NCBI GenBank assembly: GCA_030595255.1
Contig: JAUVDP010000013.1
Coordinates: 1-32,775, forward strand
Length of the DNA: 32,775 bases
Source of the DNA: Mycoplasmatota bacterium
GTDB lineage: Bacteria; Bacillota_I; Bacilli_A; Izemoplasmatales; Izemoplasmataceae
Direction of reading: 5' to 3'
This document shows positions 1 through 32,775 of this stretch, piece after piece. Both the position numbers and the translations under genes were made by a program. Numbering within the stretch: position 1 is the first letter of the stretch; every line of letters starts with the position of its first letter. The notes beneath the pieces are model-generated. The model was not told the origin of the DNA and ran no database searches. It saw only the letters and a list, made by a program, of their open reading frames with translations.

Positions 1-442
1 AACTATCACGTTGATGTATATAATAATGAGATAGTAGGATCAGATGTAGCAAACTATAAACATTGTAATGGAGTAATGAATCATTTAAGAAGTCTCAAAG
101 ATTTTTTACGTATAAAAGAAGCAAGAGGATACTCTGATAAATATACAATATTACATAGTGATCAAGGAATAATTTATACATCTAAAAAGTTTGAAAAAGC
201 ACATAAAGAATATCCAATTACAAGAAGTATGAGTAGAGCAGGAACTCCACTGATAATCCAGTAATTGAATCATTAAATGGATGGATAAAACCAGAGTGAA
301 ACATAATTTAAAGATTAATGATTATACAGATATTGGGGCAGCAATTGAGTTATACATAAACTACTTTAATAATAACAGACCAGCCTGGAAACTTGATTAT
401 ATGACACCAGTAGAGTTTAGAACAATAAATGGATTTAGCTAA
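1..442 (+). pseudogene. IS3-family transposase OrfB (DDE/rve), 3' part, frameshifted
   Basis: The window opens inside a reading frame that matches the catalytic core of IS3-type OrfB transposases: the LHSDQG motif carries the second acidic residue (codons near 151-168), and GTP..DNPVIESLNGWIK carries the third. The frame breaks twice. Frame 1 is lost at about 250, where one base seems deleted inside GTPTDN, and a second shift near 295 is needed to reach the usual C-terminal end (Y-x-NNxRP and TPVEFR motifs), which closes at the TAA at 440-442. Two frameshifts mean it is not functional. The 5' part and left end lie outside the window. The right inverted repeat could not be placed with confidence; it should lie between 443 and about 570. 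Confidence 0.85.
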
Positions 443-528
443 ACATAAAAACATGATTCAAAATACTAGTTAGAAATGATATAATATAAGGAATAGGAAA
501 AGTTGTATGTCGCTTTTTTCATACCTTA

Positions 529-768
529 GTGTGGGACTATGTGTCCCAGAAAATCGTGGCAGTGCATGGTAGAACAGCTAGATTGCTATTAAACTTCGAA
601 TTATTAAAATATGGATATACACCAATAATTATTAACAAAACTAGAAGAGCAGATTACTACGATGCTTTAGATTTTGCACATATATCAAATGATTACTCTA
701 AATTCATAAAATTAATATCTGAGTTTGTTATAGATTCAGAGATGTTGTGGTTAAGAGTAATCAAATAG
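529..768 (+). pseudogene. Fic-domain protein, C-terminal remnant
   Basis: The 79-residue frame contains a run starting HGRTARLLLNFELLKYGY, followed by an R-x-x-YYDAL segment. This corresponds to the part of Fic AMP-transferases that begins at the end of the HxFx(D/E)GNGRxxR motif. Here the catalytic His, Phe, Asp and Gly-Asn part is missing: the residues before GRTAR read KIVAVH instead. The upstream half of the gene is absent and is replaced by the IS3 remnant, so the simplest reading is an IS insertion (or a deletion it caused) through the Fic motif. The GTG at 529 is unlikely to be a real start. A 37-base repeat begins just after the stop. Confidence 0.7.
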
Positions 769-773
769 TAAAT

Positions 774-810
774 GGACGCGGATAAGTTTCAGGGAACCTC
801 AACTCCACCA
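774..810 (+). repeat. 37-base dispersed repeat, copy A
   Basis: It begins GGACGCGGATAAGTTTC and ends CTCAACTCCACCA. It aligns without gaps to copy B (17265-17301, about 30 of 37 identical) and copy C (18246-18282, about 27 of 37). All three are on the plus strand. This copy starts 5 bases after the stop of the Fic remnant. The ACTCCACCA end recalls the 3' end of tmRNA, but the rest does not fold as a T-arm. The function is unknown; a recombination site or a mobile-cassette end is possible. Confidence 0.65.
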
Positions 811-846
811 ATAGTACCCTTATCACAACGCTAATAAGAGCGTTGT

Positions 847-884
847 AAAGCTGTTTTAGTTTCTGACTAAAGATGGCTTTTTTT
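847..884 (+). terminator. Rho-independent terminator
   Basis: An outer AAAGC (847-851) pairs with GCTTT (876-880), an inner TTTAGT (855-860) pairs with ACTAAA (866-871), and a run of seven T follows from 878. A separate 8-bp hairpin, ACAACGCT (825-832) with AGCGTTGT (839-846), sits directly upstream. It would end transcripts from the Fic/IS region before the next operon. Confidence 0.7.
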
Positions 885-1013
885 ATGAAATTTGAAAAAA
901 TTATATTTAAAGTATACTATATATGATAATATTATCTATAAGTAGAAAAATCTATTTTTTAGGTTGTAAATATTTTTAAAAATAAAGTTATACATAAAAT
1001 TAGGAGGATTATA

Positions 1014-2039
1014 ATGCACAATGAAATCAAGAGTGTCCAACCATTATTGGATAGTAACGGTTATTTAGCAAATCCAGGATTTGCTAAAAAGATGTTTTGG
1101 GAATATAAGAGAGCTGATATAAAAGCATCTAAATTTAAAATTAAAGAGTGGGATTACTACCTAATCAATAATGATGAATTTGGGATTGCTTTTACAATCG
1201 CAGATAATTCTTATTTAGGATTTATAAGTGTTTCAGTTCTGGATTTTAAAAATAAAAGTTACGAGACCTTTAGTAAAATGAAACTTTTCCCAATGGGTAA
1301 ATTGAATATGCCAGAGACTTCTTTGAAAGGTGATGTACTATATAAAGATAAAAGTATTAATTTAAAGTTTGAAAATAGAGGAACCAAAAGAGTTATATCT
1401 TGTAAAATACCAAATTTTAAAGGTGGGAAAACATTAGATTGTGTAATAGATTTAACTAAAGAACCAGAAGAATCAATGGTTATTGCAACTCCTTTTGCAA
1501 AAAATAAAAAAGCATTTTATTTTAATCAAAAGATAAATTGCATGAGAGCTGATGGAATTGTAGAGTATGGAGATAACAAAATTGTTTTTAATGATGCATT
1601 TGCTGTTTTGGATTGGGGTAGAGGTGTATGGACATATGACAATACATGGTTTTGGGGAACCGCTTCAGGTAAAATTAACAATAAACAGTTTGGATTTAAT
1701 ATTGGGTATGGATTTGGAGATTTAAGTAATGCTACTGAAAATATGATTTTTTATGATGGGAATGCACATAAATTTGATAAAATTGAATTTCATATTTCAA
1801 AAAATGGTAAAAAACATGATTTTATGAAGGAATGGAAAATTACTTCAAATGATAATAGAATGAATTTGACATTTACACCAATACTAGACCGTTTCGATAA
1901 AATATCACTTTTATTACTAGTGAGTGAACAACATCAAGTTTTTGGTAATTTTAATGGATATGTTATTTTAGATAATGGAACAAAATTAGAAATAAAAAAT
2001 TTATTAGGATCATCCGAAGTGGTACATAATAGATGGTAA
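1014..2039 (+). CDS. DUF2804 family protein
   Basis: A 341-residue protein with no signal peptide or membrane segment. The family-typical features are an early N-P-G-F-A segment, a central AVLDWGRGVWTY motif (about residue 200) and W-F-W-G-TASG just after it, which I recognise as DUF2804 (PF10974). The family is predicted to be beta-rich and has no established reaction. The start ATG has a good site (AGGAGG at 1002-1007). It lies 18 bases before an aldehyde dehydrogenase gene, with an MFS transporter gene following, so the three probably share a transcript and a task. The family call is firm; the function is not known. Confidence 0.75.
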   Translation: MHNEIKSVQPLLDSNGYLANPGFAKKMFWEYKRADIKASKFKIKEWDYYLINNDEFGIAFTIADNSYLGFISVSVLDFKNKSYETFSKMKLFPMGKLNMPETSLKGDVLYKDKSINLKFENRGTKRVISCKIPNFKGGKTLDCVIDLTKEPEESMVIATPFAKNKKAFYFNQKINCMRADGIVEYGDNKIVFNDAFAVLDWGRGVWTYDNTWFWGTASGKINNKQFGFNIGYGFGDLSNATENMIFYDGNAHKFDKIEFHISKNGKKHDFMKEWKITSNDNRMNLTFTPILDRFDKISLLLLVSEQHQVFGNFNGYVILDNGTKLEIKNLLGSSEVVHNRW

Positions 2040-2057
2040 TGAAAGTCGGGTACATAT

Positions 2058-3428
2058 ATGAATGCTAAAGATCTAGTAAAAAAACAAAGAAATTACTTTA
2101 AAAACAAAAATACAATTAGTTATGAATTTAGATACAATGCCTTATCTAAATTAAGAGATGCAATCTTAAAAAATGAAGAGAAATTAACTGTAGGATTATA
2201 TGAAGATTTAGGTAAAAATAAGACAGAGAGCTATTTTGCAGAAATTGGGCAAGTATTAAAAGAACTAAATTATATTCAAAAAAGGCTTAAAAAATTAATG
2301 AAAAATAAAAAAGTGAAATCTCATATCGTTGATTTCCCTTCTAAAAGTTTTATATCACCATATCCATATGGAGTAACGTTAATTATTAGTCCTTGGAATT
2401 ATCCTATTTTATTATCTCTTGGTCCATTAGTTGGAGCAATAGCGGCAGGTAATACTGTGATTCTAAAGCCAAGTGAATATAGTGCTAATATATCAAAATT
2501 GTTAGAAGAGATGTTATCAATTGTGTTTCCTGATGAATATATTAAAGTTGTAAATGGAGAAGTTAAAGAAACTCAGAATTTATTAAACCAAAAGTTGGAT
2601 TATATCTTTTTCACTGGAAGTTCTAATGTTGGGAAAATAATTATGGAAAAAGCGAGTAAACATTTAACACCAATAAGTTTAGAATTAGGTGGAAAGAGTC
2701 CTGTCATTGTAGATCAATATGCCAATATTGAAGTGGCTGCTAGAAGAGTAGCTTTTGGTAAACTAATAAATTCAGGACAAAGTTGTGTTGCACCTGATTA
2801 TGTTTATATTCATGAATCAGTTAAAGACAAGTTTATTAAATGTTTAAAAGAATCAATTGAGGAATTTTTTGGAAAAAATCCGATTGAATCTAGGGATTAT
2901 GGAAAAATTATTAATGATAGACATTATAATAGGCTAATTAATTTATTAAACGGAGAGAGTATTGTATATGGTGGGATTACTAATAAACAAGAAAGAAAAA
3001 TAGCACCAACAATACTTGATAATATTTCAAAAGAAAGTAAAGTAATGCAAGAAGAAATATTTGGACCTATATTACCACTAATAACATATAAAGATTTTAA
3101 TGAGGTAGTATTGTATATTAATGAAAATCCTACACCCCTTGCTTTATATTTGTTTACAGAAAACAAGAATGTTATTAAAACAGTTCTAAATGAATGTAAA
3201 TTTGGTGGAGGATGTATAAACGATACAATTATGCATGTATCATCAGATTATTTACCTTTTGGTGGAGTTGGTGAGAGTGGAATGGGTTCATATCACGGGA
3301 AAGCTAGTTTTGATACTTTTACACACTATAGAAGTGTAATTCATAAGTCAACAAAAATTGATATTAAAGCTAGGTATGCTCCATATACAAAAGCAAAGGA
3401 AAAATTGATAAGAGTATTATTAAAATAA
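2058..3428 (+). CDS. NAD(P)-dependent aldehyde dehydrogenase (class 3-like)
   Basis: A 456-residue protein of the NAD(P)+-dependent aldehyde dehydrogenase superfamily, oxidising an aldehyde to the acid. SPWNYP (Asn114), ELGGKSP (general-base Glu209) and SGQSCV (nucleophile Cys243) are all present, and GGVGESGMG is near the C-terminus. The length of about 455 residues and the C-terminal layout resemble the class 3 fatty-aldehyde group (AldX/YwdH/coniferyl aldehyde dehydrogenase type) rather than the 480-500-residue betaine-aldehyde type. It is separate from the CoA-acylating enzyme at 24742. It lies 18 bases after the DUF2804 gene and about 80 bases before the MFS gene. The substrate is unknown; a lipid-derived or otherwise hydrophobic aldehyde is possible. 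Confidence 0.88.
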   Translation: MNAKDLVKKQRNYFKNKNTISYEFRYNALSKLRDAILKNEEKLTVGLYEDLGKNKTESYFAEIGQVLKELNYIQKRLKKLMKNKKVKSHIVDFPSKSFISPYPYGVTLIISPWNYPILLSLGPLVGAIAAGNTVILKPSEYSANISKLLEEMLSIVFPDEYIKVVNGEVKETQNLLNQKLDYIFFTGSSNVGKIIMEKASKHLTPISLELGGKSPVIVDQYANIEVAARRVAFGKLINSGQSCVAPDYVYIHESVKDKFIKCLKESIEEFFGKNPIESRDYGKIINDRHYNRLINLLNGESIVYGGITNKQERKIAPTILDNISKESKVMQEEIFGPILPLITYKDFNEVVLYINENPTPLALYLFTENKNVIKTVLNECKFGGGCINDTIMHVSSDYLPFGGVGESGMGSYHGKASFDTFTHYRSVIHKSTKIDIKARYAPYTKAKEKLIRVLLK

Positions 3429-3512
3429 GATTATTATTTAAATCTTTTAACTAAACTGCAAGAAAAGAGGAGTCTAATTTGAGAGGAAATTGTTAAAATT
3501 AGATAAAAAAAC

Positions 3513-4856
3513 ATGAAAACAAATAATAAATTAGGAATGAAAAAATGGACGCTAATATGGGGTCTAGGAATGGCAGGACAAATCTGCTGGAATATTGAAA
3601 ATCAATGGTTCAATACTTTTGTTTATGAAGAGATTGCTCCTAATTCGAGCATTATTATGTGGATGGTTATAGTAAGTGCATTTATGACAACATTTTCAGC
3701 GTTTTTATTTGGTACACTATCTGATAGAATTGGTAAAAGAAAACCATTTATTGTATCTGGATATATTTTATGGGGACTTTTTACAATTGCCTTTGGATTT
3801 ACAATGTTTGTTCCAAGATCTGCAAGCGGTTCGATAATGCTTATCGCTGTGATATTAGTTATGGCTGATGCAATTATGAGTTTCTTTGGTTCAATGGGTT
3901 ACGATTCAGGATTCCATCCTTGGATAACTGATATGCTAAATAATAAAAACCGAGGTTCATTAGGAGCAGCTTTGGCTGCATTACCTGTTTTAGGAACAAT
4001 TGTTGGGACAGTTATTGGTGGAATTATTATTGCATCATTTGGATATATTTGGTTCTTTACAGCAATGGGAATAGTTGTTATTATTGTGGGTGTTTTATCA
4101 GTATTCACTGTGAAGGAATCGCCAACGCTAGTAGCGAGAAAAGAAGGTACATTTTTCCAACAATTTATGACTTCATTTAAGTTTAAAGAATTCTTTGATA
4201 TTAAAGAATTAGTATGGGTAAATACTACAGTTACTATATTCTTTATTGGATGTAATGTATACTTTGTTCATCTTGGCAACTTATTTATTTATAATTATGG
4301 ATTTAAAGAAGATGCTGTTGGTATCATTCAGGGTATTGGACTTTTTATAGCAATCCTTTTTACGATTCCAGGAATGAAATTAATAAATAAAGATAAATTT
4401 TCGTTATTGATAATAATAAGCATAGTGGTTAATACTATAGGATTAGTATTAATGTATTTCTTGGGAAGTACTAGTGATCCTTCTGGAATATTTATTGTAA
4501 GTAATATACCATTGATTTTAGGTATAACACTTATGGGAATGGGGTATGTTCTGTTTTTTCAAGCGACTATAGTATGGACTAAACAACTTTACCCATCTGG
4601 TAGTAGAGGACGTTTTGAAGGAATTAGAGTAGTGTTTTTTGTTTTGATTCCGATGCTGATTGGTCCAATAATTGCCAACCCAATAATTAAAATATATGGA
4701 AAGTCATTCACTAGAGAATATTCAACTGGTGTTATTACAGGACAAGTTCCAACAGAGTTACTATTCTTAGTAGCCGCTGTAATAATTTTGTTATCTTTAA
4801 TTCCACTTGTGAAAGCAACGAAATATCATAATAATCGTTTACTAGAAGAGGTATAA
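3513..4856 (+). CDS. MFS transporter
   Basis: A 447-residue polytopic membrane protein with about 12 hydrophobic segments. The loop between segments 2 and 3 carries the MFS motif GTLSDRIGKRKP (about residues 69-80). The start WxLIWGLGMAGQICWNIENQWFN resembles the sugar-type SLC45/glycoside-pentoside branch that bacteria often use for uncharacterised solutes. The start is not certain: no strong ribosome site precedes 3513, and a second in-frame ATG lies at 3537. It ends the DUF2804-aldehyde dehydrogenase-MFS group, so it may import the precursor or export the product of that pathway. The substrate cannot be read from the sequence. Confidence 0.8.
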   Translation: MKTNNKLGMKKWTLIWGLGMAGQICWNIENQWFNTFVYEEIAPNSSIIMWMVIVSAFMTTFSAFLFGTLSDRIGKRKPFIVSGYILWGLFTIAFGFTMFVPRSASGSIMLIAVILVMADAIMSFFGSMGYDSGFHPWITDMLNNKNRGSLGAALAALPVLGTIVGTVIGGIIIASFGYIWFFTAMGIVVIIVGVLSVFTVKESPTLVARKEGTFFQQFMTSFKFKEFFDIKELVWVNTTVTIFFIGCNVYFVHLGNLFIYNYGFKEDAVGIIQGIGLFIAILFTIPGMKLINKDKFSLLIIISIVVNTIGLVLMYFLGSTSDPSGIFIVSNIPLILGITLMGMGYVLFFQATIVWTKQLYPSGSRGRFEGIRVVFFVLIPMLIGPIIANPIIKIYGKSFTREYSTGVITGQVPTELLFLVAAVIILLSLIPLVKATKYHNNRLLEEV

Positions 4857-5228
4857 CAGGATTTTCACATTAATTCATCTTGTTTAAAAGAAATCTAGAT
4901 TTAAGGATTACTTATAACTATCTAGACATATCGAAACAATCAAAAGAAAAAAACATTATATAGGGTATAATATAAGGCTGTTGATCATATAGAAATGATT
5001 ATTCCTACGGCTAAAGTTGGACAGTATACTATTCACATAAAAAAAGTCATCATTATGATGACTTTTTAATGTCTCTATTTTACAGAATTTTCAAATTCTC
5101 TTGAGTCATACAATTTGGTGATGCATGAGGGTGCAGTGCAAATTACAAATAGTATTTTTTTAAAGAGTAGTTGTTAGAATCCTAAAAATTTGAACATATT
5201 CTAGAAAATTAGAGAGTGTGCGGTTTTA
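4857..5228 (+). other. Gene-free interval between convergent genes
   Basis: This stretch separates the plus-strand MFS gene from the minus-strand DUF1232 gene. It holds the perfect hairpin listed at 5041-5067 and an AT-rich piece with a TATAAT (4971-4976) that leads to no visible gene. No coding frame, tRNA or recognisable repeat was seen. The bases at 4975-5035 look like decayed coding or IS sequence but could not be identified. Confidence 0.5.
5041..5067. terminator. Bidirectional Rho-independent terminator
   Basis: AAAAAGTCATCAT (5041-5053) is the exact reverse complement of ATGATGACTTTTT (5055-5067). The hairpin has A/T runs on both sides, so it can serve the MFS operon on the plus strand and the DUF1232 gene on the minus strand. 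Confidence 0.8.
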
Positions 5229-5966
5229 CTATATATTTGTGCGGTTTTTGATTAATTTATTTATTTGGTCAAAAGCAAAAGCTATTACAGCAGCATCATC
5301 TACCAGCCCTGCAACTGGAATATAATCAGGTATTGCATCAACTGGAATAATTACATATAATAATGCTCCAATAGCAATTGCTTTTATATGAGATGGAATT
5401 TTGGGATTATTGATTAATTTTACCATTTTCACCACTTGTTCCCATACATTTAATAAAGCTCCTTTATTCAATTTATTTAGCTCTATTACATTTATTTTTG
5501 AAGCATCTGTTGATTTAAATGTATTAAATAAATTTAATGCTTTTAATCTTGTTTTGTTTTCAATAGTTTTCATATCATTTAGAGGATAGATTTCTTCAAG
5601 AGTTCCTTCCCCTTTTTGATATTTATGAACCAAATCCTTTAAAACGTTAATTCTTGAATCTCCTAATTTTGAGAAAATAGTACTAAGTAATGTATAATTT
5701 ATTTTAGTCTCATTCTCCCATTCTAGTAATAAAATATATGTTTGTACAAAGACTTTTTCAATAGATTTTCTGTTTAAATAGACAAGTGATTCTGTAATTG
5801 TCTCAACATCTTGATGTATAACTTTGTATTTTTTAATATTTATTCTTTTTATTAATTTTCTAATATGATTTGGAACAGGTTTATAAAATCTTTTTTTCGG
5901 TTGATACATGTTTACTAGTATCTCTATTAATAAAGTATTCTCTACCTTATTTAACATGTTATTCAT
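5229..5966 (-). CDS. DUF1232 (YkvA-like) membrane-associated protein
   Basis: A 245-residue protein. The C-terminal segment IKAIAIGALLYVIIPVDAIP, followed by DYIPVAGLVDDAAV, is the DUF1232 (PF06803) hallmark: one hydrophobic helix followed by D-x-IPD-x-IP. The first 160 residues are mostly helical and charged, longer than in the ~100-residue members of the family, and I do not recognise a domain there. It starts 2 bases after the stop of the radical SAM gene on the same strand, so the two are probably translated together. The role of DUF1232 is not established. Confidence 0.75.
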   Translation of the reverse strand: MNNMLNKVENTLLIEILVNMYQPKKRFYKPVPNHIRKLIKRINIKKYKVIHQDVETITESLVYLNRKSIEKVFVQTYILLLEWENETKINYTLLSTIFSKLGDSRINVLKDLVHKYQKGEGTLEEIYPLNDMKTIENKTRLKALNLFNTFKSTDASKINVIELNKLNKGALLNVWEQVVKMVKLINNPKIPSHIKAIAIGALLYVIIPVDAIPDYIPVAGLVDDAAVIAFAFDQINKLIKNRTNI

Positions 5967-5968
5967 AA

Positions 5969-7309
5969 CTACTTATTTTTCCAAAGCTTATCTGCTGTTT
6001 TTTTCCATTTTGAAGCAGGAATTTTACATTTTCCACAAAGGTGACTGACATCCTCAGGCTTTAGTATCTCAGTAGATTTTGCATTAGAAGAATGAACCAT
6101 TTGTTCTAAGGATTCAGGGTTATCTAATAATGGACATGGTCTTAGATGGTTTTCATTAAATGGTTGATTTTCCATGTACTGCATAAACAAAGGAGATTGA
6201 TATGCTTCTATTAGTGTGTTTTTATAGATGTTTGAATCTGCATAATGGATAAAAGCACATGGTTCAATATCACCGTTGGCATTTATATGAAGATATTGTC
6301 TTCCTCCTGCGATACATCCGTTTGAATATTCACCATCATTCCAAAAATCAATTGTGAATAATGATTTTGTCTTTCTAAATGTTCTAAGTTGATGATACAT
6401 AAACTCACGCTGTTTAGACGTTGCCATGAGTTCTGGAACAGCATCCATACCAACAGGGATATAAGTAAAGAACCATCCAAATTTAGCACCGACATCGATC
6501 ATCTTATTAAAAAACATCTCAGATCCTATATCACTTGTGTTTAAATTAGTATAACAAGCTGAAAAACCAAATGGCAATTGTTTTTCCTTTAGAAGATCCA
6601 TTGCTTTTATAACTTTTTTATAAGTCCCAATCCCTCTTCTAGAATCAGTAGCTTTTTCAAATCCTTCTACTGAAATAGCTGGGATAAAATTCTTGACTTC
6701 TAACATTTCTTTTGTGAATGCTTCATCTATAAGAGTACCATTTGTAAATGCTAAAAATACGCAATCGTTATGTTTCTTACACAATGAGATTATATCATTT
6801 TTTCTTATTAGTGGTTCTCCACCAGAAAAAATATACATATAAGTTCCATGTTTTTTTCCTTGTAAGATTATGTTATCAAGAGTCTCTAAATCCATTGATA
6901 ATTTATCTCCATAATCAGCAGCCCAACATCCAGTGCATTTTAGGTTGCAAGAACTTGTAGGATCCATTAAAATTGCCCATGGAATATTACATTTATATTT
7001 TTCTATTGAAGCATTCCTTTTTTTCTTTCCTTCTAAAGAGATATTAATAATAAAATTTTCTAAGAGTTTTCTTCTAACCCCTTTATCAATATCTGTCCAT
7101 AAAGAATTTATAAGATCGTGCCAATTACCATTTTTATCTCCATAGATATTTTTAATTGATGATAACTGTGCAGAAATATATTCTTCTTTGTCTCTTTTTT
7201 CTATCCATTTTATTAGTCTTGGAATATTCTTTTTTGGATTTGAATCTATGAAGTACAATCCTATTCTAATAACTTTTAACTTTATTCTATTTTTGAAATT
7301 CATATTCAT
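5969..7309 (-). CDS. Radical SAM protein with SPASM-type C-terminal domain
   Basis: The radical SAM cluster motif C-x3-C-x2-C (CNLKCTGC, Cys121, 125 and 128 counted from the ATG at 7309) sits after a ~115-residue N-terminal helical part. FSGGEPL follows as the SAM-binding GGE motif. The C-terminus has several Cys residues (CIAGGRQY, EPCAF, PCPL, CGKCK) typical of a SPASM/auxiliary Fe-S region. The enzyme should make a 5'-deoxyadenosyl radical; the substrate is unknown. A GTG at 7318 is in frame, but GAGG (7319-7322) sits 8 bases from the ATG at 7309, so the ATG is preferred. A decayed relative lies at 8583-8860. It is paired with the DUF1232 gene. Confidence 0.85.
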   Translation of the reverse strand: MNMNFKNRIKLKVIRIGLYFIDSNPKKNIPRLIKWIEKRDKEEYISAQLSSIKNIYGDKNGNWHDLINSLWTDIDKGVRRKLLENFIINISLEGKKKRNASIEKYKCNIPWAILMDPTSSCNLKCTGCWAADYGDKLSMDLETLDNIILQGKKHGTYMYIFSGGEPLIRKNDIISLCKKHNDCVFLAFTNGTLIDEAFTKEMLEVKNFIPAISVEGFEKATDSRRGIGTYKKVIKAMDLLKEKQLPFGFSACYTNLNTSDIGSEMFFNKMIDVGAKFGWFFTYIPVGMDAVPELMATSKQREFMYHQLRTFRKTKSLFTIDFWNDGEYSNGCIAGGRQYLHINANGDIEPCAFIHYADSNIYKNTLIEAYQSPLFMQYMENQPFNENHLRPCPLLDNPESLEQMVHSSNAKSTEILKPEDVSHLCGKCKIPASKWKKTADKLWKNK

Positions 7310-7458
7310 TTTTTTCACCTCATATAATATATTTTATTGAAATTTAAAACTTAAAAAACTTGTTTCACTTTATACAAATCTACATTATCTAAAAGATGTA
7401 ATCTATCTAAATAATCTGACAAGGTATAAAGTAGGCAATAATTGTAACTAAAATGATT

Positions 7459-7494
7459 AAAAAAACCATACATCTACTATTAGCAGTGTATGGC
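7459..7494 (-). terminator. Rho-independent terminator (minus strand)
   Basis: On the minus strand CCATACA and TGTATGG (plus coordinates 7487-7493 and 7466-7472) form a stem with a ~14-base loop, followed by seven T. It lies just past the stop of the 37-residue minus-strand gene. Confidence 0.7.
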
Positions 7495-7504
7495 TTTCTT
7501 AAAT

Positions 7505-7618
7505 CTATTTATTATAATACTTGAAGTAATATACTCCTCCACCAACTAAAATTAGTCCTAAAGCAATACCGCCAATAATCAATGATGTTGATGAAACTGC
7601 TAACAAAGTTAAAAACAT
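7505..7618 (-). CDS. Small single-span membrane protein, 37 aa
   Basis: The reverse strand has an ATG at 7618 with an AGGAAATGAG-type ribosome site upstream, an open frame of 37 codons and a TAG at 7505, followed closely by a clear terminator. The peptide starts MFLTLLAVSS, has a hydrophobic, Gly-rich helix (GGIALGLILVGGG) and ends in a basic/aromatic tail (YYFKYYNK). Ribosome site, stop and terminator together support a real gene. It looks like a membrane peptide; function is unknown. It lies downstream of the XRE regulator and another small membrane-protein gene. Confidence 0.6.
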   Translation of the reverse strand: MFLTLLAVSSTSLIIGGIALGLILVGGGVYYFKYYNK

Positions 7619-7752
7619 AATTTCTCATTTCCTTTCTTTTTTATATTTAAAGCAAATAATCGCTTCACTTTATAATAATATTATAAGAAATTGAGGTAAC
7701 TATATCAACCAACTAATGCTAGCATTTGTAAAGCATTGCTTGCAATTGAATA

Positions 7753-7863
7753 TTAAAAAGACCAAAAGTAAATATTATTAATATCCCCAGTCAGATATCC
7801 AATAGCTAGAAATATGATTCCTAATATTAGTAGTACTATCATCAATCTATTCGTCTTTTTCAT
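7753..7863 (-). CDS. Small membrane protein, 36 aa, overlapping the XRE regulator
   Basis: ATG at 7863, stop TAA at 7753. The start overlaps the last 17 bases of the regulator gene in another frame, with AAGGAG 10 bases upstream, which suggests coupled translation. The peptide has a Lys/Arg start (MKKTNR), one hydrophobic helix (LMIVLLILGIIFLAIGYL) and a short polar/aromatic tail. Small proteins of this pattern often follow membrane-linked XRE regulators in Bacillota. No function can be assigned. Confidence 0.55.
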   Translation of the reverse strand: MKKTNRLMIVLLILGIIFLAIGYLTGDINNIYFWSF

Positions 7864-8488
7864 TTAACACAAACTCCTTAAGAAGATTATATTCCTTAAA
7901 CCTAGCATAAATATTTCTAACTAAGTTTGTATAAATCTCTAACAACCATTTAAAGAATAAATAAAACATATAGGATGAGCTAAAACTAATTAATGCAAAT
8001 CCAAAGATCATTGAAAGTGTGGAAATACCATTATGAAGATTGAAAAAAAAGTTAATGGTGAAATAAACACTTGAAATAAAAAGAATTACTGTAGAAAGTA
8101 TATTAACTATCACAAAAAGCAAACCTACTAGATGTAACAAAGTAATTATGAATACAGAACTGACAACTATTATCGCAATTATAAGATAATCTATTCTTGA
8201 AGGGTTTTTTAAAATAGTTAAAATCGATAATTCTTCATGTTGAAAATCATAGTTTGGATTTAAATATAATTTCTTGATGTACTTTTCATCTAGGTTAGGA
8301 TTTAGTAAATCATCAACTGATAATTTATAGGTTGTTGATAAATCATATAGTTTAGAAATATCAGGTGTTGTCTCTCCACATTCCCATTTTTGGACAGCTT
8401 GTCGACTAATATAAAACTTCTCGGCTACATTTTGCTGAGTAAGTCCATGTAATGTGCGTAATAATTTGAGCTTATCATAAAGTTCCAT
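7847..8488 (-). CDS. XRE-family HTH regulator with membrane segments
   Basis: A 213-residue protein. Residues 1-60 form a Cro/C1-type helix-turn-helix (LRTLHGLTQQNVAEKFYISR, then QAVQKWECGETTPDISKL). The C-terminal half has about four hydrophobic segments (around residues 100-190), so the DNA-binding domain is probably tied to the membrane. This HTH-plus-membrane layout is common in Bacillota regulators of cell-envelope or antimicrobial-peptide stress. The start ATG has a strong AAGGAGG site. It is followed by two small membrane-protein genes on the same strand. The target genes are unknown. Confidence 0.82.
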   Translation of the reverse strand: MELYDKLKLLRTLHGLTQQNVAEKFYISRQAVQKWECGETTPDISKLYDLSTTYKLSVDDLLNPNLDEKYIKKLYLNPNYDFQHEELSILTILKNPSRIDYLIIAIIVVSSVFIITLLHLVGLLFVIVNILSTVILFISSVYFTINFFFNLHNGISTLSMIFGFALISFSSSYMFYLFFKWLLEIYTNLVRNIYARFKEYNLLKEFVLNEKDE

Positions 8489-8582
8489 AAAACCTCCTTA
8501 AAGGATTCAGATTTTTAATAAATGAAAAAATATTTTTTAAAATAACATATTATTTAAAAGTGACAAATATAAAGTATATGAT

Positions 8583-8860
8583 TGAGAATTTTTCACCATA
8601 ATCGGTAGGTAAACAACTAAAGTGTTTAAGACTACAAGCACCTGCAGGATCCATGAGAATTGCGCATGGTAAATTACAGTTATATTTTTGTTTAGTATAT
8701 TTTTTATCTTTATCACCTTTATTATAACATTAAGAATGAAATTCTCTAAGAACCGTTTTCTAACATTATTATCATATTCTTTCATAAGTAATTGAGGCAT
8801 GACAATTGTTTTTACTGATTTTATTTTTTGTATTGATATTTTCTCCTTACCCTTTTTTAC
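8583..8860 (-). pseudogene. Decayed radical SAM gene, N-terminal fragment
   Basis: Read on the minus strand, NNVRKRFLENFILN matches KGVRRKLLENFIIN of the intact gene at 5969-7309. After a frameshift near 8715 the next frame reads YNCNLPCAILMDPAGACSLK, then HFSCLPTDYGEKFS, against YKCNIPWAILMDP, SSCNLKCTGCWAADYGDKLS in the intact protein. The middle cluster Cys is replaced by His (C-x3-H-x2-C), and the frame ends soon after at a stop. It is therefore a remnant of a paralogous copy, and the 132-codon frame seen across it is not a real gene. The exact 5' limit is uncertain. Confidence 0.7.
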
Positions 8861-9103
8861 CTGTTTAACAACCATATATTGTATTATATGACAAGTTAAA
8901 TGTGACAAAAGTAACAAGTGTTGCATTTGTAACATCTTTATGATATCATTGTTTGTGTATATTTACAACACATCGGTTAAATAAGTTTTTTCCACACTAG
9001 ATAAATTACTATTTTTTCATTATATATATGATTATGAAAAGCCGAAGTCAATATACTAATAAAATATTATATGTTACATATTGATATAAGAAGGAGTAAT
9101 ATT

Positions 9104-9997
9104 ATGATTAAAGTACAAAATTTGACGAAAGACTTCGGATTTGGAAGGGGTGTATTTGACATCTCATTCGAAGTTGAAAAAGGAGAAGTTTATGGTTTTC
9201 TTGGACCAAACGGTGCAGGAAAAACAACTACCATGAGAATGCTAATGGGGTTTTCTCAGCCTGATTCAGGAGAAGCAACTATTGATGGAAAAAATTGTTG
9301 GAATGAATATTCTGAAATCTTAGAAGATGTAGGGTATCTTCCAGGAGAGATATCATTACCTGACGCTTTGAATGGTTTAGAATTTATTGAAATGATGAAA
9401 AATTTGAAACATGCTGATGATAAAAGAATAAACTATCTTCTTGATTTGTTTGAATTAGATCCAAATCAGAATACAAAAAGAATGTCTATTGGCGATAAGA
9501 GAAAATTAGCTATTGTTTCGGCATTTATGGCAGATTCTAAAATTTTAATTTTGGACGAACCAACAAGTGGGCTAGATCCATTAATGCAAAGTAAATTTAT
9601 TGAGTTAATTAAATCTGAAAAAAAACGTGGGAAAACAATTCTATTATCAACACATATTTTTCAAGAAATTGATAATAGCTGTGATAGATTATCAATTATT
9701 AAAGACGGGAAAATTGTAACAACTATTGAAACAAAAGAATTTAGAAATAATGAAAATAAAGTATTTCAAGTAGAATTTTTACATGATGAAGACTTTGAAT
9801 TATTTTTAACCTCTAAATTAGATATCGTTCATAGTAATAAGAAAAAGAGAAAGATTAAGATAGCAATAAATGATAAGGAAATAAATCATTTTGTTAGTGT
9901 TGTTTCTAAATATAAAATTAAATATTTCTCCGAATCAAAATATACACTTGAAGATTATTTTCTAAGTTACTATAGAGCTAGAGAGGATACACAATAA
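9104..9997 (+). CDS. ABC transporter ATP-binding protein 1
   Basis: A 297-residue ATPase. Walker A is GPNGAGKTT, Walker B is ILILDEPTSGLD, and STHIF supplies the H-loop. The signature motif is divergent (RMSIGDKRK instead of LSGGQ). After about residue 215 comes an ~80-residue C-terminal part seen in drug/antibiotic ABC-2 exporters. The ATG at 9104 with AAGGAG upstream is preferred to the ATG at 9071, which would add 11 residues that do not fit the family. The stop overlaps the start of the next ATPase gene by one base, so the two are translationally coupled. Confidence 0.9.
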   Translation: MIKVQNLTKDFGFGRGVFDISFEVEKGEVYGFLGPNGAGKTTTMRMLMGFSQPDSGEATIDGKNCWNEYSEILEDVGYLPGEISLPDALNGLEFIEMMKNLKHADDKRINYLLDLFELDPNQNTKRMSIGDKRKLAIVSAFMADSKILILDEPTSGLDPLMQSKFIELIKSEKKRGKTILLSTHIFQEIDNSCDRLSIIKDGKIVTTIETKEFRNNENKVFQVEFLHDEDFELFLTSKLDIVHSNKKKRKIKIAINDKEINHFVSVVSKYKIKYFSESKYTLEDYFLSYYRAREDTQ

Positions 9998-10902
9998 TGC
10001 TAGATATTATAAAAATAGAGAATCTAACAAAGGATTATGGCTCAGCAAGAGGTATATTTGATATTAATCTCAAAGTAAGAAAAGGAGAGATTTTTGGATT
10101 TGTAGGAACAAACGGAAGTGGGAAAACAACGACCATTAGAAATATTATGGGCTTCTTAAAACCAAATCACGGGAAAGTAGTTGTGATGGATCAAGAAGTA
10201 AATTATAACACTGAAAAATTAATGAAACATATTGGATATGTTCCGGGTGAAATAGCGTTTCCTGATATTGGAGACGGAAACGCTTATATAAAAATTCAGG
10301 CTGAAATGACTGGGCTCAAGGATATGAGTTATGCTAATTACCTTATCAAAAAATTAGGATTAGATACTACTGCTAATCTTAAGCGTATGAGCAAAGGAAT
10401 GAAACAAAAAACAGCAATCGTTAATGGTTTTATGGGAAAACCCGATATTCTAATTCTAGATGAACCATCTACTGGACTCGACCCATTAATGAGAGAATTA
10501 TTTGTTGAAATTCTAATGGAAGCAAAACAAAGAGGAACAACCATATTTATGAGTAGCCATGTATTTGAAGAAATGGAGAAAACGTGCGATCGAGTAGCGC
10601 TTTTGCATAATGGAAGAATTATTGATATTGTTGAAATGAAAACAATACATCATAATGAACTAAAGACTTATATAGTTGGGTTTGCAAATGAAAAAGAGTA
10701 TAAGAATTTTACTAAAGAAACTTTAAATTTCATAAATTTGAAACCTAAACATCATCAAATTACTATTGATGTTAATGATTCAGATATCAACTTCTTTATG
10801 AAAATATTGTCAAATTATACTGTTAAATATATAAAAGAAGAAAAATATACTCTTGAAAAATATTTTTTAAGAAAGATTATTGAGGAGAAAAAAAATGATT
10901 AG
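9997..10902 (+). CDS. ABC transporter ATP-binding protein 2
   Basis: A 301-residue ATPase, paralogous to the preceding gene. Walker A is GTNGSGKTT, Walker B is ILILDEPSTGLD, and the signature is RMSKGMKQK. SSHVF supplies the H-loop. The C-terminal part parallels that of the neighbour and ends YTLEKYFLRK, like YTLEDYFLSY of ATPase 1. It overlaps the permease gene by 8 bases. Two different ATPases with one permease gene suggests a heterodimeric motor for one exporter. The substrate is unknown. Confidence 0.9.
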   Translation: MLDIIKIENLTKDYGSARGIFDINLKVRKGEIFGFVGTNGSGKTTTIRNIMGFLKPNHGKVVVMDQEVNYNTEKLMKHIGYVPGEIAFPDIGDGNAYIKIQAEMTGLKDMSYANYLIKKLGLDTTANLKRMSKGMKQKTAIVNGFMGKPDILILDEPSTGLDPLMRELFVEILMEAKQRGTTIFMSSHVFEEMEKTCDRVALLHNGRIIDIVEMKTIHHNELKTYIVGFANEKEYKNFTKETLNFINLKPKHHQITIDVNDSDINFFMKILSNYTVKYIKEEKYTLEKYFLRKIIEEKKND

Positions 10903-11782
10903 TATACCTTTATTAAAACAAACAATAAAATCAAATTGGGGTCTTTGGCTTGTAGCAACTCTTACTGTGAGTTTGCTATACATCGTAATTAAATTTGCCG
11001 TGGGATCTATAGCAGTTTCAAGTGAAACAGATCCAAATATTTTAGTACCATACATTATAGCATTAGAAACCTCTGGATTAACTATAGAAGGCCTTTTTAT
11101 ATCGATTGGAATTAATCCTGAAATTTTAACAGGGTTGGCAACAATGGACGGAAATGTATTGGTTAGTATTATCTTTTATCCAGTTGTAGCAGTTTTATTA
11201 CCACTAGTATATGTTGTTATCGTTGGAAACAAGTTATTTGCAAGTCAAATTGATAATGGATCCATGGCATTTATTTTATCAACACCAATAAAAAGATCAA
11301 AAATAGCTATTACACAGATGGTCTTCTTAATTGCATCTCTAATTGCAATGTTTTTGGTAACATCAGTCGTAGATGTTACTCTAACATTGATTATTGATAA
11401 TTCTTTAGCTGTAGACAAAATTCTATTATTAAATTTAGGGCTTTTATTGTTCTCACTTGCTATGGGATCACTTACTTATATGTTTTCGTCTATATTTAAC
11501 TATTCCAAATATTCTTTATCGTTTGGTGGTGGATTTGCTCTATTATTTTTCATTTCTAAGATCCTTGGATTATTTGGTTCAGATCTTTTCATGAATATGG
11601 GAGTTGGAATTGAACCTATGGATTTTTTCAATAAAATTACTATGATCTCTCTTTATAATACAGAATCAATACTCGATAATTCTACAGATTATATTATGCA
11701 GTTTATTGCCTTAATTGTGATTTCAAGTATTTGTTATTCTGTTGGAGCAATTTGGCTTACAAAAAAAGATATTCCTGTATAA
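10895..11782 (+). CDS. ABC-2 type permease
   Basis: A 295-residue protein with about six membrane segments: one N-terminal helix, a large loop, then five clustered helices. A segment reading IDNGSMAFILSTPIKRSKI is the typical ABC-2 cytosolic coupling loop. The ATG at 10895 has GAGGAGA (10882-10888) at correct distance; a TTG at 10880 would sit on the ribosome site and is not used. It completes the exporter with the two ATPases. Similar two-ATPase, one-permease units export drugs, bacteriocins or lipids. Confidence 0.85.
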   Translation: MISIPLLKQTIKSNWGLWLVATLTVSLLYIVIKFAVGSIAVSSETDPNILVPYIIALETSGLTIEGLFISIGINPEILTGLATMDGNVLVSIIFYPVVAVLLPLVYVVIVGNKLFASQIDNGSMAFILSTPIKRSKIAITQMVFLIASLIAMFLVTSVVDVTLTLIIDNSLAVDKILLLNLGLLLFSLAMGSLTYMFSSIFNYSKYSLSFGGGFALLFFISKILGLFGSDLFMNMGVGIEPMDFFNKITMISLYNTESILDNSTDYIMQFIALIVISSICYSVGAIWLTKKDIPV

Positions 11783-12012
11783 GAAAAAAGACTGATACGA
11801 TTAAATCACTATATTAGAAGATAATATTGAGATAACCGCTGTATACATTTAGCATAGAAGAACCTTATATTATCTATATAATATCTTTATATTAACGACA
11901 AATAACTCAATAAGGTGGTTTTATGTTATTATAATAAGTGTATAATAAAAGAAAAAAATTCTTTGAATATAGATTAATTAGAAAATAGATTTCATTCTAA
12001 GGAGAACAACTC

Positions 12013-12537
12013 ATGAAGGAAAATAAACAAGTAACGAGAAGTAAAGAGTGGATTTTCAAGGCATTGATGACTTTAATGAAAAAAAATGCTTTTCGTGATA
12101 TATCAATTAGTGATATAACATCGAAAGCTGATGTTGCGAGATTAACATTTTATAGAAACTTTGATTCGAAAGAAGATATATTAATTAGCCAAGGTAAAAA
12201 AATATACGAGAAATTAATGGTTGATTTAGAAAAAAATATACATAAAGAAAATGCTGTATATGATTCAATTAGGATAATAATAACTATTTTTAATGAATAT
12301 GCTGATCTTTTTGAGATACTCTTAAAAAATAAACTAGATTATCTAGTTATGCAATCATTTGAAATTGAGATTTCTAATATATTAAAAAATATATTTGGGG
12401 TAGATAATACAGATAAGTACAAAGTAAAATTTTATGAAGGTGCTTTATTTGCTATAGCTGTCGAATGGATAAAAAATTCAAGAGAAGAATCTATTGATGA
12501 AATGACGGATATAATCTACAAGTTGATACACAATTAA
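12013..12537 (+). CDS. TetR-family transcriptional regulator
   Basis: A 174-residue protein. The N-terminal HTH reads ISISDITSKADVARLTFYRN followed by FDSKEDIL, a clear TetR pattern (residues ~28-58). The C-terminal helical part is short and lacks a recognisable ligand signature. AAGGAGA lies 8 bases before the ATG. It follows the ABC exporter by 230 bases on the same strand and precedes a membrane-protein gene, so it may control either; no palindromic operator stood out in the leader. Confidence 0.85.
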   Translation: MKENKQVTRSKEWIFKALMTLMKKNAFRDISISDITSKADVARLTFYRNFDSKEDILISQGKKIYEKLMVDLEKNIHKENAVYDSIRIIITIFNEYADLFEILLKNKLDYLVMQSFEIEISNILKNIFGVDNTDKYKVKFYEGALFAIAVEWIKNSREESIDEMTDIIYKLIHN

Positions 12538-12581
12538 TTTAGTAATTTTAAGGAGGACGTAATAGGCTCTTTTAATAACAT

Positions 12582-13451
12582 ATGCTTATTATAAACAATA
12601 TGATAATAAAAATTTTATTTCTGTTTATGGTCTATTCTGTAATAGGATGGATTTGGGAAACACCTTACGTATCTTTTAATGAAAAGAAGTACGTAAATAG
12701 AGGATTTTTAAAAGGACCTTATATTCCAATATACGGTTATGCTTGTCTAACTATTATTCTAAGCATGAGTATTTTTAATAGTTTAGAGGACAGTTTTTTT
12801 CTAATAATGATACAGATTATATTTATTAGCATAATATCTGCTGTATGGGAATACTTTACTTCGTTAGGATTAGAAATTGCATTTAAAACAAGATGGTGGG
12901 ATTACAGTAATCGTAAATTTAATCTTCATGGAAGAGTTGCTTTAGACTACACAATTTTATTTGGTATAGGTGGATATTTGTTATGGCGATTTATTAACCC
13001 GTTATTTAATAGTGTTTACAACAACATTACTCCAACTTATATATTAGTGTTTATATTAATTTTTTATACGTTATTTCTTATTGATAGTGTATATACATTT
13101 AGAGATTTATTGAGATTAAGAAATATAATTATTAGGTTGAATAACCTTAAAATATCATTTGCTGGAAAATACGACTATATTTTTGAAAAAGCTTATAGCA
13201 GTATAATGGAAAAAGATGAGGGCTTTGTAAAAGCTTTAGGAGATTATAAAAATAGTCTAAGAAGAGAACTTGCAAGTATTAGAAACAAGGGTGGGAATAA
13301 ACTAGCTTTATCAATTGAAAATAAAGCTAAACAATTAAATATAGTTCTATTGAAATCTGAAAGTGTTTCTCGTTTCTTTAATAAGTATCCAAAAGCTCCT
13401 TCAAAAAGTTATTCATATTTATTGAGTATTTTAAGAAATGGTAAAAACTAG
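12582..13451 (+). CDS. CmpB-like membrane protein (putative ABC-transporter type IV, PF06541)
   Basis: A 289-residue membrane protein. Near the start GWIWETPYVSF and then NRGFLKGPYIPIYGY (about residues 19-57) match the PF06541 family, annotated as putative ABC permease but not shown to transport. About five membrane helices occupy residues 1-175; the last 110 residues are cytosolic, helical and charged. The start is awkward: AGGAGG (12551-12556) is about 25 bases before the ATG at 12582, an in-frame stop at 12573-12575 prevents a longer protein, and another ATG lies at 12600. Confidence 0.75.
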   Translation: MLIINNMIIKILFLFMVYSVIGWIWETPYVSFNEKKYVNRGFLKGPYIPIYGYACLTIILSMSIFNSLEDSFFLIMIQIIFISIISAVWEYFTSLGLEIAFKTRWWDYSNRKFNLHGRVALDYTILFGIGGYLLWRFINPLFNSVYNNITPTYILVFILIFYTLFLIDSVYTFRDLLRLRNIIIRLNNLKISFAGKYDYIFEKAYSSIMEKDEGFVKALGDYKNSLRRELASIRNKGGNKLALSIENKAKQLNIVLLKSESVSRFFNKYPKAPSKSYSYLLSILRNGKN

Positions 13452-13511
13452 GAAAATTGATTGTAAGTTAAAATAGAAATAGATATATTTTATTATCTAG
13501 AGAGGAGTCAA

Positions 13512-14045
13512 ATGATGGCTTTCACGAAAACTATTAAGAATAAGGAACTTCTTAACGTTTATAATGATTGTGTTGGTGAATTAATTGAAACTGACATTGT
13601 TCAATCGATGGATAAATACATTCAACATGGTGATATAACATGTTTAGATCACTGTAAAAATGTATCACAAAGAAGTTTTAAAGTATGTAAATTTTTAAAT
13701 CTTGATTATAAATCTGCAGCTAGAGGTGCACTACTTCACGACTTCTTTCTATATGATTGGCATATTCCTGGTTCACACGTTGGACTTCATGGATTTAGGC
13801 ATTCTAAGATTTCTCTTAAAAATGCTGAAAAGCACTTTACTTTAAATAATAAAGAGAAAGACATCATTTCATCGCATATGTGGCCTTTAACTTTAAGACC
13901 TCCAAAATATAAAGAATCATTTGTAGTTACAATGGTAGATAAATTTTGTTCTTCAAATGAGATAGTATCTCATATGTATAAAAGGTATATCACTACTCCA
14001 TTTAAAAGTGGACAATCTAGGCTAAAAAAAACTATAAGAAAATAA
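13512..14045 (+). CDS. HD-domain phosphohydrolase-like protein
   Basis: A 177-residue cytosolic protein. DHCKNVSQRSFKVCKFL begins the HD fold with its first His, and GALLHDFFLYDW carries the HD pair. Further His residues follow (HGFRHSKISLKNA and ISSHMWPLTLRPP), in the pattern used for metal binding in HD hydrolases. I recall this short form with the ..HMWPL..P.. motif in Bacillota as an uncharacterised HD protein. ATG at 13512 and 13515 are both possible; AGAGGAG fits the second slightly better. The natural substrate is unknown. It lies 36 bases before the patatin gene, probably in one operon. Confidence 0.75.
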   Translation: MMAFTKTIKNKELLNVYNDCVGELIETDIVQSMDKYIQHGDITCLDHCKNVSQRSFKVCKFLNLDYKSAARGALLHDFFLYDWHIPGSHVGLHGFRHSKISLKNAEKHFTLNNKEKDIISSHMWPLTLRPPKYKESFVVTMVDKFCSSNEIVSHMYKRYITTPFKSGQSRLKKTIRK

Positions 14046-14080
14046 TATACTAATTAATATTAGTAAAAGGAGAAAATAAT

Positions 14081-14908
14081 ATGAAAAAAAAGATTGGTTT
14101 ATGTTTTACAGGTGGAGGGGCAAGAGGGGCTTATCAAATTGGGGCAGCTCAAGCACTTTCAGATTTAGGTATATATGAAAATATATCTGCATTTTCAGGT
14201 TCATCAATAGGTGCTGCAAATGTGGCAGTAATGGCTTCAACTTCAATAGAACAGGCACGTGATATTTGGTTCAATATCCCTAAAGATGCACTAAAACTAT
14301 CAGGCCCAATTGTTGAAAGATTAAAAAAAGAAAAACTTAAAGCATTTGATAATGGATTGTATACAATGGAAACATTTAATAGAATTATGATTGATGTTAT
14401 CAATTATGATAAAATAAATGAAAAGAATGTTTTTGTTACTGTATCTGAAAGTGGAGAGATGACAAAAAGTGTTTTTGAACTTCTTAAAACTTCTTATAAA
14501 CACTATATAAAAAAGGATAGTAAGGTTCTATATGTACCATTAAAACAACTGAGTAAAGATGATCAAATAAAAGCAGTTACAGCATCTTGTTCAATACCTT
14601 TAGTATTCCCGGGTGTAACTGGTAATGATAAAAAATATTATGATGGTGGAGTTTTTGATAATACACCTATTCGTCCTCTAGTTGAATTCGGTTGTGATGA
14701 GATTATAGTAATTGGTATATCATTTTTTGCGTTTGAATTAATACAATCTGATAAATTTGATGACGTTAAAATCCACCAAATAAAAGGGAGAAAGAAAATG
14801 GGAGGAGTTCTTGATTTTAGTTCTAAGCATTCAAAAGAAATATATGAGTATGGGTATAGAGATACTATGGAGTATTTTACAAAAATAGGGTATTCTCAAA
14901 ATAACTAA
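14081..14908 (+). CDS. Patatin-like phospholipase
   Basis: A 275-residue protein with every hallmark of the patatin/RssA-like hydrolase family. The oxyanion-hole glycines are in GGGARGAYQIG (residues 11-21), the nucleophile elbow is G-S-S-I-G with Ser42, and the catalytic Asp188 is in YYDGGVFDNTP. It should hydrolyse acyl esters of membrane lipids by a Ser-Asp dyad. There is no signal peptide, so it is cytosolic or binds the inner face of the membrane. DegV-type and acyltransferase genes follow, giving a small lipid-metabolism cluster. Confidence 0.88.
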   Translation: MKKKIGLCFTGGGARGAYQIGAAQALSDLGIYENISAFSGSSIGAANVAVMASTSIEQARDIWFNIPKDALKLSGPIVERLKKEKLKAFDNGLYTMETFNRIMIDVINYDKINEKNVFVTVSESGEMTKSVFELLKTSYKHYIKKDSKVLYVPLKQLSKDDQIKAVTASCSIPLVFPGVTGNDKKYYDGGVFDNTPIRPLVEFGCDEIIVIGISFFAFELIQSDKFDDVKIHQIKGRKKMGGVLDFSSKHSKEIYEYGYRDTMEYFTKIGYSQNN

Positions 14909-14980
14909 AAGAATAATATCTTTATTCACAAGATATGAAAAATAAAATGTAATAATAAAAACAGTGAAAGGAACAAAAAA

Positions 14981-15841
14981 ATGAGTAAAATTGCTGTTAT
15001 CGCAACGAGCACTGGAAGTTTAGATTATTTTGATTTAAAAAATAAAAATTTAAAGATTTTAAGACTTAAAATTCTAGCAGGAGATAATGAATATAGTGAT
15101 TTTGTAGAACTTACAGCCGAAAAGTTTTATGGTATGGTAAGAACTGATAAAAATCTTGTACCATCTTCATCTTTGCCATCAATTGGTGAATTGTTAGAAA
15201 TGCTTGAAGAAGTAGAAAAAGAAGGATACGAAGAAGTAATTATTACTACTATTTCATCACAATTAAGTGGAACTTATCAAGTAGGAGTAATGGGACAAAA
15301 ACAATATGAAGGTAACTTAATAATTCATGTTGTAGACTCATTAACCTCTGGACCTGCTGAAGGATATTTATCGCTTGAAGCATTAAGATTACTTGAAGAA
15401 GGAAAAAATGCAAAAGAAGTTGTTGATTTCTTAGAAGAATTAAAAATAAAAAACAAACATTACTTATTAGTAGATGATCTAAGATTATTTATTGCTAATG
15501 GTAGATTGAGTGGAGCTAGCGGATTTATAGGAAGTATGCTTAAGATTAAACCAATTTTAGAAGTTACACTTGAAGGTAAAATTGAACCTTTTGAAAAAAT
15601 TAGAACTGCTAAAAAAGCTTTAATAAAAATGGTAGAAATAGTTTTATCTGATTTAGAAAAAATGGATGACTTCATAATGATTTATGAAACGTCAGATAAT
15701 TTAGATGCAATTGAATATATTAAGGCTGCAGTAGAAGCTGTTTATCCTAAACATAAGCAATTACAAGCACCTATCACACCAGTTATAGGTTGTCATACAG
15801 GTACTGGAACAATTGGAATCGCATTTTATGATTTAACATAA
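14981..15841 (+). CDS. DegV family fatty-acid-binding protein
   Basis: A 286-residue two-domain protein of the DegV family, which binds a fatty acid and in Bacillota (FakB) presents it to a kinase for activation. TISSQLSGTYQ (about residues 90-100) and DSLTSGPAEGYL match family motifs, as do LRLFIANGRLSG in the middle and GCHTGTGTIGIAF at the end. The N-terminal motif is unusual (IATSTGSLDYF, where an Asp-Ser is common). Next to patatin and acyltransferase genes, a role in recycling fatty acids is reasonable. No FakA-type kinase is in the window. Confidence 0.85.
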   Translation: MSKIAVIATSTGSLDYFDLKNKNLKILRLKILAGDNEYSDFVELTAEKFYGMVRTDKNLVPSSSLPSIGELLEMLEEVEKEGYEEVIITTISSQLSGTYQVGVMGQKQYEGNLIIHVVDSLTSGPAEGYLSLEALRLLEEGKNAKEVVDFLEELKIKNKHYLLVDDLRLFIANGRLSGASGFIGSMLKIKPILEVTLEGKIEPFEKIRTAKKALIKMVEIVLSDLEKMDDFIMIYETSDNLDAIEYIKAAVEAVYPKHKQLQAPITPVIGCHTGTGTIGIAFYDLT

Positions 15842-15877
15842 TAAAAAAATATTATAAACATTTTGTATTGTATCATT

Positions 15878-15914
15878 GACATACTATTAACTTTATTTAT
15901 CAGTATGTCTTTTT
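15878..15914 (+). terminator. Rho-independent terminator after the DegV gene
   Basis: GACATACT (15878-15885) pairs exactly with AGTATGTC (15902-15909), and five T follow. The loop of 16 bases is longer than usual. Confidence 0.6.
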
Positions 15915-15945
15915 GATATACTTAGAAGAAAGAAAGGAATAACGT

Positions 15946-17223
15946 ATGAAAATATCTGATATTACATTTAGAAGTATTGAAGAGGTAAAAGTAATGACCA
16001 GATTTGATCTTAAATCCATGCCTGTGAAACCAAAATGGTACTTACAAGTTCTTGCTTGGGTTCTCGCTATTCCGGAAACATTTTTTGTTCATTCAAAAAT
16101 TAGAAAATATAATATGAAGGGTCTAAAGGGTCCCTACATTTTACTTTGTAATCATAATAGTTTTTTAGATTTTAAAGTGGCCACAAGAGCAATTTTCCCA
16201 AAAAGATCAAACTACATTGTTGCTGTTGATGGATTCATTGGTCGTGAAGGCCTTATGAGAAATGTAGGATGTTTTATGAAACGTAAATTTGTAAGTGATA
16301 AAGCAATTATAAGACAAATAAAATATAGCTTAGACACAAATAAAACTGTTTGTCAGATTTATCCTGAAGCTAGATACTCGCTTGTAGGAACAAATTCACA
16401 ATTACCTGATAGTCTTAGTAAAATGGTAAAATTGATTCAGTATCCAGTTGTTACTCTTATTTCTCATGGGCATCATCTTAGACAACCTTTTTGGAATTTA
16501 AAACCTAGAAAATTGAGAACAAGTTCTGAATTTACACAAATTATTACAAAAGATGAAATCGCTGAATTAAGTATAGAGGAAATAGATAAACGAATTAAAG
16601 ATAAATTTGTTTACGATGAATATAAATATCAGCTTGATAATAAAATCAGTATTAAAGAACCATTTAGAGCTGAAGGATTACATAAACCACTTTATAAGTG
16701 TCCTCATTGTAAAGTAGATCACCAAATGATATCAAAGGGTTATACATTAATTTGTAATAGTTGTGGAGAAACTTATGAGATGAATGAATACGGACAACTT
16801 CATAACGTTAAAGGTGAGACTATATTCAGTCATATTCCTGATTGGTTTGAATGGCAACGAAAAGAAGTCCATCAAGAAATTCTTGATGGTAAATACAATA
16901 TAGAATTGGAAGTAGATATAGATATGTTGCCAAACAGTAGTGGATTCTATCGTATTGGTAAAGGGACACTAATCCATAATAAAGATGGATACAAGTTAAT
17001 GGGGAAAAATCTACTTGTAAAAAAACCGGTAATCGCAAATTTTGGAATCCATATAGAATATGATTATTTTGGTAGAGGAGATGGAATAAGTTTCTCAACA
17101 AATGAAGACACTTATTATATGTACCCTACAAATCAAAACTACTCTGTTACAAAATTCCATTTTGCAACAGAGGAACTATACAAAATAAAAGCTAGTAATA
17201 AGTCAGGAATAGTGGATAGATAG
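15946..17223 (+). CDS. PlsC-like acyltransferase fused to a zinc ribbon domain
   Basis: A 425-residue protein. The N-terminal ~230 residues are a glycerolipid acyltransferase (PlsC/LPLAT) domain: NHNSFLD gives the H-x4-D motif (His70, Asp75), and YPEARYS (about 140-145) stands for the FPEGTRS block. A hydrophobic stretch is at about 31-48. Residues 252-273 form a CPHC..CNSC zinc ribbon, followed by ~150 residues, probably beta-rich, that I do not recognise. Plain PlsC proteins are 200-250 residues long. The second half could bind a protein or nucleic acid, or sense lipid state. It should transfer an acyl group to a lysophospholipid or related acceptor at the membrane. Confidence 0.78.
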   Translation: MKISDITFRSIEEVKVMTRFDLKSMPVKPKWYLQVLAWVLAIPETFFVHSKIRKYNMKGLKGPYILLCNHNSFLDFKVATRAIFPKRSNYIVAVDGFIGREGLMRNVGCFMKRKFVSDKAIIRQIKYSLDTNKTVCQIYPEARYSLVGTNSQLPDSLSKMVKLIQYPVVTLISHGHHLRQPFWNLKPRKLRTSSEFTQIITKDEIAELSIEEIDKRIKDKFVYDEYKYQLDNKISIKEPFRAEGLHKPLYKCPHCKVDHQMISKGYTLICNSCGETYEMNEYGQLHNVKGETIFSHIPDWFEWQRKEVHQEILDGKYNIELEVDIDMLPNSSGFYRIGKGTLIHNKDGYKLMGKNLLVKKPVIANFGIHIEYDYFGRGDGISFSTNEDTYYMYPTNQNYSVTKFHFATEELYKIKASNKSGIVDR

Positions 17224-17245
17224 TCACTTTAAAAAGGTCTAACTC

Positions 17246-17313
17246 ACAATGAAATCCCGCGTCCGGACGCAGATAAGTTTCCAGAATCCTCAATTCCACA
17301 AAAATTTCATTGT
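17246..17313 (+). repeat. Inverted repeat enclosing repeat copy B
   Basis: ACAATGAAAT (17246-17255) and ATTTCATTGT (17304-17313) are exact reverse complements enclosing 48 bases. Inside is the 12-base palindrome GCGTCCGGACGC (17259-17270), which overlaps the start of repeat copy B. The element could extrude as a cruciform or form an RNA hairpin. It lies between the acyltransferase stop and the toxin-antitoxin promoter. Confidence 0.6.
17265..17301 (+). repeat. 37-base dispersed repeat, copy B
   Basis: It begins GGACGCAGATAAGTTTC and ends CTCAATTCCACAA; about 30 of 37 bases match copy A. It lies upstream of the MntA-HepT module, and copy C lies just downstream, in the same orientation. Confidence 0.65.
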
Positions 17314-17360
17314 CAACCTGCACAGTTCTTCATTCATATTATATTTGAAAAGGAGTTTTT

Positions 17361-17417
17361 ACAACTACTTCAATGGGGTATAAATTAATTGACAACTACT
17401 TCAATGGGGTATATACT
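17361..17417 (+). promoter_or_regulatory. mntA-hepT promoter with two direct-repeat operators
   Basis: A 22-base sequence starting ACAACTACTTCAATGGGG occurs at 17361-17382 and again at 17392-17413, 31 bases apart. The second copy fills the space between a perfect -35 TTGACA (17389-17394) and a -10 TATACT (17412-17417) with 17-base spacing. The HTH domain of the downstream antitoxin is the obvious candidate to bind it and repress its own promoter. Confidence 0.75.
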
Positions 17418-17434
17418 AAATATGAGGTGATAAT

Positions 17435-17929
17435 ATGAAAAACTCAATAAAAACTGTTAGAGACAATATGGGTTTAACTCAAGAGCAAGTGTCTATCTTA
17501 ACGGGAGTTCCTGTGAAGACATTACGTAATTGGGAACAAGAGATAAGAACACCAAGTGAATGGACTCTTGATCTTATTGTTGATAGACTTCTTCGTATAA
17601 AAATAGAAGAGCAGTTAAAGATAGATGACGAATCAGGTGTTTTGTCGTATTTAACAATTAAAGAGAAAGTAAGTGAAGTAGCTAAGAATTACGATATTGA
17701 TAAAATCTATTTGTTTGGATCATATGTAAAAGGACAAGCAACAGAGCAAAGTGATATAGATATCTATATGGAATCTAATCTATTTGGATTAGAATACTTT
17801 GGCTTTGCGGAAGAACTGAGGGAGAAATTACATAAGAGAATAGGATTATTAAGTAATAAAACAGTAAAGCAAATGTCAATGATAAGTCAAGAAATTGAGT
17901 CTACTGGAATGTTAATCTATGAAAGATAA
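17435..17929 (+). CDS. mntA: MntA-type nucleotidyltransferase antitoxin with HTH domain
   Basis: A 164-residue protein with two parts. Residues 5-55 are an XRE-like HTH (NMGLTQEQVSILTGVPVKTL then RNWEQ). Residues 85-160 are a minimal nucleotidyltransferase: GSYVKGQATEQSDID fits GS-x10-D-x-D, with Ser96, Asp107 and Asp109. In the MntA-HepT system the nucleotidyltransferase AMPylates the HEPN toxin and blocks it. The classic MntA lacks the HTH, so this fusion probably adds operator binding. GAGGTGA is 6 bases before the ATG. It overlaps hepT by 11 bases. Confidence 0.85.
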   Translation: MKNSIKTVRDNMGLTQEQVSILTGVPVKTLRNWEQEIRTPSEWTLDLIVDRLLRIKIEEQLKIDDESGVLSYLTIKEKVSEVAKNYDIDKIYLFGSYVKGQATEQSDIDIYMESNLFGLEYFGFAEELREKLHKRIGLLSNKTVKQMSMISQEIESTGMLIYER

Positions 17930-18236
17930 GGAATATATTGTAAGAATCTTGAAGTATGCAAAAAAAATTACTAAATATATGAGTAATGTCAATTCTTTTA
18001 ATGCATTTTCTGAAAATGAGGAGAAAGTTGATGCAGTGATATTGAATTTAGAGCAAATAGGAGAAACTGCAAAAAAGCTATCAGAAATAGTAAAAGAAGA
18101 ACACAAAGAAATTAATTGGACAAATATAATAGGTCTCCGCAATATGATTTCTCATGAGTATGAAGGAATTAGTTTGGAAATCATTTATGACATTGCAACA
18201 AAGAGTGTGAGAGACTTAATAAATAAATTAAGTTGA
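17919..18236 (+). CDS. hepT: HepT-type HEPN toxin
   Basis: A 105-residue helical protein. RNMISHEY near the end (Arg74, His79, Tyr81) is the R-x4-H-x-Y motif of HEPN ribonucleases of the HepT/DUF86 family; the Tyr is the residue AMPylated by MntA in studied members. The gene starts inside the end of mntA (11-base overlap), which fits coupled synthesis. All key residues are present, so the toxin is probably active. It stops with TGA, 9 bases before repeat copy C. Confidence 0.87.
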   Translation: MKDKEYIVRILKYAKKITKYMSNVNSFNAFSENEEKVDAVILNLEQIGETAKKLSEIVKEEHKEINWTNIIGLRNMISHEYEGISLEIIYDIATKSVRDLINKLS

Positions 18237-18245
18237 AATATTTGT

Positions 18246-18282
18246 GGACGCGAGCACCCTTCTGGGACTCTCAACTCGACCA
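18246..18282 (+). repeat. 37-base dispersed repeat, copy C
   Basis: It begins GGACGCGAGCACCC and ends CTCAACTCGACCA; about 27 of 37 bases match copy A without gaps. It starts 9 bases after the hepT stop. With copy B it brackets the toxin-antitoxin module as direct repeats 981 bases apart. Confidence 0.6.
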
Positions 18283-18292
18283 AATGTTAATT

Positions 18293-18323
18293 AAAGTTTA
18301 TTCCTAGTGGAATAGGCTTTTTT
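18293..18323 (+). terminator. Rho-independent terminator after hepT
   Basis: AAAGTTTATTCC (18293-18304) pairs with GGAATAGGCTTT (18309-18320) with two G-T pairs and a 4-base loop, followed by a T run ending at 18323. Confidence 0.8.
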
Positions 18324-18379
18324 ATTAGAATACTGATTTATGTTATAATGTTTATAATAATTGAAAAGGAAGAATTTAT

Positions 18380-19360
18380 ATGAAGAAGAAAATATTAATT
18401 GTATCATTAATGCTTATTAGTTTTACTCTAGTAGGATGTTCTAGACAAGAAGAAGATGATGGAATAAATTATAGACAAAGTATGAGAGATTTTGTCCAAG
18501 GTATAAGTGTATATGCTAAGGATATAAATCCTGATTTTATAATTATACCTCAAAATGGTCATGAATTAATTACAAAAAACGGGGAAGAAACAGGAGAACC
18601 TGTAATGGATTATCTTAATGCCATTGATGGTGTTGGGAGAGAAGATTTATTTTATGGATACAATAATGATAATCTAGCAACACCAGTTTCTGATAGAGAA
18701 TACATGGAAGCATTTATGGATATAGCTTTAAATAATGGTGTTGAAGTACTTGTAACTGATTATTGTTCTACAGAGTCTTATATGGATGACTCATATAGTC
18801 AAAACGCAGTAAGAAATTACATATCATTTGCTGCAAATCATAGAGAACTAGATAATATACCTGCATATCCATCAATTCCATTTAATATGAATGGTAATAA
18901 TATCACTTCGTTATCTGAAGCAAAGAACTTTCTTTATTTACTTAACACAGATTCTTTTAATTCAAAAGAAGCTTATTTAAGTGCAATCCAAAATACTAAT
19001 TATGATGTTGTAATTATGGATTTGTTCTTCTTTGATGAATATGAGTTAAGTGCTAGTGATGTAGAATCACTTAAAGTTAAACAAAATGGTGGCACACGTT
19101 TAGTAATAGCTTATATGAGTATTGGAGAAGCAGAAGACTATAGATATTACTGGGAAAGTGACTGGGAAAGTAATAGCCCATCATGGCTTTCTGAAGAAAA
19201 TCCTAACTGGCCAGGTAACTACAAAGTTAAGTACTGGGATGAAACATGGCAAGGTTTAATATATGGAAATAATAGGTCTTATCTTAAAAAGATTTTAGAT
19301 GCAGAGTTTGATGGTGTATATTTAGATATCATTGATGCATATGAATATTTTGAAGATTAA
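18380..19360 (+). CDS. Lipoprotein of the TM1410/GH114 putative glycoside hydrolase family
   Basis: A 326-residue lipoprotein: a Lys-rich start, a hydrophobic core and the lipobox LVGC place Cys20 as the lipidated residue, so it is anchored on the outer face of the membrane. The body is a TIM-barrel of the TM1410/MJ1477 group: PQNGHELI and GVGREDLFYGYN come first, SLSEAKNFLYLLN in the middle, and AYMSIGEAEDYRYYW, GNYKVKYW and FDGVYLDIIDAYEYF at the end. The Glu of GEAEDYR and the Asp of YLDIID are likely catalytic. Related GH114 enzymes act on alpha-1,4-galactosaminans, but the substrate here is unproven. An extended -10 (TGTTATAAT, 18341-18349) lies upstream. It is a single gene between two terminators. 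Confidence 0.82.
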   Translation: MKKKILIVSLMLISFTLVGCSRQEEDDGINYRQSMRDFVQGISVYAKDINPDFIIIPQNGHELITKNGEETGEPVMDYLNAIDGVGREDLFYGYNNDNLATPVSDREYMEAFMDIALNNGVEVLVTDYCSTESYMDDSYSQNAVRNYISFAANHRELDNIPAYPSIPFNMNGNNITSLSEAKNFLYLLNTDSFNSKEAYLSAIQNTNYDVVIMDLFFFDEYELSASDVESLKVKQNGGTRLVIAYMSIGEAEDYRYYWESDWESNSPSWLSEENPNWPGNYKVKYWDETWQGLIYGNNRSYLKKILDAEFDGVYLDIIDAYEYFED

Positions 19361-19385
19361 AAGTAAACTAAATAAGATTTGAATA

Positions 19386-19423
19386 AAAAAATAAGCTAAT
19401 TTTTATTAATCAGCTTATTTTTT
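19386..19423. terminator. Bidirectional terminator between convergent genes
   Basis: AAAAAATAAGCT (19386-19397) is the exact complement of AGCTTATTTTTT (19412-19423), with a 14-base loop. It serves the plus-strand lipoprotein gene and the minus-strand membrane-protein gene. Confidence 0.8.
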
Positions 19424-19424
19424 G

Positions 19425-20072
19425 TTAGTTTTTAAATCCTATGTAGATAATTATGAAGTATGCAATAGTTTTAGGTATCATGAATGCACCCAGTACAGGA
19501 ATGAATCCACTACCTACAACAACTATGGTGTAACACACAAAGGATACAATGATCCACACACCTATTTTCTTGAATAATCTGTATTCTTTTTCTTTCCCTG
19601 CTTTTAAGAATAAAACAACGATAAGTAAACCCAAAATAGCGAATGGAATATTTCTTAATATACCATAGAATAAACTATTTCCATTAGTAACCCATTCATT
19701 TCCCGGTAATGCTAATAAGATAAATCTGATTATCATTAATATGATAATTGTTATATGAATAGTTTGGTTATCTTTCTCTGTTAATAGTACATAGTATCGA
19801 TAAATTAGATAGTAAAATATTGTCATTGTAATACCAGTAATTAGTTTTCCGATTCCTAGAGCCATTTGGTAATCTTCAAGTCCGGTTGTTAAATGAGCAA
19901 TAATCCTAGGTATAAGATGAAATGAATCACCAAATCCCAATAAAAATCCCATTACACCAAATAGTATAGTAGCTTTATGGTGTTTTTTGATTCCTCTAGT
20001 AAAAATAACAATTGATATACTAATGACACTCACTAAATATAAGATGTCAAAAGCTACTTCAAAATAGTTCAT
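19425..20072 (-). CDS. Uncharacterised polytopic membrane protein
   Basis: A 215-residue protein with about seven hydrophobic segments and no signal peptide. A GFGDSFHLIPRI motif (about residues 47-58) at the end of the second helix is the most distinctive point; I have seen this motif in uncharacterised Bacillota membrane proteins but know of no function. It starts 4 bases inside the end of the TetR gene (ATGA overlap), with AAGGAGA upstream, so the regulator and membrane protein are coupled and the protein is very likely the target of the TetR regulator. Confidence 0.7.
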   Translation of the reverse strand: MNYFEVAFDILYLVSVISISIVIFTRGIKKHHKATILFGVMGFLLGFGDSFHLIPRIIAHLTTGLEDYQMALGIGKLITGITMTIFYYLIYRYYVLLTEKDNQTIHITIIILMIIRFILLALPGNEWVTNGNSLFYGILRNIPFAILGLLIVVLFLKAGKEKEYRLFKKIGVWIIVSFVCYTIVVVGSGFIPVLGAFMIPKTIAYFIIIYIGFKN

Positions 20073-20626
20073 AATATTTTCTCCTTGAATGAATTAATTA
20101 ATTTTTCTAATATATAACGGAATGTATCATAAGAATAATCTGTCATAGTTATTAATGAAATTAAGTTATTGCATATAAACCCTGAAATTATTTTAGATTC
20201 TTCACTATCAAGAGTAAAATATAAATTCAAATCATTACTTATAACTTGTACAAAATACTTTTGAGCCTGGGTATGTTGAGACTTACCGGCTATTTTAAAG
20301 GATGTTGATAGTTTTTTTGATAATATTGTATAGTTAAATTTTTGGCTGTATTTTTTTAGATTTAAGAAGTAAAAATCTATACGTTCAATAAATGTATTTT
20401 CCTTTAAATTCTGACTTGTGATTTCCTTAAGGTAAGACATCCATAATTCCTTTGTGATATCTATTAAAATATCATCTTTATTTCCATAGTATTTATAGAT
20501 TGTTCCCATACCAATATTACATTCTCTTGAAATCATTCTTATACTGAATTTATTAACATCTTCAGATAGTAGAATTTTTTTCGCAGTATTGTAAATTAGT
20601 TCTTTTTGATTCTCTAGCTTTTTCAA
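20069..20626 (-). CDS. TetR-family regulator
   Basis: A 185-residue protein. The HTH is KFSIRMISRECNIGMGTIYK followed by YYGNKDDIL (residues ~22-52), as in TetR. The start is a TTG at 20626 with GAGGTGA 6 bases upstream; no ATG is available nearby. It is the first gene of a two-gene unit with the membrane protein. A perfect 19-base palindrome lies 12 bases upstream and is the likely operator. Confidence 0.87.
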   Translation of the reverse strand: MKKLENQKELIYNTAKKILLSEDVNKFSIRMISRECNIGMGTIYKYYGNKDDILIDITKELWMSYLKEITSQNLKENTFIERIDFYFLNLKKYSQKFNYTILSKKLSTSFKIAGKSQHTQAQKYFVQVISNDLNLYFTLDSEESKIISGFICNNLISLITMTDYSYDTFRYILEKLINSFKEKIL

Positions 20627-20637
20627 TATATCACCTC

Positions 20638-20687
20638 ATTTGAACACTGTTCAAATATAGTTTACATTATCTGTATTTCTTTGTCAA
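20638..20687 (-). promoter_or_regulatory. TetR operator palindrome and promoter
   Basis: ATTTGAACACTGTTCAAAT (20638-20656) is a perfect 9+1+9 palindrome. On the minus strand a -35 TTGACA (20682-20687) and a -10 TAAACT (20659-20664) are 17 bases apart, so the palindrome falls on the transcription start. Binding there would block initiation. Confidence 0.8.
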
Positions 20688-20804
20688 TTCTTTTTTAATT
20701 ACGAATTATAATTAATGCTCAGATTTTTAAATTTTTTTGATTCATTCACAAAAGTGTTAGAAAATGATATACTATGAAAAAGATATTAAAGGTGGAGATT
20801 AAAA

Positions 20805-21857
20805 ATGGATGATAACCAAGAAAAAGTTCATAAGAGACGTGTTAGATATAAAGGAAAATATCCTAAATCCTATAAAGATAAATATAAAGAATTAAATCCA
20901 GAGAAATATGGAGATACTATAGCACATGTTATTCAAAAGGGTAGTACACCCGCTGGAATGCATATTTCAATTTGTGTTAATGAAATACTAGACTTTTTAC
21001 AAATTAAACCAGGACAAATTGGATTAGATGCAACATTAGGTTATGGAGGACATGCTTTAGAGATGCTTAAATGTTTAGATTTTAAAGGACATTTATATGC
21101 ACTTGATATAGACCCTGTTGAATTACCTAAAACAAAAGAACGTTTAGAGAAGTTAGGATATGATGAGAAAATATTAACAATTAAGCAATTAAACTTTTCT
21201 AATATAGATTTAGTAATGGATGAGACAAAACAATTTAATTTTGTATTAGCTGATCTTGGAGTATCATCAATGCAAATAGATAATCCTGAAAGAGGATTTT
21301 CATATAAGAAAGAAGGTCCACTTGATTTAAGAATGAACCCTGAAGTTGGAATATCTGCTGCAACTAGACTTAGAAGGATTTCACAACCAGCTCTAGAAGG
21401 CATGCTGATAGAAAACGCAGATGAACCTCATGCCGAAGTAATATCTAAGGCAATAATTTCCGAAATAAAAAAAGGAACTCATATTAATACAACAACTAAG
21501 CTACAACAAATAATAAATGATGCTTTACAATTTATTCCAAAAGGTAATAGAGATAAAGAAATTAAAAAGTCTTGTCAAAGATCATTTCAAGCATTACGAA
21601 TTGATGTGAATAGAGAATTTGAAGCTATATATAACTTCTTAGAAAAATTACCAGATATTTTAGCTCCTGGTGGACGAGTTGCAATACTTTCTTTCCACTC
21701 TGGGGAAGACCGTCTAGTAAAAAAATCTTTTAAGCGTTTGTTAAGAGAAGGAGTATACAAAGAAATTGCTTCTGAGATTATTAGACCATCAGCAGAAGAA
21801 TGTAGTATTAATAGACGTGCACGTTCTACTAAAATGAGATGGGCTATAAAAGCTTGA
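20805..21857 (+). CDS. rsmH: RsmH-type 16S rRNA (C1402-N4) methyltransferase, second-type
   Basis: A 350-residue SAM-dependent methyltransferase. The core DATLGYGGHALEML, LADLGVSSMQIDNPERGFS, FQALRIDVNREFEAI and GRVAILSFHSGEDRLVK match RsmH (MraW), which methylates C1402 of 16S rRNA with RsmI. It has a ~45-residue basic N-terminal extension (HKRRVRYKGKYPKS, then a KYGDTIAHVIQKG segment), which marks the longer RsmH2 form found as an extra copy in some Clostridia. It is not in a division/cell-wall (mraZ-ftsL) cluster. A second rsmH elsewhere in the genome is likely. The stop is TGA. Confidence 0.85.
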   Translation: MDDNQEKVHKRRVRYKGKYPKSYKDKYKELNPEKYGDTIAHVIQKGSTPAGMHISICVNEILDFLQIKPGQIGLDATLGYGGHALEMLKCLDFKGHLYALDIDPVELPKTKERLEKLGYDEKILTIKQLNFSNIDLVMDETKQFNFVLADLGVSSMQIDNPERGFSYKKEGPLDLRMNPEVGISAATRLRRISQPALEGMLIENADEPHAEVISKAIISEIKKGTHINTTTKLQQIINDALQFIPKGNRDKEIKKSCQRSFQALRIDVNREFEAIYNFLEKLPDILAPGGRVAILSFHSGEDRLVKKSFKRLLREGVYKEIASEIIRPSAEECSINRRARSTKMRWAIKA

Positions 21858-21886
21858 TAACATTTTAGTGAAAAAAATATATTTTT

Positions 21887-21925
21887 AAAGAGACAATATA
21901 ATGAAAATTATACGTGTCTTTTTTT
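21887..21925 (+). terminator. Rho-independent terminator after rsmH
   Basis: AAAGAGACA (21887-21895) can pair with TGTCTTTTT (starting 21915) with one G-T pair, and a long T run follows. The 19-base loop weakens it. Confidence 0.55.
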
Positions 21926-22045
21926 ATTTGCTTTGTTGTTAATAAACATATTTTAATACTATAAGAAAGTATTGTGTAAAAGTATGTAATAAATGTGGAA
22001 GAAAATTTCATACATGTAATAATATTTCATAAATATTTCAAAGTG

Positions 22046-22088
22046 ACCGTTTTTAATATTTGACAAATTTTGAGTAAACGGTTATAAT
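22046..22088 (+). promoter_or_regulatory. BMC operon promoter with LacI-type inverted repeat
   Basis: A consensus -35 TTGACA (22060-22065) and -10 TATAAT (22083-22088) are 17 bases apart. ACCGTTT (22046-22052) and AAACGGT (22076-22082) form an inverted repeat on either side of the -35, the right arm touching the -10. The right arm by itself (TAAACGGTTA) looks like a LacI/GalR site with a central CG. The LacI-type regulator of the first gene is the likely ligand, giving self-control of the whole operon. Confidence 0.75.
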
Positions 22089-22154
22089 ATAAGATAATAA
22101 GCATATATAGAATATGAAAGAAAATTACATTCATTGTAAAAGGGGGTGTAGCTT

Positions 22155-23180
22155 ATGATAAAGAATAAAGATGTCGCAATAAAAGCTGGAGTATCTGTAG
22201 CTACAGTTTCTAGGGTGATGAATGACAGTGGTTATGTTAAAGATGAGACCAAAAGGATTGTATTCAAAGCATTTGATGAACTAGCTAATCAAGATAGAAT
22301 ATTGGTTCATTCAATAAAGAATACTAAGACGAATATCATCGGTGTTGTTATACCTGATATATCAAATCCATTCTTTGGAGAAGTAATTAAAGGAATATCA
22401 AAAGTAGCTGACAAGATGAATGTCAGTTTATTAGTATGTAATACAGAAGAAGAAATCGATAAAGAGTTAAAATATCTAGATTTATTTAAAACGAATAACA
22501 TTATGGGATTGATAATTACTCCTAAAACAGATCAAGTTGGATATAATTCTAAATACCTATATCAACTAGAAGATATTGGAGTACCTGTTGTACTACTAGA
22601 CCGTGGTATTAATATCTCTCATTTTAATTCAGTATTCGTAAATAATATATCTGGATCTTTTGATGCAGTAAATACGTTTATTAAAGAAGGTCATAAAGAT
22701 ATTGCTATAATCTCCGGACCTATGTCAAGTAAACCAGGTAGAGAGAGATTTTATGGATATGAGAATGCTTTAAAAAGTAATAATATGGAAGTTAATAATG
22801 ATTATGTATTTTATGGAGATTTTAAACTTGAAAGTGGATATAAAATGACAAAACAAATATTAAAACTTAAGAAAAGACCTACTGCTATATTCTCAGCAAA
22901 CAATATGATGACTCAAGGATGTGTTAAGGCACTTGTTGAAAATGGATTATCTATTCCTAAAGATATGGCATTAATCGGATTTGATGATGTTGATATGTTT
23001 GAAATAATGAATATGGGTATTTCGACTGTATCAAGACCAACTGAATTAATGGGAGAAGTAGCGGCAGAGATGTTATTTGATTTAATAGAAGATGAGCAAG
23101 TAAAACCTACATCAATTAATGAAGTTTTACTTGAAACAAAATTAATTTTAAGAGGATCTGAAAAACTAGTTACAAGATAA
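22155..23180 (+). CDS. LacI/GalR-family transcriptional regulator
   Basis: A 341-residue regulator. The HTH is KDVAIKAGVSVATVSRVMND (residues 5-24), followed by a linker (VHSIKNTKT) in which the usual hinge motif is weakly kept, and a periplasmic-binding-protein-like sensor domain (IGVVIPDISNPFFGEVIKG, VLLDRGI, LIGFDDVDMFEIMN). The ATG follows AGGGGGTG closely. It is the first gene of the BMC operon and 13 bases before the TIM gene. By family rule the inducer is a sugar or sugar phosphate; deoxyribose 5-phosphate or a related metabolite would suit the pathway but is not shown. Confidence 0.88.
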   Translation: MIKNKDVAIKAGVSVATVSRVMNDSGYVKDETKRIVFKAFDELANQDRILVHSIKNTKTNIIGVVIPDISNPFFGEVIKGISKVADKMNVSLLVCNTEEEIDKELKYLDLFKTNNIMGLIITPKTDQVGYNSKYLYQLEDIGVPVVLLDRGINISHFNSVFVNNISGSFDAVNTFIKEGHKDIAIISGPMSSKPGRERFYGYENALKSNNMEVNNDYVFYGDFKLESGYKMTKQILKLKKRPTAIFSANNMMTQGCVKALVENGLSIPKDMALIGFDDVDMFEIMNMGISTVSRPTELMGEVAAEMLFDLIEDEQVKPTSINEVLLETKLILRGSEKLVTR

Positions 23181-23193
23181 GGAGTTAATAATT

Positions 23194-24012
23194 ATGGATA
23201 AAAGAGATATTGAAGAGATTGTAAGAAACGAGATTGTTAAAAGTGTTTTAGACAGTCAAGAGTTCATTATTGCAGGAAACTGGAAAATGAATAAAACAAA
23301 ACAAGAGGTTATTTCATTTTTAGATGATGTAGCTAATCATGACTTTGGAGATAAGAACAAAATCATTATTGCTCCACCTAATCCTTATCTATATTTATTT
23401 GAGGAAAAATTAAGATACAGTAAAGTTCTTTATGGAGTTCAAAACTTATTCCCTAAAGAAAGTGGCGCTTTCACAGGAGAGTTATCATATACAGTAGCAA
23501 AGGACTTTGGTGCTAAATACGCAATCATAGGACATTCTGAAAGAAGAACGTTATTTGATGAATGTGACATATTAGTTTCTAAGAAAGTAAGGATTTGTGT
23601 TCAAAATCAAATTATACCAATTCTTTGTATCGGTGAAAATTTAGATCAAAGAAGAAGTGGAGATTATAGACAACACTTAGCTAATCAAATTAGAGAAGGA
23701 TTAATTAGAATTAGTGGAAATGAATTACAAGATGTAATTATTGCTTATGAACCAATATGGGCAATAGGAACAGGTGAAACAGCTACACCTTCTCAAGTAG
23801 AAGAAACTCATATGTTTATTAGAGAATTTCTAGTAAATGAATATGGAAATGATTTAGGAAAAGATATTCCGTTGTTATACGGAGGTAGTGTGAAACCATC
23901 AAACGTAAAAGAACTGGCACTTGCTCAAAGTGTTTCTGGATTCTTGATTGGTGGCGCAAGCTTAGAAGCTAGCACAATTATAGAAATAAATGACATATTA
24001 AATAATAAATAG
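23194..24012 (+). CDS. tpiA: Triose-phosphate isomerase with BMC-targeting N-terminal helix
   Basis: A 272-residue TIM that interconverts glyceraldehyde 3-phosphate and dihydroxyacetone phosphate. All catalytic motifs are intact: AGNWKMN (Asn29, Lys31), GHSERR (His114), AYEPIWAIGTG (Glu186) and LYGGSVKPSN. A usual TIM is ~250 residues and starts 2-5 residues before the AGNWKMN strand. Here 22-24 residues precede it, and DIEEIVRNEIVKSVL in this extension forms an amphipathic helix like BMC encapsulation peptides. It lies right after the regulator in the BMC operon, so it is probably a lumen enzyme and not the glycolytic copy. It would use the glyceraldehyde 3-phosphate made by DeoC. Confidence 0.92.
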   Translation: MDKRDIEEIVRNEIVKSVLDSQEFIIAGNWKMNKTKQEVISFLDDVANHDFGDKNKIIIAPPNPYLYLFEEKLRYSKVLYGVQNLFPKESGAFTGELSYTVAKDFGAKYAIIGHSERRTLFDECDILVSKKVRICVQNQIIPILCIGENLDQRRSGDYRQHLANQIREGLIRISGNELQDVIIAYEPIWAIGTGETATPSQVEETHMFIREFLVNEYGNDLGKDIPLLYGGSVKPSNVKELALAQSVSGFLIGGASLEASTIIEINDILNNK

Positions 24013-24049
24013 TCAAATATATATATAAACTATAGAAAGGTTGTGGAAT

Positions 24050-24742
24050 ATGGAAGTAAAAAACCTTGATAAACTTGCTAAGGTAGTTACCGACAACATA
24101 TTTGAGAAATTAGATTTTAAAACTGATTTTAAAATCAGTGACAAATCATGTTTGATTTTAGTTCCTAACATTGGATTAGGATTTAAAGAATATCTTAATT
24201 TTATTATTAAGAATTATCCAAACAATGATTTATATTTAGGATCAAGTGAAGAGTTCTCAAAAACATATCATATTGAAAACAACAGGAATTTAAAATTCAT
24301 AAATTTTGATACTAAAAATAGTGAATTTATAAATATTCTTGATGCAGTCGAAACTATCATAATTCTTGGACTTAAAATAAATCAGTTAAAAGCTTTATCA
24401 GAAACTGACGACCTTGATGATATTAATCATATTATATTAGAAAGTTTAATGTCTAATAAATCAATAGAGATTATGATTAATACAAATGGATTAATGTTCA
24501 ATAAAATAGCAAATATAGTTTATGAAATCAGAAATATTGGAATTAACGTAACAAATATACAACAAAGTAATATATCAACATTAAATGATATTGATTTAAT
24601 CACAGAAAGCTATGTATTAAATTTAAGAGATAATGGATTAAAGTCATTAATAATGAGCAGAAAACAATTAATTACTCCACTCGCAAAAGATAAACTACGC
24701 GAATTTAAAATTGGAATTGAATATGATGAGGAGGCTAAATAA
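24050..24742 (+). CDS. BMC-operon protein of unknown function (flavoprotein/PduM-EutQ-like tail)
   Basis: A 230-residue protein. I do not recognise it with certainty. There are alternating hydrophobic strands and helices (SCLILVPNIGLGF, AVETIIILGLKI) that recall a Rossmann-type or flavoprotein fold. The C-terminal KQLITPLAKDKLREFKIGIE recalls a short ITP-(L/S)-A-x-D tail seen at the ends of several BMC proteins. The ATG at 24050 with AGAAAGG at 24034-24040 is preferred to the TTG at 24041. It lies between TIM and the aldehyde dehydrogenase and overlaps the latter by one base, so it is made at similar levels. Possible roles are core scaffold or redox flavoprotein. Confidence 0.6.
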   Translation: MEVKNLDKLAKVVTDNIFEKLDFKTDFKISDKSCLILVPNIGLGFKEYLNFIIKNYPNNDLYLGSSEEFSKTYHIENNRNLKFINFDTKNSEFINILDAVETIIILGLKINQLKALSETDDLDDINHIILESLMSNKSIEIMINTNGLMFNKIANIVYEIRNIGINVTNIQQSNISTLNDIDLITESYVLNLRDNGLKSLIMSRKQLITPLAKDKLREFKIGIEYDEEAK

Positions 24743-26169
24743 TGAGTACAAATGATTTAATAAAACAATTAACTGAAGAGATGGAAAGAAAATATGGGAA
24801 TGGTGTGGTTACTAAACCTATCATACCTACTAATAGTTATAATACAGGGTATGTTGGTATCTTTGAAAATGTAGAAGATGCAATACTCGCTGCAAAAGAA
24901 TCACAAAAACAACTAATGGAATTAAGCATGAAGAAACGTAAAGAAATTATTGAAGCTATGCGTAAAGCCAGTTTAGAAAATGCTGAGAAGTTAGCTATAA
25001 TGGCTCATGATGAAACAGGATTTGGTAGAGTAGCAGATAAGATCATTAAAAATGTACTCGCAGCTGAAAAAACTCCTGGTACTGAAGATTTAAGCTCAAG
25101 TACTTTTACTGGAGATGACGGGATGACTTTGGTTGAACTAGCACCTTATGGAGTAATTGGTTCAATAACTCCATCAACTAATCCTAGTTCAACAATAATT
25201 AATAACAGTATTAGTATGGTTGCTGCTGGGAATGGTGTTGTTTATAACCCACATCCAAGTGCAAAAAAAGTTACATCTGAAACTATTTCAGTATTAAATA
25301 AAGCAATTAGTTCTGTAGGAGGACCAAGAGAATTACTTACAGCACCGCTTACACCAACAATGGAGACTAGTAAAGTAATAATGACACATAAAGATGTTAG
25401 AATCTTAGTTGTAACTGGTGGAGAAGCAGTTGTTGGAGTAGCTATGAAAAGTGGTAAAAAAGTGATTGCAGCTGGACCAGGGAACCCTCCTGTTATAGTA
25501 GATGAAACTGCTAATATTAAAAAAGCAGCTAATGATGTTTTTAGAGGTGCAAGCTTTGATAACAATATCTTATGTATTGCTGAAAAAGAAGCATTTGTAA
25601 TTAATAGTGTAATTAATGAATTTAAACAAGAAATGGTAAGAAATGGAGCATATGAACTTAAGAGTCACGAAATAGATTTAGTAACTGAAGAAGTATTTAC
25701 TAAAAATAAAAACGGGGCTACTGTTGTTAATAGAAAACATGTAGGAAAATCTGCAGTTGAAATATTAAAAGCATGTAACATTATGGTTCATCAAGATATT
25801 AGATTAATAATTGCTGAAGTATCTGAAAATCATCCATTTGTAACAGTTGAAATGTTAATGCCGGTTCTAGGAATAGTAAGAGTCTACTCAATAGATGAAG
25901 CTATAGAAAAAGCAGTAATAGCTGAAGATGGTTGTCTTCACACAGCTATTATGCATAGTGAATCTGTATCTAATTTAACTAAAGCAGCACGCGCATTAAA
26001 TACATCAATCTTTGTAAAAAATGCTCCATCATTTGCAGGATTAGGAATTGAAGGAGAAGGTTTTACTACTCTTACAATTGCAACACCTACAGGAGAAGGA
26101 TTAACTTCTGCTAGAAGTTTTACAAGAATAAGAAGATGTACATTATCTGGTGGATTTAGAATTGTATAA
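24742..26169 (+). CDS. BMC CoA-acylating aldehyde dehydrogenase (PduP/EutE type)
   Basis: A 475-residue enzyme that turns acetaldehyde, CoA and NAD+ into acetyl-CoA and NADH. The nucleophile Cys278 sits in DNNILCIAEKE, as in PduP/EutE; the GS-x-TPSTNPSS segment and the GPGNPP motif also match this group. Residues 1-18, with NDLIKQLTEEMERKY, form an amphipathic helix like the PduP encapsulation peptide. It starts by a one-base overlap with the unknown gene, with GAGGAGG before the ATG. It is the core oxidising step of the metabolosome, using the acetaldehyde released by DeoC. The substrate preference is inferred from DeoC, not from the enzyme. Confidence 0.93.
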   Translation: MSTNDLIKQLTEEMERKYGNGVVTKPIIPTNSYNTGYVGIFENVEDAILAAKESQKQLMELSMKKRKEIIEAMRKASLENAEKLAIMAHDETGFGRVADKIIKNVLAAEKTPGTEDLSSSTFTGDDGMTLVELAPYGVIGSITPSTNPSSTIINNSISMVAAGNGVVYNPHPSAKKVTSETISVLNKAISSVGGPRELLTAPLTPTMETSKVIMTHKDVRILVVTGGEAVVGVAMKSGKKVIAAGPGNPPVIVDETANIKKAANDVFRGASFDNNILCIAEKEAFVINSVINEFKQEMVRNGAYELKSHEIDLVTEEVFTKNKNGATVVNRKHVGKSAVEILKACNIMVHQDIRLIIAEVSENHPFVTVEMLMPVLGIVRVYSIDEAIEKAVIAEDGCLHTAIMHSESVSNLTKAARALNTSIFVKNAPSFAGLGIEGEGFTTLTIATPTGEGLTSARSFTRIRRCTLSGGFRIV

Positions 26170-26182
26170 TAGGAGTGAATAA

Positions 26183-27496
26183 ATGATGGATAATTATATA
26201 AAGAGAATTAAAGATGCCGGGATTGTAGGTGCTGGTGGGGCAGGATTCCCTACACATGTTAAGTTAAATGCTAAAGCAGAATTAGTAATAATTAATGGAG
26301 CTGAATGTGAACCATTATTAAGAGTAGATCAACAATTAATGGAGTTTTCAAGCCAAGATGTTGTTGATGGATTAAAGATTGCTATAGCTCAAACAGGAGC
26401 AAAAGAAGGTGTTATTTGTTTAAAAGCTAAATACGCAAATGCAATAGTTAATCTTGAAGATATTGTTAAAGATATACCTGATATTAGATTACAAATAATA
26501 AAAGATTACTACCCAGCCGGAGATGAAGTACAACTTGTTTATGAAGTAACAAAAAAAGTTGTTCCTCTAATGGGGATTCCACTTGATGTTGGAGTTGTAG
26601 TAATTAATGTATTAACAACAATAAATATAGCAAGAAATGTTCCTGTTACAGAAAGAGTAATTACTGTTACAGGAGAAGTAGATAATCCAACTACATTTAT
26701 TGCACCAGTTGGTACACCGTATAGCGAACTAATTAATGCATGTGGTGGACCAAAGGATATTGAAAACTATAGTATCATAGTTGGTGGTCCAATGATGGGT
26801 GATGTTGAAGATGATTGGGATGCACCAGTTACAAAGTTAACTGGAGGAATTATTATTCTACCTAAGTTACATAGTTTAGTAATTAAGAAAACAAGACCAA
26901 CAGAAACAGATCTTAACTTAACAAAAGCAATTTGTTGTCAATGTAGTATGTGTACTGATATGTGTCCTAAAAATATTTTAGGATTAAATACAGAACCACA
27001 TAAAGTAATGAGAGGACTTGCTAATGAAGACCCAGGGGCTTTAGGAACTATCTCTTCAGTAGTATCTTGTAATAACTGTAACTTATGTAGTTTATATGCT
27101 TGTCCAATGGATTTAGATCCAGGAAAGATAACTACAATGGTTAAAACAAGTTTACTTAGCAAAGGAGCTAAAACAGAAAAAGTTGTTCCTTACGAAACTG
27201 ATGATTTAAGAGAAAGTAAAAAAGTACCAACTAAAAGATTAATAGCAAGACTTGAATTACCTGATTATGATTTGCCTGCGCCACTTGATAATAATATTTT
27301 TAAAACTAATCAAGTTAAAATATTATTAAAGCAACATATTGGAGTTGTAGCAACTTCACTAGTAAGTATTGGTGACAGGGTAAGTAAAGGAACATTGATT
27401 GCATCGTGTAATGATAAACTTGGAGCAAATATTCACGCAAGTATTAATGGAAGTGTAATAAAAATAACTAATGAATATATAGAAGTTAAGGCTTAG
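26183..27496 (+). CDS. pduS: PduS-like RnfC-domain Fe-S flavoprotein
   Basis: A 437-residue protein. The N-terminus DAGIVGAGGAGFPTH, then NGAECEPLL is the RnfC/NADH-binding part, with a SLBB-like stretch in the middle (about 150-240). Two 4Fe-4S motifs follow: CCQCSMCTDMCP (Cys251, 254, 257, 261) and CNNCNLCSLYACP (Cys296, 299, 302, 307). The end has a biotin/lipoyl-like IHASINGSVIKI segment. PduS in propanediol BMCs is a cobalamin reductase. No B12 enzyme is found in this operon, so it probably moves electrons from NADH, perhaps to the Fe-S cluster of the next gene product. RBS: TAGGAG before the ATG pair. Confidence 0.9.
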   Translation: MMDNYIKRIKDAGIVGAGGAGFPTHVKLNAKAELVIINGAECEPLLRVDQQLMEFSSQDVVDGLKIAIAQTGAKEGVICLKAKYANAIVNLEDIVKDIPDIRLQIIKDYYPAGDEVQLVYEVTKKVVPLMGIPLDVGVVVINVLTTINIARNVPVTERVITVTGEVDNPTTFIAPVGTPYSELINACGGPKDIENYSIIVGGPMMGDVEDDWDAPVTKLTGGIIILPKLHSLVIKKTRPTETDLNLTKAICCQCSMCTDMCPKNILGLNTEPHKVMRGLANEDPGALGTISSVVSCNNCNLCSLYACPMDLDPGKITTMVKTSLLSKGAKTEKVVPYETDDLRESKKVPTKRLIARLELPDYDLPAPLDNNIFKTNQVKILLKQHIGVVATSLVSIGDRVSKGTLIASCNDKLGANIHASINGSVIKITNEYIEVKA

Positions 27497-27507
27497 GAGG
27501 TGTGTAT

Positions 27508-28053
27508 ATGGAAGCATTAGGAATGATTGAACTTAATAGTATAGCTAGAGGAATTGAAGCAGGAGATGCAATAATAAAAACTGCTAATGTAAAATTAGTA
27601 GGAGCATATGCATCATGTCCTGGGAAATATGTAGTAATGGTAAGAGGTCAAGTATCAGCTGTAAAAAGCGCAATAGAAGTAGGAGCAAAAACATCAGGTA
27701 AATCGTTAGTTAACGATATCCTGATTGCAAATATTCATCCGCAAGTATTCAGTGCACTTAGTCAAACAACAGACTTTGAACCTAGAGGATCTGCAGGAAT
27801 TATTGAAACTTATAGTTTAGCTACTGCGGTATTAGTATCAGATGCAGCTGTTAAAGCTGCAGATGTAGATCTTATTGAAATAAGATTAGGAAGAGGTCTA
27901 GGGGGAAAAGCATTTATAGTGTTAACTGGAGATGTTAGTAGTGTTAAAGCAGCTGTAGAGGCTGCGGTAGTAGCAAATAAAGAAGATGGAATGATTGCTC
28001 ACACAGCAGTAATTCCAAGAATTAGTAAGGAAATATTAAATACACTTTTATAA
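27508..28053 (+). CDS. pduT: BMC-T shell protein (PduT type, Fe-S pore)
   Basis: A 181-residue protein with two BMC domains (about 1-85 and 92-180), forming trimeric tiles with pseudohexagonal symmetry. The ASCPGKY motif matches PduT; Cys37 lies where PduT Cys38 holds a 4Fe-4S cluster at the trimer pore. The ATG at 27508 is chosen because AGGAGG ends at 27500; the in-frame GTG at 27502 touches that site and would be too close. It follows pduS by 11 bases, the usual partner. The two proteins probably carry electrons through the shell. Confidence 0.93.
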   Translation: MEALGMIELNSIARGIEAGDAIIKTANVKLVGAYASCPGKYVVMVRGQVSAVKSAIEVGAKTSGKSLVNDILIANIHPQVFSALSQTTDFEPRGSAGIIETYSLATAVLVSDAAVKAADVDLIEIRLGRGLGGKAFIVLTGDVSSVKAAVEAAVVANKEDGMIAHTAVIPRISKEILNTLL

Positions 28054-28082
28054 AAAAAAAAAAAAGAAAGGAGAACTGAAAA

Positions 28083-28349
28083 ATGAAAGAAGCATTAGGA
28101 TTAATAGAAACAAGAGGATTTGTAGGAGCTATTGAAGCTGCTGATGCAATGGTTAAAGCTGCTAACGTAAGATTAGTAGGAAAAGAAAAAACTGGTAGCG
28201 GACTTGTTACTGTAATGGTACGTGGAGATGTAGGAGCTGTTAAAGCTGCTGTTGAAGCGGGAAGTGAAGCAGCACGCCGTGTTGGTGAGTTAGTTTCAGT
28301 TCATGTAATACCAAGACCACACGCAGATGTTGAAGAATTATTAAAGTAA
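28083..28349 (+). CDS. BMC-H hexameric shell protein 1 (PduA type)
   Basis: An 88-residue single BMC domain of the PduA/PduJ type, a main shell tile. The pore loop is KTGSG (residues 36-40), as in PduA with KIGSG, which lets small polar metabolites pass. [10 protein letters not shown] at the end is the family hallmark. A run of 14 A and an AGAAAGGAG site lie before the ATG. First of four near-identical tandem copies. Confidence 0.95.
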
Positions 28350-28352
28350 TCT

Positions 28353-28390
28353 AAGACTTACAAAAAATAAGTGAAATGGAGGAAATGAAG
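28353..28390 (+). repeat. Duplicated intergenic spacer with small hairpin, copy 1
   Basis: The spacer after BMC-H 1 (AAGACTTA...AAATAAGT, then AAATGGAGGAAA) is repeated after BMC-H 3 (29014-29049). ACTTA (28356-28360) and TAAGT (28368-28372) can pair just before the ribosome site of the next gene. Confidence 0.55.
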
Positions 28391-28705
28391 ATGAAAGAAG
28401 CATTAGGATTAATAGAAACAAGAGGATTTGTAGGAGCTATCGAAGCTGCTGATGCAATGGTTAAAGCTGCAAATGTTAAGATTGTTGGTAAAGAAAAAAC
28501 TGGTTCAGGACTTGTTACTATCATGGTACGTGGAGATGTAGGAGCTGTTAAAGCTGCAGTTGAAGCAGGAAGTGAAGCTGTAAGACGTGTTGGAGAATTA
28601 GTATCTGTTCATGTAATACCAAGACCTCACGCAGATGTTGAATTAATGTTAGAAAAACCTAAAGGTAAAGCAAAAGCTAAGGTAGCACCAAAAGCAATAA
28701 AATAA
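28391..28705 (+). CDS. BMC-H shell protein 2 with Lys/Ala-rich C-terminal tail
   Basis: A 104-residue PduA-type BMC-H. Positions 1-84 are nearly the same as copy 1 (R30K, L31I, V44I, A64V). It then has a different end: [21 protein letters not shown], a basic flexible tail of ~16 residues absent from the other copies. The tail may face the lumen or the outside and bind cargo, nucleic acid or scaffold. An in-frame ATG at 28376 overlaps the GGAGG site; the ATG at 28391 is the likely start. Confidence 0.93.
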
Positions 28706-28744
28706 TTATTAATATATAAAACTAAAAAATCGGAGGAAACAAAC

Positions 28745-29011
28745 ATGAAAGAAGCATTAGGACTAATTGAAACAAGAGGATTTGTAGGAGCTATTGAAGC
28801 AGCTGATGCAATGGTAAAATCTGCAAATGTAAGGTTAGTAGGAAAAGAAAAAACTGGTTCAGGACTAGTTACAGTAATGGTACGTGGAGATGTAGGAGCT
28901 GTTAAAGCAGCAATTGAAGCAGGAAGCGAAGCAGCACGACGTGTTGGTGAGTTAGTTTCTGTTCACGTAATTCCAAGACCACACGCAGACGTTGAAGAGT
29001 TATTAAAATAA
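28745..29011 (+). CDS. BMC-H shell protein 3 (PduA type)
   Basis: An 88-residue BMC-H differing from copy 1 at two residues (A26S, V57I). Pore loop KTGSG is unchanged. CGGAGGAAA precedes the ATG. The same spacer that follows copy 1 follows this gene, so copies 1 and 3 probably share a duplication history. Confidence 0.95.
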
Positions 29012-29013
29012 TT

Positions 29014-29049
29014 TAAGACTTAAAAATAAGTTAAATGGAGGAAACAATA
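29014..29049 (+). repeat. Duplicated intergenic spacer with small hairpin, copy 2
   Basis: It matches the spacer at 28353-28390: AAGACTTA, an A-rich loop, AAGTTAAATGGAGGAAA. ACTTA (29018-29022) can pair with TAAGT (29027-29031). Confidence 0.55.
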
Positions 29050-29316
29050 ATGAAAGAAGCATTAGGATTAGTAGAAACAAGAGGATTTATTGGAGCAATA
29101 GAAGCAGCTGATGCAATGGTTAAAGCTGCAAATGTAAGATTAGTAGGAAAAGAAAAAACTGGTTCAGGACTAGTTACAGTAATGGTACGTGGAGATGTCG
29201 GAGCTGTTAAAGCTGCGGTTGAAGCAGGAAGTGAAGCAGCTAGACGTGTTGGTGAATTAGTATCTGTTCATGTAATTCCTAGACCACATGCAGATGTTGA
29301 AGACTTACTTAAATAG
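29050..29316 (+). CDS. BMC-H shell protein 4 (PduA type)
   Basis: An 88-residue BMC-H differing from copy 1 at three residues (I8V, V14I, E85D). The pore KTGSG is the same. The ATG at 29050 lies 8 bases after GGAGG; the ATG at 29035 overlaps that site and is not used. Last of four tandem BMC-H genes, 34 bases before deoC. Confidence 0.95.
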
Positions 29317-29350
29317 TAATAAAAATTAAAAGTGAAAAGAGTTGAAAAAT

Positions 29351-30118
29351 ATGGAATTAGACAAATTAATAGACAGAATTGCTGAGGAAGTATATCGTAA
29401 GATAGCAAGTGAGAATAACGGAGCAAATAAAATTGATGCAACTAATAATAATGATATCGCATCAATTATTGATCATACGTTATTAAAGCCAGAAGCAACT
29501 GAATCAGATATCAAAAAAGTATGTGAAGAGGCAATTGAATATAACTTTAAGTCAGTATGTATTAATACACACTATGTGACTTTAGTTTCTCGTCTTTTAG
29601 CTGGTACTAAAGTTGATACTTGTTGTGTTGTAGGGTTCCCTTTAGGGGCATCTTCTACAAGAGCTAAAATTGATGAAACATATGATGCACTTAAAAACGG
29701 TGCAAATGAAATAGATATGGTTATCAATATTGGTGCACTTAAATCAGGTGACTGGAATACTGTTAAAAGAGACATTGAAGGTGTAACAAATGCAGCTAAA
29801 GGTAGAGCATTAGTAAAAGTTATTTTAGAAACTTCATTACTAAATGATGAAGAAAAAATTAAAGCTTGTACTATCGCTAAAATGGCAAGAGCTGATTTTG
29901 TTAAAACATCAACTGGATTTAATACTGGTGGAGCAACAATAGAAGATATTAGACTTATGCGTAAAGTTGTAGGACCTAATATGGGAGTTAAAGCATCAGG
30001 TGGAGTTCGTGATACTAAAACTGCTAGAGCAATGATGGCTGCAGGAGCAAGTAGAATCGGAACAAGTTCAGGAATAAATATTGTTAGAGGTACAAAACCT
30101 TCAACAGGTACTTATTAG
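29351..30118 (+). CDS. deoC: Deoxyribose-5-phosphate aldolase with BMC-targeting helix
   Basis: A 255-residue class I aldolase that splits 2-deoxyribose 5-phosphate into acetaldehyde and glyceraldehyde 3-phosphate. The Schiff-base Lys185 is in [10 protein letters not shown], Lys214 in GVKASGGVR, and Asp122 in NEIDMV; all active-site residues are present. The catalytic domain starts with [11 protein letters not shown] at residue ~40, so there is a ~35-residue extension; short DeoC proteins start about 6 residues before this motif. The first 18 residues ([18 protein letters not shown]) form a typical encapsulation-peptide helix, followed by an Asn-rich linker. The ATG at 29351 is preferred to the TTG at 29342. 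This is the signature enzyme of the compartment. Confidence 0.95.
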
Positions 30119-30139
30119 TACCAGGAAAGAGGAGATTAT

Positions 30140-30445
30140 ATGTATGCTGCTAGAATAATCGGAACTGTTGTTGCAACACAAAAAGATCCGAGAATGAATA
30201 GTTTAAAAATGCAAGTTGTACAACCTGTAAACTTAGTTACTTTTGAAAATGAAGGTAAACCAGCTGTTGCAATTGATGCTGTTGGTGCTGGAAATTCAGA
30301 AATAGTTTTAGTTGTTGCAGGAAGTTCTGCTAGATTAACAGAACTTACTCAAAATAAACCTGTTGATGCTACAATTATGGCAATTGTTGATTATATTGAT
30401 ATTGAAGGTAAAAACGTCTTTAGTAAAAACAAGAAGGAGACGTAA
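30140..30445 (+). CDS. BMC-P pentameric vertex protein 1 (EutN/CcmL)
   Basis: A 101-residue EutN/CcmL-type protein forming the pentamers that cap shell corners. ARIIGTVVATQKDPRMNSLK at the start and AVDGAGN-like IDAVGAGNSEIVLVV in the centre are family hallmarks. It has a charged C-terminal end (NVFSKNKKET) longer than in the copy at 30911. It ends 2 bases before rpiB. Confidence 0.93.
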   Translation: MYAARIIGTVVATQKDPRMNSLKMQVVQPVNLVTFENEGKPAVAIDAVGAGNSEIVLVVAGSSARLTELTQNKPVDATIMAIVDYIDIEGKNVFSKNKKET

Positions 30446-30447
30446 AT

Positions 30448-30906
30448 ATGAAAATAGCAATTGGTTGTGATCATGGTGGGTTTGAGTTAAAAGAAGTAAT
30501 TAAAGAATATTTAAGTGAAGAATTACATATTCAATATGAAGATTTTGGAACTTATAATAAAGTAAGATGTGATTATCCAAATTATGCCTTTTTAGTTTCA
30601 CATGCAGTTTCGACACAAAAATGCGATTTAGGTATAATGATTGATGGTGCAGGAATAGGATCTGCGATGATGGCTAATAAAGTACCTGGTGTGCTTGCCG
30701 CATGCGCAAACGAGATATATACTGCAGAAAATAGTCGTCATCATAACGGAGCAAATGTTCTAACACTGGGTAGTATGGTAATTGGACCAGGTGTAGCTAA
30801 AGAAATAGTTAAAACTTTCTTAACTACTAAATTTGAAGGTGAAAGAAACATGCAAAGAATTAATAGTATTTTAGAAATTGAAAAAAGATTAAATAATAGG
30901 GGGTGA
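30448..30906 (+). CDS. rpiB: RpiB-family sugar-phosphate isomerase, Asp at the catalytic Cys position
   Basis: A 152-residue RpiB/LacA/LacB-type isomerase, which interconverts ribose 5-phosphate and ribulose 5-phosphate in the standard form. The start CDHGGFELK, the DYPNYA phosphate-site segment, SRHHNGANVL (His98/His99) and the FEGERNMQRI tail match RpiB. In the usual ICGTGIG motif the Cys is the catalytic base; here it reads IDGAGIG with Asp66. LacA also has Asp in the comparable place, so the enzyme may act on another aldose/ketose phosphate or use Asp as base. No N-terminal targeting helix is seen, so its location in the lumen is unproven. It sits between BMC-P genes. Confidence 0.88.
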   Translation: MKIAIGCDHGGFELKEVIKEYLSEELHIQYEDFGTYNKVRCDYPNYAFLVSHAVSTQKCDLGIMIDGAGIGSAMMANKVPGVLAACANEIYTAENSRHHNGANVLTLGSMVIGPGVAKEIVKTFLTTKFEGERNMQRINSILEIEKRLNNRG

Positions 30907-30910
30907 TTCC

Positions 30911-31177
30911 ATGCAAATGGCTAAAGTTATTGGTATGGTCACATCAACAGTAAAAGTAAAAGATATTAAGGGTGTTACACTTCTAGTGATTCAACCCGTT
31001 AATTCAAAACATGAATTACTAGGAACACCTATCGTTGCAGCAGATGTTTTTGGTGCAGGCGTAGGTGAATATGTATTTTATGCAAAAAGCAAAGAAGGGG
31101 CGATGAACCTCCCTATTCCAACGTCATGTGTTGATGCAGGAATTGTTGGAATAATTGATAGTGTTCATACGCTTTAG
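30911..31177 (+). CDS. BMC-P pentameric vertex protein 2
   Basis: An 88-residue EutN/CcmL-type protein with MAKVIGMVTSTVKVKDIKG at the start and ADVFGAGVGEYVFY in the centre. It is shorter than the copies at 30140 and 31204. It follows the rpiB stop (TGA) by 4 bases. The ATG at 30917 is an alternative start. Confidence 0.92.
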   Translation: MQMAKVIGMVTSTVKVKDIKGVTLLVIQPVNSKHELLGTPIVAADVFGAGVGEYVFYAKSKEGAMNLPIPTSCVDAGIVGIIDSVHTL

Positions 31178-31203
31178 AATAACTGAAGAACGAGGTGAGA
31201 ATA

Positions 31204-31500
31204 ATGCAACTTGCAAAAGTAGTAGGAAATTTAGTATCAACACATAAAAATGAAAAACTAAGAGGAAAAAAACTCTTATTTGTTCAACCACTCGATGAAA
31301 AATTAGTTCCTTTTGGGAATGAAATGCTTGCGGTTGATGGAGTTGGGGCAGGAATTGGTGATACAGTAGTAATTATAAATGAAGGCGGATCAGCTAGAAT
31401 GATTACTAATGCTGCTAGCCCTTATTCTCCAATTGAGTTATGTATAGCTGGAATTGTCGATTCAGTTCAAACTGAAAACGATTATAAAATAATTAAATAG
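31204..31500 (+). CDS. BMC-P pentameric vertex protein 3
   Basis: A 98-residue EutN/CcmL-type protein (MQLAKVVGNLVSTHKNEKLR, AVDGVGAGIGDTVVI). It is closest in pattern to classic EutN. The ATG at 31204 is spaced correctly from GAGGTGA; an in-frame GTG at 31195 lies inside that site. It lies 15 bases before pta. Confidence 0.93.
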   Translation: MQLAKVVGNLVSTHKNEKLRGKKLLFVQPLDEKLVPFGNEMLAVDGVGAGIGDTVVIINEGGSARMITNAASPYSPIELCIAGIVDSVQTENDYKIIK

Positions 31501-31515
31501 TAAAGAGATGATGAT

Positions 31516-32514
31516 ATGAAACTTTTGGAAAAGATAATTAGTCAAGCAAAACAAAATATTCAAACTATAGTACTACCTGAAGGTAAGGATCAAAGAATTA
31601 TTGATGCTGCTAGAGAACTTAAAAGTCAAAACGTCGCAAATGTTATAGTTTTAATTAATATTGCAGATATAAATGAAGAGACTAAAAAGTTACAAAATGA
31701 AGGTATAGAAGTTATTGTAGTTGAAAATTCAGATAAATTGAATACTTATAGTTCGATATTAGTTGATTTACGTAAAGCTAAAGGAATGACAAAAGAAGAA
31801 GCAGATAAACTTATTTTAAACACTGTATATTATGGTGTAATGATGGTTAAAAATAACGATGCTGATGGAATGGTTGCAGGAGCAATTACTTCAACAGGAG
31901 ACGTTCTTAGACCTGCACTTCAAATACTTAGAACGGCAAAAAATGTTAAAATTGTGTCGTCGTTTTTCCTTATGGATGTACCAAATTCAATTAGTGTTAA
32001 AAATAATGTATTTGCCTTTTCTGATTGTGGTCTAGTTGTTAATCCAAGCGTAGAGGAATTATCTGAAATTGCTATTCAAACAGCAAGATCATTTGACTAT
32101 TTAACTCAGAGTGAACCACGTATTGCAATGCTTTCTTATTCGACATTCGGAAGTGCAAGTGGTGAGGTAGTTAGTAAGGTAGTTAAAGCAACAAAAAATG
32201 TACAAGCACGCTATCCTAATTTAAAAATAGATGGTGAATTACAACTTGATGCTGCAATAGTACCTTCTGTTGCTAAACAAAAGGCACCTTTCAGTAATGT
32301 TGCAGGACAGGCTAATGTATTAATATTCCCTGATTTACAATCAGGTAATATTGGATATAAATTGGTTGAAAGGTTAGCTAATGCTGCTGCCTATGGTCCG
32401 ATTACACAAGGGCTTAGTAGACCTGTTAATGATCTATCACGAGGATGTTCTTATGAAGACATTATTGCTGTAGTAGCAATAACTGCTTTACAATCTCAAT
32501 CATATAGAAGTTAG
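31516..32514 (+). CDS. pta: Phosphate acetyltransferase (Pta type)
   Basis: A 332-residue phosphotransacetylase that turns acetyl-CoA and phosphate into acetyl-phosphate and CoA. QTIVLPEGKDQRI at the start, GMVAGAITSTGDVLRP, LSYSTFGSASG, ELQLDAAIVPSVAKQKAP and ANVLIFPDLQSGNIGYKL match the PTA_PTB family. Many BMCs use the unrelated PduL for this step; none is seen here. The N-terminus resembles ordinary Pta with no clear targeting helix. Placed last in the BMC operon, it would recycle CoA and yield acetyl-phosphate for ATP. No acetate kinase gene is in the window. Confidence 0.93.
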   Translation: MKLLEKIISQAKQNIQTIVLPEGKDQRIIDAARELKSQNVANVIVLINIADINEETKKLQNEGIEVIVVENSDKLNTYSSILVDLRKAKGMTKEEADKLILNTVYYGVMMVKNNDADGMVAGAITSTGDVLRPALQILRTAKNVKIVSSFFLMDVPNSISVKNNVFAFSDCGLVVNPSVEELSEIAIQTARSFDYLTQSEPRIAMLSYSTFGSASGEVVSKVVKATKNVQARYPNLKIDGELQLDAAIVPSVAKQKAPFSNVAGQANVLIFPDLQSGNIGYKLVERLANAAAYGPITQGLSRPVNDLSRGCSYEDIIAVVAITALQSQSYRS

Positions 32515-32540
32515 TAATTATCAGATGAATAATAGATGAT

Positions 32541-32602
32541 AATTCAACAAGAAAATTAATAGTAATTATTGTTAAAATAATTATTAGTTTTCTTGTTGAA
32601 TT
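32541..32602 (+). terminator. Long hairpin at the end of the BMC operon
   Basis: AATTCAACAAGAAAA (32541-32555) is the exact complement of TTTTCTTGTTGAATT (32588-32602), giving a 15-bp stem with further AT pairing inside. The T tract after it is poor, so it may also protect the 3' end of the mRNA. Confidence 0.65.
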
Positions 32603-32648
32603 ACTTTAATTTGTGCGTAATAAAACAGGTGAAATATCGAAGTCACTG

Positions 32649-32679
32649 AAAAAGTCTATGAGAGATCATAGGCTTTTTT
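32649..32679 (+). terminator. Rho-independent terminator
   Basis: GTCTATGA (32654-32661) pairs with TCATAGGC (32666-32673, one G-T pair), flanked by five A before and six T after, with a GAGA loop. This is the better terminator for the BMC operon. Confidence 0.8.
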
Positions 32680-32775
32680 ATATACTCATAAAAAGTTATG
32701 CACATTTGGGGATAACTTTCTTGTCTTACGGCCTTGTTATGCTGTTAATCACTGCTTAAGTGTAGTATAATAGTA

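Follow-up and report, generated by a model that had tools for sequence, protein, structure and literature searches.

An SPU-type microcompartment operon in Izemoplasmatales encodes PduS and PduT without an alcohol dehydrogenase or a B12-dependent enzyme

A predicted organelle for the sugar of DNA

We identified an operon that is predicted to build a sugar-phosphate-utilizing (SPU) microcompartment for the breakdown of deoxyribose-5-phosphate from DNA. The host is a wall-less sediment bacterium of the Izemoplasmatales (genome G000; 1.60 Mb, 89.7% complete). The best-supported model, in which we place middling confidence, combines catabolism of the DNA sugar in an SPU compartment with export of electrons by PduS and PduT. 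It is built on the gene content, its conservation, the N-terminal extensions of cargo enzymes, cofactor motifs and the loss of cytosolic DeoC, all of which were observed.

In the proposed route, a DeoC carrying an encapsulation peptide (EP) would cleave deoxyribose-5-phosphate to acetaldehyde and glyceraldehyde-3-phosphate (G3P), and an EP-tagged triosephosphate isomerase (TIM) would yield dihydroxyacetone phosphate. An EP-tagged aldehyde dehydrogenase (AldDH) would convert acetaldehyde and CoA to acetyl-CoA and NADH, with acetyl-CoA passing to acetyl-phosphate via Pta, for ATP. Since there is no lumenal alcohol dehydrogenase (ADH), PduS, sitting beneath PduT, would re-oxidize the NADH, and electrons would leave one at a time via the cluster in the PduT pore to a cytosolic acceptor.

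Operon organization and conservation

The window, the whole stretch of 32,775 nucleotides that was analyzed, is an entire contig (contig 34), with 261 bp between the end of pta and the end of the contig. The plus-strand gene run is lacI, tim, pduM-like, aldDH, pduS, pduT, four bmcH, deoC, bmcP, rpiB, bmcP, bmcP and pta:

22060..22088, plus strand: sigma-70-like promoter of the operon, TTGACA-17-TATAAT, 5' of lacI (the sole 12/12 match in the region)
22155..23180, plus strand: LacI-family regulator (Pfam PF00356/PF13377)
23194..24012, plus strand: TIM with a 22-residue N-terminal extension (PF00121)
24041..24742, plus strand: PduM/TIGR02536-like protein with an EP-like N-terminal helix (weak PF15953 and TIGR02536)
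24742..26169, plus strand: EutE/PduP-type acylating AldDH with an EP-like N-terminal helix (NF011927, 637 bits; cut-off 403)
26183..27496, plus strand: PduS, NADH/FMN/2x[4Fe-4S] oxidoreductase related to RnfC, 437 aa (Pfam domains, RnfC match, motifs)
27502..28053, plus strand: PduT, trimeric tandem-BMC shell protein with a pore Fe-S cysteine (two BMC domains; alignment with PduT-family PDB chains)
28083..28349, plus strand: BMC-H shell protein 1, KTGSG pore motif (PF00936)
28376..28705, plus strand: BMC-H shell protein 2, Lys-rich C-terminal tail (PF00936)
28745..29011, plus strand: BMC-H shell protein 3 (PF00936)
29035..29316, plus strand: BMC-H shell protein 4 (PF00936)
29342..30118, plus strand: deoxyribose-phosphate aldolase DeoC, the signature enzyme, with an N-terminal EP (TIGR00126, 285 bits; PF01791)
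30140..30445, plus strand: BMC-P vertex protein 1 (PF03319)
30448..30906, plus strand: RpiB-type sugar-phosphate isomerase (PF02502; TIGR01120)
30911..31177, plus strand: BMC-P vertex protein 2 (PF03319)
31195..31500, plus strand: BMC-P vertex protein 3 (PF03319)
31516..32514, plus strand: Pta-type phosphotransacetylase, in place of PduL (PF01515; TIGR00651, 372 bits)

The full gene order is shared with 'Candidatus Izimaplasma' HR2, the MAG MM_PC and strain zrk6, which is recorded as having a complete genome; four loci at contig edges show it in part. The operon also stops at pta in loci L001, L003, L005, L007 and L105, and thus the absence of an ADH gene is not a truncation. No ADH lies adjacent to the operon in any locus compared, the complete zrk6 genome included. 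In one variant, from genome G008, pta is immediately followed by a flavoprotein oxidoreductase-like gene (L107:5346-6707 (-)). By eye it resembles a CoA-disulfide reductase/NADH oxidase, and it could be another NADH sink.

The promoter (TTGAC..TATAAT) is kept in 6/6 loci compared, as is an invariant element at 22113-22126 (within TATGAAAGAAAATTACAT), between promoter and lacI, which is a candidate operator or leader element. Elsewhere in the window are an MNT-type nucleotidyltransferase and HepT-like pair (17435-18236), likely a toxin-antitoxin module, and a row of genes for a DUF2804 protein, a second, non-BMC aldehyde dehydrogenase and an MFS transporter (1014-4856).

The SPU type, named by Axen 2014 (PMC4207490), is defined by DeoC and RpiB in a BMC locus and was later broadened to over 280 loci in seven subtypes (Sutter 2021, PMC8217296). 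The operon encodes the DeoC-type aldolase (PF01791) and RpiB (PF02502), BMC-H and BMC-P shell proteins and an acylating AldDH of the EutE/PduP group. Lacking is the phosphotransacylase PduL of most early SPU loci, with the Pta type present instead. PduL does not define the type, because Marinimicrobia SPU loci are also without it (Axen 2014, PMC4207490).

Putative cargo enzymes and the fate of cytosolic DeoC

DeoC, AldDH and the PduM-like protein have N-terminal amphipathic helices above shuffled expectation; for the DeoC EP, 0.3% of shuffles reach its value. The TIM extension is present in 8/8 BMC copies and absent from all 7 housekeeping copies found, genomes with PduS carrying a BMC TIM besides the housekeeping one. 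A phmmer search with this extension against the PDB gave no match, and the helical moment does not exceed that of shuffles; we call it a likely EP because of its position, its conservation and its absence from the housekeeping copy.

The PduM-like protein probably starts at the ATG at 24050. Most PDB matches of its AlphaFold2 model (pLDDT 75) are HFCD/UbiX/EpiD/DmrB flavoproteins (E 2e-5, TM about 0.5). A comparison of the family profile with E. coli CoaBC/UbiX profiles gave no match, and we therefore treat the flavoprotein-like fold as no more than a lead; going by the model, the protein is a possible FMN-binding cargo.

The BMC copy of DeoC has intact VKTSTGF and VKASGG motifs and is EP-tagged; it is the sole DeoC in G000, HR2 and the complete zrk6 genome. 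Four relatives without PduS encode one EP-less DeoC of 225 residues beside deoD. In G002, which has the SPU operon, a 187-residue deoC remnant lies between ileS and deoD (L131:10550-11113 (-)). This remnant reads RSANTV in place of KTSTGF and has lost both KASGG and the C-terminus; the cytosolic gene has decayed in place. Given the sole BMC copy in three genomes and this remnant, the organelle most likely took over deoxyribose-phosphate cleavage.

Alternatively, the compartment could run in reverse, with AldDH using NADH to make acetaldehyde and DeoC condensing it with G3P. It would then be an NADH sink and carbon store, with PduT and PduS carrying electrons inward. The DERA reaction is reversible, which counts for this reading. 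The reverse direction was proposed by Nobu 2016 for Atribacteria with a similar locus (as reported in PMC6281690). We regard it as improbable here, given that the BMC DeoC is the only DeoC of G000, HR2 and zrk6 and that electron flow from a +99 mV cluster to NAD+ would be uphill. As 'Ca. Izemoplasma' took up carbon from DNA in 13C labelling (PMC8289736), its DNA sugar should be cleaved by this sole DeoC. The replacement of cytosolic DeoC by the BMC enzyme favors catabolism over the direction proposed for Atribacteria.

PduS, PduT and the shell

The genes for PduS and PduT are at 26183-27496 and 27502-28053, exactly where the original prediction placed them, and pduS lies between the AldDH and PduT genes in every operon. 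The PduS Pfam domains Complex1_51K, SLBB, Fer4_17 and RnfC_N all score above cut-offs. Two four-cysteine cluster motifs (C251-x2-C254-x2-C257-x3-C261 and C296-x2-C299-x2-C302-x4-C307) and the glycine-rich motif G16AGGAG21 are invariant in 8 homologs aligned. The protein is 99% identical to that of HR2 and 71-83% identical to those of other Izemoplasmatales/Tenericutes. An AlphaFold2 model from eight close homologs was poor (pLDDT 52) and was set aside. The best PDB sequence match is RnfC (7zc6, E 1.3e-50), with an alignable core; PduS differs in that its RnfC_N domain is C-terminal and the operon has no other Rnf subunits, the true RnfC of the source genome being encoded separately (G000:C73). 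The cysteine spacing of both motifs and the glycine-rich motif match PduS of the Citrobacter PDU system, where the protein reduces corrins alongside diol dehydratase, PduO and PduQ (PMC2982820); none of these three is encoded in the operon here. In published work, PduS oxidizes NADH and binds PduT (PMC2982820).

PduS could instead serve in redox maintenance or oxygen protection, possibly with the PduM-like protein as its partner, or be a remnant of a pdu-like ancestor, an idea raised by Axen 2014 (PMC4207490). The HFCD-flavoprotein-like predicted fold of the PduM-like protein fits such a role. We consider it rather improbable: the operon is without an oxygen-linked gene, and PduS is not decaying, since its eight cluster cysteines and glycine-rich motif are invariant at 71-83% identity.

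PduT has two BMC domains and is 183 aa long from a GTG start or 181 aa from the in-frame ATG at 27508. Its TIGR02526 score of 130 bits is under the 250-bit cut-off, which makes it a divergent family member. The Fe-S residue Cys37 of the original prediction is found at that number when counted from the ATG (39 from the GTG). In alignments it falls on the CPGKY cysteine of PduT-family PDB chains, and every homolog aligned retains it.

The operon encodes four BMC-H, one BMC-T (PduT) and three BMC-P proteins. All four BMC-H share the KTGSG pore motif, which we take to be PduA-like. Their genes (28083-29316) are 88-98% identical to each other and, judging by sequence, arose by recent tandem duplication; HR2 has three. 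In each PduS-encoding genome checked, the BMC-domain proteins found were BMC-H and PduT, with no others. A large-pore trimer of PduB, EutL or CsoS1D type was not found in these genomes, and thus a conduit for NADH is not apparent.

B12-dependent enzymes

Profile searches of the operon found no diol dehydratase, EutBC, adenosyltransferase or B12 gene, so that the signature enzymes and adenosyltransferase of B12-dependent metabolosomes (PDU/EUT) are lacking, and no ADH. The original description of PduS and PduT without a B12-dependent enzyme or ADH is therefore accurate for the operon. Its wording "no B12 gene" does not extend to the genome, where we identified B12-dependent mutases, OraE (1310 bits) and GlmE (glutamate mutase, 733 bits), along with KDD in a lysine-fermentation cluster, a B12 radical-SAM protein and a PduO-type adenosyltransferase. 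The genes for B12-dependent fermentation of amino acids (ornithine aminomutase, glutamate mutase, lysine pathway) lie at G000:C39, C50 and C52.

PduS might be the cobalamin reductase of the cell, serving B12 enzymes encoded elsewhere; the genome has ornithine aminomutase, glutamate mutase, the lysine-fermentation cluster and a PduO-type adenosyltransferase for it to serve. We scanned 90 Izemoplasmatales genomes, taking SPU loci of other phyla from papers, and called PduS above 600 bits, the next-lower score being 168. Of the 90 genomes, 60 carry an OraE that exceeds its cut-off and 7 carry PduS; all 7 also have OraE, and 53 of the 60 genomes with OraE are without PduS. PduS is thus not a general cobalamin reductase. 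In addition, pduS always lies between the AldDH and PduT genes, and an Rfam scan of the window matched no RNA family, hence no cobalamin riboswitch. We rejected the general reductase role, as PduS does not follow B12 enzymes across the order, and hold service to B12 enzymes elsewhere to be very improbable.

Search for an alcohol dehydrogenase

An ADH for NAD+ recycling, part of the canonical metabolosome core (Axen 2014), is lacking from the operon. The original prediction would have been overturned by an encapsulated ADH encoded elsewhere, and no ADH with a targeting helix, nor any other candidate for encapsulation, was found genome-wide among the Fe-ADH and Zn-ADH families of four genomes. 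Members of these families in G000 are two BDH-type iron ADHs, AroB, one threonine dehydrogenase and KDD. The iron ADHs begin directly at the catalytic domain, without an EP, and share no more than 38% identity with any iron ADH from G002 or zrk6. In the same comparison of G000, G002 and zrk6, housekeeping TIM, AroB and Tdh are 50-70% identical and BMC TIM 65-72%. One iron ADH pair, from G002 and zrk6, reaches 49% identity and may be orthologous; no clear ADH ortholog common to G000, G002 and zrk6 was found.

An ADH without an EP could nevertheless piggy-back on AldDH, or NAD(H) could exchange across the shell, so that NADH is recycled with PduS and PduT only auxiliary. Salmonella PduQ is encapsulated in this manner, without an EP (PMC6325248). 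G000 has the two iron ADHs and the threonine dehydrogenase to draw on, and one of its ADHs has an acetate kinase-like gene nearby. We think a dedicated partner ADH unlikely, although PduQ-like piggy-backing would require no EP. With no ADH linked to the operon, no clear ortholog among the three genomes and no large-pore trimer, we judge recycling by a hidden ADH or by NAD(H) exchange unlikely, though worth serious consideration.

Proposed electron export and its acceptor

With no encapsulated ADH candidate found in the Fe-ADH and Zn-ADH families, PduS and PduT form the only route out of the lumen that we could identify for reducing power. In the export model, the enzymes may be lumenal, flux may run toward acetyl-phosphate, electrons may pass from PduS to PduT and a cytosolic acceptor may receive them. 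The redox potential and the acceptor are the weakest point of the model. Citrobacter PduS and PduT have potentials of -150 mV and +99 mV (PMC6325248, PMC2982820). If these hold, NAD+, ferredoxin and protons are out of reach for electrons at PduT; the acceptor would have to be a quinone, a flavin, a metal or oxygen, or PduT here would need a lower potential.

No gene for an electron acceptor is present in the operon. Each of the four genomes checked has [FeFe]-hydrogenase genes, and Rnf is encoded in G000. Cytochrome bd is encoded in G000 and HR2 only; as G002 and zrk6 are without it, we rejected it as a common acceptor.

The original prediction that the pair may oxidize NADH and pass electrons out is favored by the retained NADH/FMN/Fe-S features and PduT cysteine, the lack of an encapsulated ADH candidate, a PduS distribution that does not track B12 enzymes and a shell with only BMC-H and PduT as BMC-domain proteins. 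It sits less well with the published PduT potential (PMC2982820). Furthermore, PduS and ADH are both missing from certain SPU loci of other phyla (Axen 2014, PMC4207490), and thus PduS is no universal ADH substitute. Tentatively, PduS and PduT may be the sole exit for lumenal reducing power, ADH recycling having been abandoned and the organelle having replaced the cytosolic DeoC of its hosts. If so, all acetaldehyde from DNA sugar would go to acetyl-phosphate, giving one ATP per acetaldehyde rather than one for every two.

Comparison with known systems

Whether microcompartment shells conduct electrons has been debated since at least 2010. Electron export by PduS and PduT has been discussed for PDU (Parsons 2010, PMC2982820) and GRM (Ferlez 2019, PMC6325248), and Axen 2014 (PMC4207490) noted for GRM1 that they may shuttle electrons out. 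The idea was thus already published in 2010-2021; as far as we found, the literature holds no test of it for the SPU type. We found no paper on Izimaplasma or Izemoplasma and "microcompartment" that describes this organelle in the group, and the words aldolase, acetaldehyde and compartment are absent from the study of DNA degradation by 'Ca. Izemoplasma' (PMC8289736). What this analysis adds is a test of PduS against B12 enzymes across genomes, a survey of ADHs, an inventory of shell proteins and the replacement of cytosolic DeoC together with its decay. Through these operons, sediment bacteria that degrade DNA are tied to an organelle for the DNA sugar.

The PDU system shares the PduT cysteine (Parsons 2010, PMC2982820). 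GRM1, GRM3 and GRM5 share adjacent pduS and pduT without B12 chemistry and a proposed electron transfer across the shell, but have a glycyl-radical signature enzyme, and the generic core described includes an ADH (PMC6325248). The Listeria EUT compartment, tied to extracellular electron transfer, shares a PduT-like shell protein and surplus NADH from the acetate branch; it differs in having an ADH (EutG), ethanolamine as substrate and a link via Ndh2 (PMC8547011). Many PduS/PduT systems are hard to interpret because ADH or B12 chemistry is also present, whereas these SPU operons have neither. Closest are the SPU loci of Atribacteria, with DeoC, RpiB, AldDH and PduS, TIM in one locus, no need for cobalamin, no B12 enzyme and ADH as the one missing core enzyme (PMC4207490, PMC8217296). 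The operon described here differs from them in its Pta in place of PduL, in its Izemoplasmatales host and in the loss or decay of cytosolic DeoC.
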